From the NCBI GenBank assembly GCA_911728435.2, contig OU452213.1:6489834-6553833 (forward strand): a stretch of DNA of 64,000 nt. Direction: 5' to 3'. Shown here one piece after another: positions 1-64,000 of the stretch. A program made the translations under genes and the position numbers. Below the pieces are notes generated by a model. That model was not told where the DNA came from. It made no database searches and was given only the letters and a program-made list of their open reading frames with translations. The DNA is from Apoderus coryli (taxonomy: Eukaryota > Arthropoda > Insecta > Coleoptera > Attelabidae). The stretch's first letter is position 1; each line of letters starts with the position of its first letter.

Positions 1-263
1 AATCCATCACAAGACCCAAGTTTCGTTTTATTCCCGTACCTATGTAAAAAACAAAGTGAGAGGTCAACGTTTTTCGATACCTGAAGAAGCGGTTACTTTG
101 GAGATACCTCAATCAGAGTGGCAAAAGTGCTTCGACAATTGGTTCAAACGCAGCAAAAGTGTATTGATCTTCATGGGGAATATTTTGAAAAACACTATAG
201 TGATTTTCGATCATTAATATTTGTTTTTGTTCTCTAATCCTGAAATATAAAAGACAACCCTCG
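1..263 (+). pseudogene. mariner transposase 3' end with right terminal repeat
   Basis: The first 200 bases encode the C-terminus of a mariner transposase (DDE/D transposase, cut-and-paste DNA transposition in the nucleus). In one frame from about 41 one reads VKNKVRGQRFSIPEEAV and then IPQSEWQKCFDNWFKR. A one-base loss near 154 throws the final segment (KCIDLHGEYFEK type) into another frame, and a further shift lies near 40. The catalytic triad would lie upstream of the window edge. The element appears to end at ...CCCTCG (263) followed by TA (264-265), matching the CCTCG|TA ending of the mariner at 51117-52445. It is dead and truncated by the window. Confidence 0.85.
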
Positions 264-265
264 TA

Positions 266-1660
266 ATAACTGTTAACCCATCAGTGCTTTCAAATTTAAT
301 AACATGTCCTTGTAGATGAAAAACTTCATCCAAATATTTACTTATCACCAAAAAACGAAAACAAAACTCAAGCATCTGTCAACAAATAGTTTGCAGCTTA
401 GATAAAAACTAGATTTGAATGCTCTGATCATAAAAACAGAATAGAAAAACTTCGGGAATCATCAATGTCCTCGTCTACACGAAGCCATCAAAATGTTAAC
501 AACAATTATCTAATTTCTATTAAGTACACAAATTATACTTAGTTTAATTTAGAAATAAGTTTTGTTTAAATTGTACGATAATCACCAAAATACCATTTGA
601 GCTTTAAATTATAAATAATTTTTCACTCATGCACGTTTTTTTTGCAATTTTACGCACATTATAGAAAACACGCCATAGTAAAAAAATATTGATAATTATT
701 TTTAAGCTCTTGTGGTATTTATTATCCCGGAAAAATTAACTAGAACCGAATTGTCTTGTTTATTAGTTGAATTATATTCAGGGCAAGTTCCTCAAAAACT
801 ACAAGACATATTCCACTATTTTTAGTCCCTATCTGTTGCCCAAGGACAGTCACTATCTGTTGCCCAAATATATGCGAAAAAAAAAGTATAAACAATAGTT
901 TCACTTTGTCCTTATACAAAGGATATTCGATATTCTTGGAAAAGGGCCGTTCAGTTTCATTGCAGCCTCATGGGCTTGCTTATTGTAAAATGTAACCCAA
1001 TCCAAGAACCCTATGCCATCCACTAACCATCACTAGCGTGTCGCCTTCGTAAGCTGTCTCATCTCAGGTCACAGCGCCCAATAAGGAGTCCTATATGGGA
1101 GGTCCCAAATTCTATTATGATCCGATTCGATTTGGCTTTCCTATACCAGTTTAATTGTGACCGTAGGACTCTTCGTTCGTTTGCTTAAGCCCTCAATCTA
1201 TATAGTTTTGCTCACTGCAAAATTGCAATATAGATTTTGTACAAAAACCATCATTTTCAATCGAAGACATTTCCTCTTAAAATCTTCTCTCATCCGGGAT
1301 TGCAACATATCATCGTAGTATGTTGCCACTAAAAATACAACAGTCAGAAAAAAAAGAGGTTCAAGGTTTTAAGAAAAAAGAAATTTACTAGACTTTGAAA
1401 AAAGTTTAAGTTGGCTGCGCCCGGTTCTTTTGATGAATATATTGTTCCTTTTCTTTCCAGTCATTTTTATTATTATTTTTATATTCGCCTGATGTACTTA
1501 CAACCATGACAAAATGTGTATGCGAAGCAAAAGCAGTTTTACTTGCACTTATAAGTATCTAGAAATACGATGGTTGTGTTAAAAGTTCTTGGGAAATGTT
1601 TAATTGAATAATTGGACTTTCCTAAAATGAGGTCAAGTTGAATTGATATGAAGCACACGA
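266..1660. other. AT-rich stretch without recognised gene
   Basis: I see no convincing coding region, RNA gene or terminal repeat. The sequence is AT-rich with many short stop-interrupted frames. Confidence 0.6.
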
Positions 1661-1662
1661 GT

Positions 1663-2812
1663 TTGTTAGGAATATTTAGATTGAACTTAATTATCAAAAT
1701 ATTCGATAAAATTAGGAATATTTACATTGAACTTAACTCTCAAAATATTCGATAAAATTAGGAATATTTACATTGAACTTAACTCTCAAAATATTCGATA
1801 AAATTAGGACTATTAAGATTGAACTTAACTCTCAAAATGTTCGATAAAATTAGGACTATTAAGATTGAACTTAACTCTCAAAATATTCGATAAAATTAGG
1901 ACTATTAAGATTGAACTTAACTCTCAAAATATTCGATAAAATTAGGACTATTAAGATTGAACTTAATTCTCAAAATATGCGATAAAATTAGGACTATTAA
2001 GATTGAACTTAACTCTCAAAATATTCGATAAAATTAGGACTATTAAGATTGAACTTAACTCTCAAAATATTCGATCAAATTAGGACTATTAAGATTGAAC
2101 TTAATTCTCAAAATATGCGATAAAATTAGGACTATTAAGATTGAACTTATCTCTCAAAATATTCGATAAAATTAGGACTATTAAGATTGAACTTAATTCT
2201 CAAAATATGCGATAAAATTAGGACTATTAAGATTGAACTTAACTCTCAAAATATTCGATAAAATTAGGACTATTAAGATTGAAATTAACTCTCAAAATAT
2301 TCGATCAAATTAGGACTATTAAGATTGAACTTAACTCTCAAAATGTTCGATAAAATTAGGACTATTAAGATTAAACTTTACTCTCAAAATATTAGATAAA
2401 ATTAGGACTATTAAGATTGAAATTAACTCTCAAAATATTCGATAAAATTAGGAATATTTAGATTGAACTTAACTCTCAAAATATTCGATAAAATTAGGAA
2501 TATTTAGATTGAAATAACTCTCAAAATATTCGATAAAATTAGGAATATTTACATTGAACTTAACTCTCAAAATATTCGATAAAATTAGGACTATTAAGAT
2601 TGAACTTTACTCTCAAAATATTAGTTAAAATTATGACTATTAAGATTGAAATTAACTCTCAAAATATTCGATAAAATTAGAAATATTTACATTGAACTTA
2701 CTCTCAAAATAGTCGATAAAATTAGGAATATTTAGATTTAACTTAAATCTCAAAATATACGATAAAATTAGGAATATTTATATTGAACTTAACTATCAAA
2801 ATATTCGATAAT
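1663..2812. repeat. 46-bp tandem satellite, about 25 copies
   Basis: The monomer is close to ATTGAACTTAACTCTCAAAA followed by TATTCGATAAAATTAGGACTATTAAG (46 bases). Two end types alternate: GGACTATTAAG in the middle and GGAATATTTAGA/ACA at both edges of the array. The edge copies are therefore the more diverged type, as expected if the array expands from its centre. Variants with ATGCGATA recur near 1975, 2113 and 2205, spaced by 3 and 2 monomers, which suggests multi-monomer duplication. It has no coding capacity. Confidence 0.95.
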
Positions 2813-2815
2813 TTG

Positions 2816-3588
2816 GTCCATGGGTGTATATTTATGTTTCAAGATAAATAAGGAAAAAAAATTCATATTTAATGTTTCTTTCTAAATTGAAAAATGAAAA
2901 AGTTCAAGGGGAGGGGTGGCAAATTTCAGCGGAACACCCTGTACGTTACGTTTTAGAACAGAAAATGCCAGAGTGCAGCTTTAGAAATAAAGCAAGCCTT
3001 ATTATTGTATGTGTACCTATAGTTTGCATTACATATAAAGTGAATATATTCGAACATTTTAAGAGTGTCAAGGTCGGCAGTTCGGTCTCCGTTTGTGCAT
3101 TTATACAACATACATACAACCGCAATTGCACCAATGCAACCCAAAACACATTTTGTATTTTATATTTCACGAATTACCCGCCAGCGCGAAACCAAACCGT
3201 ACCTATAACATTCATTCTATAGTTTGTTGTTGTGTGTATGTGTTTTTTTTTTTCGACTTTTAATTTTTCTTATACTTAGTGAGATTTAATTTTTCCGCAT
3301 ATGTCATACGTATACCTACACCTACTTTGTGTATACTTAACTAATCTTTAAACTTGTGATTTGAAGGACTCTTTGTTTTATTGTTAATATTTTCAGTGCC
3401 ATAATACATTTTGTTGCGTTCGATTTTTCTTGACAAACAAAGGAAATTGCAGATCGATGTAAGTACCTAAATACCTACTTGAAATATTTTTTAATGAATT
3501 CTTGTTTAATAAATACCGGATGTCCGGAAACTTAACCAACAGACAAACAGCAGAATATAGGGATGATTTAATGTTTTAATGTTACTTA
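2816..3588. other. AT-rich spacer, possible old element end
   Basis: A frame of 116 codons at 2872-3222 has no recognisable domain, and its reverse complement is also open, so I do not call it a gene. The string AACACCCTGTA near 2933 resembles the CAGGGTG-type termini seen elsewhere in this window, but no partner end was found. Confidence 0.4.
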
Positions 3589-3589
3589 A

Positions 3590-5600
3590 ATATAATAATA
3601 ATAATAATAATAATAGCCTTTATTTGCCCAACAGTACAAAAACCCTTTACAGGACAAATAATTTAATAATTTTAAACCTAAATCATAATTCACCAATGCA
3701 CAAAATAAATAAAAGTAAAATGAGTACCTATATCTAATTACCGAAGTGTTGGATGGCAACTTCCAGAACCTCTCTCATCTCAGAATTGAAAATGTCACAG
3801 TCTGCACAAATCAAGTTATAATTACCACACATAATATTGACAGGAGAACGCAGCAACACATTGGTTCTAGCTCTCGCAATGTGAAAAGTTGAATCTAGTT
3901 TCAAATCTCGGAACATTAATATTTACATTCATTAACATTTCAGAACAGTCAACCTTTCCATGTAGAAGCTTATACAAATACTCAATTGAATTCAAAATTC
4001 TTCTCTTTTCCAAGCTCCGCATATCAAATCTAGTCAACAATATATTATAGTCAACTCCCCTTTCAGGATATATTCCATCTTCCTTATACAAAGAAATTTA
4101 CGCTGCATTTTTTCAATTGCAACTTTATGAACATTATATATAGGGTACCAGACTAACGAACCGTATTCAAGCTTAGGCCGAATGTATGTAGAAAAAAGAA
4201 TTTGTAAAGCAAGAATATTATTGAAGCCTTTTGTATTTCTCATAATGAAACCATAGGTTTTATTGGCTTCCGCTGTCTTAGTTAATATGTGTTCAGCAAA
4301 ACTAAGTTTAGAGTCAAAGATGATTCCCAGGTCAGTCACTGTCTCAGAGGATGTTATGGCTGTGTCATTTATGCTGTAGTTATATTGAATATTTTGTTTT
4401 TTCTTTGTATACATCACGATTTTACATTTTGCTGGATTAAGAGGTAAATGGTTAGTTTGACACCATTCCGATACATGATTCAAATTTCCTTGAAGCTCAT
4501 TACAATTATTCATATTTTCTATTTGAAGAAAAATTTTTAAGTCGTCAGCAAACATTAACTTGCCACAGGTCAGTCTTTCTTCCAAATCATTAACAAACAA
4601 TAAAAACAATAAGGGCCCAAGGTTTGAACCTTGAGGAACTCCAGAAACTGCATGGAAGGGAACTGATTTGTAACCGTTATGTGACACAATCTGTTCTCTT
4701 TCCAACAGATAAGATTTCAAAAAGATTTGCAAGTCCTTAACAAAGCCGAACTTGTCCAATTTCATTAGCAATCTGCCATGATCCACCCTGTCAAACGCCT
4801 TCGCGAAGTCCGTATAGATCACATCCATCCGACCACCACTGTCAATCACCTCTGAGATACTTTGTGATATTAAAGTTAAATTACTTATAGTGGATTTCTT
4901 TGACATGAATCCGTGCTGAATTGGTGTGATCATGTTTCGGACAGAGGGATAGATGCGACCAAACAATACAGTTTCAAAGATCTTACAAAAATTTGACAGA
5001 ATTGATATAGGCCTGTAGTTGCCAATATTTGATTTATCCGCCGACTTGAACACTGGTACAATCCTCGACTTTTTCCACTCAGTTGGAAATACACCACTAT
5101 TTATAGCCAAATTAAAAATAAAACATAAGGGGCCAACTAAAACCGGAACACAATCCCTAACCAAAAACGATGGTATACCATCAGGTCCAGAAGTCAGTTT
5201 ATTCTTGAGATTTTTACCCGCTATTAAAATTTCATTCTCAGTTATAGTTTCAATGCTGACTGGGTCCACACAAGATGAAAATCGCGGTTCATCCAGACTT
5301 TCTGACGAACGAAATTATCAACTATATCCTGAGGATTGTTGTATTCCATATCATTATACGTCATTACTGCTGGTACCATCGACGAGTTACTTTTTGAATG
5401 AAAATATTTCCAGAATTCCCTTGGTTCATTTTTGATATTGTTTTGGATTCTTTCAATATCGTTTTTATAAGCAGTTCGAGTATCACTTTTGATTTGTAAT
5501 CGAAGTGATCTAAATTTTTCTAAATAATATTGATCACCTTTCACCTTTGATCACAATTCATCCACTACTAACCCAGTTCTATATGCTGTGCAATTTTTCT
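3590..5600 (-). pseudogene. Jockey/CR1-type LINE, 5'-truncated, reverse transcriptase
   Basis: Non-LTR retrotransposon ORF2 on the minus strand. From 5' to 3': the endonuclease-RT linker (5544-5242, with FWKYFHSKSNSS); RT fingers (TSGPDGIPSFLVRDC, NYRPISIL, QHGFMSKKST); the first catalytic Asp in YTDFAKAFDRVDH; SGVPQGSNLGPLLF; the FADDLKIF catalytic box; WCQTNHLPLNPAKC; DLGIIFDSKLSF; and the C-terminal YLYKLLHGKVDC and RTNVLLRSP segments (4091-3734). The main open stretch is 5269-4034. The parts lie in different frames around 5250, 4060 and 3900, so at least three frameshifts kill it. The endonuclease domain is absent, the usual result of incomplete target-primed reverse transcription. The 3' end is a (TTA)n tail at 3592-3615. 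It lies head-to-head with the next LINE remnant. Confidence 0.9.
3591..3616. repeat. (ATA)n/(TTA)n microsatellite, LINE 3' tail
   Basis: About eight ATA/TAA triplets lie directly after the minus-strand LINE 3' UTR (AATAAAGGC before the repeat on the minus strand). Simple-repeat tails of this kind are usual for several LINE clades. Confidence 0.8.
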
Positions 5601-5654
5601 AAGTTATTCGAAATAATAATTTATAATGCAACCTTTGATAAAGAATATGATAAT

Positions 5655-6010
5655 CGTTGACCAGCATGGATTTTTTGCGAAGCGATTTGTGTTACAAATC
5701 TTTCGGTATTTTCTCAAGATATATGTGAGACTTTGGACGTCCGAGGTCAAGTGGACGTAGTTTACACCGACCTTCAAAAGGCATTTGATCAGATTGATCA
5801 TTTTATCTTGCTATCAGAGCTGGATTACTTTGGACTCTCCAGAGACCCTTGATGACCCTTATATATTTATCCCAGAGGCGACAGTTTGTCCAGATTAAGG
5901 GTGTTCGATCAAAAAGCTTCCGGTGTCCCACAGGGTTGAAACTTAGGAACTTTGCTATTTCTAATATTTATTAACGATATAGCGGACTCCATTCACTTTT
6001 TGCTGATGAG
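5655..6010 (+). pseudogene. LINE reverse transcriptase remnant
   Basis: Decayed plus-strand RT: QHGFFAKR, then VDVVYTDLQKAFDQIDHF (first catalytic Asp box), LLSELDYFGLSRD, SGVPQG followed by a stop, LGTLLFLIFINDIADS, and a damaged FADELK in place of the FADDLK box. Several frameshifts and stops. Part of the same family repeats in inverted orientation just downstream. Confidence 0.8.
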
Positions 6011-6100
6011 CTAAAGGAGGAATTTATTTTTATTGCACCACTCACAAACTAAATTCAATCCTCAATGGTCCAATAGGCCTTTAGATCATCGGCAGCCTAC

Positions 6101-6225
6101 AACAGTGAATGGAGTCAACTATATCGTTAAAAAATATTAGGAATAGCAAAGGTTCCAAATTTAGACCCTGTGGGACACCTGAAGTTGGTGTGAAGCTTCG
6201 TGACCGAACACCCTCAATCTGCATA
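6101..6225 (-). pseudogene. inverted copy of LINE RT segment (SGVPQG...FNDIVDS)
   Basis: On the minus strand this reads QIEGVRSRSF, then TSGVPQGLNLEPLLFLIFFN and DIVDSIH. It is a diverged inverted duplicate of 5890-6000. The two copies differ by stops (the plus copy has a stop after PQG, this one does not), so they either separated long ago or derive from different source elements. Confidence 0.8.
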
Positions 6226-6279
6226 TAGAGGAGTTGTCATTAGCATGTTTTAGACTGATGGTCTTTATTATAAGGAAAG

Positions 6280-6612
6280 GAAACTACTATTTCGCTCCTA
6301 TCTCAGATTTAAGTTGGAATATGGTACAATTATATGGCAGCCTATCTATGATTCCCACAAATAAACGAACATTATATTGAGTGCATCGCAGATTTTTAAA
6401 ATATTTGGCGTTTCGAGAGAACAATATTTATTATTTATTATATTCAATGCTCTTCTTTATAGTCTGTAAATACTGCATGCATCTTTCAAATATTTTTCTT
6501 GTCACTATTTGTAGATATTAATTATTAGTTTGTAGTAGTTAATTATTTAGGATACTTTGATGTTTGCTGTAATTGGGTTTTGCTTGTAGAAAATAAAGTG
6601 CTTATTTAGTCT
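6280..6612 (+). pseudogene. LINE ORF2 C-terminus and 3' UTR remnant
   Basis: Plus-strand frames give LLFRSYLRFKLEYGTIIWQP (matches the FSTYIRPKLEYGSLVWYP block of the LINE at 3590-5600), then HRRFLKYLAFRE in a shifted frame. An AATAAAGTGC-type end near 6592 may be the 3' terminus. This is probably the tail of the element whose RT core is at 5655. Confidence 0.7.
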
Positions 6613-6889
6613 ACGCATTAGCTAACAGAACAAAAGGCCCTTACAAAGTTTCATGTGGATAGGACCTGCGCTTACCTTCTGTTCCAGATACTGTCTTTAT
6701 TCCTATTGTATTTATGCCATTTTTTTGTGGATTTACGTATTGGATTGATATATTTGGATCTTCCCTAAGTTCCCCTTTCATTTCTAAAATGGTTTCTAAT
6801 TCTAATACTTTGTCGATATCTTTCTTTCCTATGTTTCCTTCATTTAAGTGATTCTTTATTTGGACATCAGTTTGAAATCTTATCCTTTC

Positions 6890-7535
6890 CTATTTATAGC
6901 GTTCTATCATTATTGTCTGTTTTGGCCAATCAATTCTTTCGCAATATACACATCGGTCGTCTTCCTCCTTGCCAAACCTTTTCAGACAGCCGTGTCCTGA
7001 TTAAAATTAGTTATTTGCCATCGTTCTAAGGTTTGCGCTCTTTCTAGTGTATGGTTTCTGGCTTCTCCTTGAATGTACAATCTGTTTTGTTCCTCTACCA
7101 TTATTCCTGCAATCGCTTGCAAAGCCTCTAATTGTGCGGTACTCGTTGGAAACTCTAATAAGAGATTTCTTTTGACATCTTGCAGCTGCATTTCGGCATT
7201 TTTCCATTTCGAGGGTTTTGTAGTTATTATTGACATCATTACTCCTTTTGATCCAGCAACATCCTCCAAGATTGGGTAGGATTCTGCTCAATGCCATCGT
7301 TCGTCCCTCAGCCGTTTTTACTGCTTCCAGTATCGCGAGTTATTTTATTGTTCTTTTAGGTAAACTTTCATAAGATTCAAAACTGAACGACACATCCTGC
7401 ATCTGTCTTGGTTCTGCCAGGATTATTGCCTCTGTTTTTTCTTTAGCCAAGTGGAGATATTTTTTTCTGCTGAATTAAAGGCATTTTTGACATCGAGAGC
7501 TATGATTGCACGATCCATGAGGGAGATTGGTTAGT
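6890..7535 (-). pseudogene. R1-clade LINE ORF2 remnant
   Basis: The minus strand carries, in order, the R1-type RT box LDVKNAFNSA (about 7520-7485); then after an internal deletion the KTEAIILAEPRQ region; MALSRILPNLGG (7297-7262); SLIRVSNEYRT and EALQAIAG plus VEEQNRLY (7180-7070); ERAQTLERWQ (7040-7015); and, after a second deletion, LKRFGKEEDDRCVYCERID with the CxxC of the C-terminal zinc knuckle (about 6985-6925). In intact R1-clade elements these blocks are separated by the SGVPQG and FADD motifs, which are missing here. Frames shift repeatedly, so it cannot be functional. The LDVKNAFNSA and CVYC blocks separate it from the Jockey/CR1 elements around it. Confidence 0.8.
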
Positions 7536-8162
7536 AGGATAACGGTTTTTACTACCAAAATGCTTATTAAATTGTTTAAACCTTGAACGTTAACTGGCAA
7601 TAAGCACTAACTGACTGATTTAGTCTTGATCAAATGTGCAATGCTCGTTTGTGACACGGCTGGCCCATTGCCAAACGGTTAATAGTGCCCAACACATCCA
7701 AATGTTATATCCAGGACAGTACCCATGTATTTTTCAGTTTGGAGAATTATAAATTTCATAAATTCTTTATTTTTTCTATATTCCTTATACTGATAGGAGC
7801 AATGCATTTTCATAGAAAAATATAATACCGTTATAACCTCATCATTTATTTTGCTCCTTGATAATATAGACATTCTACTTTCTGCCCAAATATTTACACT
7901 GTTTACTAACCCATATTGGATATTATATTGTGCCTGAAATATTATTTTTTTATTATTTTTGACCAAACCAACCTTAATTTGCAAATTGGTATCGATTACG
8001 CTTGGGCGAAATATATGGGCTTGGTTTTTTCGTTACATGCCTGTCGACTCTATACCGGGTGTCCAACTACACTGTGAAATAATTTGAAAATATGTTGTAG
8101 TACTTAAGTCAACCGGGCCAATTCGGTTAAAATGTTTTCAAGAATCTATTACTCTCCGACCA
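7536..8162. other. AT-rich spacer with possible TE end
   Basis: No supported gene. A 101-codon minus-strand frame (7984-7679) shows no family features. TACCGGGTGTCC at about 8055 resembles a Tc1/mariner-type terminus; similar strings occur near 34370 (inverted) and 40433. Confidence 0.4.
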
Positions 8163-8164
8163 TA

Positions 8165-8518
8165 CAGGGTGGTCCAACGAAAAGTTTGCACCTAGCTTTT
8201 CTCTTTTTTTTGTAGTCGAATGCGAAAATGCTCGGACACGTCGATTTTGCTTTTGAGGGGGACACATTTTAAACATATTTTTCGATCTGGGCCTTTAACC
8301 CCCTAGCGGGGGTGAGTAACAACCCTAAAATTTTAAATGGAAAGAGGGGTCTAATGACATATCATTTGAAAGGACACAAAATTGTCTTTCTAATGATACC
8401 CTATTTGTCGAATTTTACTAAAACAGTTAATACGAAAACGACTTTAAAGACATTAAGCCGATAATTTTGGTATTAATGAGAAATACAAATAAGTTTTAAT
8501 TATTACGACTGAAAACAA
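8165..8518 (+). repeat. left terminal inverted repeat of DD41D element
   Basis: It pairs with 9890-10242 over its whole length. It contains a GC-rich internal dyad CCCCCTAGCGGGGG near 8310 in an otherwise AT-rich arm, which could be a protein-binding or hairpin site. Confidence 0.95.
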
Positions 8519-8733
8519 CTACAATCATTTCTAAATTATTTACTTTGAAGAAAAACGGGATTTCAAAAACACTATCTTATTTATCAGAACTAAATTCCTC
8601 ACTAATCGTTTGCGTTTTTTGTTGAAATAAAAACTGCAGATACGTGTAGGAAAAGAATTTACACCGTTTATTTTAGTCTTTTCATTGATTCAGTTTGGTT
8701 GCTTCTCAAGTTATTTTACTTTTACCGTACAAA

Positions 8734-9798
8734 ATGATTTATTCCATTCTAGAACGAGTTGAAATTGTTAAACTTTATTTTCAAAATAATAGTAGTGCTA
8801 GACTTACGGCTCGCTTATTTAATGAGAGACATCCCGATAAAAATGTGAATGATGTGTACGTTGGCAAGTTAGTTAAAAAGTTTGTAGATGTCTGTAATGT
8901 AAAACACCAGCCGCAGAAACCGATCAGAAATGAAGCTGTGGAAGTCGCTGTTTTAGGGCATGTTGAAATGGATCATAGTCAAAGTACCCGTCAACTAGCT
9001 GAAGCCTCAGGTGTCTCCCGTTCGTCCATAATACGAATTTTAAAAGCGTACAAATTTCATCCGTACAAAATCAAATTAGTACAGGAACTAAATGAGGATG
9101 ATCCTGATAGAAGGCTGCAATTTTGTGAAGCAATGAGCCAGCGTTTAATTGAAGATCCGCAATTATTATTTAACATTTGTTTTTCCGACGAATGCACATT
9201 TTATTTGAATGGAGCTGTAAATAGGCACAATTGCCGTTACTGGGATGACAGTAACCCACATTTATTCCGTGAGGTTCATACCCAGTATCCTCAAAAAATA
9301 AACGTCTGGTGTGGCATATTAGGAAATCATATTATAGGACCACTTTTTATTCCTGGAAATTTAACTGGTGAAGTGTACCTAAACATGCTTGAAGACACAA
9401 TTGATCCTTTAATAACACAAATAATAGAAGATGACCAAAATCATACTGCTGATCGGCTTTATTTCCAGCAAGATGGAGCACCTCCGCACTATGTGGCTCC
9501 TGTAAGACAGTTCTTAGATGACCGGTTCCCTGGACGGTGGATTGGAAGGAGGGGCCCAATTGAATGGCCTGCCAGGTCACCGGATTTATCGCCTTTAGAC
9601 TTTTTTCTTTGGGGGCACTTAAAAAATAAATGTTTTGCCATGAAGCCCGAGTCCATAGAAGATCTTCGCCAACGCATTACAGAAGAGTGCAGAAACATAA
9701 CACCTGATATGCTACAAAATGTTAGAAATAGATTTGAACAAAATCTGTATTATTGTATGGAATCAAATGGGTCACATTTTCAACATTTGTTAATGTAA
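8734..9798 (+). CDS. DD41D Tc1/mariner-superfamily transposase
   Basis: A 354-residue transposase for cut-and-paste transposition at TA sites. I start at the ATG at 8734 (MIYSILERVEIVKLYF); the frame is open upstream but lacks an earlier ATG. Residues 1-60 resemble the N-terminal helix-turn-helix found in insect mariner relatives with a DUF4817-like domain. A second HTH follows (TRQLAEASGVSRSSIIRIL, about 95-115). The DDE/D core has the first Asp in CFSDECTFYLNG, the second in YFQQDGAPPHY and the third in SPDLSPLDFFLWG. I count 41 residues between the second and third Asp, hence DD41D rather than the mariner DD34D or Tc1 DD34E. WIGRRGPIEWPARSP is the conserved run before the third Asp. No stop or frameshift. 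Centrally placed between long TIRs. Expression cannot be judged from sequence. Confidence 0.93.
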   Translation: MIYSILERVEIVKLYFQNNSSARLTARLFNERHPDKNVNDVYVGKLVKKFVDVCNVKHQPQKPIRNEAVEVAVLGHVEMDHSQSTRQLAEASGVSRSSIIRILKAYKFHPYKIKLVQELNEDDPDRRLQFCEAMSQRLIEDPQLLFNICFSDECTFYLNGAVNRHNCRYWDDSNPHLFREVHTQYPQKINVWCGILGNHIIGPLFIPGNLTGEVYLNMLEDTIDPLITQIIEDDQNHTADRLYFQQDGAPPHYVAPVRQFLDDRFPGRWIGRRGPIEWPARSPDLSPLDFFLWGHLKNKCFAMKPESIEDLRQRITEECRNITPDMLQNVRNRFEQNLYYCMESNGSHFQHLLM

Positions 9799-9889
9799 CG
9801 TTTTAATAAATCAATTTAACAGCTTGTTTACTTTTTTTACAAAGCAATGTTAAAACTAACAAACATTGGAATGTACTAACGATTGCAGG

Positions 9890-10242
9890 TGTTTTCACTC
9901 GCAATAATTAAAACTTATTTGTATTTCTCATTAATACCAAAATTATCGGCTTAATGTCTTTAAAGTCGTTTTCGTATTAACTGTTTTAGTAAAATTCGAC
10001 AAATAGGGTATCATTAGAAAGACAATTTTGTGTCCTTTCAAATGATATGTCATTAGACCCCTCTTTCCATTTAAAATTTTAGGGTTGTTACTCACCCCCG
10101 CTAGGGGGTTAAAGGCGCAGATCGAAAAATATGTTTAAAATGTGTCCCCCTCAAAAGCAAAATCGACGTGTCCGAGCATTTTCGCATTCGACTACAAAAA
10201 AAAGAGAAAAGCTAGGTGCAAACTTTTCGTTGGACCACCCTG
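9890..10242 (-). repeat. right terminal inverted repeat of DD41D element
   Basis: Inverted copy of 8165-8518, ending ...GGACCACCCTG directly before TA at 10243. Confidence 0.95.
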
Positions 10243-10363
10243 TATATGAGCCAAAAGAAATCACCCTATTGGAAGATGCTCTCATTTTTGCAAATGGCTG
10301 CCAATGTCAAATCTGTTTTGACATTAGTGGACTAGACAGATGCAAAATACAAGTGAACAAGCC

Positions 10364-10625
10364 ATGGAGAGATACACTCCCCAAGAACGCGGAATAATCG
10401 TGTCTATTTTTTTGTGAGACGTTGCCAAGAGTGGCCTGCCCCGGAGCGCCCGTTCTGCCAAGAATATCGCCGCTGTTGCCGAGGATGTCGAGCTGACACC
10501 GTGCCACGCAATTAGCCATCAGCCGGACGTCCCTTAGGCGAATTTTGGTCCAAGACTTGCGCATGTTCCCGTACAAAGTCCAGTCCGTGCATCAGCTGCT
10601 GCCTGCCGCCAAACGCGCCCTACTT
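10364..10625 (+). pseudogene. mariner-like (DUF4817-type) transposase N-terminal remnant
   Basis: The plus strand reads MERYTPQERGIIVSIFL and a stop, then after an internal deletion GLPRSARSAKNIAAVAEDVE, a frameshift, and LRMFPYKVQSVHQLLPA. This is the usual order in insect mariner relatives: N-terminal HTH, GRPRSARSxENIAAV linker, second HTH ending in FPYKxQLxQxL. It lies 120 bp after the intact DD41D element but is a different, much older lineage (RSARSAKNIAAV is absent from the intact protein). The catalytic domain is missing. Confidence 0.8.
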
Positions 10626-10911
10626 TAGCCGCATATATCTGACTGACTTAAATATAGATATGACCAAGTATATCAATTTTTCTCGAACTGACAGAGAAGT
10701 GGTCGAACATACCGATTTATTGGAAAACGTTCGCTCTATAAGATGTTTGGGGTTTGAGCTCTCATATCGCGTATGTAGCTGGTAATTTGTCGTGGTCATG
10801 TTATAGAAATTTTCATACTAGAGCCTCGAAGATGTAGCCTCGAAGCTGTAGCTGCAGGGGAAAGTTTGTAGAACTTGGAGTACTGACGATGTATTCTCTA
10901 TATATACGTAC

Positions 10912-11130
10912 TTGAATGTGCCAAGTTTGTGCACAGAAATAGATCTTTCTTCGAGTTTTTCGAATCGTCACCCAGACGAGGTGGACATTCATATAGTGAT
11001 GCCCAGACACTCAACATCAGCTTTTCAGCGTGGCTCTTACTACATGTGTGCTATGATTTCCAATAGAATCCCTATCCTCTGTAAAAATTTGAGTAACAGA
11101 TTGTCTGTAAGTACTTCTAAAAAATAAAGA
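10912..11130 (+). pseudogene. probable LINE ORF2 C-terminus
   Basis: An open stretch ends with HIVMPRHSTSAFQRGSYYMC and a polar tail, then a stop and an AT-rich 3' UTR-like region. The P-R-x-S-T-x-x-x-Q-R pattern resembles the extreme C-terminus of Jockey/CR1 LINE proteins (as in NMPTMPRHTTTMFRRSF of the LINE at 62066-62985). No catalytic part remains, so the call rests on this short block. Confidence 0.45.
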
Positions 11131-12001
11131 GTACTTTATTCGCTCCAGGAATATCTCCAAGACCAGTTACTTTAATATTTTGTAGATACCAGTCCAATAT
11201 TTTTTTTGTGGTATTGTTTTGCTGTGTTATATTTTTATTGTGATTATTAATTTTGTTTTGTCTATGTCGCAGAAAATTTAATGTTATGTATTTTTTTAGT
11301 GACATAGAGTTTTTTTTTTATTTTAATCATAATATGTTTATACAATCTTTGTCCTAATGATACAATTAATTTTTTTAATTGTTTTTTTCATAGCTATATA
11401 AGGTAATTTTCACTGTTATATTATTTATTTATATTTGGTTGTTTTTATTCTTGATTTTAGGTCAATTTTTAATTAATAACTAAGATTCTTGTTTAGGTTT
11501 CGATCATATTTTGATCTTTGTCAAAAATTTCTGTATACATGGTGAAAATGATTTAAAAAATTTCCACAATTAACAGCAAATTGACAATACATATTTTATA
11601 TGTAAATTATTAAATTAATGATTATTTTTTAAATAATTTAGGAACCTCTAATGCTGATATACTAGTAAATTTATCGGTATAAGTAAGTAACAATTTGCAC
11701 TACAAGTTGAAACTTAATTAAAACTAAAAAAAAACGCATTACAAACACATCAAAACATACAAAGCAAAGCGGCATAATTATTCCTTAAAAAAAATCGTTT
11801 TTGATGTTTTTTAATGAATATGTATTCACGGTTTGCACATAATATGCAAGTACATTCAAGTAGGGGTCCGCCACACGTGAAACCCTTAGTTTTGTTGTTT
11901 TTTTTAACCCCTTATTTTGTGTGAGCCGACATAAGTGCTTGGAATTTCGTATAATGACACATTTTGGTTAGTAAAATTTATTTTGTTTTGTGTTAAAACT
12001 A
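11131..12001. other. AT-rich spacer
   Basis: Very T-rich on the plus strand. May include the decayed 3' UTR of the preceding LINE fragment. No gene seen. Confidence 0.5.
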
Positions 12002-12003
12002 TA

Positions 12004-12211
12004 CAGGGTGTCCAGTATTACTATTTTGATTATTATTACAAAATTTAAGTTGGTATAGTGATTAAGTAGGGTAGGAAATCCGCTTTTCTTTTCTCCCAGT
12101 TGTTTCACTGATCGTTGAAAATATTCAACAACATAAAATACGGATACACGGTAAAAAGATATTGAATAGGCATAAAAAAGGGCGACTTTTCTCCAATTTT
12201 AACACACCCTG
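12004..12211. mobile_element. 208-bp MITE candidate with CAGGGTGT ends
   Basis: CAGGGTGTCC at the left and AACACACCCTG at the right give 8-bp perfect terminal inverted repeats (CAGGGTGT/ACACCCTG). TA lies on each side (12002-12003, 12212-12213). Size, TA flanks and lack of coding capacity fit a Tc1/mariner-type MITE. The first seven terminal bases match the intact element at 8165, but the interior does not. Confidence 0.6.
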
Positions 12212-12779
12212 TATTTCTGTTATTTGAAAAGTAAAAGCGAAAAAATGGACCTACAATTTTCTTTTGCATATTTCAAATACAAAGCGAAACGTGCACGCCA
12301 CATTGTCGTCTATAGCTTCAACACTTAAACAAACAAAATTCTGGAGCAACACGTGAGCACGTGTTGCAACACCAAATTGCCGTTTCCGAATCCACAATAT
12401 CAACAAAAGCTGTGGAACACAGTACATAATATCACAAAATGTTTGTTACAATATGAATAACAGTCAGTAGTAGCCTACACTTGTTAACGAACTTTTCATT
12501 TTCATCGGCTTCTTTGCTAATTATTAATTTATTATGTAAACTATACTTATACGGCGTTTATTATATTGTAAAACCGCTTTCAGTTAAAGTACTTATAAAT
12601 AAATGTGACTCTAAATCTCTGTAATAGACAATTAGGCTTATTTTTAACTGCAAATTGTGTCATTTTATCGGTCTCAATGAAATAATTGAATTGCACTTGT
12701 TTCAACGTTTCTTCGGCATTATAAGACCTTCAACTGACTCAATATTTTGAAGTAATGTGATGCTCGGTAATCAATATAT

Positions 12780-14560
12780 TTAGCTGACCTTTTATCTTGC
12801 AACTTCGGAACAAGTATCCAATTTTTAAAGTTTCACCAGTGATTCATTTGTATTAAAATTCTCTAAACCCCAGTTTTCCAAAATTCTTAAGTCAATGTTA
12901 AACTCTAGTTGACCTTTTATCTTGCAACTTCGTAAATAGTACTCCAATTTATAAATTTTTACTAGTGATTGATTTTTAAAATTCTCTAAAACCCAGTTTT
13001 TTCTAAATTTCAAAAAGCTAGAACTAAAACCCACCTGAGTCAATGTTAGACTCTAGTTTACCTTTTCTCTTGCAACTTCCTAAATAGTACTCCAATTTTT
13101 AAAGTTTCACCAGTGATTAATTTGTATTAATATTATCTAAAACAGTTTTTTTAAAATCCTTAAAAAAATGTCCAAAATTTCAAAAAGCTTGAACTAAAAC
13201 CCACTTGAGTCAATGTTAAACTCTAGTTTACCTTTTCTCTTGCAACTTCCTCAATAGTACTCCAATTTCTAAAGTTTCACCAATGATTGATTTGTATTAA
13301 TATTCTCTAAAACAGTTTTTTAAAAATCCTTAAAAAATTTCCAAAATTTCAAAAAGCTTGAACTAAAACCCACTTGAGTCAATGTTAAACTCTAGTTTAC
13401 CTTTTCTCTTGCAACTTCCTAAATAGTACTCCAATTTCTAAAGTTTCACCAGTGATTGATTTGTATTAATATTCTCTAAAACAGTTTTTTTAAAATCCTT
13501 AAAAAAATGTCCAAAATTTCAAAAAGCTTGAACTAAAACCCACTTGAGTCAATGTTAAACTCTAGTTTACCTTTTCTCTTGCAACTTCCTAAATAGTACT
13601 CCAATTTTTAAAGTTTTACCAGTTGACTTGTATTAAAACTGTCTAAAACACAGTTTTTTCAAAAGCCTTAAATATATTTCTAAAATTTCAAAAATTTTGA
13701 ACTAAAACCCTCATGAGGCAATGTTAAACCCTAGTAGACCTTTTAAAGTGCAACTCGTAAATAGTAACCCAATTTTTAAAGTTTCACCAGTGGTTGATTT
13801 GTATTAAAATTCTCTAAAACACAATTTTTTTAAAATCCTTAACCATTTTTATAAAATTTCAAAAAGCTTGAACTAAAACCCTCATGAGTATAATTGACTT
13901 TTTATCTTGTAACTCCGTAAACAGTACTCCAATTTTTGAAGTTTCACCAGTGAATCATTTGTATTAAAATTCTCTAAAACACAATTTTTGAAAATCCTTA
14001 ACCATTTTTATAAAATTTCAAAAAGCTTGAACTAAAACCCTCATGAGTATAATTGACCTTTTATCTTGTAACTCCGTAAACAGTACTCCAATTTTTGAAG
14101 TTTCACCAGTGAATCATTTGTATTAAAATTCTCTAAAACACTATTTTTTAAAATCCTTAACCATTTTTATAAAATTTCAATAAGCTTGAACTAAAACCCA
14201 CTTGACTCAATGTTAACCTCTAGTTGACCTTTTCTCTTACAACTTCTTAAATAGTACCGCAATTTAAAAAAAAAAAAATCCAAAATTCTTAAACATTTTT
14301 CCAAAATTTCATAAAGCTTGAACTAAAATCCACGTGAGTCAATGTATCTTAAGTTTTATCTTGCAACTTCGTAAATAGTTAAACTTTCACAAGTGATCGA
14401 TTTGTATTAAAATTCTCAAAAGCAAAGTTTTTCCAAAATTTCAAAAAACTTGAACAAAACCCCTCGTGAGTAAATGTTGTTAGTTGACTTTCATCTTGCA
14501 CCTTCGTAAATAATACTCCAATTTTTTTAAATTCTCCCAACGAAAGGCAAAAATGCAGAT
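12780..14560. repeat. ~170-bp satellite, block A (diverged)
   Basis: About eleven monomers sharing TTGCAACTTC..TAAATAGTAC, AAGTTTCACCAGTGATTGAT, TCTCTAAAACACAGTTTTT and AAAAGCTTGAACTAAAACCC. The TTGCAACTTC landmark recurs at 13070, 13240, 13409 and 13579 (period about 170). Monomers at the left edge and after 13740 are shorter or more diverged (about 124-160). Isolated open frames inside have no meaning. Confidence 0.95.
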
Positions 14561-15340
14561 TAAATAAAAATATTAATAAAATATACAGGGTGTTCAGGAA
14601 AAAAAAATGTGTTGAATTTCGAAAAAAAAACTTGCTTTGATTGGGAGTTAAGTGGTTTAAATAATTTGGTTGTTTTTCAATATGATTAATTTCATTTTTC
14701 TTTCGTCAAATTTAAAGGTCTCTACATCAGAAAGTCGCCATCAAATGGCCACGAATAATCGTGAAAAACACTATACCTATCCACTGTCTGAAATCGCATG
14801 TATTATCAAAGTTGAAAATAAAAATTCCTAATACCGTAAATTGCGAATAATAATGTTTCAAAATCAACCATCAGCACATCCATAAAAGGTATGCAAACGG
14901 TAAGAGAGGGTTAGAGGGGCAACATGATGACAGCCTTGATTTAATATGAACAACGAACAGAAAAAACATTAAATTAGAAACCATAAAATTTTCAAATGCC
15001 GCACATTTATATATCTATCTAATGCGGTAGTCCTTTTGATTTTTCTTGTTTAAGATCAGTGTTCATTGAAATCGATGCGATAGAGGATAATTCAATAAAA
15101 GTTTTCCAAATCGTTAGATTTGTCAGGGTACTGGGGCCTTCTATCCCGTATGGCCACCAAGTTTTCCTAATCTCAATCCGTTAGATACTGGATAATGAGT
15201 GAAGCAAAAGTATATTTAAAAATGAAGAAGAACTTCAACCGAGAGTAGGAAATAATTTCGGAATCATCATGATCCGCACCCATTCCAAGAAGCCTAGGTT
15301 TTCCATAGAATAATGCATTATAATATACTCGTGGACATTG
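14561..15340. other. non-satellite insert between satellite blocks, part 1
   Basis: Begins with ATATACAGGGTGTTCAGG (14582-14599), a TA-CAGGG terminus like those of other elements here, so a DNA transposon or MITE may have entered the array. I did not find the matching right end. No gene recognised. Confidence 0.4.
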
Positions 15341-15425
15341 GCAAATTTTCGAGTAAAACTGGTGAATCTAAGGTCAAACTTCAATCCTAGAGAATTGTGA
15401 AAACTCCTTGTAAATGGTGAATATT
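15341..15425 (+). repeat. stray copy of the 57-bp satellite family
   Basis: Contains GTAAAACTGGTGAATCTAAG and CCTAGAGAATTGTG, the diagnostic parts of the 57-bp monomer found in bulk at 20390-21640. Confidence 0.65.
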
Positions 15426-15660
15426 CCGAATACTTCCTTATTTTTTTTTAGTTTGTTTATTGTTATTTGTTTTCTTTTTTATTCTGTGTTAATATCAAGC
15501 AAATAAAATTAAATTAAAACTTAGATCTTATGAGAATCACAAACAACTCCAATATCCAAATCCAAAAATGGTTTAAAAAATATTATCTTTGTGAAAAAAA
15601 AAAGTGGCACGCCCTCTAGAGACGCTCGTATATAGGTATATTTTTTTGACACGGAATGAT

Positions 15661-15778
15661 ATTTGATCTATCGTTTTATCTTAAACCCTCTGCACAATAA
15701 TTTGAAAAATATCGCTTATAAAATAAATTAGGAATAAAAATAATTTAATTTTGTTCTTAATAATTGTACAACATTTAA
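15661..15778 (+). repeat. left direct repeat bracketing satellite block B
   Basis: ATTTGATCTA...ACAATAATTTGAAAAATATC...TAATTTAATTTTGTTCTTAA...TAATTGTA recurs in the same orientation at 18753-18870, immediately outside the other end of the array. Confidence 0.85.
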
Positions 15779-18745
15779 AATTTCAAAAAGCCTGACCTAA
15801 AACCCCCGTGAGTCAATGCTAAACTCTAGTTGACCTTTGTCCTTACAACTTCTTAAATAGTACCGCAGTTTTGAAAGTTTCACCCAGTGATTGATTTGAA
15901 TTAAAATTCTCTAAAACACAGTTTACTCAAAATTCTTAAATATTTTTTCAAAATTTCAAAAAGTTTGAACTAAAACCCTCGTGAGTCATTGCTAAACTCT
16001 AGTTGACCGTTTCTCTTACAACTTCGTTAATAGTACAGCAATTTTTAAAGTTTCACCAGTTATTGATTTGTATTAAAATTCTCTAAAACACAGTTTTTCC
16101 AAAATTCTTAAACATTTTTCAAAATTTTCAAAAGCTTGAACTAAAGCTTTCGTGAGTCAACTTCTTAAATAGTGCCGCAATTTTGAAAGTTTCACCAGTG
16201 AATGATTTGTATTAAAATTCTCTAAAACACAGTTTATTCAAAATTCTTAAATATTTTTTCAAAATGCTTGAACTAAAACACTCGTGAGTCATTGCTAAAC
16301 TCTAGTTGACCGTTTCTCTTACAACTTCGTAAATAGTACAGCAATTTTTAAAGTTTCACCAGTGATTGATTTGTATTAAAATTCTCTAAAACACAGTTTT
16401 TCCAAAATTCTTTAACATTTTTCAAAATTTTCAAAAGCTTGAACTAAAGCTTTCGTGAGTCAACTTCTTAAATAGTGCCGCAATTTTGAAAGTTTCACCA
16501 GTGAATGATTTGTATTAAAATTCTCTAAAACACAGTTTTTTCAAAATTCTTAGTTTTTCAAAATTTCAAAAAGTTTGAACTAAAACCCTCGTGAGTCATT
16601 GCTAAACTCTAGTGGACCGTTTCTCTTGCAACTTCGTAAATAGTACAGCAATTTTTAAAGTTTCACCAGTGATTGATTTGTATTACAATTCTCTAAAACA
16701 CAGTTTTTCCAAAATTCTTAAACATTTTTCGAAATTTTCAAAAGATTGAACTAAAGCTTTCGTGAGTCAACTTCTTAAATAGTGCCGCAATTTTGAAAGT
16801 TTCACCAGTGAATGATTTGTATTAAAATTCTCTAAAACACAGTTTATTCAAAATTCTTAAATATTTTTTCAAAATGCTTGAACTAAAACACTCGTGAGTC
16901 ATTGCTAAACTCTAGTTGACCGTTTCTCTTACAACTTCGTAAATAGTACAGCAATTTTTAAAGTTTCACCAGTGATTGATTTGTATTAAAATTCTCTAAA
17001 ACACAGTTTTTCCAAAATTCTTTAACATTTTTCAAAATTTTCAAAAGCTTGAACTAAAGCTTTCGTGAGTCAACTTCTTAAATAGTGCCGCAATTTTGAA
17101 AGTTTCACCAGTGAATGATTTGTATTAAAATTCTCTAAAACACAGTTTTTTCAAAATTCTTAGTTTTTCAAAATTTCAAAAAGTTTGAACTAAAACCCTC
17201 GTGAGTCATTGCTAAACTCTAGTGGACCGTTTCTCTTGCAACTTCGTAAATAGTACAGCAATTTTTAAAGTTTCACCAGTGATTGATTTGTATTACAATT
17301 CTCTAAAACACAGTTTTTCCAAAATTCTTAAACATTTTTCAAAATTTTCAAAAGATTGAACTAAAGCTTTCGTGAGTCAACTTCTTAAATAGTGCCGCAA
17401 TTTTGAAAGTTTCACCAGTGAATGATTTGTATTAAAATTCTCTAAAACACAGTTTTTTCAAAATTCTTAGTTTTTCAAAATTTCAAAAAGTTTGAACTAA
17501 AACCCTCGTGAGTCATTGCTAAACTCTAGTGGACCGTTTCTCTTGCAACTTCGTAAATAGTACAGCAATTTTTAAAGTTTCACCAGTGATTGATTTGTAT
17601 TAAAATTCTCTAAAACACAGTTTTTCCAAAATTCTTAAACATTTTTCAAAATTTTCAAAAGCTTGAACTAAAGCTTTCGTGAGTCAACTTCTTAAATAGT
17701 GCCGCAATTTTGAAAGTTTGTCCAGTGAATGATTTGAATTAAAATTCTCTAAAGCACAGTTATTTCAAAATTCTTAAATATTTTTTCAAAATTTCAAAAA
17801 GTTTGAACTAAAACCCTCGTGAGTCATTGCTAAACTCTAGTTGACCGTTTCTCTTACAACTTCGTAAATAGTACAGCAATTTTTAAAGTTTCACCAGTGA
17901 TTGATTTGTATTACAATTCTCTAAAACACAGTTTTTCCAAAATTCTTAAACATTTTTCAAAATTTTCAAAAGCTTGAACTAAAGCTTTCGTGAGTCAACT
18001 TCTTAAATAGTGCCGCAATTTTGAAAGTTTCACCAGTGAATGATTTGTATTAACTCTAAAACACAGTTTTTTCAAAATTCTTAAATATTTTTTCAAAATT
18101 TAAAAAACTTTGAACTAAAACCCTCGTGAGTCATTGCTAAACTCTAGTTGACCGTTTCTAGTACAACTTCGTAAATAGTACAGCAATTTTTAAAGTTTCA
18201 CCAGTGATTGATTTGTATTAAAATTCTCTAAAACACAGTTTTTTCAAAATTCTTAAACATTTTTCAAAATTTTCAAAAGCTTGAACTAAAGCTTTCGTGA
18301 GTCAACTTCTTAAATAGTGCCGCAAATTTGAAAGTTTCACCAGTGAATGATTTGTATTAAAATTCTCTAAAACACAGTTTTTTCAAAATTTCAAAAAGTT
18401 TGAACTAAAACCCTCGTGAGTCATTGCTAAACTCTAGTTGACCGTTTCTCTTACAACTTCGTAAATAGTACAGCAATTTTTAAAGTTTCACCAGTGATTG
18501 ATTTGTATTACAATTCTCTAAAACACAGTTTTTTCAAAAATCTTAAACATTTTTCAAAATTTTCAAAAGCTTGAACTAAAGCTTTCGTGAGTCAACTTCT
18601 TAAATAGTGCCGCAATTTTGAAAGTTTTACCAGTGAATGATTTGTATTAACACAGTTTATTCAAAATTCTTAAATATTTTTTCAAAATTTCAAAATTCTT
18701 GAACTAAAACCGTCGTGAGTCAAAGTTACACTCTTGTTGTCCTTT
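15779..18745. repeat. ~170-bp satellite, block B, with 305/610-bp higher-order repeat
   Basis: Same monomer family as block A but organised as a dimer. A long monomer (with GTGAGTCATTGCTAAACTCT) alternates with a short one in which the joint reads GCTTTCGTGAGTCAACTTCT, about 30 bases shorter. The short-joint landmark CGTGAGTCAACTTC sits at 16151, 16454, 16761, 17064, 17371, 17678, 17989, 18296 and 18596, a 300-311-bp period. The 303/307 alternation and two distinct long-monomer types (TTTATTCAAAATTC versus TTTTTTCAAAATTCTTAGTT) make 16151-16761 and 16761-17371 near-identical 610-bp four-monomer units. Confidence 0.95.
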
Positions 18746-18752
18746 TCAATCA

Positions 18753-18870
18753 TATTTGATCTAACGTTATTATCGTTATCGTACAATAATTTGAAAAATA
18801 TCGCTTATTAATCAATTAGAAATAAAAATAATTTAATTTTGTTCTTAATAATTGTATAATAAACATTTAC
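18753..18870 (+). repeat. right direct repeat bracketing satellite block B
   Basis: Partner of 15661-15778; the core ACAATAATTTGAAAAATATC and TAATTTAATTTTGTTCTTAA match exactly. Confidence 0.85.
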
Positions 18871-18984
18871 AAAGTCAAAAGGAATACTCCAATTATTGTA
18901 GTTACACAAATATATCATTATATTCATGCAATTTTTGTGTGAATCACAACAATAAGTAACAGACATCTACTATTATACACAAAA

Positions 18985-19035
18985 AACAAACCAACGTTTC
19001 GATGGATATGTTGCAATTATCTTCAAGGTTACACG
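18985..19035 (-). other. TGAAGA...CGAAACGTTG motif
   Basis: On the minus strand TTGAAGATAATTGCAACA is followed by TATCCATCGAAACGTTGG. It resembles the centre of the fold-back elements at 35305 and 59128 (GTCGAAACGTCG), but here no long flanking arms are visible. Confidence 0.4.
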
Positions 19036-19199
19036 AATTTTCTACTTAACCGAGATTAAATGGCAATTACCAACTGCCTACCCACGAAATTCTTAAGTGC
19101 AAATTCTAAACAATATTAACTAGATGTGAACATAAATATCGAATCTCTCATCAATTTGCTCTCTTCAGAGACTCATAATAATAATTAATTTTTTCCGCA

Positions 19200-19520
19200 A
19201 TCATCACAACTATCCCCCAAAAAATTGTCAAAATTTCCCACCCAATTTTAGTTTTACAGCAATTTTAACAATTTTCTAGGATTCAGTTTTGACCTTAGAA
19301 TCACCAGTTTTACGGGAAAATTTGCCAATTTCTATGATCCATGGTGTTCATAATATCAAAATTAGGTTTTAAAAAAATTGACAAAATTTTCCAAGTTTCC
19401 CACAAGACTAGATGTTCTAACAGTTTCGACCTTAGACCAACCATAGAAGTTTGTTAAAATTTCATGTAAAACTGGTGGTTTTACGGTCAAAACTGATGCC
19501 TCAAAATTGTCAAAATTCCC
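19200..19520 (-). repeat. 57-bp satellite family, inverted block
   Basis: GACCTTAGAATCACCAGTTTTACGGG and similar strings are the reverse complement of the monomer at 20390-21640 (CCCGTAAAACTGGTGGATCT). Four or five degenerate units; the last part (19460-19500) returns to the forward orientation. Confidence 0.7.
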
Positions 19521-19549
19521 TTAAGAAAGCACCTGACCTACTATCACTC

Positions 19550-20150
19550 AATAGGGATAAGTCTAGCCTCATTATATCAACGCTTGTTTATCATTCCACC
19601 CCTGTAACTTCAAACACCCTAAATAGGAAAAAATATATGTCACCCACTCGTCCCTAAAAACACCTTCTTCCGCTGTCCTCCCCCGCCCTTCCTAGATCCT
19701 ACAGTCCCCCGCTTCTTTCGCCCAAATATTCGTTATATATGAAAAACCAGTTTTGACAGCGCTTGTGCTTATGACTAGTATGTGTGCAATTGTAGAGAGA
19801 GGGTCTAAGAAGCCGAGCCACTATTGATCGCATTTTTTGATCCCTTTCCGCATATAGACCCCCACCGCCCTCACAACCCTACCCCCTTTCCGTCTCTTTC
19901 TCTTTCCCCCACGGCATCCAAAACTCACCCTTTTAATGCATCCGATAACTGTGCAGTTCCTCTGCATTTTTACACTCACAGAAGGCACCGAAATTATCCG
20001 ATGTCGTCGGTGCTTCCATGGTGTATTTTTTTCGGGAGGGTAGTGGGTGGTTTGAGCATAGACGGTTTAAAGACGAAGTACGGGGTAGAAGGGAAGAAGC
20101 GATGGCTAGGATTACGTGTACATATTGGAAAAAGGTATATTTTATAGATT
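19550..20150. other. C-rich island in AT-rich background
   Basis: Runs such as CCGCTGTCCTCCCCCGCCCT and TACCCCCTTTCCGTCTCTTT make this one of the most GC-rich parts of the window. It is bracketed by the two blocks of the 57-bp satellite. A frame of 107 codons (19824-20147) has no recognised domain. It could be host non-coding DNA (promoter or 5' UTR of a gene such as the exon candidate at 22403), but nothing proves this. Confidence 0.3.
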
Positions 20151-20389
20151 ATTTAGGGCAGAACAAATTTTGATATACCTATCTTTGCATATTCGAAAGG
20201 ATATATCATACTTATGAATCCCTAATTAATAATATTTTTCGATTGCAGCATTATTTTTTTGGCTTAATCTCGAACCGGATCTAGGTATGCTTCTTTGAAC
20301 AAATAAATCACTATCGGAAACAATCTAAAGTTTTATAAAATAGCTGTGCCTCGAATAGTAAAAATTATTCCAATATAACTTTTTCGTAA

Positions 20390-21640
20390 AATTGCTGTTC
20401 ATAAAAGTAAAACTAGGCCCTAATAGGTCAAAACCAGATGTTCGAAAATCGAGTAAACTAAAATTGTTTAAAAAAGTGTACCGCACAATAAAAAATGTTC
20501 AAAATTCCCCTTAAAACTATTGAATTTAAGGTCAAATCTGAGAAATAAGAACTTGGCAAAATTATCTATAAAGCTGCTGTTAATATAATATCAAAATTGG
20601 AGCCTGGAAAATAGGCAAACTTTCTGTAAAACTTGATTGTTCTAAGCTCCAAAGAAGATTCTAGAAAATTAGTTTCTCTTAAAACTTTTGATTCTAAAGT
20701 GAAAACTCGACCATAGAAAATTGGCCAAATTTCCCGTAAAACTGGTGGATCTATTTAAAATCAAAATTGTACCGTAGACCATTTTATTAATTTCCCATAA
20801 AACCGTTGATCTTAAAGTCAAATCCGGACCATGTAATACTGGCAAAATCCAAACCTGCTGTTCATAATATCCAAACTGGATCTAGAAAATAGGTTATGAT
20901 TTCAAAAGTAGACCCTATAGAAAATTGGAAAAATATTCCGTAAAACATGTAGATCTAAGGTTAGAACTGTACCCTAGAATATTGTCAAAATTTCTCTTAA
21001 AACTTTGATTATGAGGTTAAAAGCTGTACCATAGAAAATTGGTAAAATTATCTGTAAAGCTGCTGTTCATAACACCCAAACTAGAACCTAGAAAATAGGT
21101 AGACTTTCCTGTAAAACTACAGGTTTCGATTACAAAAGTAGACCCTATAGAAAATTGGTAAAATATTCCGTAAAACTGGTAGATCTAAGGTTAGAACTGT
21201 ACCCTAGAATATTGTCAACATTTCTCTTAAAACTTTGATTATGAGATTAAAAGCTGTACCAAAGAAAATTGGTAAAATTATCTGTAAAGGTGCTGTTCAT
21301 AATATCCACACTGGAACCTAGAAAATAGGTAGACTTTCCTGTAAAACTGAAACCAAGAAAATTTTCCTGTAAAGCTGGTTGTCCTATGTTCAACAGTAGA
21401 CCCTAGAAAAGTAAAGCTGCTCTTTATAATACTTAATCCCTTAAAACTACTGATTCTAAGGTAAAATTTCTTCTAACATCGGGGCTGGGCCCTGAAAAAT
21501 TGTCCACACTTTCTGTAAAGCTGCCTATACTAAACCCTATAGGAAATCTGCAAAATTTCCGGTATAACTGTTGCTTTTAAGTTCAAAGCTGGTGCATAGA
21601 CAATTTTTCTATAAAGTTAGCTGACAAACTTTCCTTTAGC
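20390..21640 (+). repeat. 57-bp satellite with 230-bp higher-order unit
   Basis: Monomers begin GAAAATTGGTAAAATT and run 57, 57, 57 and 59 bases in sequence, giving a 230-bp four-monomer unit. The landmark GTAGATCTAAGGTTAGAACT recurs at 20949 and 21179. About 20 monomers, strongly diverged at both ends. Confidence 0.85.
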
Positions 21641-21689
21641 CAGTTTCCAATCAAAATAAAGACGGCTAAGCGACTAATCCACTAAACTA

Positions 21690-21910
21690 CATGGCAATTT
21701 TGCAACAAAGATATTATCCACAGAAAATAGTAACAATAATAATACGACGACGTCCGACGATGGATAATAAGTACATCCAAACTACACAGACTGTTTTTCG
21801 TGATGATGAGAGAACAAGAAGGAAGGGGACGAAATGCAAGTGCATACGAGCGCCGACTGGCGTCGCACTTGTTGCGTCACAATATGACGTTACGAGTCGC
21901 TAGTAGTGAT
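21690..21910 (+). promoter_or_regulatory. possible promoter-like GC-richer segment
   Basis: Contains clustered GCGTCAC and TGACGTTA strings (about 21873-21895), which resemble CREB/ATF-type sites, in a locally GC-rich stretch 500-700 bp upstream of the exon candidate. An incidental 70-codon frame crosses it. This is inference only. Confidence 0.25.
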
Positions 21911-22402
21911 ACAGACCACCATTCATACACAACAAAATTTTGTACACTTTAGTAGAGATATTATTGTTAAAATCGTATTTTAAAAACAAAAAAATAAACT
22001 TTATCGGCGCTTAATATTTTTTTTCTTGTGTTATAAAAATGTAAATTAAACAAGATTTCATTTTTCCGAAACAACACTAACTAATAAGAATGTAGTACAC
22101 CGGTAAAATATCGATACTTAGTGTGATTTCTTATTTCAGATTCAAAACTACGGACATTCCAAAACTATGGCAAAACAAAAATGGATAAATTCCTGATCAT
22201 CAATAATTAATTGTGTGATAAAAATAATTTTAATAGACAAAATATACACCGACCTATAGTGACATTTTATTTCCAGAATTTTTATGTTGTGAAAAATTAA
22301 AATCCAAAAATTAATTTAGTGTTAAAGTAATGAATGATTCTTATATTTTGATGCAATGGGTACAGTCAAGAAAATCAGTGTTGTTATTAATAATTTTCTT
22401 AG

Positions 22403-22540
22403 GTTTAGTAAATTTGAATATTTAAAAACATCGTTGTTCGTTAAAAATGGCGGAATGTACTTATACGCGTTGTCTACAACAGAAACGGAACATTAGAAGA
22501 GAACTACAAAAATGGACAAAAAATATGGTTCATATCGTTG
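22403..22540 (+). CDS. putative first coding exon of an unidentified host gene
   Basis: The ATG at 22447 has A at -3 and G at +4. It opens 31 codons (MAECTYTRCLQQKRNIRREL, then QKWTKNMVHIV) plus one base, ending at a consensus 5' splice site GTAAGT (22541-22546). Upstream, TAATTTTCTTAG (22391-22402) would serve as a 3' splice site, so this may be an internal exon carrying the start codon; otherwise the 5' UTR extends further upstream. The peptide is charged, Cys-containing and predicted helical, quite unlike the transposon fragments nearby. I cannot name the protein and found no convincing downstream exon, so the gene would have to continue across a long intron. Confidence 0.45.
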
Positions 22541-22546
22541 GTAAGT

Positions 22547-25500
22547 GCCCTTCCTAACTAACTCTATTACTGCAATAGTTACATATTATCTCAACTGTAG
22601 ACGCAACAAACCTGTTGAATTTCATACCATATAGTTAGATACCAATAGTCCCGTTTTAAGGGTATATTTTTATTATCTGTATGTCTAATAGTGGAAGACC
22701 CGGGGTCCTCCGCATTTAATGATTTTTAAGATGCACTTTTTTTTTGCTGTTCGTATTATTCTATGGTGTATATGCGTCGTGGTCGCATTTTTCTAGAACA
22801 GCGCCGAATTATTTTTACTTTTATTTCACCCCTTTTTCTGACGAAAATTCAACCACCCTACTAGATATATATGTATATACCTACCCTCTTCGGGTTATAT
22901 GCTGCCGCTCTATGTTGCTTATTATGTATATAGCTAAATATATACGGATCTCACCCCCCTTTGCACTTTTTCTATAGATATATTGCCATATATTTTTTTC
23001 TCTCTCGCGTTTTGACGCATTTTCTAATTTTTTTATTCAAACAAAATTTGAATAAACCTTATATTTTCTAATTCAGCAAACTACTGCACGAAATGTAGTA
23101 AACAATCAAATTTAAATATAAATAACAAAAGTTGTATACTCTCTATTATAAAGAAGAACGGAGATCTTGATTTTTTGGCATGGGTTTTTTCGTTTACTTT
23201 TTTTTATTGTTATCATTGATTTCTGGAAAAATAAAGTCCCACAGTTATCGAGTTAAAAGCCGTGGATAGAAATATTATCGTCCAATTTTTGCAGCTAGTA
23301 ATTTAAATAATATTCTAACGTTCATTTAAGAAAATATGTCTGGATAAACATGTCTTAATTTACAGAATAGCGGATTTTTATTAAAAAAAAAAAAAACAGT
23401 TGACAGTTACAAGTATTTTTTCCCGTGCAGCAATTAGTTACAACTTAAATCACTGCTTTAAATTAACCAATAGACAATTTACAAGAATAATTTCCATTTT
23501 TTCACATGACTTTCCTTTTGCCATTATTATTTTTTGTTTGGATCGAATAATTCTTGAAAAGTCGTTTTGTTTTATAATTTTTTTAGGTTTTACAGTAAAA
23601 ATTTTGTTTTTTTTTTGTTCGGTGAGAACTCACTGCCTTGCAGAAAAACGTAGCTCGAAATTGGTAGTGAAAGTTTATAACGAAAAATCTGATTTAGGTC
23701 TCAAAAACTGAAAAAATATGCTTTATTGTCATTATATTAATTATAAATTGCAAGAATTAAAAACAACTCTTGATATTAAGTCGATAAATCCTTATTTGTG
23801 ACTGTTAATGTATGAACTATTTATAATAATGTGAAAATATTTTAATAAATAAACAATTATTTAATTTCTTATATATCGTAAATTAATTCAGGGATTATTT
23901 TAGTAAATCCAGTACGAATTTCATTGATAAAAATTAGACAACTATTACAAATACGTTTTTCCCATGTAGCAATAATTTTCCGTGAAGATTGTTTTAATTT
24001 TTTGCCACGGGTTTACTTTAGGGCGTCCTGTAGAGAAACGAGGGGGTCAGAAACAGCTCGGAATATTATAACAATATCAACTTAGGTTCTGTTAAAGCTG
24101 ACTACTATTATTTAAGCTCTCAGTTGGTTCACGGTGAGCTATATCAGTGGGTTTTTATTGAAATTAGTTGTGGTGATGCCTGAGTATATTCACATAAATA
24201 TGCCGAAACAGGTAAGGTATTTGATTTAATGGGCACCACTTGGCGATTAAATTTAAGGTAAACAGTTTCGTTACGCCAAGAGAACGAACCTAAACAAAAA
24301 CATGAACTAATGGCTATCAGTGAACACAATAAATAGAAAAGATAGAAACAAGTTAATACAAAAACTCCAGAAAATTTAAAAACACAAGGAAAATGTACCA
24401 ACTTGACTGAATTTTCCGTCAAAATAAAGCTTCTAATTTTCTAATTTTGCAGAAAAAAACAAGGAGATGGTCACATTCAAATTTACGAAAAATTTGTATG
24501 TACTGGGTATGGATATTTGATATTTGCAACAAAATCCTATGTGTAACTAGTTAAAAATATCTCTACATACTGACAGTAATTATTTAACGTTATGCAAATT
24601 TGTTCTTTGTTTATGAAAAATATTTATTATAACAATTTACCGCCAGTGTATTTATTACAATATTATTTTAAGATCGACAGGTTTTTCTGTTAGTTATAAC
24701 TACCTAAGTAAATAATTAAAAGGTGTGCCCCAGTCCCGGCTTGTTTTAAGAACCAAGAATAATTAATAGGTAGGTACATATCTAGGTACTCTTATATAAA
24801 TTTGAAAAAGAAATAACAAGATATTTTATTAACATATTATTATTACTTGGCAATTTTTTCATTTATGCATACTTTAATTCTACACTCCTTATAATCAATA
24901 ATTTTTTTTCTCTCGCAATAATAAATTTAAAAAAAAAATGTTAAACCGATTTACTTACACAATTAAATTGAATGAACTTAAATAGGTATTTTGTTTGAGT
25001 GTTTTAGAATTATTTCATAATTTAATTTGAGGAGTTCAAGATGAAATTATCGCTGCACGGGAAAAAGTTACCACACGCAGAGTGTCTCGTCGCATCTAAA
25101 GATTTCTTGCTTTTGAGGTCAAACTGTTGTTGAATGTTTCCCGTAATATCTGTCTGCAGGCTTAAGTTATTCTAGTTCTGTCTTTTGGCTAAGCTTTATA
25201 AACTTTAGTTTTTAAGTACCCCTAAAGAAAGAAGTCAAGTCGCGGAATAATACTACTACCTTCAAAAAAAGGAACCATCTTCAACAGCGACTGTTACTGT
25301 GCACTTTTAGATCGATCGAACAATTATCCTGGGTGGCAAGTTTTAAAATGCCAGCACTGCATATTAATGAAAATGCGGTTGATTTAAGTATCAGAATTCT
25401 AATAAAAAATAAAATATTTTCATACTATAATAACAAAAGTTGTGAAGAATGTTAGTAGATTAAGGAAGGATGCAACAGTTTCAATTGAGTTTTTTTTTTA

Positions 25501-25970
25501 AAGGGTAGCGTGCACTGATATTTGTCATGCTAAGGTGATCATGCAGTAAATTCTCTTTATACAGAATTTCCCTCCTCAAGTTGGATTTTGATTCAACAAG
25601 TCTTATTTCATATATGGACCATTGATCCCCAAATTGTTAATTTGAATAAGTAGTCCATTCTTCTGAGTAGTTATACTTTCAGGAATGAATAAATAAAAGT
25701 CCAATCTAACATGATTTCTTACATTAAGGTTATAAATATAATTAAAATGGACTCTTCGGTTAAAGTGTACAAGTCTCTTGAAGTCTTTTCTTTTCGTTTA
25801 CTGCTTGCCATTGATGATGGGACTGGTCTAGTTCCGAAATATGTTTGGTTAGGCTCCTTTAATAAATTGAGAATTGTTATATTAAACTTATTTCATGGAG
25901 ATTCGACTTTTATTTCTTCATTATTGCTTGTTAAGTCGCCAAATTACTCGGGGATCTATTATTTTAACAT
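22547..25970. other. long AT-rich region without recognised gene
   Basis: Frames at 22744-22977, 23400-23711 and 24144-24422 (minus) are low-complexity, Phe/Leu/Tyr-rich translations of AT-rich DNA with no domain. Possibly intronic to the exon candidate at 22403. No terminal repeats recognised. Confidence 0.5.
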
Positions 25971-25974
25971 GGCT

Positions 25975-26226
25975 GTGACAGAGAGAGTTTTTAAAAATAA
26001 AATAAAATATTTTCATCTATCTGGGGCATTTTCTACGTTACAGGAGTTTGCTGAATCCTAGGGTAATCAGCAATAGTTTTTAAGCGTAAATTGTGTTGTT
26101 TTCGCGTTATTCTAAATGTTAAATGTGAATTTTTATATATTGTTAATTTTATTATTAGTTGCCAATGTACAAAATTTTTGTAGATATATTTATAATGGCT
26201 GAATAAATAATTATTATTATTATTAA
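25975..26226 (+). pseudogene. LINE ORF2 C-terminus and 3' UTR with (ATT)n tail
   Basis: The frame ends TERVFKNKIKYFHLSGAFST then LQEFAES and a stop at about 26061. This parallels the extreme C-termini of the other LINEs here (VFKTKIKTYLLKHCFYSVDE at 54840; KSIKSFVISQAFYTFEDYF at 43500). About 140 bp of 3' UTR follows, then AATAAATAATTATTATTATT, a simple-repeat tail. The frame is open from 25711, but its upstream part is not recognisable. Confidence 0.6.
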
Positions 26227-26777
26227 CAAAAGTGTTTTCTCTGATTTCCGATGAGTCTTTATATCCGTACGTCTATGCTAATTATTTACATACAAACAAA
26301 AAAATCAAGGTCCCATTTCGGTTTGGCACGTCCTTAAATTTATTAATTTAAAACTCGATTCATATGTGATTATTAGGTATTATTGACATGGCAACATACA
26401 GTTTATAAAAAATCATTCAGTATCGAAAATATTCACATTGAAACATAGTCTCATTAAATTTGAAGGTCTTAATTTGCAATTATATTAAAACAGTATTACG
26501 CTGAATACCTAATTTTACCGCAAATCTAGAATATATACGCACAAACGAAACTATAGATTTGTACTTATCATTATTTTTCTATATAACAAAATTCAATAGC
26601 GCAAGAAACTAAACTCCAACGATCGTCTATGAATGTCTTCCTCTTACAATTATCCTACAGAGTCTACCATAAGTCCTACGGGCATTCAAAGAATTTTAAA
26701 AGCCCTCAAATTCCATCTTTTGTACGAATTAAATTATGCAGAATGAAACGATAAACAAATCGTCTCGTTGTATTGAG

Positions 26778-26815
26778 ATAGGCTGATGATGGAGTCAGTT
26801 CCGAAACATGTCGTG
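26778..26815 (+). other. CTGATGA...CCGAAAC motif
   Basis: GGCTGATGATGGAGTCAGTT is followed by CCGAAACATGTCG. A related string with a perfect 6-bp stem (GGGACT/AGTTCC) followed by GAAA occurs at 25812-25842. The arrangement recalls a hammerhead ribozyme core (CUGANGA, stem, GAAA), but the base pair next to each core box is not formed, so I do not call a ribozyme. Confidence 0.3.
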
Positions 26816-27191
26816 TTTTATTTTTTCGGAGTTACTGCTTCATATGGATTACTTTTGATAATAATAAATCTCTGTAAATTGTTCTACCGATAAAAACTTG
26901 GTGGTTAGAGGTCGATTGGCTATTTTTTTTAATGGACTTATATCTTATAAGTTTCTTCAAGCACTTTTGGTGGGTATCTGTATGTACCTACTTTAGTAGG
27001 ATTGACTAATAATTATATTATGGACCCACGCCAATTTTATAACCATCGAAAAACCCACACGATATTTTTATAAAGCAATGTTTCCCAAAGGTTAATTAAT
27101 ATTAGTCAATGTCTCAAATGAATTCTATACATATGCTAAATCGCTATTAGTTATTTTTTTATATTCAGTAGTAATACCCCTAGGGTCTTGA

Positions 27192-27335
27192 TAATACCGA
27201 AATAATTTTGTTATAGAGAATGCCAAAAGCGCGTTCCTTGATAATAGCCCAAGGCCGTAGGCCGAGGGCTATTATCCTTGTGCAACTCGCTTGAAGGATT
27301 GTCTATGACAAAATTTTGAGTATTTATCAAGGCTC
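27192..27335. repeat. 3'-terminal hairpin of Crypton-like copy A with palindromic insert
   Basis: TTGATAATACC..AATTTTGTTATAGAGAATGCC pairs with AATCCTTCAA..TCTATGACAAAATT further on. In the loop lies a 37-bp palindrome (27240-27276; GATAATAGCCC...GGGCTATTATC) flanked by a 6-bp duplication TCCTTG (27235-27240 and 27275-27280). It is absent from copy B. Confidence 0.8.
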
Positions 27336-27389
27336 GAGAAATATTCACTAAGATAATTTTTTACTTTGTAGATATCAAAAATCTGATTG

Positions 27390-27791
27390 TCATTTTCGTT
27401 TGTTTGGATCCTGCTGTAATCTTTTACGTTTTGTATTTCTTGCATCTCGCGCATTTTTGAATATCACACTGGTAAACGGGTCAAATACAATTTTGAAGTC
27501 ATTGAAGTATTTTTCTTGGAGTAGCCTGCTCGTAGTATACCAAATTCTTTTTACAGTTGCTTCTTTATATTCAGTTCCGTCAGCTATTCTCATATTTACC
27601 GCATAATCTTTCAATATATTAGCCAAATTATGCAAACTCGTTTCAGCATTCAGTTCGTATTCTCTGGTCGCACAAAACTCGAGAAATATTTTCCATACAT
27701 ATTTTTTTGATTTGATTGTATTTTTTGGTATATTATTAGATATAATATCATTAAGTGCATCGTTAGATGCAATACCAAATCTTCGCGACAT
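27390..27791 (-). pseudogene. Crypton-like tyrosine recombinase, N-terminal fragment
   Basis: 133 codons from ATG (27791) to a stop created by the deletion joint. The order is NTIKSKKYVWKIFLEFC (core-binding helix), the acidic-hydrophobic region NAETSLHNLANILKDYAVNM, ADGTEYKEATVKRIWYTTSR and FKIVFDPFTSVIFKNARDAR. This matches the N-terminal core-binding domain of Crypton transposases and the host proteins derived from them (the KIAA1958, QRICH1 and ZMYM group). The catalytic domain with R-H-R-Y is absent, so no recombinase activity is expected. Copy B shows how the protein continues. Reading it as a domesticated DNA-binding protein is possible but less likely, given the frame-ending deletion. 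Confidence 0.7.
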
Positions 27792-28039
27792 TTTTAAACC
27801 AGTAGTCAGTCAGTTTGACGTTTAATTAATTTTTAATAAAAAAAACACCAAACTGAAAACACCACATGTAGGGTATTATCGCTGTAATCCAGAGGTGATT
27901 GGATGAAATTTGACACATGAATTAAAATTAAGTAATTTGATTGGTTACTATATTTAGTAAAAAATTATCAATAAAATTTGTGGACCCTCTAGAAATGCGA
28001 TTATATGATTTTTAGAAATTACTAGAAACACCTGGTTGT

Positions 28040-28215
28040 TTTGCATGGGCAGCTTTTTGATTCGTTGCAAATTATCAGCGGGGTGCCCCACGGCTCAATA
28101 CTAGGTCAAATTTTGTACTGCATTTATATTTCTGAATTGCCGAATTTTCTGCAAAGGTCCCTTGCCAAAATATATGCTGATGACACAATTTATTTGGTTC
28201 TTATACAATAATAAT
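28040..28215 (+). pseudogene. LINE reverse transcriptase remnant (YADDT box)
   Basis: One frame reads ISGVPHGSILGQILYCIYIS followed by LPNFLQ and then KIYADDTIYLV before a stop. The SGVPQGSILGP and YADD boxes are both recognisable. PHG replaces PQG, and the upstream and downstream parts are gone. Confidence 0.8.
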
Positions 28216-29800
28216 GATTAAAGCTAGTGATGACTTGAGTATCATCCTACTCATGTTAAACAGTTTGATCTCACTTTAATCACTGTAATGTGGTATTCGA
28301 AAAAATACTGTCTACGCTTTATATATTGTGTCATTTGATATTAAATAAAATAAGATTTTAGGCTATTGAACAACCAGACATGTTGCGGAGCGTGTATACA
28401 TCCATCTTCAGTGATCAATTAACAATTGATTCCATAATAGATTTATTTCTATTGCTGATACTATACTACACGTTCCCAATCAAGTGTGGTCCAAATTCAA
28501 AAGGTTTGCCACGGCTTCTTTAGACAAGTCCAGTTGATTTGTTTGTTTTTACATACGTTTGCCCTACTAACTTGTTTTTAAACCATACTTGATAAATTGT
28601 TTTTGCAAAAAGTTAACGAGACCACTAGCTTTGCGCCCTTTTAACACATTAAAGAATTATTAAACAGCTTAATAATAATGAAATAAAGTGCTTTGTTTAT
28701 TACTCTTGTACCGGACGGCATAGTGTTTGGCGTATAACTAAGCGGTGGAAATGTCTTTTGTACGAGACTTTGTATGTATATTTAAGAATTATTATTATTA
28801 AATTCAGTTGGATATTTATACCTGATTTTTTTATTTCTGATTCTTGGTACTTAGTCGATTTTACTATGCCTTCAGGGTATGTTTATCCAATCATAGTAGC
28901 GCATTAAAACAAGAGCAAAACTTACTAACCGTATTGCAGCGTTACAATTGTTTGTTCATAGCACAAAGTTACATAGAATATTATTTAAAAAATGCTCAGC
29001 AAATCTAATAATGATAACAATGCATTAGAATCCATGCGGAGGCTGTTAAACAAGGCTGTGGACTTTACCGGATTAATTTTGAGATCGTGACATCCTCACA
29101 CGTCAACCAATGACTCCAGATCAAGATTAATCTGCGCTCCTCAGCGGTTGGCATGTCTTTCTTATTATATTATTACGTTTTCATTCGACAGAGTCTCACA
29201 ATTTTCAGCACTATTTCCATTGCTGCTGTCGGAGTAGATGCAAAGGCTCAACTGCTGGCTAAGCACGCAAGTCTCTGCGTACTTAGCGAACCGCATCAAT
29301 TCTAACTATTCGATTGTATTGTGTTTTTAATTTTTGTTGACTCGTAAAGCAAAAACAATTCAGGTCAATACCAAATCAAAACCCACAAATTACGTCTACA
29401 TCCAATATTATTCGATAAAAGTAAGTACCTACCGAATTGTTAATATTTAAACTAGTAGACTACCAGTTTACGAAATATATGCGCGAAAATTATTATCAAT
29501 AACGATTAACGTTCAAGGTTAAAATGGTTATGATTATTTTTTTTTTTGTTTGCAATTGCATGTTTGGTCATCATATTTCACTGCACTTAGGTAGAGTACC
29601 TAATATAGATTATTTTTCGACAAATATTATGTGATTTATGTACCTATACACGGTGAGCAAATTTCCATGTTTTGATATACGCAAACTTACACCCTCTTCC
29701 CCCCATTCTCGATCTCTTTTTGGAGAAACATATGAATGTGAAAACAGATCGTATCTATCTTGATGCTCTTTATTTAGTTGATAATGTAATTGTCAGAAGT
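28216..29800. other. AT-rich region, no supported gene
   Basis: A GC-richer patch around 29090-29300 contains a small hairpin (GCTAAGCACGCA / TGCGTACTTAGC, 29259-29288). The patch may be an old element, but no coding signal is visible. Confidence 0.4.
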
Positions 29801-29807
29801 AGCTTTA

Positions 29808-29990
29808 CACGTATACTGGCATCGAGAAAATGACAATGTCGCTGTCCGCTTGTGGTGCCTCGTCCCAAGCTGCTTGAACCTCGTGGGTTAACTGTACCAG
29901 AGTCTGTGAAGGATGGTGTAGAGTGGACAGTCTTCTGTCCATTAAATCTCAAACGTTTTCTATGGGATTTAAATCCAGTGAACTGCAGTA
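29808..29990 (-). pseudogene. Tc1-like transposase C-terminal remnant
   Basis: The minus strand reads SLDLNPIENV, a stop, then DLMDRRLSTLHHPSQTLVQL and QAAWDEAPQADSDIVIFSMP. This is the C-terminal block of Tc1 transposases: SPDLNPIExxWD with the catalytic Glu of DD34E, then QLxxxLxxxWDxIPQ and SMPxR. The two upstream Asp residues are not in the window copy, and a stop replaces the usual Trp after NPIExV. Confidence 0.8.
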
Positions 29991-30104
29991 GTCTTCTTCG
30001 TGTTGCTCAAAAATTTGCTCACAGTATGGGTATCAAAAACAAAAATCCACTAAACAAGCGTTGACAAAATTGGTGCAATCAAGAAAAGCCACAATGGAGC
30101 AGAG

Positions 30105-30712
30105 AAATGTACTGACAGCTGGGTTTTGTGATCTCTCTAGGGCATATCACTGTTTTTCCCTTTCAATTTCAATATAGCGTTTGAGCAAATGCTCTTAACT
30201 TCATTAAATCTCACTTGAGTGATTGATCGTCAACAATTGGTGGAGTATATGGGATGGGGGGCAGATCGAACTTGCGCGATGTGACATCTGGCGTGCCCCA
30301 GGGCTCCATTCTGGGACCTCTCTTATTTATACTCTATTTCCAGGCTTCCACCGATTTTAATAACGTAATAACTAGATATTGCTGCAAATTGGTTTGCATC
30401 TAACGATCTTAATAAAACCAAGACAGATGATGGACTTTACACTGAACAGAGGTGGTGTTTTTATGGACCTTTCCAAACTTGGGGCCAAATATAGAGAGTC
30501 TTATAAGCCTCTTTACAAAAACTCAACATTTTTTAAAGTATTTTATTTTTGTGTGTGTTTAATGTGATTTGGTTGTATTGTAAACTTGACGGAGTGTTAA
30601 TTATTATTATTTGTGTATATATTTACTTGTTTAATTTTATTATGCCGAATTTTATGACGATGCCAATACCTATATATTGTTCAGTAGAGAAATAAAGCAA
30701 AAAATAAAACAG
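30105..30712 (+). pseudogene. Jockey-type LINE remnant
   Basis: Fragments in order: GFCDLSRAYHC (first RT Asp box, with Y for F), a deletion, DVTSGVPQGSILGPLLFILY, a deletion removing the FADD box, DIAANWFASNDLNKTKT (the WFxxNxLxLNxxKT block), a frameshift, then a 3' UTR ending in GAGAAATAAAGCAAAAAAT, a likely polyadenylation signal and A-rich tail. At least two internal deletions make it non-functional. Confidence 0.8.
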
Positions 30713-31379
30713 ATGAGATCTCTCCAAATATTTTGGCTTTTTGGACACACTGTATCTACATACCTAATTAAAATTGTATATAATTATATTCTATAAATCT
30801 CTCACATTCTAGTTGGTTTAAGTCAAGGCCAAAATTGGAATAGAAACGTCCAATAATAGCAAGCCATAAAAGTTATTAGGCGGACACTATGATTAAATAA
30901 CATATTCATTCCAACCGTGTTTAACAAAAATTACAAAATGGTTGTTTCTATTATATACACATAGAATGGATTAAATTAATGTATACATTCATTTTTTATA
31001 CCAATTTAAAATACGCATACTAAACAAAAATTCCTTATTTTTAAATGTCATAGATATTTTTATTAGTAAATGTATATCTACAGGGTGATTTAACAGTAGA
31101 AAAGATTTATATATAATCATATTTGATGATTCTTGTACCTATAAATTACAAAAGGGCTGAGCAGGAAGTATAACTGATATTTAATCCTCAGCCAGATGAT
31201 GTAAACACGGTATTTGCCTTAGCATAAACCCAAACAAAAATAATTTCAATCCCACAACGTAAATAGAACCAAATAGAAAAATTAGCCTAAGATGATTGCG
31301 ATCCAAAATAAATATCATGTTGACTTTAGATTTAAAATTAAAATAAGTGTAGCTAAATTATAAAATGTTTAAAGATTAA
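30713..31379. other. AT-rich spacer with CAGGGTGATT terminus
   Basis: CTACAGGGTGATTTAACAGT at 31079-31098 looks like a DNA-transposon end, with no partner found. Otherwise featureless. Confidence 0.4.
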
Positions 31380-32415
31380 CCGTAAGTTCAAAGTTATGCG
31401 CGTATATATGGTTTTAAACCAAACATTGTCTATCATCTTTCTAGGCTCAAATGTAGACAAATTTACTAAAACCCAAAAATTGTTAGTTTATTTCAGAGAT
31501 TATACTGTAATTTTTAATTTCGAAATACGATCTACCTATTGAGTTTTATATTCTTTAAGTAAACGTAACCTCAAAGTTGTGTGTATTTTCTTTTGGACGA
31601 AAAAGCCGTCTAACTTTTTCTAGAGCTCAGAAATATAGCCAATCTTACTGCAACCTAAAAATAGTTAGCTTGTTTCATGGGTACTACTATACTCTTTAAT
31701 TTAAAACTGAAATCTTGCTATAGAGTTTTATATTTATTAAGTAAACGTAACCTCAAAGTTGTGTGTATTTTCTTTTGAACGAAAAAAGCGTCTAACTTTT
31801 TCTAGATCTCAGAAATATAGCCAATCTTACAGCAACCTAAAACTAGTTAGCTTGTTTCATGGGTACTACTATACTCTTTAATTTAAAACTGAAATCTTGC
31901 TATAGAGTTTTATATTTTTTAAGTAAACGTAACCTCAGAGTTGTGTGCAGTTTCTTTTGAACGAAAAAAGCGTCTAACTTTTTCTAGAGCTCAGAAATAT
32001 AGCCAATCTTACTGCAACCTAAAAATAGTTAGCTTGTTTCATGGGTACTACTATACTCTATAATTTAAAACTGAAATCTTGCTATAGAGTTTTATATTTA
32101 TTAAGTAAACGTAACCTCAAAGTTGTGTGTATTTTCTTTTGAACGAAAAAGCCGTCTAACTTTTTCTAGAGCTCAGAAATATAGCCAATCTTACTGCAAC
32201 TTAAAAATAGTTAGCTTGTTTCATGGGTACTACTATACTCTTTCATTTGAAATTAAATCTTGCTATAGAGTTTTATATTTATTAAGTAAACGTAACCTCA
32301 GAGTTGTGTGTATTTTCTTTTGAACGAAAAAACCGTATATTTTCCAGAGCTCAGGAATCTAGGCAAACTTATTGAAACCAAAAAAGTAGTTAGCTTATTT
32401 AGGTGACACTAAAGC
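31380..32415. repeat. 182-bp tandem satellite, about 5.7 copies
   Basis: The landmark AAACGTAACCTCA recurs at 31561, 31743, 31925, 32107 and 32288 (period 182). Monomers carry GAACGAAAAAGCCGTCTAAC, TCTAGAGCTCAGAAATATAG and TTAGCTTGTTTCATGGGTAC. The three to four central copies are nearly identical; the first (31380-31555) and last are strongly diverged. The frame at 32123-32323 lies inside and is spurious. Confidence 0.95.
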
Positions 32416-33284
32416 TCGCATAAATTTGACTTTCTTGACAAAAGAATTTCGGGTACAATGCACAAAGAAATGTCAAATAACCATGGCTTACAGAGATAAT
32501 AATATAAAGAGCTGGAACAGCAGAAAATATATTTGTTTGTTTGCATTTTGAGTTAACCTCGTATAGTGCAATATAGCATAATGAAATTTACCACCCAGTG
32601 TTGCCTAAAATTTCCATTTTCGACCACTTATTTCAACATTATATACTTCCATGATAGGCATTTGCAGAAAACGAAGAAATAGGTCAATAGAAAAGCATCA
32701 TCCACCTACACTAGAATAATGTTATAGTGCGCATATTACCACTGACACAATCTTGTACTAGGTACATTTATACACCTCTAACCTATGTAGAAAATGTAGG
32801 TAAATACTATGCCATGTACATAACATTATTCTACTATAGCAATGTCGTTTTCCGACTTACTTCCAACTGTAGTTATATGTTGTCCTTTTAAAACGACTCT
32901 TTATGCTAATACCTACAAGCCTTGGAGTTAGTTAGCCTTGCTTTGAATGTTTTACGGGACTAAACCTATCTTTGTACAGTGCGACACATCGAATGATGAT
33001 AAAAAAGGCACACTTTCCTTCGAATTTTTACAATATTTTGCAACGCCACTGTATTTCTCAAATATATTTATTTCGCTTTTGAGGTTAGTTATTACAATTA
33101 TGTATGAAAGATGATATCACATAGGGCCGTTCCTGCGAGCGTGCAGGACGTGCATGTCAATTTGTTTGTTTTGGTAATTTAATAAATATTTTTTCTAATT
33201 ATTTTTCTTTGCCATTAAAGAAAATAGGACCATGTTTTTTTTTAACTAGGGCCGCACCAAAGAAACCCGCACGTGACATGACTT

Positions 33285-33605
33285 AATCCGTTTGTGAAAA
33301 TGTTCGAATACTCTGCTTCACAAATCAGGTTCTATGCCAGTTATTTCACGTTTGATCTCTTGTTCGGTTTATTCTTGTAGACTCTGCTCTTCAAATACCA
33401 TCACAGAAAAAATTCTACGGGAGTTAAATCACGCATGATTGCAGGAGGCACCGTTCTGTTGAATACCAGAGATCCTCGATGTATACAGCGTTCTCCGCAT
33501 GATCCTCGAAAATTGACCTATTCCGCCTCCGGACCAACAGTCACCTTTGGAGGATGCAATTCCGGTTGAACAAGCTCAATAACACAACGGCAATATTTTG
33601 TTCCG
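33285..33605 (-). pseudogene. mariner-like (DUF4817-type) transposase remnant
   Basis: On the minus strand LVQPELHPPKVTVGPEAE is followed, across deletions and frameshifts, by GSCGERCIHRGS and then PPAIMRDLTPVEFFL, a stop, and YLKSRVYKNKPNK. These match the blocks of insect mariner relatives: LHPxKVTVWCG, then the third catalytic Asp in SCDLTPxDFFLWGYxKSxVYxNKP. Here the Asp after TPV is Glu, and the second Asp (QDGAPxH) is deleted. Confidence 0.7.
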
Positions 33606-33621
33606 AACGACCTCTACGAGC

Positions 33622-34125
33622 ATATGGCATGCAAATAGCCCTTCATAATAATAATATATAATAATATCATCGTCCTGTTTAAATTTCACAACCCTTCAGG
33701 CAAGGAAAAAATTTCAATTTTTTGATGCTTTTGCTCGGTATAGGACTATAGAACGCTATCATTCAAGACTTAAGAAACTATCCTTAATGACCCTTCTGCA
33801 GCATGTCGTTTGGCATGCAAATAGCCCTTCAAAATATCATTCTCCTGCCTAAAATTCACAACCCTTCAGGCAAGGAAAAAATTTCAGTTTTTTGATGCTT
33901 TTGCTGGGTATAGGACTATAGAACGCTATCATTCAAGCCCTAAGAAACTATCGTTAATGACCGTTCACAGCATGTCGTTTTGCTTGCAAATAGCCCTTCA
34001 TAATATCATTGTCCTGTCTAAAATTCACAACCCTTCAGGCAAGGAAAATATTTCAGTTTTTTTATGCTTTTGCTCGGTATAGGACTATAGAACGCTATCA
34101 TTCAAGCCCTAAGAAACTATCCTTA
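33622..34125. repeat. ~170-bp tandem repeat, three copies
   Basis: ACCCTTCAGGCAAGGAAAA recurs at 33691, 33861 and 34030. Units share TAGGACTATAGAACGCTATC and GCAAATAGCCCTTCATAATA. The middle copy carries fewer inserted ATAATA units than the first. It is unrelated in sequence to the other 170-182-bp arrays. The coding-looking frame at 34009-34194 lies inside the repeat. Confidence 0.95.
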
Positions 34126-35300
34126 AATAAAAATAAAACAAACAACTACTTAAAAATGCTGAGCTTTTTTCATTATTATTATTTTTATTTGTAAAAAATC
34201 GATTTTCAAGTTAATACTACGTACTTCTTTTCTAGAACTAGTGATTTTTTGTAGTTAAATTTGGCAATATAGGAATTTTTTGTCCGCATTTCTTTCGTTG
34301 TCACAGATTCGTTTGCCAAGCAATAGATTCTATCCTCAAAGGGGGGGATTTTTTTCCGGGACACCCGGTATAGGCTTGGACGTTATTCCGTCGTATAATT
34401 TTTCCATGACTATTTTTGTTTATGGTTCTAGCTTAGATATCTCACATTGCTGTTGACAAATACAGTGGCGTTTCAAAAATATTTTAGATTGTAATATACA
34501 AGTAGGTATATGAAATAATGCCAGAAAGTTCACAGTCACATGAGTCATATTCATCGCCAAGTACCGAGTGTTTCATTAGAATTTGCGGTATAAATATTTC
34601 CCTTAATATTGATCATTGATTAAAGTTTAAAATAGCAAACTTGGAGTATGTTTCCGGAACCTTTCGAATATACAGGTAAACACAAATTCAATCTGTCATT
34701 GGTGAGTGTGAGTAAGTGGATATTATTTGTACAATTAAGGGGCACCCACAAAAGTCTATAAATATAAAAACTGTGCTTATACAAATTGCAAGAAAAACCT
34801 TGTTTGCAGCTGTACCAGCTACTCTGTAGGTATAAACTGTTGTTTATGTTATTTTTTTTTTCACTTTTATCGCAAACTGATTATGTAGGTAACCAACTTG
34901 AACAGTTTGGTGAGATTTATACAAGTTTGACCTCGAGTGTTTGTTCTACCACACAGCTTGTGTGCACCTTGAAAATCAACACCAAACAAAATTATGCATT
35001 TACACATAGACACCAAATTCTATAATCGAAATGAGACACGAATGCTTTGGAACAGGAAAACATCGTTAATATTACTGGTCAACAGAAAACATTGTGAATG
35101 GTCCTTGGCTTGTTTTTATATGATTAAATTTATTTAATTTCCCATCATTCAATTGGAGTTCAGGTGTGTCTATGAATTTGTTTCGCTTGTATTATGAACT
35201 CCTCAGAGCATACCATAGCCATACCACGGTTTGGTTTATTCACTAAATTGTTTTGTAACAAGCTGATGCTTGAAAATTTACGTTTTTATAAGATAATAAA
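34126..35300. other. AT-rich region, one inverted element end
   Basis: GGGACACCCGGTATAGG at 34359-34375 is the reverse complement of the TACCGGGTGTCC type of terminus. No gene is supported; the 79-codon frame at 34786 is unremarkable. Confidence 0.4.
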
Positions 35301-35304
35301 CTCA

Positions 35305-35645
35305 ATTACTTTTTTTTTTGGGTATCAGGTTCGAATTTAGAAATGAAAATTCCTTATTTCATTTTTGTAAACAATCGGGTTGGGTTGGTCCGCATTCTCA
35401 CAAAACGAAAATTCAACACGTTGTTTAAGGGCTGAGGACAACATATTTTAGAAAACAATATAATGTGATCCGTGAAGAAGACAATAACCATTGTCGAAAC
35501 GTCGAATGGTAGAATTTGAAAAGGGAAAAAAAAGGAAAGATTGAATGACAAATTAAACCAATTGTTTACAAAAATGAAATAAGGAATTTTCCTTTCAAAA
35601 TTCGAACCTGATACCCAAAAAAAAAAAAGTAATTGAAATTGAAAA
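35305..35645. mobile_element. fold-back element with TTGTCGAAACGTCG centre
   Basis: Arms 35307-35380 and 35563-35640 are imperfect inverted repeats (TTGGGTATCAGGTTCGAATT, ATTCCTTATTTCATTTTTGT in both). The centre holds a perfect hairpin GACAAT-AACC-ATTGTC (about 35479-35494) followed at once by GAAACGTCG. No coding capacity. A second element with the same architecture and central string lies at 59128-60245. Confidence 0.75.
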
Positions 35646-35739
35646 CTAAGGTTCAAGAAAACAAAACGGTAAATATACTAGATGTTCCAATTTAGAGTCC
35701 TTAGGCGGAGAATTAAGTCGATAGATTCCAGAGGATAAA

Positions 35740-36785
35740 TATCTAAAAGAGACAGAAACTCTGATTCAAAATAACCCTAAAAAGTTTTGGTTCTTCATAA
35801 GCAATCATTGTCATACGCGTCGTCTACCAAGCAATCTCAAGAACTAGTTGAATATGCAGATGCTCCATGTGGGTGAAATTGATGAGGATGATGTTTTTAA
35901 GACGCTTAAATAATAACAATAATAATAAAAATCGTTCAAAGATAGATTAATTTCGGGTCCCGACATTATCCCTGCGTTCGTGGTCAGGGACTGTGCAGCG
36001 GTCTTTGCTAAACCAATTTCTGTTTTATTTTATCTAATCAATTTCGAAGTTTCTCGAAACTTGCCCTATTGTAATACAAAAAAATTTTGCAAAATGTTTT
36101 GAGGTTGTACTGCATGAAATGTTACTCAGGCATGTCAAACGGCTTATTACTCATCCTCCTTCAGCATGGATTCTTTCCAACAACTAGGTAGTAATCTAGT
36201 CATTATGACTCAATTTTGGTCAGAGTGTTTGGACGGGAGTGATCAGGTCAAAGTTGGTTATGCGGATGTCTCACGGACTTTCGACCGACTTGATCACAGA
36301 ATTCTATTACAAAAACTGTCTAAGTATCTTCAAAACCGACATCATTATGTTGAGTACTGAGGTTTTAGATCAAACATTATAAGTGAGTTCCTCAAGGCTC
36401 AGTGTTGCGTTCGCTTTTGTTGTGTGTGGTTTGAGGTGTATTTTTCTGCTTTTGCAGATGATTTCAAGATTTACTCTTCTATTACCTAGGATGGCGATTG
36501 GCAGGATTTGCAAAATGATTTGAGTGCACTGTTTCATTTAAAATTGAATAAGTGTTGTTCCGTTACATTCACCGGTAAATGAAATCCATTAAGGTTTTTA
36601 AATAATATTGAGTCTGATCCTCTTCTGGTGCGTAACGAGGTGAAAGATCTAGGGACCTTATTTGATAGCAAGCTTAGAGAGTAATAATGGATTAAAATTT
36701 TACTTGCCAGCCGCGCGTACCGATCTATTGCTGTTTTGTCCGCTATATCTGACGCGTTACTAACATACAACAAATTAAAAGAGTG
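35740..36785 (+). pseudogene. Jockey/CR1-type LINE remnant, RT region
   Basis: Recognisable plus-strand blocks: LIQNNPKKFWFFISN (linker); SGPDIIPAFVVRDC; frameshifted FCKMF; TYSSSFSMDSF/QHGF region; VGYADVSRTFDRLDHRILLQ (Asp box altered to YADVSRTFD); PQGSVL; FADDFKIYSSI (YADD-type box intact); NEVKDLGTLFDSKL; LASRAYRSIAVL. Many frameshifts and stops. It closely parallels the LINE at 3590-5600 in block order. It ends within about 10 bp of the 5' end of Crypton-like copy B, which may have inserted into it. Confidence 0.85.
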
Positions 36786-36966
36786 TTTTTTAGATAATTT
36801 TTTACTAAATACAGTAACCAATCAAATTACTTAATTCTAAGTCATGTGTCAAATTTCATCCAATCACCTCTGGATTACAGCTATAATACCCCACATGTGG
36901 TGTTTTCAGTTTGGTGTTTTTTTTATTAAAAATTAATTAAACGTCAAACTGACAAATGGTTTAAAA

Positions 36967-37718
36967 ATGTCGCGAAGATTTGGTATTGCATCTAACGATG
37001 CAATTAATGATATTATATCTAATAATATACCAAAAAATACAATCAAATCAAAAAAAATATGTATGGAAAATATTTCTCAGTTTTGTGCGACCAGAGAATA
37101 CGAACTGAATGCTGAAACGAGTTTGCGTAATTTGGCTAATATATTGAAAGTTTATGCGGTAAATATGAGAAAAGCTGACGGAACTGAATATAAAGAAGCA
37201 ACTGTACAAACAATTTGGAATATTACGAGTAGGCTACTCCAGGAAAAATACTTCAATGACTTCAAAATTGTATTCGACCCGTTTACCAGTGTAATATTCA
37301 AAAATGAGAGAGATGTAAGAAATGCAAATCGTAAAAGATTACAGCAGGATCCAAACAAACGAAAATGCAGTTCATCAAATTTGAGTTCAAGTGATTTGGC
37401 TAGAATCATTGGATTATCTGTGAACGTACACCAGAAGGTTTACAAAAAAAAAAATACCATATTGTAGCTGTTGAGTTAGCTTGGCGAGGTGGTGAACCAG
37501 CTGATTGCCTCATAGATTATTTCACGATTGAGAAAAATAATGATGGAACGCCAACCAACAGAATTGAATACAATCCAATATTCAGTAAAACATGCCAAGG
37601 AGGATCGAAAAGTTGTACAAATAGTAAGTGGCTTGTTCCAAATATTGCAACTTCAGCAAACTCTTCTTCCAATTTAACATTTACCAATTGTACTTTTCAC
37701 AAATGTAGTTTTAAATAA
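36967..37718 (+). pseudogene. Crypton-like tyrosine recombinase (frameshifted, catalytic end missing)
   Basis: The ATG at 36967 opens the same N-terminus as copy A (MSRRFGIASNDA, NTIKSKK, NAETSLRNLANIL) and runs through DPNKRKCSSSNLSSSDLARI. A frameshift near 37430 then moves to TPEGLQKKKYHIVAVELAWR followed by GGEPADCLIDYF. The LxxRGGE string matches the first catalytic Arg region of Crypton-type tyrosine recombinases. RIEYNPIFSKTCQGGSKSC follows, then SKWL and a terminal Asn/Ser/Thr-rich tail (NLTFTNCTFHKCSFK) before TAA at 37718. The H-x-x-R and nucleophile Tyr region expected between SKW and that tail is absent, so the protein could not have cut DNA even without the frameshift. Its relation to KIAA1958/ZMYM-type host proteins is by family resemblance only. 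Confidence 0.7.
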
Positions 37719-37820
37719 AAATGAATAATATTTGTTTGATTAAAACTAATACATTTTGTATTGAAAATTATTAAACGTCAGATTGACAATCAAATTTTTG
37801 ATATCTACAAAGTAAAAAAT

Positions 37821-38548
37821 CCCGATGGCAGCCAGTCGGAAAAGTAGATTTTTGATTTATGTATTTTTTATTTATACTTAGTCTACCACTGACACCCACT
37901 ATTAATAAACAAATAATGGAATATTCTGACATTCGCCAAATATAACCAAAGTGTCATATTGACAGTTATTTTAACTGAAATACCCATTATACTATAATAC
38001 ATACGTAAGTACGGTCTTATTGTTATTTCACAGGTGTTTATTTGTCAAAATAATTACAGGTATAGCGGGTGATGATATTTTTTTTATTTTTTGTTACTTT
38101 ATATTGACTTACATTTACTTAAATATGCCAGCGATGAAAAAACTCTCCAAATAAATATTGTAGAGATTTAAGTGCTCTATCATTTGATATGTAACATCGG
38201 TATTTTCTATTAACAACGAAAAAAATATGATTTTTTTAAAACTTTGACAGGCCGCCATTCTGAAATTAGCTCTCCGATTTCAATCGCCAACGAACTCACG
38301 CGATTCCATGACCTAGCCGATTTTTAGACCAAATTTTGTTTCGATTGGTCAAAAAATGCGGCCTAGAGCGTGACGCAAAGTTTCTATATCCCATATATAT
38401 ATATATATATAGATATATAAACTTTTGAACTGAGGTCATTTTTAGGATCCAGGGGTCATAAAATGAAGTACTGCATAAAAATTTTTCAAAATTTCGGTTG
38501 TGTCGATCTCCTGAATAGTTAGATTTTTTTTTAAAATCTACTAAAAAT
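37821..38548. mobile_element. nested insertion in Crypton-like copy B
   Basis: Relative to copy A, 722 bp are inserted after AGTAAAAAAT; host sequence resumes at AAAAATTATCTTA. A possible AAAAAT duplication flanks it (37815-37820, 38543-38548). It contains an (AT)n run at 38394-38411. No coding region or terminal repeats recognised. Confidence 0.5.
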
Positions 38549-38700
38549 TATCTTATCGAATACTCCTCGGGCCTTGATAAATACTCAAAATTTTGTCATA
38601 GAGAATCCTTCAAGCGAGTTGCTCAAGGACGCTTGCGGCATTCTCTATGACAAAATTATCTCGGTATTATCAAGACACTAGGGGTATTACTACTGATAAA

Positions 38701-39285
38701 TCTACGTATACTTTATGTTATTTTCATATGTAGGTTATTCCTTTACCAATGTATTATATATTTTCATTTTTAATCTGGATATGTGTGTTTGTATATTGTT
38801 GTTTGTATTGTGCATATGTCCTGTAATTGAAAGAGTTTACTTCTGTCTGGACATATGTAAAAAATAAAAAAAACATGATATGCCACAACCTAGTAGGTGC
38901 TGTCCTAGCCAGGCCGGTGTGCTGACAATTATGTCTATACCCAATGATAGCAAAACATACAAAGTATATTCTTACAATAATAATAATAATTACTATTATA
39001 TGCAATGACTTATTCGTTGTGGAAGGTTGCGAACAAATAATTATTGTTAATATGACTGTAGTAATAGCTAGTCATAATACCGCAAATAAACAGACTGCCA
39101 AGTAATATGTGTGCATATTATTATGATTTGTTAAAAGCAGCTAGTGTAATTATTTATTTTTATTATTATAACTCCATTTTTTTTCTCTCTTTACCTTTGT
39201 TCTCACAAGAGACCATCGTCAACAATCGGAATTCTGTGCATAATGTTGCAGATCACACCGGTAGAAATTGTTAACTCTCAAACAA
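38701..39285. other. AT-rich spacer
   Basis: No supported feature; a short (AAT)n run near 38980. Confidence 0.5.
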
Positions 39286-39289
39286 AAAA

Positions 39290-39875
39290 AGCACTTAAAT
39301 CGTTTAAAGATGCCTTTCTCGTCAGGGACTATCTTTAATTTGTCATTGAAACGTAATGAGTTTCCTAATTTCTAGAAACTGTGAAGGATGAGCGCCTTCT
39401 TCAAAAAGTTGATAGGCAGGATATTAAAAAGTACCGACCTTTATTGCTATACAATCGAATTTTGCCAAGTGTTTTGAGAACGTATTGCATGAAATTTTGT
39501 TTAAGCATGCCAAGCGGCTCATCACGCTTATTCAGCACGGATTTTTCCTGAACGATCCACTGCTACTAATCTCGTAATGTTCAGCCAGTTTTTGACTATG
39601 CTTAGAGAGGACTCAGCGAAGATTTGTTAAATTGTTGGGGTTTAAGTATGACGGAGTGTATCAAAGCATGGGATTTCCCCATGATGAACTTCTTCAGAGA
39701 ATATGCTTCACTCGCGTTCCTACTCAAAGTCGTGTATGGCATCATTGACTCTCCTGACTTACTTTCAATGATACCTGTTCATACTCCAAATACGAGAAGA
39801 CGTAATTACGGCTCTAGCTTTTAGTTACTAACCGCACGTACCAACTTGTTGCTCTTTTCACCATTGTTTGAGATG
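39290..39875 (+). pseudogene. Jockey/CR1-type LINE remnant
   Basis: Blocks across several frames: DAFLVRDYL; RQDIKKYRPLLLYN; CFENVLHEILFKHAKRLI, spread over two frames; IQHGFF; then a jump over the whole catalytic RT core to LAFLLKVVYGIIDSPDLLSM followed by IPVHTPNTRRRNY. This matches FLYKLLHGKVDCSEML of the LINE at 3590-5600. The end, TNRTYQLVALFTI, resembles the SRAYRSIAVLSAI block of 35740-36785. So the order is scrambled or the copy is heavily deleted. Confidence 0.75.
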
Positions 39876-40425
39876 TGTAACGATTAGCAATTTTTACCCT
39901 AGTTCTGCCCCATACTTTAAGCTAGGAAATCTGTGATTTTTGATGTTTCCGTCACATATAATTAAACTAAACACCGCAACCGAAATTTTTAATCAACATC
40001 ACTGTCTGGATTGCAAATGCAAATCAGGTAAGAAAACCCTTTTTTTGTTGTCCAAAATTTATAAATGTTTTAACGAATTTCCACGCCACTATAGCTATAG
40101 TTAGTAGGTATAAAGCGTTTGATAAAATTCCCAAATTGTTTATTAAAATCAACCAATTGATGGTCAAACAGTTAACTACTTCATGCTATTAACATAAATT
40201 ATTAATTGCATTCTCGCAAAATAACCCAATTATTGTTTCAATTGATTGCGAATTATGGAAATTAATTAAATTTATAGCTGCGCCTACTTGTTGCTCTAAT
40301 AATTATTATTATTATTGCTAAAGTTTTAGTTTTCAAAAGTAGGTACTTCAATAATAATCATGACTATTTAATTATTGTAAAGAAACTATAAAATACGAGA
40401 TAGATATTCAATAAAACAAATTTTC
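39876..40425. other. AT-rich spacer
   Basis: Only short (ATT)n runs (about 40303-40316). No gene seen. Confidence 0.5.
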
Positions 40426-40429
40426 CTAT

Positions 40430-42082
40430 ATACCGGGTATTCCAAAGGGTGGAAATAGTTTTTTAGTTGCTAACTATACCGCTAGGGGACGTAATAGATA
40501 AAGTAATGCGAAAAATGCATTTTTATTGAAAATTTCGCAATATAAGTTAGAAAAACAATACTACCACGGTAATGCTACTGAGATTCGGCATCTTTTTGGT
40601 TTATCACTTTTTATTGTAAGGCTTGAAATAAAGGCAGCAGAGAAGGACGAAATTTTACCTATGATAATGTCTATAACTTTGGTTTGGCTTAACCCAATTT
40701 ATCAATCTAATTTTTGTTTAAGAACTCAAGCCTTGCTGATGAAGAAAAAAAATATTTTAAATCATAATTGTTTTTTGGGGCTCCGCTAGATGGCGATATT
40801 TGCATCGCCTAAGGTTTTTTTGATTTTTCTTTCAAAACTTAAATAGAATGATACAAATATTTTTTCAAAAATGAAAAGTAAATTGAATTTGCAACAAAAA
40901 AGTCCCAAACCGTACAGGAAAATCTTTATTCGTTTGAGAGTTATGGCCAAAAAAATAAAAATGTTGTTCACAAAAATTCGTTGAAAAATCATGTATCTTT
41001 AATTTTCCGTGATCAAAAATGCCATGAGAAATAAAAAATAGGTTTAAAATTTATTAAACTGATAGTTTAACAAATAAAAATAATGAAAGATCCATTAAAA
41101 TTACCAAAATGCAGAGCTTTCATAAAATTTGTTAAAAGAGGTATATCTAGATACCCATGACACAAAATTGGGAAGTTTCCATGCATGGAGACAAATAAAT
41201 AAACACGAATATACTGCTAAATACCCTGACTACGATTCCACACCGCACGTTTGTACTGCATCTACTTTGATGGTCAACTTCCGGCATCCAATGAGGATTT
41301 GTTTGTGACCAATAATGCGTATTGTGTAAATTAACACTAACACAAAATCTGTGAGAGAGATTGCGGGTTTTCCGTGCACATATCTCTCAGCCAATAACAA
41401 AAGTCTATAGGCGCTTCTTGTCAATATCGGCATCTGAAAGTGCCTGATGTAAAACCATACTATAAGGATGCAGTTTAAAAGATTTTAAAATCCAATATGC
41501 TGAAGTGCGATTTATTCCTAAGTCTGAAGAAATGTCACTGACGCTTACATGAGGATTAGCTTCCACATACGCAAGAACGCTTATAATATTATCTTCACTG
41601 CTAACTGAACGTCTTCTGAGCGGGACTGGATCAACTCTTACACTTCCCGTTTCTCGTAAACGAACTGCTAACCGACGGAACACTTTTCTGCTATGGTGTC
41701 TTCGGTCAGGGTATTTAGCAGCATATTCGCGTTTATTTATTTGTCATGCATGGAAACTTCCCAATTTTGTTTCATGGGTATCTAGATCTACCTCTTTTAA
41801 CAAATTTTATGAAAGCTCTGCATTTTGGTAATTTTAATGGATCTTTCATTATTTTTATTTGTTAAACTATCAGTTTAATAAAGTTTAAACCTATTTCTTT
41901 ATTTCCCATGGCATTCTTGATCACGGAAAATTAAAGATACATGACTTTTCAACGAATCCCCCAAGATTTTCCTGTGCGGTTTGGGACTTTTTTGTTGCAA
42001 ATTCAATTTACTTTTCATTTTTGATAAAATATTTGTATCATTCCATTCAAGTTTTTAAAGAAAAATCAAAAAAACCTTAGTC
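40430..42082 (-). mobile_element. rearranged mariner-like element with inverted 5' ends
   Basis: Arms 40808-41230 and 41705-42080 are long inverted repeats (CCTAAGGTTTTTTTGATTTT, AGATCCATTAAAATTACCAA, GGAAGTTTCCATGCATG). Between them lies one truncated minus-strand transposase. The arms include the first coding bases of the transposase (CGxxAATATxCTGCTAAATA then CCCTGAC), so the left arm is an inverted duplicate of the gene's 5' end rather than an ordinary TIR. The left arm also has about 50 bp not present in the right (near 40930-40985). TATACCGGGTATTCC at 40430 may be an outer terminus. Confidence 0.65.
41233..41765 (-). pseudogene. mariner-like (DUF4817-type) transposase, N-terminal half
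   Basis: The minus strand reads KREYAAKYPDRRHHSRKVFR, RLAVRLRETGSVRVDPVPLR, then ANPHVSVSDISSDLGINRTS and ILKSFKLHPYSMVLHQALSD, the HTH region of insect mariner relatives (RYPxRxxPSRxxFxxLxxxLxETGS). After DKKRL and frameshifts come VNLHNTHYWSQTNPHWMPEV and NVRCGIV, the block between the first and second catalytic Asp. The segment carrying the first Asp is lost. The gene is cut exactly where the inverted left arm begins. Dead. Confidence 0.8.
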
Positions 42083-42084
42083 GA

Positions 42085-42248
42085 TTCCAAGACGTTCTCA
42101 ACAATTGGGACTGTCTCAAAGCACAACCTGGCGGATTTTGAGAAAGGATTTGGGTTTGCATCCATATAAAATTGTTCTCACTCAAGAACTGAAGCCATTG
42201 GACCACCGTAAACGTCGTGAATTTGCTGATTTTGCCTGGCCATGGCCA
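42085..42248 (+). pseudogene. mariner-like transposase fragment (second HTH)
   Basis: The plus strand reads PRRSQQLGLSQSTTWRILRK followed by DLGLHPYKIVLTQELKPLDH and RKRREFADFAW. This is the second HTH and linker of another mariner relative (RSQxLGLSxTTxWRILRKDLGLxPYKxQLxQEL). It directly abuts the right arm of the preceding element on the opposite strand and belongs to a different subfamily. Confidence 0.85.
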
Positions 42249-43315
42249 AATTGCTAGAGGTGATAAAACTGCTTAAAATAGGTGTAGCTTGTTATATAAA
42301 CTTTTGCCGAAGCAGCCTTCTTTTTCCAGATACAAATACAAATATTATTTTTACTATTTTTTCTAACTGCCTATGAATTATTAGAAATAACGGTCACAAT
42401 TTTTTCATATGAATGTTTTTGGGGTCGCAGAATCGATTAAAATTACTCGCTTTCCTTTAAAAGGGCGCTAGTCACACAATGTCTAAGCTAAATTGCCGTT
42501 ACAACTTTTTTGATGTTTACTTTAGAGACTTGGTAATTACAAAAAATGATAGATCGTTAAAAAGGTACGCCTCGGAAAAATCGCTGCGTGTACCGTTTCC
42601 AAGACACGCCGACCCATTGGCACAATCAGAAATTTATATCTGCTCAGTTTCACTTTGCCTTATGCGGCGTATAAATTATGGATAACAATTATATCGTTGA
42701 TAGTATTGACTTGTACTTGACGAAAATTCATATTTAAACTTTTTAATGTTATGTAGATTGTGAATAAATTCGTGAAAATGTTTAAACGATTGTTATTCCA
42801 CATTAAAAAGTTGTTATAATAATAATTATAGTACCCAGCAACATTTCCCTGATTTTTAACCGCAAAATTAGAATTCTGCAACGTAAACCGATTTTATTTT
42901 GTTACATTCCTGGAAAAGACGCAATTTGCAATTATTTAGTATACCTACAATATAAATAATATGTAATTATATAATATGAAAAAAAAAATCAAATAACATG
43001 ATTTCATGTTTGTTGAATTTAGTTTGATGATATTTCATTTTGTCATGGGTGTGGCACCAGATGATTTGTTAGGATTTAAATGAAAAATTACGCAACACAT
43101 ATTTTAGGGTTATTCTGGCTTGAATTGGAAGATGCAAGAAAATATACAGTATGCGTCTATTTAAGTTGGAGCCATATATGGAAAACTTTTTTAATAATAA
43201 TAATAATAAAGTCTATTGCAAAATAATAATATCTACATTTTACAATGAACGAACTTCAAGTACAGACTTTCTCACTTAACCATTTAGTTAACAATTACAA
43301 ACATATAAAAATAAT
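42249..43315. other. AT-rich region, no firm gene
   Basis: A frame at 42479-42685 contains KSLRVPFPRHADPLAQSEIY, faintly like a LINE C-terminus; not strong enough to call. Otherwise featureless. Confidence 0.4.
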
Positions 43316-43317
43316 AA

Positions 43318-44310
43318 ATAAGATAGATATATAGATATATTTATTCACCATCTTATCTTACGTCAAAAAAGAACAAAAATTAAGCAATCAAAGTTACAGC
43401 AACAAAGAAAGGCTTACAAACAAACTAAAATAGCAACAACATAAAACAAACTAAAATCTAGAAAAATATTACAATATCGCTTCTGAAATAGTCCTCAAAG
43501 GTATAAAAAGCTTGAGATATCACAAATGATTTAATACTTTTGTTAAACTGGACTTCACCAAGGTTCTTTATGTGAGACGGCAGCTTATTATAAAATTTAA
43601 CACAATAATAGTCAGAACTTTTCCTAGTCCTCGATAGGCGGTGAAATTCAGGCAATATGTCATTTCGATTTCGCGTACCATATTATGCATATCAGAGTGA
43701 AGAGTGAAATGCGAGGCATTGGTTCGAATGTAGCCAAGACAGTTTAAGATGTACAAGGAAGGCAAAGTAAGTAGTCCGTGTTCAACAAAATATTTTTTAC
43801 AGCAGTCACGCCAACCGAGCTTCAACATTGTACGTAAACATCTCCTCTGTAGCTTAAAGATTTTCATTGCATGGGAACTATGTCCCCAGTTCAAAATACC
43901 ATACGACATACGGGAAACAAAATAACCGTGATATACCGTCAACAGACTGACGATTGAAACACTCTGCGCAAGCCTTCTGATGAGATATATGACCCTGGAC
44001 AGCGAGCACCCAAGCTCTCGAACATGACTCTCCCAGGTTAATTTAGGATCAAGATGAACCCCAAGGAACCTCACGCGAACATCGCTCTGAAGATCGATAG
44101 TCGCAGAACGCAAAGTAAAGTTCATGCTCTGAGTTTTAGCCTGATTCAAGCTCAGTTCATTTGCCAGAAACCAATTGCCTATGTCAGTCGCAACAGCATT
44201 AACCAACTCCCCTAAAGGGTCGTTTGGTCGATATCTAATCAGACTAGTTGTGTCGTCAGCAAAGAGGATTATATTTGAGTCTTCTTGATAATAAGAAGAC
44301 GAAACAGCAT
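43318..44310 (-). pseudogene. Jockey-type LINE, 5'-truncated at the ADD box
   Basis: The minus strand begins abruptly at ILFADDTTSLIRYRPNDP (catalytic Asp pair) and continues through IGNWFLANELSLNQAKTQSM, VRFLGVHLDPKLTWESHVRE, YFVSRMSYGILNWGHSSHA, KIFKLQRRCLRTMLKLGWRD and SLYILNCLGYIRTN (thumb and C-terminal region). After a frameshift near 43650 comes FHRLSRTRKSSDYYCVKFYN and KLPSHIKNLGEVQF to the C-terminus. The 3' UTR ends in AATAAATATATCTATATATC, a (TATC)n-like tail at 43318-43345. The open reach of about 220 codons suggests a moderately young insertion. Confidence 0.88.
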
Positions 44311-44469
44311 AACTTTCGAAAATACCGAAATTGAAAGAAAAAATCAAACAAAAAATATTCCAATCAGCAATCTTAAATCAAAACAAATTCCGCTATAGAA
44401 TAATTATACATAACATTTTTAAATCTAACACCTTTCATAAAACTTACAATTATCCGGTACCCTATTATA

Positions 44470-44919
44470 CAGTATGTCCACAGGAAAAGTGTCCAAGAGG
44501 AAAAACTTTCTTATTTTTCAGTTTATCGAAAAAAGTCACTCTTGATAAAAAGTTTTGCTTGATCTTAAAGTAAGATTGGGATAGAAAAATGTCTTATACG
44601 GGGTGTTCAGAAAAGTGAAAAAATGGTACAAGAGTAAACTGCACTTATTTGAGTAGGCCGATTTTTACGAAAATTGATATTAGAGACTGCCTTGTACTTT
44701 TAAACAACTTTTCCTAATCACTTATTTCCATATCTACTGAAATAAGTGCACTTTACTCTTGTTCCATTTAAAGTTTTTTCAATTTTCTGAACACCCCGTA
44801 TAAGAAATGTTAAATTTTTCTATCCTACTCTTACTTTAAGAACCAGCAAAACTTTTTATAAAGAATAACTTTTTTCGATCAAATGAAAACTAAGAAAGTT
44901 TTAGCTCGTTAGCAAACTG
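44470..44919. mobile_element. 450-bp fold-back MITE with CAGT termini
   Basis: Starts CAGTATGTCC and ends CAAACTG, with TA on each side (44468-44469, 44920-44921). The arms extend about 190 bp inward as an imperfect inverted repeat (ACTTTCTTA.TTTTCA, TATACGGGGTGTTCAG, ACAAGAGTAAA.TGCACTTAT in both). CAGT ends and TA duplication match Tc1-type elements. The internal TATACGGGGTGTTCAG looks like a second, inner terminus, so this may be one element inside another. Confidence 0.75.
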
Positions 44920-44921
44920 TA

Positions 44922-46130
44922 TTTCAATAATTTTATTAATGCTGTTTACTAAGGACCAGTTTTGTCCTAAAATTTTCAAACTCGAATTTCTCGAAAACCT
45001 TCAAGTTTTTCGAGAAAAAAGAAGTATGCCTTTTTTATGTAGAAAACTTTATATTATCACATTTTTGACTCAAAATGAATAAAAATCCCAAGGAAAAAAA
45101 GATAGGTTATAATTAAGGAAAGGTTCCCCCCCGTTTACCCGCCTATGGTCATCCTTTTTTATTCAAGTTCATGTCAGTTTACGACATTTAACTAGGTGAA
45201 TAAATATTCTACATTTGATTAATTTATCTTTACTCGTTTCGAAAATATTTAAAAGAAATCGTCCTCAGGCAGTCATCTTTAACCCCTGTATCTTTGAAAA
45301 TAAGGACTTTTCGAAAAATTACAATTTAGGTTTTTTCATGAGCTTTTTTTGGTACACCTTGTATGTACCTACACATTTATAATAATTTGGCCTTTATTTT
45401 ATGGCTACTGGTGGAAAATGTCACATTCTGACAAGGTTGTATGAAAATTTATATTTTAAGACAAATGCACAATGTTTGGTCATTTACGCCTTGCGTGCAC
45501 TCAATCCTGAGACACACGGTATATAATACACTTCTCAAAATTATTGTTTCATTAGTAATAATCTAACATTTCCAATTGAATCAAGTAAGGCCTAGTAAAT
45601 CATGAGTTTTGCCAACAAATAGGTTAATAAGTGGCAATCCGGTCACGAAATCATAATATTCTTCTGTGTGATGCTCTATGTTAGTATGTACCTATATATA
45701 GGGGCTAGAAGAGGTAATTGAGCACGAATTATTAACAGCTTACAGTGTGGCATTCAACATAGGATGCAAAAATTCACTTTACTAAGATTTAAAAATTAAG
45801 TTTTCATACTTTTTTCACCAGTTCATAGACAACTTTAAAGTTCATATATAGCAATATTATATTATACAGGGTTAAATAAAAAACAAAAATTGTTTGATAG
45901 ACTATTTGACAATTTTGGTTCCAAATTATTTGATATTTATTAATTGTTTTTGTTGTGATTCGACTAAATATGTTTGTGAACTTAGGTACCGGAAAAAGCT
46001 GAAATAATTCCTACCTTGATAGGCGTTGAGACTGCTTTCCACCGGTACCGGTTCACTGGTATGAAATGGTTGCACAATGCAAGAGAAAAGTGTGAAATTT
46101 AGGAATTTGATTAATATGCACTTTCCACAA
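44922..46130. other. AT-rich region with scattered element-end strings
   Basis: GGTACACCTTGTATG (45349) and ATATACAGGGTTAAAT (45862) resemble degenerate CAGGGTG-type termini. No gene recognised. Confidence 0.4.
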
Positions 46131-46137
46131 TCTATAC

Positions 46138-46232
46138 TGGACGACGCGACGCGACGTTCCGTGACCGACTTGTCCTTTTTTCGTACGCCACGGCGTACGA
46201 AGGACAAGTCGGTCACGGAACGTGCGCCGTCC
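46138..46232. repeat. GC-rich near-perfect palindrome
   Basis: ACGTTCCGTGACCGACTTGT (from 46154) pairs with ACAAGTCGGTCACGGAACGT (to 46223). A nested inner dyad TCGTACGCC/GGCGTACGA sits at the centre, offset by a small T-run bulge. Outside, GGACGACGC pairs loosely with GCGCCGTCC. The two arms are identical over about 32 bp. Coding-looking frames on both strands come from this symmetry and are not genes. Confidence 0.95.
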
Positions 46233-47469
46233 CAATGCGCATGTCCTCTTCCCGATAGGATACAAAATACAGCAGTTTCCAGTATATATTTTATTTTAAT
46301 TTGAAGAAACAATAATCATAGAATAAGTAAGCTTCGCTAACCAGAAGTTTATCTTCGTGTAAATAGCATTGATTTGTATGGGATTTCTTGAAACTCGCGC
46401 AGATTTTGTGCGCATCATAGTATTGTTCACAATATCAAACAAGCGGGCAATAAATTCTGTACTAACAATTAAAATAGTACAAAATTTTACATAAGCGGAA
46501 TATTTTCGAGCAACTTTCGCAATAAAAAAAAATATGTTTAATTTAAAAAAACTTTATTATAATAATATTTATTTCTGTCTCATTCGTACTCATGTACATA
46601 GACCCGTCGGTAGCCAAAAGTACAAAAATAAAAGTATAAAATACGTATGACTAATAATAAAAACATAATAATAGCTACATAAATATCTACAAATCAACAA
46701 TAAACAATTTAAACAAAACAGAATGACATCATTGTACAACATTATTTAGAAATTTTTGCAAATGTGTTGTCAATTAGAATGTTTTTTACTCACCATATCA
46801 TATTATATTTATATAATATATGTATATGGGTTCTGTTTCGTGAATTTTTTTTAATTCCCCCGGAAAAACGTGTTTTCAGTCATTTATATGTAAATAAGTA
46901 GTTTTAAAAAAATGTCTCTCGGTCTGTATCCCCGATAACTAAAAAACCACTTAACAAATTTGGCACAAAAATACTACAAGATATTATGCAGGTGCTGATT
47001 AACTTGGGCGTATTTAAGGGGTTTTAAAAGGTTAAAAAAATCATACTTCAACTTATTTTTTTTGGTTTAATAGAGTATAACCTAACACATTAACCATAAA
47101 ATTAGATTAGATGGCATAGTGTAAAAAGGGGTTAAAAACTTAAAAAAATATATATTTCCAAAACATAGAAGAAATATTGCCTAGTTATTTATAGCTTTGA
47201 TAGAATATAACCTATGAAATGTATCATAAAAACGTGCTTACCAATCCATTCCTTATTAGTGGAAAAGGGTTCAAAATTAAAAAAATTCCTAGGCTTGAAT
47301 AAATAATATGGAATAATTTAAATAGAAATAAAAAATAGCTGTCTACAATAAAAAAAATATAGCTTGTCATCAAGAGTCTTAGGAAAAAGATAAATGACAA
47401 AAAGGTCACAGAAATATTACTTTTACACTTAAATTTGGAGACTCATGCCTCGACGGCAACAGTTTATTT

Positions 47470-48383
47470 TTCCTTAACATTTCTCTCAGTCTGACAAACC
47501 CTGATTATATCCTCTGGAATACTTTGGCGATTTTTTAAGGAATTTGGGCGCGGTAAATATAATACGGTCTTTCTGGTTGCACCCCATTTTGCTGTGAGAA
47601 AGCTAAAAAGTTGGATCCTTGATCGCCCACTATACCCCGCACATTAAGGCTAATTAAATTAATTTTTTTATTGTTTGAAATATAATATCTTTCAAATATT
47701 CAACTTTACATGAATTGTGGTTTTGTGGTTAAAAAAATGCTAAAAAAAGTTTCTTGTAAGTGTTTTTAGTTTAGATCCAAGAAAATATACAGTTACGGCA
47801 AATTTATAGAACTCACTTGTATATCTCTGACCTTTCAATGATTTCTTCGATAAATTATACTGCATAATAACAAAATTAGCCAAGCCTTCCTTAAAATTAG
47901 TTTTAACAAACTCAATATAATCTTCTTTATCGAATGGTCTGTTCGAAAGTTCCGGTAATTCTATCGAACTTTCTTTTAAGGTTCTGCACCTCCATTTTCA
48001 AGGCTTTTTTCTTGGATATTGCTCAGATGTAATTTAGAATTTCATCTAATACCTACATGAAGATAGAATTTGTAGTTAAAAGGAGCTTACTATCAAAAGG
48101 GTTTTTTTCCAAATTCAAGTCATCAAAAACCAGACATTTTCTCCTCAAAATGTTCACTACAAACTTTGCGGTTAAACACTTTTTCCGGTTCGTTCGATAT
48201 CAAGTCTAACCTGCCAATGTTTTCCACCCATTGAAGTTGCCTTGAAAATTATTTAAAAAATATAGCTAAAACATTCAACATTTTGTGTAAGTACATTACA
48301 TACCTTATTGGATCACTCGGAATTTTGAAATATCTTATTAACTTTCCAGTTTTGTGGCTGTTGTTACTTCAATAATTTGGCAT
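47470..48383 (-). pseudogene. P-element/THAP9-like transposase with intron
   Basis: Minus-strand gene. Exon 1 (48383-48304) starts MPNY, a stop codon where a zinc Cys is expected, then SNNSHKTGKLIRYFKIPSDP and IR. A 63-bp intron (48303-48241) has GT (AAGGTATGT) and AG (TTTTCAAG) ends. Exon 2 joins in frame: QLQWVENIGRLDLISNEPEK then VFNRKVCSEHFEEK, the Trp and C-x2-H part of a THAP zinc finger. Frames then break. LPELSNRPFDKEDYIEFVKT and KSLKGQRYTSEFYKFAVTVY followed by FLGSK (about 47960-47755) form the conserved block after the coiled coil. SLNVRGIVGDQGSNFLAFSQ (about 47650-47590) carries the DQGSN catalytic Asp, followed by GVQPERPYYIY. First zinc Cys pair lost, several stops: dead. Intron-bearing THAP transposase genes are known for this superfamily. 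Confidence 0.88.
48241..48303 (-). other. 63-bp intron in THAP domain
   Basis: Donor GTATGT and acceptor TTTTCAAG are consensus-like. Removal restores a continuous THAP reading frame (SDPIR|QLQWVENIG). It is short, typical of small insect introns. Confidence 0.75.
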
Positions 48384-49129
48384 TGTCTTTCACCACACCA
48401 AATATTTATGTAGGTACACAATTATTAATCTATGATTTCACTAACAGTTAATTAAATAAACACTATTACACTATTGTTCTTAAAACTAGAATTAAATAAA
48501 TCTTATAACCAAATAACTAATAAAAATGGAAAAACGTTGAAAACTTTTTAGAAAATGGAATAAACGAATGTAAACAATCATTAATATTCGTCCATATTGG
48601 AATTTTACCCAATTCGACAGCTTGCGCACAAAATCGCGCGAACAAACACAAAATCCCATCCAAATCGTCAAGTAAAACTTCTGGTTAGCGTAGCTTTCTT
48701 ATTCTATGCAATAATTAAGAAACGATGTATTGTATTGCTGTAATTTTACGTACGAGGGCATGTTCAAATGTATAACCAACAAGTAGAAAATAGCAAGATC
48801 TACGGAAATTAAACACTTTAAATATATTGATATACTGAGCAAAAGTGTGCAGTAACATGAATGCGTTTAAGAACTGCATATTTTGTTATGTTGAATTGAA
48901 TTCTAAAACTTTTGTTTTTGTTAATTTTATCCGAGTTACGAAACCTTCATGAAGTATTTTGGCCACTTTTTTTCCTGCGAACAAGTTAGGTGTACCTAAC
49001 TATTCCTCAGTATTAAAAATTTAATTTCATTTGTGAAATTCGACAACTTTTTAAGACTTTTGCAGACACCCTGTATGTCAGATGTGTGATTCTCTATTCT
49101 TGATCATGGCGTTCATTTCAGTGTTCTAA

Positions 49130-49885
49130 CATTCAACTTTTACTTACTTCCATAATTGATGTGGCTATTGAATTCAACAAACCTTCTACGCATCTTCTAG
49201 CTTCCGCTTTTAAACATTTCCTGACCCGACTGACATTTTCTTCATCTCTCAATTTTAGTATTTCCGTTGTATAATTATATTGGTTATAAAAATTGGGCCA
49301 GTCTTTTACAATTCCACTAAAATACGGTAAATCTATACTAATAGTCTGTCGTAGTGATATTTTCTCTATATTTTCTTCATTTTTATTTCTAATATCTACT
49401 GTATTACAATCTACACGTGTATCAACCGTATTCTTACGTTCACGATCATTATTTGTTAACCATTTACCTAATTCTACTATATTTCTATCTAATTCTGTAC
49501 ATACCGATGATCCTATTTGACTTAGATGCATTTGTAGTTCTAATTCTATAATTTCTTTTTCCTTTTCATAAAGTGCCTTTTGTTGTAGCTTTTCACGTTC
49601 TATACGTTCTTTTTCTTGTTGTTTTTCTCGTTCTATACGTTGTTTTTCTCGTACTATACGTTCTTTTTCCAAAACTGCTAGTTTTTTCTTTGCTTCCAAT
49701 TTTAATAGTTGTACTTATCGTGAAGACATTTCAGATCGTTTGCTGCTTGATTTCGTAGCACTTCTGGCTTCATATTCTTCTGTTCTATTCGAAAATCCTT
49801 TTAATTCTTCTATATTGTTTAAACTATTAATTTTTTGTGAAGTTTCGTCTTGAATATTTTTGTCTGGCATCACTTTTTTATAATT
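49130..49885 (-). pseudogene. BEL/Pao LTR retrotransposon gag remnant
   Basis: The N-terminal frame begins at MPDKNIQDETSQ (about 49870) and ends ARSATKSSSKRSEMSSR with a TAA stop near 49715. The next frame continues LEAKKKLAVLEKERIVREKQ into a highly charged Lys/Glu/Arg coiled coil (to about 49560). DLPYFSGIVKDWPNFYNQYN, DEENVSRVRKCLKAEARRCV and EGLLNS follow, the DUF1759-type gag domain of BEL/Pao elements (LPKFSG..W..F...F, then LxxCLxGxAxxxVxxLL). The gene stops at 49130 without protease or RT, so only the 5' part of the element survives. 49886-50560 may be its leader or LTR, but I could not delimit repeats. Confidence 0.85.
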
Positions 49886-49909
49886 TTTTAAATTTTCACT
49901 ATAAAACAA

Positions 49910-50740
49910 CTTATAAACTGCTTTTCCAAGTACTGTTTTTAATGCTCAAGGACCAAATGTTTTGGCTGTATTGAAACTATGATATTTTCTTTTAAATACT
50001 GCCGTTTTTACTATTTTTGTCAAGCCATTTTATTTTGACAATCTCACTATTCAAACTATTAACAATCCATTATATCAAATCAAACTATATATAGAGTATT
50101 ATTTTAAATTACAACTATAACAAATCAAACTCAAACAAACATACGAAGCATTAATTTAAATCACAACAATATCCATTATACAGAATGATTCAACTTTTAA
50201 TCCGGAAACTTGATCAGCATTTAGGGCCGTGGCTAATATCTAGTCTTTTTGTACCAAATCTATGGATAACTAAAATATGCGAGTGCTATCCTGTATATAA
50301 AAATATGAAACCTCGCATTTTGCTGGGAGCTCTGACCCACCACTGTACTACTTTGAATGAGAGTATTATTACTCCTCATAGAATCCGGTGTTATGTCGTT
50401 ATACACTTACATTATTGGCATTCTTATATTTTACGACTGCTTTAAATAAGTGTTTAGTTTGTTTTGTTATATTTTTATGAAGAATAGGTTGGTATGTAAT
50501 AGATTTTCTAACAATTTCACACGTGTTTTAAATGCATTATCAGCTGTTTTCTGCATTTAAATTTATTGCAAATTAAAAACTTCTTTGTGATTTCGGGCAA
50601 CTAGCTCATACTCATTAGACGACGGAATTTCAACAATTAGTTGTAGTAAAGTGTTTGATCCTTGAAGCAAGGTTTCCAGATGTTTTTTTTTAACGAAAAG
50701 CTAATAAGAAAAAAATAATAGTTTATAACAGAAAGTTCTC
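49910..50740. other. AT-rich region, possible LTR or leader of the BEL/Pao remnant
   Basis: Lies immediately upstream (minus sense) of gag. No second LTR copy exists in the window to define borders. The frame at 50185-50445 has no recognised domain. Confidence 0.3.
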
Positions 50741-50749
50741 TGGCAGGTC

Positions 50750-50965
50750 ACAATTCATTTGCCAAAATTTACGATCACATCTGAGCACAGTTGTGTGTCG
50801 AATCTTATTTTCCAATTCTGGAATTGTTTGGTGATGGTTGACATATATGCCTTACTTTTAATGTAACCCCACAAAAAGAAGTCTAGCGGCGATAGACCAC
50901 AAGACCTAAGCGGCCAATTAACAGCCCCATTCCTTGAAAGAAGAAAGAACTTTGACGTACGGTCT
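50750..50965 (-). pseudogene. mariner-like (DUF4817-type) transposase C-terminal remnant
   Basis: The minus strand reads NGAVNWPLRSCGLSPLDFFL followed by WGYIKSKAYMSTITKQFQNW. This is the conserved third-Asp block (NWPPRSCDLTPLDFFLWGYxKSxVY) and following helix. GLSPLD keeps the catalytic Asp. The frame runs about 60 codons before a stop; upstream catalytic parts are absent. Confidence 0.8.
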
Positions 50966-51116
50966 CAATATTATCAACGTTCTGGTACTCTCATATCTTG
51001 CACAGACGCAGTACTTTCAAATTTGCGAACAATATTGCAAATAGTTTTGTCCCAATGGGCGATTTTGTACACCGAAATAATCACGAATGTAAACACGTTG
51101 CTCTATTATATAAGTA

Positions 51117-52445
51117 CGAGGTATGTTTTTTAAGTAAGTACCGTTTTGGAATTAAAAAAAGACGTGCAAAGATATCGCAATAATTTTATTTTTACATGAA
51201 AGCCTGTACCTTAATCTACTTTTCTACATAATTTCCGTGAATATTGAGGCACTTGTCATAACGTGGCACCAGTTTTTGAATACCCTCCTCAAAAAATTCT
51301 GCCGCCTGACTTGTTAACCACTGTATCACAAATGTTTTGACTTCGTTATCGTCTTCAAGACGCTGACCACCCAGGTGTTTTTTCAAGTGCAGGAACAAAT
51401 GGTAGTCGCTGGGCGCCAGATCAGGGCTGTATGGAGGATGATCTAGAGTTTCCCATTTAAAAGATTTGATGAGATCTTTGGTCCGATTAGCCACATGTGG
51501 ACGGGCATTGTCATGCAGCCAAAACGATACCCTTACTCAACTTGCCACGTCTTTTGTTCTGGATTGCACGACGCAGATTGTTCAATGTCTCACAATAAGA
51601 CGCTGCATTGATTGTCTCATTACGAGGCAGAAACTCCACTAGCAATACTCATTTTCTGTCCCAAAAAACTGTGCCCATGATTTTCCGGGCAGAAATTGTT
51701 TGCTTAAACTTCACTCTTTTGGGTGATGATGAATGTCGCCATTCCATGGATTGTTGTTTCGATTCTGGTGTGACGTGGGCCACCCATGTTTCGTCACCAG
51801 TAACAATTTGGTCTAAAAAATCTTCACCTTTATTGTGGTACCGCTCAAGGAAAGTCAATGCACTGCCTAATCGTTGGGTTTTGTGCAAATCCGTCAACAT
51901 TTTTGGAACCCAACGTGAACACAATTTCCGGTAATTCAAGTTCTCGGTCACAATGCGATACAAAACACTACGAGAATATTGAGGAAAGCAGTCGCACATT
52001 GATGAAATTGTAAAGCGTCTGTTTTATCTCACCTTTTCCTCCACTTTCTGCACCAAATCTTCATTAACGACCGAAGGACGCCCACTCCGTTCTTCATCAT
52101 GCACATTTGTGCGGCCATCTTTAAATGCTCTCACCCATTTCCTTACAATTCCATCACTTATAATGTTTTGTCCGTAAACTTCACAGATCTCACGATGAAT
52201 ATCGATCGGTTTTACGCCTTTAGCACTAAGAAATTGTATAACAGCCCGTACTTCACAATAGGCGGGACTCACGATTGGCGGAGGCATCTTAAACACTCAG
52301 TAAACAACGTATACAATGAGGAATCAGACTGTAATGGCGTCAGTGCGTAGACAAGAGATGTAGGTAACCAGCGCGCATGCGCGGAACGCCGACCGTAGCG
52401 CTGCGGCGACGGAATCGCAAAACGGTACTAAAAAAACGTGCCTCG
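51117..52445 (-). mobile_element. full-length but dead mariner element
   Basis: A 1329-bp element bounded by CGAGGTATGTTTTTTAAGTA on the left and the matching reverse complement (CGAGGCACGTTTTTTTAGTA) on the right, with TA on both sides (51115-51116, 52446-52447). The length is typical of mariner (about 1.3 kb). Confidence 0.93.
51219..52296 (-). pseudogene. mariner transposase (DD34D), frameshifted
   Basis: Nearly the whole protein is present in three frames: 52296-52024 (HTH domain, CEVRAVIQFLSAKGVKPIDI, WVRAFKDGRTNVHDEERSGR); 51999-51649 (VLYRIVTENLNYRKLCSRWV, first catalytic Asp in IVTGDETWVAHVTPESKQQS, KIMGTVFWDRK then a stop); and, after further breaks, the second Asp box DNARPHVANR in a shifted frame and 51494-51219 (SPDLAPSDYHLFLHLKKHLG with the third Asp, and the NIHGNYVEK terminus). 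I see a stop or frameshift near 52022, a stop near 51648 and a one-base shift near 51510. All three catalytic Asp codons survive, so it decayed after insertion. SETMAR-like mariners are its closest family resemblance. Confidence 0.93.
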
Positions 52446-52449
52446 TATA

Positions 52450-53530
52450 TCGCTCCATGGTTAAAATTGTACCGGAGTGTACTTCAAATAAAGCAAAACC
52501 AAAGTTATCGAAATATTTCTGATAACAAAATATAAACAAACATTGGGAACCTCTTAATTGAACACCCTTTACCTAATGCCTCGTGTAATCATGAACATGA
52601 TAAACAAATTGCCTCAGCTCGAAGATGTTGTAAGAAACTTTCAGTTTCACAGTTTAGAGAGGGAATTATCAAAAATCTGCCACCGACAACAGAATGACAT
52701 TTTATTAAAGAAGTAGGTACAAGTGGCCGTCAGCCGTAGCTGTGTGATTTGCTACAAAAGCAAGCAGCTTGTTTTGAAAATTTAATGTTCTATTTTTACG
52801 AGTCTCTTCCATTTTCTTTCCTTTAAAGTTTAAATTCCCAAAAACCCGCTCCTAACTGTTATTGACTTCATAAAGCTCAATTTATGTCGGAAGATCCACC
52901 ATTTTAACTTAAGCCATTTCATTCGTAACGTGTTTCGTTAATAACTTAATACAATAAGTATACGTAGTGTATGTTCAGCCTTAAAATTAAGAATTTTTCA
53001 TCACACCCCCGTATATCAGCCTACGTAACAGTCGACGGTATCACGACGATACCACCGTCTTCTCTTCCTATGCAACCGTATTTCCTGCAAAAACAAAACC
53101 CTACCGCCAAAAGCAAAGCAGAGCAGCAAACGTTGTCGATGAGGATGATGATGATAATCATGATAATATACAAACGCCGCTCCACATTTATTGTGGCACG
53201 GTAGTCAGTTCGCGCATATGCAATGACTGACCTACCCGAACGCATTCGCTTAGCATTTCAGTAGTCGTGATCACACTCGGCGCGGTGCGGCCCTTCCACA
53301 AATCCTATCACGTAAGAAACTAAAGTAAAAACAATAATCCTATAACCAATAAACAATACCTTGGAGGGCCGCTTCTATAAATAAATGTGGGTTCACACTG
53401 TCGTTTAATTAAACTTGTTTTGCGTTACCGTATTATACCTAGTGATCTGATTTTTAATTAAAAAATTAATTATTTTAGATTATAAACATGTGATAACTTT
53501 ACTATAATAATATTGCACTAAACGGTAATA
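52450..53530. other. mixed-composition spacer with GC-richer patch
   Basis: 53000-53330 is richer in G and C and holds a (GAT)n run near 53140. A string TTCAGTAGTCGTGATCACAC near 53258 could be a transcription start (TCAGT initiator), but no coding exon follows. No transposon signature recognised. Confidence 0.3.
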
Positions 53531-53532
53531 TA

Positions 53533-53857
53533 CAGGGTGATTTTTAATTTTTGCGATTTTCTTTGATATGTTCGTTGCTATAAAAGTGAGCTAAAAATAG
53601 TTTTAACAAAGGTAAAGGGAATTAGGTACGTAGAATACAGTAGCGTTTTCAGAAAAATTTAATATATTTAATTTTGTAAATTTTCAAAGACAAAACTCAG
53701 TTAGTTAGTCTTCTTAACAAGAAAAGAGTCTTTTAATGTGTTTGTATAATAAGACGAATGTGGCTAGATATCTGGACCCTTGGCTTATTTATTTATTTGT
53801 TTATTCTCCAAATGACATTACAAAATATATAGTTTTTTGAGAATGGTAAACACTCTG
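53533..53857. mobile_element. possible 325-bp MITE with CAGGGTG/CACTCTG ends
   Basis: CAGGGTGATTTTTAA at the left and AAACACTCTG at the right, with TA at 53531-53532 and 53858-53859. Only about seven bases pair, with one mismatch. The LINE reading frame starts right after the right TA, so the right end could be accidental. Confidence 0.35.
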
Positions 53858-53859
53858 TA

Positions 53860-55094
53860 TTGACCACGACTGATTTGTCTAAGGCTTTTGACTGCATGTC
53901 CCATGATACCCTTCTGGAAAAGCTGTCTTTCTATGGAGTGAGGGGGATACCTTTGGGGTTGATTAAATCTTTCCTTTTTGAGAGACAGCAAGTGGTCGAG
54001 TTGAACGGTGAAACATCTTTTCTTAAAGAGGTGAGATATGGGGTGCCTCAGGGCTCTGTGCTTGGCCCATTACTTTTTATTATATACATTAATGATATCT
54101 CCCATTATATGTCAGATATCTCATTTCCGTCCCTTTTTGCAGATGATGCCAGTTTTGTGTCGAGTAGTTCAAGTTTTGACTATCTGAACACTATATCCCT
54201 TTCGATCTTGAATGCAGCCAAGAAATGGTTTGGTGCGAACGGGTTAAGGCTTAACGAGGACAAGTGCAATGTTCTGAAGCTGTCTTCTAATTTCTCCCAT
54301 ATCAGTGGTGACACTGTCAAAGTGCGTGGAGTCTATTTGGATGACAATCTTAACTGGTACTCTCACATCGAACACCTAAGTCGCAAGTTGTCCAGTGCTC
54401 TATTTTTGCTTAGACAGCTTGCGTGTTACTTAAATTTTCATGTCCTTAGAACGGCTTACTTTGGGGTTTTCCATTCACACTTGACTTACGCCATCGTGCT
54501 TTGGGGTGGTTCTTCGCACGCCTTGAGAATTTTCAGATTGCAAAAAAGGGCGGTCAAAATACTGGTTGGCGTTGGGCCACTTGACCATTGCAAGCCGCAT
54601 TTTGTACACCACGGTATAATATCATTGCCGTGTGTTTTTATCTATCATACCTTATTGGAGATCCATTCAATTCGGGATTCACTGCGGCCTCACTCTAGTA
54701 ATCATACCTACAGTACTCGGTCGGCTGATTTGTTGATCATTCCAAAATGTAGACTAACAAAATCTAAAAATAACTCTCTTAATTACAAATTTTATAATAA
54801 GGTACCGAAGCAGATTCGGTCGTTTAACTACAAAGTATTTAAAACTAAAATAAAGACATATTTGTTGAAGCACTGTTTTTACTCTGTCGATGAATTTCTT
54901 GAGAGTGATTGGTTGTAGAGTTCTTGATTCTTGTTGGCAATATTGCGTTGTTTTGTTTGCAGTATTGTCCTAATTGTTGTATATTGTCGTATATATTTTT
55001 ATGTGATTTGTATTTGTGTTGTATTTGTAAGTATTGTATTTATATTGACAAACCGTATTTTTCGAATATTGTAATAAACTATCTATCTATCTAT
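53860..55094 (+). pseudogene. Jockey-type LINE, 5'-truncated, RT frame still open
   Basis: 352 uninterrupted codons (53860-54918) start inside RT at TTDLSKAFDCMSHDTLLEKL (first Asp box) and continue with YGVPQGSVLGPLLFIIYIND, SLFADDASFVSSSSS (catalytic Asp pair), AAKKWFGANGLRLNEDKCNV, VKVRGVYLDDNLNWYSHIEH, FGVFHSHLTYAIVLWGGSSH and the C-terminus VFKTKIKTYLLKHCFYSVDE. The 3' UTR ends TAATAAACTATCTATCTATC, a (ATCT)n tail at 55076-55093. There is no ATG at the beginning: this is a 5'-truncated copy, not a gene. The lack of stops argues for a recent insertion; it is the youngest LINE here. Confidence 0.92.
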
Positions 55095-55109
55095 AAAAGT
55101 CGTCAATAA

Positions 55110-56445
55110 AAAAAACTCAAATTTTAAATATTTACATACAATATTTACAATCTTCACATATAAAATGACACATAATTGTAATTTCACAAGACCATGTATA
55201 AACATTTAATGTATAAGGCACATGTCAAAACACAACAGTTTCTAAATAACAGCTACTCGGGCATCCCGCGAAAAATACTCGTCAACAGAATATATCGCCT
55301 CAGATACAAGCAACGATATTAGTAACACTGAGAACTTCTTAATTTCTTTTATAGACTTTAAGTTATCTGGCAGTTTATTATAGATCATGATCCCCTGGCA
55401 ATAAATTGACTTCTGAGTAAAATTGTATTTAAACTTGGTTATGTGTAAGTCGTTTTGACTCCTTGTATTCACAGTATGTGTATCACGGGTTTGTGGAAAA
55501 TTCTTTATATTTTTTTGAATAAAAACACATACTTCATAAATGTATGCTTCACAAATATATCATGCGTCATGGTAGAGTCACCTCATAAAAATACCCCGTA
55601 CCTCAGGCGCGACTCCACTTGGGCATAGTAAAGCATCAACAACTGACCCTGATCCAAGACTGACCTCAGTGAGTTCATCAAATAAAAGTATGAATTTAAC
55701 TGACCCACTACTCTCTCACAATGAAACTTCCAGGTTAAACCGCTATCCATCCGAACACCCAAGAAATCCACATAACATGAGGCAGCATTCTCATCACCGC
55801 CAACTCTTACAGCAAGAGGCTGACATGTGCTTGGTCTAACACTAAACCTCATCAATTTCGTCTTTGATGAGTTAAAATAAAGGCAATTTTTCTCGAAGAA
55901 TCCGCAAAACTTCTGAAGAAGTAGAGCAGAATCCCCCTGAAGTTCATCTGTTGAATCATTCGAAACAATGAAAGATATATCATCTGGAGTCATTGATAAT
56001 ATCTCATTAACGTACAACACAAACAAAACCGGCCCCAGTACCAAGCCCTGGGGCACACCGATGCGAGTATAGGTTGGTCTAGAATTGACAGTCTGTGAGT
56101 CGCATACGTATGGGTGATACTGACGTACTGCTGCATATCACTCAAGAATGTCTTAATCCAATTCAATGCCGGTCCCGTAATTCCATAAGCAGATAAACGA
56201 GCCAATAAAATTTCATGATTCACACAATCAAAGGCTTTACTGAGATCGCAGAAAATCCCAGCTGGAGCCTCACCTCGTTCTATATATCTCAAAATCTCTC
56301 CGTACACAGACTCTATAGCTGTCTGTGTAGATTTCCCACTCTGAAACCCATGCTGTCTTCGTGAAATAATATTATTTCTACTCAAGAAAATATTTAGTCT
56401 GTCGAGAAAACAAATCTCAAAAAGCTTCGAAAATGACGATACTTG
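55110..56445 (-). pseudogene. Jockey-type LINE, decayed, tail-to-tail with the previous LINE
   Basis: Minus-strand blocks: FSKLFEICFLDRLNIFLSRN then NIISRRQHGFQSGKSTQTAI (56440-56300); GIFCDLSKAFDCVNHEILLA (first Asp box); GPALNWIKTFLSDMQQYVSI; a frameshift; PQGLVLGPVLFVLYVNEILS (56056 on); FIVSNDSTDEL where the FADDT box should be, so the catalytic Asp pair is destroyed; LYFNSSKTKLMRFSVRPSTC; VDFLGVRMDSGLTWKFHCER; then, after a deletion, YNFTQKSIYCQGIMIYNKLP and AIYSVDEYFS at the C-terminus (55472-55242). The 3' end lies near 55100. Confidence 0.9.
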
Positions 56446-56464
56446 GACATATCAAATTGATCAC

Positions 56465-56560
56465 AATTCCTTGGGAGATAATTAAAACCTTAAGAAGTAC
56501 ATTAATTTCTCACGCATTTTATAGCCTGAATGAGTTCTTTATTTTTAACTGTAAGTAATG
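56465..56560 (+). pseudogene. LINE ORF2 extreme C-terminus
   Basis: The plus strand reads KTLRSTLISHAFYSLNEFFI, matching the final helix of Jockey-type ORF2 (KTKIKTYLLKHCFYSVDEFL), followed by an AT-rich 3' UTR-like stretch. Very short fragment. Confidence 0.6.
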
Positions 56561-59125
56561 ATATTTCTCCTGATATTGTATTGTGTATTATTTAATGCAT
56601 TTTTGTATACTTTAATGCCCGTATTTATTCTATTATTTAATGTGATCACTATGTATTTTGTTTCCATAATTAATAAGGTTTTCTTTTGACTTTATATACG
56701 ACTTTATGAATATATTTCCACCAAATTTGCCTTCTTGTAGTATACTGCCACAGTTTCTGTGGTGGTATCACTTGACCTTCTTTATTGACAGCTAAATTGT
56801 TTCCAAAGCGCGCTAAGTTAGTGTTCTGTTCAAATTCATTATGGTTTTTATAGTAAAATATTTGCCAAGTATCAAGTTTTAATTAAAAGTAAATTACAAG
56901 TGTTTTTTGTAGTTTTTTTTTTCTTTTGATCCAACGCAAATATTATTCTAGTTAATAAAAAAAAAATCGATAAAGATTAAATGCAAAGGTGATTTTAAAA
57001 ATTATTTGCATCAACCGTTAGGGGTATTTTTGTTAAAGATTTGATTTTTTATGGGAAAAACAGTGTCAGGCATAATAATTTGTAACTTAAACAATTTGAA
57101 AATATAATTTTATATTACCGAAACAGTTGTTAATAATTTTTTAAAGATTTTAAAAATCCGAATACATACTCTTACTTTTGAAAAAATAGAAAAAATAAAA
57201 AATTGCACGACTGAAAATTGATCGATGAGTAAAAAAGTAAAATACAAACAACTTTTTACTTTAACATTTTTTGACATTTAAATAATAAGACCAGTTTTTG
57301 AAATCTCCCGAAAAAATTGTCAATTTTGACAGGCGAAGAAAGTTATATTATACAGCAATGGTACGTTAACTTTTGATACGCTCGTAACAGAAATATACTA
57401 CCTACAGACTACATATTTCCACGTACCTATACACACATTTTGATTGTATTTGACTAAAGACAAGCATTTGACAGAGAAAAAAATTTGGAACAAGCGATGA
57501 TATAATAAAAAGGGCGGCCCATTATAAAAACAAGGTTAATATAGTGATAACTTGCAAAATTAAATATATAAAATTTTTCTAAGTACACCACTATATTTAA
57601 CGTAAAACTAGCTCTAACTTTTATTAAAACTACATATAGCTAACTTTAATAGCAACGGAAATATCCAAGAAAATGACAAAAAAATTAAAATCCGCCTGTA
57701 TACAAGTTAGCCTTGATTTGATTGCGGCATTAAACTGAACTCACAAAAATAGAACGTGACGTACAACTTCCCACTCCTCTATCTATTACCGCTCAGGCTG
57801 GACCTACCTTCAAAAGCCATCAAAAATTGGCCACCACATTCAATTGTAATTACTTAATATATTGAAGGAATAGTCCCATCATTGAATGGCACCTTTGGAG
57901 ATTTAGTTTAAAAAGAACATAAAAAAAGATGATCAACGTCAACCATCCAATATATAGAAGCGACTGTAATTCACCACAGAATTGCCTATAAACAGACGTC
58001 ATGAAATTCACTGGGCTTTGGTAAGCAATAAAACCTTCCCAAAAAAATGTCCTCCATCTGACAATTTTTCCAAAATTATTCTAATACCCCGCCCTATTAA
58101 TACAAAATCACACCCAAACTATGCATTCAGCCATGATAGTCGGTCGAAGCAGGTATTAGGTACCCGAAAAATCTAACAGCCAATAGTGTGATAGTTTGGG
58201 TCCCACCTAAAATATATTTCGGTATGCTATGCGACTTGATCCAGGCACCAAACAAGTAGTAAAGAAAAAAAATGAAATAAATATGTCTGTGTGTCGCTAT
58301 TGGCCACCCAATGCTATCCAACTACTTTGAACGCCTGTGTAGATGACCTTGAATTAGAATTGACAAATGGAAAATATTTATTAGGCTTACTAAATGGTTG
58401 TGTATGCATTAATGGTGACTGGTTTCGGGTATTGTTATTATGAGTAGGCATTTGGCTTTTGATTTGAATTGTTAGTTGGATAATAATTTGTTTTGAGGAT
58501 CTAGTTTTAGAAGTTTTTTTCTGTTTCGTTTTTCATGATTTGTGAAGTGTTGAACCCGAATTTAAACTTTGCCACCTCAAAAACTAGGAACAACTGCGAA
58601 AAAAGTGTATTTTTTTCGGTTTTTTACCTGTAATTCGACTAAATTTCCTAAATCAGGGGCGCCAGAACCATGGGGGCAATGGGGCCCGAGCTCCCATAGT
58701 GAAATAGTTATATACTGATGTATACTCAAACCACAATCCCATAGCGAACCTCTTTGTTAAGAGCAAATAATTAGGGCTCGGGCTAGACCTGAAACAATAA
58801 TGTTCAGACTTTTTTAAATAATCGATGAGTAGAATCTTTGGTGAAGTGGTAAAACGTGTTTAGATTAGTTTTTTAAAGCTATACAATTATTTTTCACAAT
58901 TCCCATTACGTCTTGCACATCAGAAAGAAGTTTTTCGAGACTACGAAGATTAAAAATCAATTTACGGTCCAATATGACACAGTAAACACTGTGCTATTGT
59001 AATTTTTACAAAGAACTTTTGACAGAAGTCAGAGTAACAACAAGGTTGCAAATATTTTTATTTTAAAAAATGCCAAAGGCAGCAGACCTTCTTACAATAG
59101 TAATAAATTATAAATTTGTTCCTAT
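56561..59125. other. AT-rich region without recognised feature
   Basis: No coding region, tandem array or terminal repeat stood out. Frames at 57982-58176 and 58127-58321 (minus) overlap on opposite strands and have no domain. Confidence 0.5.
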
Positions 59126-59127
59126 TT

Positions 59128-60245
59128 TTTATGTCCAAGATAAAAATGGGATAGCATTGGAAACGATAGGAGTTACAATGTCACATGAATTAGAGAAAAT
59201 TTGTACAATTTACACACCTTTTAAATGGTGTTTTCAAAAGTAAACTAAGTTTGAAAAACCGATTTTTTGCGATTTAAGTTTTTATTTATTTCTGACGTTA
59301 TTTTTACAGATATAAAAAAATTAAAAGCACCATTATCAACTTCGTTTTTTAAATACGGCCCTGGATTTTTTATTGTTAAAATTAAACCCATTTTTACTGT
59401 TTTTAGCTGTTATTCAAAGTTATTCAAGAAAAAATCGCCATAGTTTGTCACTTATTTTACGTAAAACATTCATCTGAGAAAGCCGTTTTTTAAATAACTT
59501 CAAAAGGCACAAAAATTTCAACTAAATTTAAAAAACCGCGTACAGAATAAAATGTTGTACTGAAACAGAAATAAATTGTCAAATAATAATAAATAATTGT
59601 TTTTTTTTCCTCTTAATTTTCTTGAACCGTATATTTTTTAATTTTTTGGATATCTTTCTTGGGTTTTTGGTTCGCATAAACAAACAATAGTGAGATTAAA
59701 TCAAAAATTGTTTGTCGAAACGTCGTAAAGAAAAAAAAAAGATTGACATAAAATAAAAGTTTGTTATCTCACTATTGTTTGTTAATGCGAACCAAAAACC
59801 CAAGAAAGATATCCAAAAAATTATAAATAATTGTGAGTAACGACGAGAGAATTTTTTAGCAAAACCTACTACTCAGCATTCAGTCAGATAGGTGCCAAAC
59901 TATGGCGATTTTGCTTGAATAATTTAAAATAACAACTAAAAACAGTGAAAACTTTTTACGTTGATATACCACCTATTTTTGATTTGGAAATGGATTTAAA
60001 TTTAACAATAAAAAATCCAGAGCCGTATTTAAAAAAAATCGTAGTGAAAATTAGTAAATGCTATCTTTTTCTTCTCAAAAAGTAACAATGAGAAAGTGCT
60101 TTTCATTTTTTTATATCTATAAAAATATTGTCAGAAATAAATAAAAATGAAAATCACAAAAAACCTCGAAAACGACGAATTTTAGTTTAATTTTGAAAAC
60201 AACATTTAAAGGGTATTATCCCATTCTTATCTTAGACATAAATAA
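59128..60245. mobile_element. 1.1-kb fold-back element with nested inner arms
   Basis: Outer arms 59128-59470 and 59885-60245 are imperfect inverted repeats (AAATACGGCCCTGGATTTTT versus AAATACGGCTCTGGATTTTT; TATTTATTTCTGAC; AAAATCGCCATAGTTTG). Inner arms 59625-59688 and 59764-59825 are almost identical (TTTTTTGGATATCTTTCTTG, GGTTTTTGGTTCGCAT). The centre contains AATTGTTTGTCGAAACGTCG (59705-59724). It shares its central string and the outer CTTGAACC/GGTTCG elements with the fold-back at 35305-35645. No coding capacity. Confidence 0.8.
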
Positions 60246-60334
60246 ATAAATATTATGTTACTATTATATGAGTAAAGATTTTAACGGTGAAATTTTCGCT
60301 TCATGCCTTTATTGTTTGGAATCATCAGTTCCAA

Positions 60335-60490
60335 TCAATTAATAATCAGCCAGGATTAATACATTTCAGCGTTTCTATCAAGACAGCACCTGAGTAACAA
60401 TTATTCAAACCGTTGGATCCCGACCTAACGCCACTGGAATTTTGCGGGTGGATTTACAGCCAAAAATAAGTCTTCGAATTTCAAAATTTA
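60335..60490 (+). pseudogene. mariner-like transposase remnant (third-Asp block)
   Basis: The plus strand reads FYQDST (cf. FQQDGAP) and, in a shifted frame, LDPDLTPLEFCGWIYSQK, cf. SPDLTPLDFFLWGYLKSK. The third catalytic Asp is Glu here. Only these blocks are recognisable. Confidence 0.55.
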
Positions 60491-61190
60491 CTTAAAACTT
60501 ATAATGTGTTCAGTGCTGGGAAGCACGTATCTTTGCAAATGCAGCTTTTCCAACAAGAGATTTGTAAAGGCAAAATATAGATGTTGCTCAGTCCCTTCGT
60601 TCTCAAATTTTTCACTAATTTTTTTGTGATTTAATAAATAAAAAACAATCAAATATTATTTCAAGATTTGTTGTTTCAGTGTAGTATTGATATTGCTGTC
60701 ATTTTATCTCGTTTCCACTAACATTGTGTAAGTATATTGAAAACGTTGTGATCAGAGACCACCTCCAAGTGAGATTAACCAAGTTATAAATAAATATCTA
60801 CGAATATTATTTATCTATATCGCGAAGAGAGCTTGAACTTCCTCTCTATGCAAACCGTAAATATTATACCTATTTGTATATAAATAGTACATTATTTACT
60901 TCTCTATAAACTATGTACCTACACATAGGATATATATATATACCTATTTATGAATGGAAACGGCAGTTCATTTAGTTTTAGATTATTATTTGTTTTTTTA
61001 CCCAGTTAAACATCATATTGTAGGTATAGGTAGGAATATACCTAGTAAAATGTGTATTTACGCTAACAGAACAACATAACATACCGTTGTGCCTAATATA
61101 TTAGAGAAAATGTACAAAATCACAGCTAATTTTGTGGAATTTCGAGGGAAATTAAGACAACACTGATGTTGTCTCGTATATTGCTACATT
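60491..61190. other. AT-rich spacer
   Basis: Nothing recognised; a short (TA)n run near 60932. Confidence 0.5.
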
Positions 61191-61199
61191 AAATTCCCG

Positions 61200-61530
61200 G
61201 AAATGGCTTCTCTACAAGGTTAACTACGTGGGCTACCAGCGTACTCCAGCCGTTTCCTCATCCAGCTCTTCTGGCCTTAAGACCAGCATCCTCGGCCTTC
61301 TCCCAATTCGGTTCCAGGCTCGCAACTCTCCACTGTAGCCACAATGCCTTGGCGCAGGTCATCCAAAGAACCCTCCCGCCAAAAACCTTCTTTTGAAAAT
61401 GCAGTGGCGGTGTGGCATCCAACGCTGCAATCGATTTTAGAGGAAAGACATTCGTATGCGTAATTTTTCGCATGAGCGTCCTTAAGATTAATTGTGGCAA
61501 GAACAAAATAAAACTGCAAGCTTGAGAATT
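61200..61530 (-). other. GC-richer segment with unidentified open frames
   Basis: Two overlapping minus-strand frames (61506-61258, 82 codons, and 61519-61277, 80 codons) stand out because the DNA is far less AT-rich than its surroundings. Fragments such as LHFQKKVFGGRVLWMTCAKA do not match a family I know. It could be an exon fragment, a retrogene piece or a part of an old element; I cannot tell. Confidence 0.3.
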
Positions 61531-62045
61531 TTCTTATTTAAAATTTGCAAGTAAATAAATTCTAAAATACGAATTGAAGTTTAATTTTTTATTCCCACCC
61601 TCTAAAACTTGCAACAGTCCTTGAATAATTAATATGTTCGAATTTTGTTTTATATACGAGTATGATGATGATGGGCATATATTATCTCTCTAAGGGAGGC
61701 CTGTATCCGCAAGATTTCTCACACTATCAGTACGATTTCTCTTTCTCATCAAAATATATGACTTTATTTTCAGAAACAATCCGTACAAACATACATAAAA
61801 AAGTTTCATCAAAATGGCGAAGTTTTAGCCTAAGCTACTTTTGAAATACTTAACCACGAGCTAATACTAAATACCTAATATTATTGAAAACAACAATAAT
61901 AAACCAAATAATCGTATAAATAACAATAAATAATAACTATAAGTAACAATTTATTATTGAATAATATATTAAGCATACATACATACATTCTTTTTCTTAA
62001 TAATAATCCTTCAACTATAGCACATTCATTTCCCCTAAAAATTAG
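61531..62045. other. AT-rich spacer, possibly LINE 3' UTR
   Basis: Contains AATAA-rich sequence (61880-61950) that may include the 3' end of the minus-strand LINE next to it. Confidence 0.35.
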
Positions 62046-62049
62046 TTCC

Positions 62050-62985
62050 TCAGTGCAACTCGAAATCAGGTTAGAGTAGGCAGAGCTTTTATGGTATTAT
62101 CCAAAGTGTTAAAGACACTAACGGCATTATATGTAAAGGATCGTCGAAACATTGTCGTGGTATGACGGGGCATCGTTGGCATATTGTGAAATCGCAGATT
62201 TACTTGATGAACATTTCTTCTATAAATTAGTTTATCCATTAGATATTTTGGCAATGAAGTAAGTAGAACCTTTTTAATAAATATTAGGTATTGTAACCGA
62301 ACAAGCCTCTCAATATTTAACCATCTTAGAAACGGAAACAAGTGTGAGATATGATCGTACTTCCGTAAACTAATTTGGATCTTGAATCTAGACAGGGATA
62401 ATACACAATATTTGCATAACCGATAAAACCAGATCTTCACACAATTTCTTCCTATATTTAAAATTTAGTAGGTCCTTATTATTGTATAATAACTTCAATC
62501 TCAAATATGTAGATTGAAGTAATTTTTTTACATGTCCCTCAAATCTAAGTTTTTCATCAATAATAAGACCCAGAACCTTAATCTCACTAGAAAACTCAAC
62601 TTTCACATTGGACACCATGATTGCAGCGTTATTTTTTATATAGGCATGACTAGAAGCCTGCGCAAACACTAGGAGGTTAGTTTTAGTGGCATTCAATTTA
62701 AAGTTGTGTTGGAGAGAATACTCATATATGGCATTCAGATCACTATTTATTTTAGAGACAGCATCTTCAAGATTTTTGGGGTTAAACGTATGGAGCATTT
62801 GTTGGTCGTCCGCAAAGGATCTTAAATCAGAATATTTTACAACCTGAAATATATCCGCAATATAAAGCAGAAACAGAACAGGAAATTATTTCTTTAGAGG
62901 AAGAAAGTATATTATTCAAAGCCATCCTTTGTGATCTTTGAGACAAATAATGTCTGAAAAAGTTAAGTGTGGCATCGCCAAAGCC
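62050..62985 (-). pseudogene. Jockey/CR1-type LINE remnant inserted in or joined to mariner
   Basis: Minus-strand blocks: FGFGDATLNFFRHYLSQRSQ then RMALNNILSSSKEI (RT middle, 62985-62880); a frameshift over the SGVPQG box, which is mostly lost; PVLFLLYIADI; DLRSFADDQQMLHTFNPKNL (catalytic Asp pair intact); YEYSLQHNFKLNATKTNLLV; VKVLGLIIDEKLRFEGHVKK-type block; then in another frame HISHLFPFLRWLNIERLVRL, RLQYLIFIKKVLLTSLPKYL and MPTMPRHTTTMFRRSFTYNA at the C-terminus. The 5' part is replaced abruptly by a mariner fragment at about 62985. Confidence 0.88.
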
Positions 62986-63305
62986 AAAATACGCCTCAGC
63001 TTCAGGGATTACTTCATCATTGGACTTAAATTTCTTTCCAGCAAGCATTCTCTTGAGATCTGAAAACAGGAAAAAGAATACGGTGGGTGGGTAAGCAATT
63101 CGAACCCCAATTCATTCAATTTTGCCATGGTTTTCATCAATTTGTGACACGGTGCATTGTTTTGGTAAAACAAGACTCTTTTTCTTTTGCAAATGTGGCC
63201 AATTCTTTGCGATTTCAGCCTTTAATCGATAGAAAAGTGCACAGTAACAGTCGATGTTGATGGTGGTTTCCGTTTTTACCGTCAAATTTATACACATATC
63301 GTTTG
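62985..63305 (-). pseudogene. mariner transposase remnant, catalytic Asp lost
   Basis: The minus strand reads NLTVKTETTINIDCYCALFY then RLKAEIAKNWPHLQKKKSLV, a frameshift, LFYQNNAPCHKLMKTMAKLN and ELGFELLTHPPYSFSCFQI, a deletion, then KRMLAGKKFKSNDEVIPEAE and AYF. These are mariner blocks between the first Asp and the C-terminus. The second catalytic Asp of QDNAPCH is Asn (QNNAPCH), and the third-Asp block (SPDLAPSDY) is deleted. It is cut at AYF by the LINE. Confidence 0.88.
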
Positions 63306-64000
63306 AAGGTTAGTACTAAATAAAAATCATATGGAAAAAATTCTAGTAACGCCATCTATGTGTCATCCTATGACCTTGTTGAATGATCTAATCTTAGAAT
63401 GTTGATTCCTTTTGTTTGTAATTGTATAATATGACAGATTAATTAAGTCCAAAATCCATTTTGTTTAGCAAATATGATTTTTTGTTCAAGTTTTGACCTT
63501 CTACCTATACCCTTCACTTAGCCTTAGCCATATCTAAAAGTATTTATCCACTAAATTTACAATCTTTTCCCGACAAACCTAGACGATATTATCGTTTATC
63601 TTTTTATCAGTAGGTTCTGTACATATCAGCGAATGCATCATAATAAAACAAATAAAAAATAATTTATAGCAATTTACGTGAAATTATACAGTACTAACCT
63701 ACCCAAATATTTTTTTTCTCATTAACTATTCTCACGATGTAAACGCAATTAAATTAATTACGTACTTCGTCTCTGTATAACGATAAAATTATTATTATTA
63801 TTATGATTATTTTTCACAGTCGCCGTGCATTTATTTATTTATTTGTTTTTTATTCCATATTTTAAATTAAAAAAAAAAAATTGATAATAAATAAATATTA
63901 TTCGATAACGCTAATGCATTATCGCCCCGCACTTAATTTTTGGCAATCGCTTAATAATTTTGTGGTTCAAGTCCATTGTCATTATTTTTGTTGTTAATTT
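63306..64000. other. AT-rich end of window
   Basis: Simple (ATT)n/(TTTA)n runs near 63790 and 63830; no feature supported. Confidence 0.5.

What the first reader, a model, noticed from the sequence alone, without database searches (positions are those of the whole stretch)
46317..48708. P-superfamily element with THAP domain, visible intron and 7-bp target duplication
The interior encodes three independent P/THAP9 transposase blocks (THAP C-x2-H part, KGQRYTSEFYKFAV block, DQGSN catalytic block). A 63-bp intron removes cleanly to restore the THAP frame. The ends are CA...TG inverted repeats of about 110 bp with a perfect CAATAAT duplication. No long frame survives, so an ORF-based annotation would miss it. 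Seen directly: the ends, the duplication, the intron borders and the blocks. Known: P elements have introns, THAP domains and 7-8-bp duplications. Inferred: this is a decayed member of a lineage that may still have autonomous copies in this genome.
Basis: partly seen in the sequence, partly recalled or inferred. Interest (0 to 1): 0.8.

Follow-up and report, generated by a model that had tools for sequence, protein, structure and literature searches.

The report
Amplified, gene-dead P-element family copy
The 2.4-kb stretch is a copy of a P-type jumping gene whose own enzyme was already broken before the family spread through this insect-like genome, so it was probably moved by an enzyme borrowed from a relative; it is a clear but ordinary case of a known kind.

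Summary
Window 46317-48708 is a complete DNA transposon copy: 39-bp terminal inverted repeats, a perfect 7-bp duplication, a THAP/P-type transposase relic on the minus strand and a 63-bp intron. Genome copies confirm the borders: 20 of 27 aligned copies have a perfect 7-bp duplication, and five copies have empty paralogous counterparts carrying that 7-mer once. The interpretation needs one change. This is not a lone decayed copy of an active element. It belongs to a high-copy family (A) already defective when it amplified: the consensus of 27 copies has no frame above 102 aa, every fetched copy that could be measured lacks one THAP zinc cysteine and the first catalytic aspartate, and the residual HTH block drifts neutrally. 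A sister family (B) in the same genome has nearly identical ends and a nearly complete P transposase gene (three Pfam TNP-like domains; E = 7e-38 to Drosophila P transposase 6P5A). The two B copies found that reach the end of the gene have broken frames, so no working enzyme is shown. The target preference (7 bp, commonest letters GTANTAC) matches Drosophila Galileo rather than canonical P (8 bp). New member of a known kind.

The parts
46317..48708 (-). whole element (family A copy), 2392 bp; transposase sense strand is minus
   Evidence: TIRs, TSD, and 40 scored places in the genome including itself
46310..46316 (.). left target-site duplication CAATAAT
48709..48715 (.). right target-site duplication CAATAAT
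46317..46355 (+). terminal inverted repeat (3' end of the element in sense direction)
   Evidence: 39 nt, 90% complementary to 48670-48708
48670..48708 (-). terminal inverted repeat (5' end in sense direction)
   Evidence: nearly identical in family B
46378..46386 (+). subterminal inverted motif ATGGGATTT; partner at 48651-48659
   Evidence: exact in 25 (5') and 24 (3') of 27 copies; a role as transposase-binding site is inference
48651..48659 (-). partner of the ATGGGATTT subterminal motif
46402..46414 (+). subterminal inverted motif GATTTTGTGCGCA; partner at 48623-48635
   Evidence: exact in 24 (5') and 25 (3') of 27 copies, present at both ends of L068 and L069
48623..48635 (-). partner of the GATTTTGTGCGCA subterminal motif
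48306..48383 (-). THAP relic, first coding part, from MPNY (a stop follows); 15 bp containing the second zinc cysteine are missing relative to family B
   Evidence: Pfam THAP with joined exons
48241..48303 (-). 63-bp GT-AG intron inside the THAP domain
   Evidence: also present in family B; splicing not tested
48135..48239 (-). THAP relic, second part with the C-x2-H zinc pair (CSEHF)
48126..48135 (.). join of a deletion of about 180 bp at a short direct repeat (CTGGTTTT); not seen in the 22 other copies measured here
47767..47970 (-). HTH block (KGQRYTSEFYKFAV)
   Evidence: PF12017 sub-threshold; the search with the family block finds it at 89% aa
47735..47755 (-). approximate join where about 290 bp, including the first catalytic Asp, are missing relative to family B
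47559..47657 (-). DQGSN block (second catalytic Asp)
   Evidence: matched by eye with the D303 region of Drosophila P through family B

Best explanation
Window 46317-48708 is a copy of a non-autonomous P-superfamily family (A) that spread by cut-and-paste transposition in trans. Shown: repeated borders, 7-bp duplications, empty counterpart sites, defects shared by the copies measured, and a sister family (B) with nearly identical ends and a near-complete P transposase gene. Inferred: a transposase of B or of a common ancestor bound the ends of A, excised it and inserted it at GTANTAC-like 7-mers; gap repair after excision and slippage at short repeats produced the internal deletions, including the one in this copy.
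For: Copies: 40 scored of 3607 candidates, all related. The consensus of 27 of 30 fetched loci (3 lacked a findable 5' end) has no frame above 102 aa; copies are 95.2-99.4% identical to it over aligned bases. Shared defects: THAP zinc interval shortened in 24 of 30, 6 not measurable, against unshortened in 4 of 4 B copies; first-catalytic-Asp segment missing in 29 of 30, 1 not measurable, against present in 4 of 4 B copies. Neutral drift of 70 HTH codons in 27 copies: 14 synonymous, 40 nonsynonymous, 3 stops against 11.8/41.4/3.8 expected. TSD: 20 of 27 perfect 7-mers; T at position 2 in 21 of 21 and A at position 6 in 18 of 21 sites, L069 of family B included. Empty paralogous sites for L003, L014, L024, L029, L030. 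Family B: 5563-bp element with both TIRs, PF21787, PF21788, PF21789, 6P5A E 7e-38 over 406 query residues. First 200 bp and last about 270 bp of A and B: 454 of 465 identical.
Against: No intact transposase with these ends was found, so the helper is inferred. Three of 27 copies (L002, L009, L021) show no duplication, and the full-length B copy L067 lacks a matching one; L025 has 8 bp. The terminal stretches compared between A and B were chosen after looking: against the gene part (777 of 835) they differ at p 2.6e-4, but the whole 5' noncoding part (305 of 318) differs at p 0.075 and the whole aligned 3' part (400 of 432) not at all (p 0.82). About 560 bp of A (consensus 1360-1661 and 1796-2059) have no match in the one full-length B copy read.
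Confidence: 0.9

Rival explanations
1. Family A copies are independently decayed remnants of many formerly autonomous insertions.
For: Each copy has private changes; 541 of 2604 consensus columns differ in just one copy.
Against: The inactivating losses are shared by the copies in which they could be measured (24 of 30 and 29 of 30) and the consensus lacks a long frame.
Confidence: 0.05
2. Family A encodes a KP-like repressor or dominant-negative protein from its THAP/HTH remains and is kept for that.
For: Many copies keep an open HTH block, with open stretches of up to 302 aa around it; small P elements can encode repressors such as the 207-aa KP protein (PMC7776569, passages). Between the A consensus and B the same block has 4 synonymous and 7 nonsynonymous changes in 66 codons, fewer nonsynonymous ones than free drift would give, which may just reflect the time when the gene still worked.
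Against: Among the A copies the block changes as expected without selection (14/40/3 observed, 11.8/41.4/3.8 expected), and the THAP zinc site is broken.
Confidence: 0.04
3. The relic belongs to another superfamily (hAT, piggyBac, Kolobok or similar) that merely carries a THAP domain.
For: THAP domains occur in other proteins (recalled).
Against: The sister gene has the three P-type TNP-like domains above cut-off and no other Pfam family at E 0.01 or better, and aligns with Drosophila P transposase including the DEM, DQGSN and LNQD..E regions; ends are CA..TG with 7-bp duplications.
Confidence: 0.01

Closest known systems
Galileo (P superfamily, Drosophila)
   Same: 7-bp duplications with occasional 8 bp and target consensus GTANTAC (PMC2775673 and PMC4168063, passages); the commonest letters here are also G-T-A-N-T-A-C; Galileo subfamilies share almost identical terminal 40 bp and are thought to use one transposase (PMC2775673, passage).
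   Different: Galileo has very long, internally repetitive TIRs; here the TIR is 39 bp with two subterminal motifs. Sequence relation to Galileo transposase was not tested.
Drosophila P element and its internally deleted derivatives (KP type)
   Same: THAP domain, HTH, RNase H and GTP-binding-insertion domains, introns, short TIR plus subterminal repeats, internally deleted non-autonomous copies (PMC7776569, passages); the family B protein aligns at E 7e-38.
   Different: P makes 8-bp duplications; here 7. Family A is a diverged and amplified derivative; L068 and L069 of family B are the closer KP analogues.
Zebrafish Pdre2 / THAP9 P-like elements
   Same: THAP9-type transposase with internally deleted copies sharing the ends (PMC10983969 and PMC7776569, passages).
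   Different: 13-bp TIR, 8-bp duplications.
P0001 (727 aa, unnamed protein, source code lgn)
   Same: 77% identical over 95% of the family B catalytic open frame, with PF12017, PF21787, PF21788, PF21789.
   Different: Host and ends unknown. Named hits are further off: Zophobas morio 43% over 89% of the query (best-scoring named one), Aphis glycines 43% over 92%, Holotrichia oblita 55% over 64%, Popillia japonica 49% over 68% (best 120 of 173 listed).

Membership tests
P superfamily (THAP9/P transposase) | transposase with P-type RNase H-like core split by a GTP-binding insertion domain | tested here: met
   On sister family B: PF21787 112.8 bits, PF21788 69.1, PF21789 40.6, all above cut-off; 6P5A E 7e-38. 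In the window copy just the DQGSN part is left.
P superfamily (THAP9/P transposase) | N-terminal THAP domain | tested here: met
   42.3 bits, cut-off 23.9, from window letters with the intron taken out and X at stops; one zinc cysteine lost in the family.
P superfamily (THAP9/P transposase) | catalytic D, D, E | tested here: met
   Family B: IDEM, SDQGSN and LNQDSLEN lie opposite AFDEM, SDLGTG and LNQDIVEH of Drosophila P, which I take by eye for the D230, D303 and E531 regions named in PMC8230255 (passages). Family A lacks the first and, with the rest of the gene, the third.
P superfamily (THAP9/P transposase) | short TIRs beginning CA and ending TG | tested here: met
   Window copy; 25 of 27 copies begin CATAGAATAA and 23 of 27 end TTATTCTATG at the borders used (L028's border there was wrong).
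canonical P element | 8-bp target-site duplication | tested here: not met
   20 of 27 are perfect 7-mers, 1 of 27 is an 8-mer.
Galileo | 7-bp duplication with GTANTAC preference | tested here: met
   against PMC4168063 (passages).
Galileo | long internally repetitive TIRs | tested here: not met
   39-bp TIR, no long foldback arms.
Galileo | transposase falls in the Galileo clade | not tested
   No Galileo transposase sequence was at hand.
non-autonomous family mobilised in trans | copies share defects that predate amplification and share ends with a coding family | tested here: met
non-autonomous family mobilised in trans | helper transposase acts on its ends | not testable with these tools
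   needs a bench assay.

The most novel reading that the evidence does not exclude
Families A and B are short-TIR members of a 7-bp, GTANTAC-targeting branch of the P superfamily that is not confined to Drosophila Galileo, so that duplication length and target sequence would be a property of a transposase clade older than flies; in this genome the branch has been driven to loss of its last intact helper by its own deletion derivatives.
Probability: 0.25. Interest if true: 0.5.

Novelty: new member of a known kind. Interest (0 to 1): 0.3.

Why it matters
It gives a clean case, outside the classic fly systems, of a P-type transposon and the gene-dead derivative that used its machinery, with borders fixed by empty sites. 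The terminal 200-270 bp, the best-kept stretches between the two families, point to the DNA the transposase may need. The Galileo-like 7-bp target in an element with ordinary short TIRs makes it testable whether target length and sequence follow the transposase lineage.

Tried and rejected
Pfam on the DQGSN block alone gave nothing, so the link to P runs through family B. The 859-aa P family (C), at first a candidate helper, was rejected: it is 30% identical to B and its 7713-bp unit has no such ends. A 717-aa family (D) was rejected as a helper because its left end reads CCCAGATAAACAGG (right end not reached). L037, which contains CATAGAATAAG, was examined: the motif lies outside its transposase gene and, by eye, in the wrong direction. 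A search for an empty site of the window copy itself did not complete. A KP-like repressor role was rejected on the neutral pattern among copies. My first A-to-B count for the HTH block (6 synonymous, 20 nonsynonymous) ran past the deletion join and is withdrawn; the recount over 66 codons is 4 and 7. That the ends are better kept than the gene holds for the terminal 200 and 270 bp chosen after looking, not for the whole noncoding parts. An extended 19-bp palindromic target was tested: observed mean 3.10 matches of 9, random 2.53 with sd 0.31 and a maximum of 3.67 in 2000 draws, so it is not claimed. Host species was not identified; an insect, perhaps a beetle, rests on the named hits. Family B copy counts and 'no intact copy found' are limited because 70 of 1096 candidates were scored. 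An exact-pattern count of the shared defects gave 20, 16 and 21 of 30 for the zinc loss, one in-frame stop and the join of the 290-bp loss, because point changes broke the patterns; the interval measure replaces the first and third, and 16 of 30 stands for the stop.

Full report
What is there. The window lies in a 428-Mb, 129-contig genome (G000, C21). At 46317-48708 there is a 2392-bp element with 39-bp terminal inverted repeats (90% complementary) and a perfect 7-bp duplication CAATAAT on both sides. On the minus strand it holds pieces of a transposase: a THAP relic interrupted by a 63-bp GT-AG intron (48303 to 48241), an HTH block and a DQGSN block. The longest stop-to-stop stretch is 85 aa. 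Taking the intron out and putting X at stops, the THAP part matches PF05485 at 42.3 bits (cut-off 23.9); the HTH block matches PF12017 below cut-off (15.7 bits against 23); the third block alone matches nothing.

Borders. The own-genome search scored 40 of 3607 candidate places and found related DNA at all 40. Of 30 loci fetched, 27 had both ends and were aligned; L006, L007 and L015 lacked a findable 5' end. At the borders, 20 of 27 have a perfect 7-bp duplication; L011 and L018 have one mismatch, L025 has a perfect 8-bp one, L028 has a perfect 7-bp one with the border found, and L002, L009 and L021 have none. Joined flanks of the copies hit uninterrupted paralogous sequence in other loci or in the window: for L003, L014, L024, L029 and L030 the counterpart carries the duplicated 7-mer once. 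For L014, L024 and L030 these are 89-97% identical; for L003 and L029 87% and 82%. L012 also found a 75% partner, within its own locus, with one mismatch in the 7-mer; it is not counted. This fixes both ends and the duplication length.

Target. Over 21 sites (20 of family A plus L069 of family B) position 2 is T in 21 and position 6 is A in 18; NTNNNAN occurs in 18 of 21 against a background of 11%, RTNNNAY in 12 of 21 against 2.5% (binomial tails below 1e-13). The commonest letters read G-T-A-N-T-A-C (12, 21, 12, tie, 10, 18 and 8 of 21). Galileo of Drosophila makes 7-bp duplications with consensus GTANTAC and some 8-bp cases (PMC4168063 and PMC2775673, passages), while P elements and zebrafish Pdre2 make 8-bp ones (PMC7776569 and PMC10983969, passages). 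The window copy's own 7-mer, ATTATTG in sense, fits at position 2 and not at position 6.

Family A was dead before it spread. Copies are 95.2-99.4% identical to the 27-copy majority consensus, whose longest stop-to-stop stretch is 102 aa. Compared with the coding sister family B, the interval around the first THAP zinc pair is shortened in 24 of 30 loci (19 nt in 23, 16 nt in L009, instead of 34) and not measurable in 6; the lost 15 bp include the second cysteine. The segment with the first catalytic aspartate is gone in 29 of 30 (57-68 nt instead of 352-357) and not measurable in L017. The exact B-type strings at these two places occur in 0 of 30 loci. In 70 codons of the HTH block the 27 copies carry 14 synonymous, 40 nonsynonymous and 3 stop changes; 11.8, 41.4 and 3.8 are expected without selection. 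So copies with no usable gene multiplied, which calls for an enzyme supplied in trans. The window copy has in addition a deletion of about 180 bp at a short direct repeat, not seen in the 22 other loci measured.

Family B. A protein search with the blocks gave, by hand count of the listed rows covering the HTH block, about 73 A-like hits (82-100% amino-acid identity) and about 24 of a second type (85-88%); the list was cut, so both are lower bounds. One of the second type, L067 with L071 (C5), is a 5563-bp element with both ends and a 628-aa open frame. That frame has PF21787, PF21788 and PF21789 and aligns with the Drosophila P transposase structure 6P5A at E 7e-38. A second copy that reaches the end of the gene is L070 (C7; no 3' terminal repeat in the 4.2 kb read), and L068 (2657 bp) and L069 (2630 bp, duplication GTTTCAT) are internal deletion derivatives about 99.2% identical to L067. 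L067 and L070 have frame breaks. Since 70 of 1096 candidates were scored, an intact copy elsewhere is not excluded. The best relative in the protein collection is P0001, 77% identical and 727 aa; named hits include beetles (Zophobas 43%, Holotrichia 55%, Popillia 49%) and aphids (43%), over 64-92% of the query. The host is therefore probably an insect and perhaps a beetle; this was not established.

How it works. In its first 1178 bp, in 1176-1360, in 1661-1796 and in 2059-2604, the A consensus is a gapped version of full-length B (85.5-91.4% by BLAST); about 560 bp in between have no match in that B copy. The first 200 and last about 270 bp are 97.6% identical between A and L069 (454 of 465), the gene part with its introns 93.1% (777 of 835, gaps left out; Fisher p 2.6e-4). 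I chose these terminal stretches after looking: the whole 5' noncoding part is 305 of 318 (p 0.075) and the whole aligned 3' part 400 of 432 (p 0.82), so a general 'ends kept, gene lost' rule is not shown. Both ends carry ATGGGATTT (GTGGGATTT at the 5' end of B) and GATTTTGTGCGCA in inverted order at 50-98 bp, near where Galileo and P have their THAP binding sites (about 70 bp, and 53-63 and 41-51 bp; PMC3688188, passages). The likely mechanism is that of P elements: a B-type transposase binds the ends, cuts the element out and joins it to a 7-bp staggered target; gap repair produces internal deletions. Binding, cutting and helper identity are inferred, not shown.

Alternatives. Independent decay of autonomous copies fails because the defects are shared. 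A KP-like repressor role is unlikely given neutral drift among the copies and the broken zinc site; the A-to-B comparison of the HTH block (4 synonymous, 7 nonsynonymous in 66 codons) is not neutral-looking but covers the time when the gene worked. Another superfamily fails on the domain and structure matches. Families C and D of the same genome are unlikely helpers because the ends seen differ.

Novelty. P-superfamily elements with non-autonomous derivatives are known. Searches of the held library for P element with Coleoptera, transposase and THAP (1 paper, listing seen) and for P transposase, P superfamily, beetle, nonautonomous and Tribolium (listing of 10 of 30 seen) showed no report of this family; the library lacks most subscription papers. 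I file it as a new member of a known kind, with a Galileo-like target as its one unusual trait.

Noticed in passing
L041-L060 and other places in G000, e.g. C1:33197884-33198282: A different P-type family (C): 859-aa open frame with the three TNP-like domains, many copies; 18 of 20 aligned 3.4-kb stretches differ by under 0.15% from their majority (L049 and L055 do not). The repeated unit of two copies is 7713 bp at 99.9% identity, with, by eye, no terminal inverted repeat or duplication and a hairpin near its right edge, and a piggyBac-like (PF13843) fragment upstream; its right 200 bp are 100% identical (rounded) at all 40 places scored of 146. It looks very recently active and oddly built.
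   Followed up: partly
window 27390-27809 and 36937-37467: Two copies of a repeat with short open frames (MSRRFGIASND...), no Pfam match; family A copies L014 and L024 sit in sequence related to the repeat regions at 36793-37820 and 27706-27969, which serve as empty sites.
   Followed up: partly
window 46154-46223: Perfect inverted repeat, 24-nt arms 22 nt apart, about 93 bp left of the element.
   Followed up: no
window 8689-9798: 369-aa uninterrupted frame that looks like a Tc/mariner-type transposase: DUF4817 helix-turn-helix above cut-off, HTH_Tnp_Tc3_2 and DDE_3 below cut-off.
   Followed up: no
L037:3246-3271: CATAGAATAAGGAGGCTACGCTACGG beside a P-type gene: resembles the family A end; perhaps an end of another related family.
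   Followed up: partly
L067 about 3690-4120 and L070 about 3400-3700: Both B copies that reach the end of the gene carry the same remnant behind it, mariner-like by eye (recalled, not searched), although their left flanks differ, so it seems to travel with the element.
   Followed up: partly
G000:C5:6891186-6893000, C13:12659924-12661738, C5:22533822-22535636: A further P family (D) with an uninterrupted 717-aa frame in three copies, 40% identical to B; two copies are 99.9-100% identical in the flanks fetched.
   Followed up: partly
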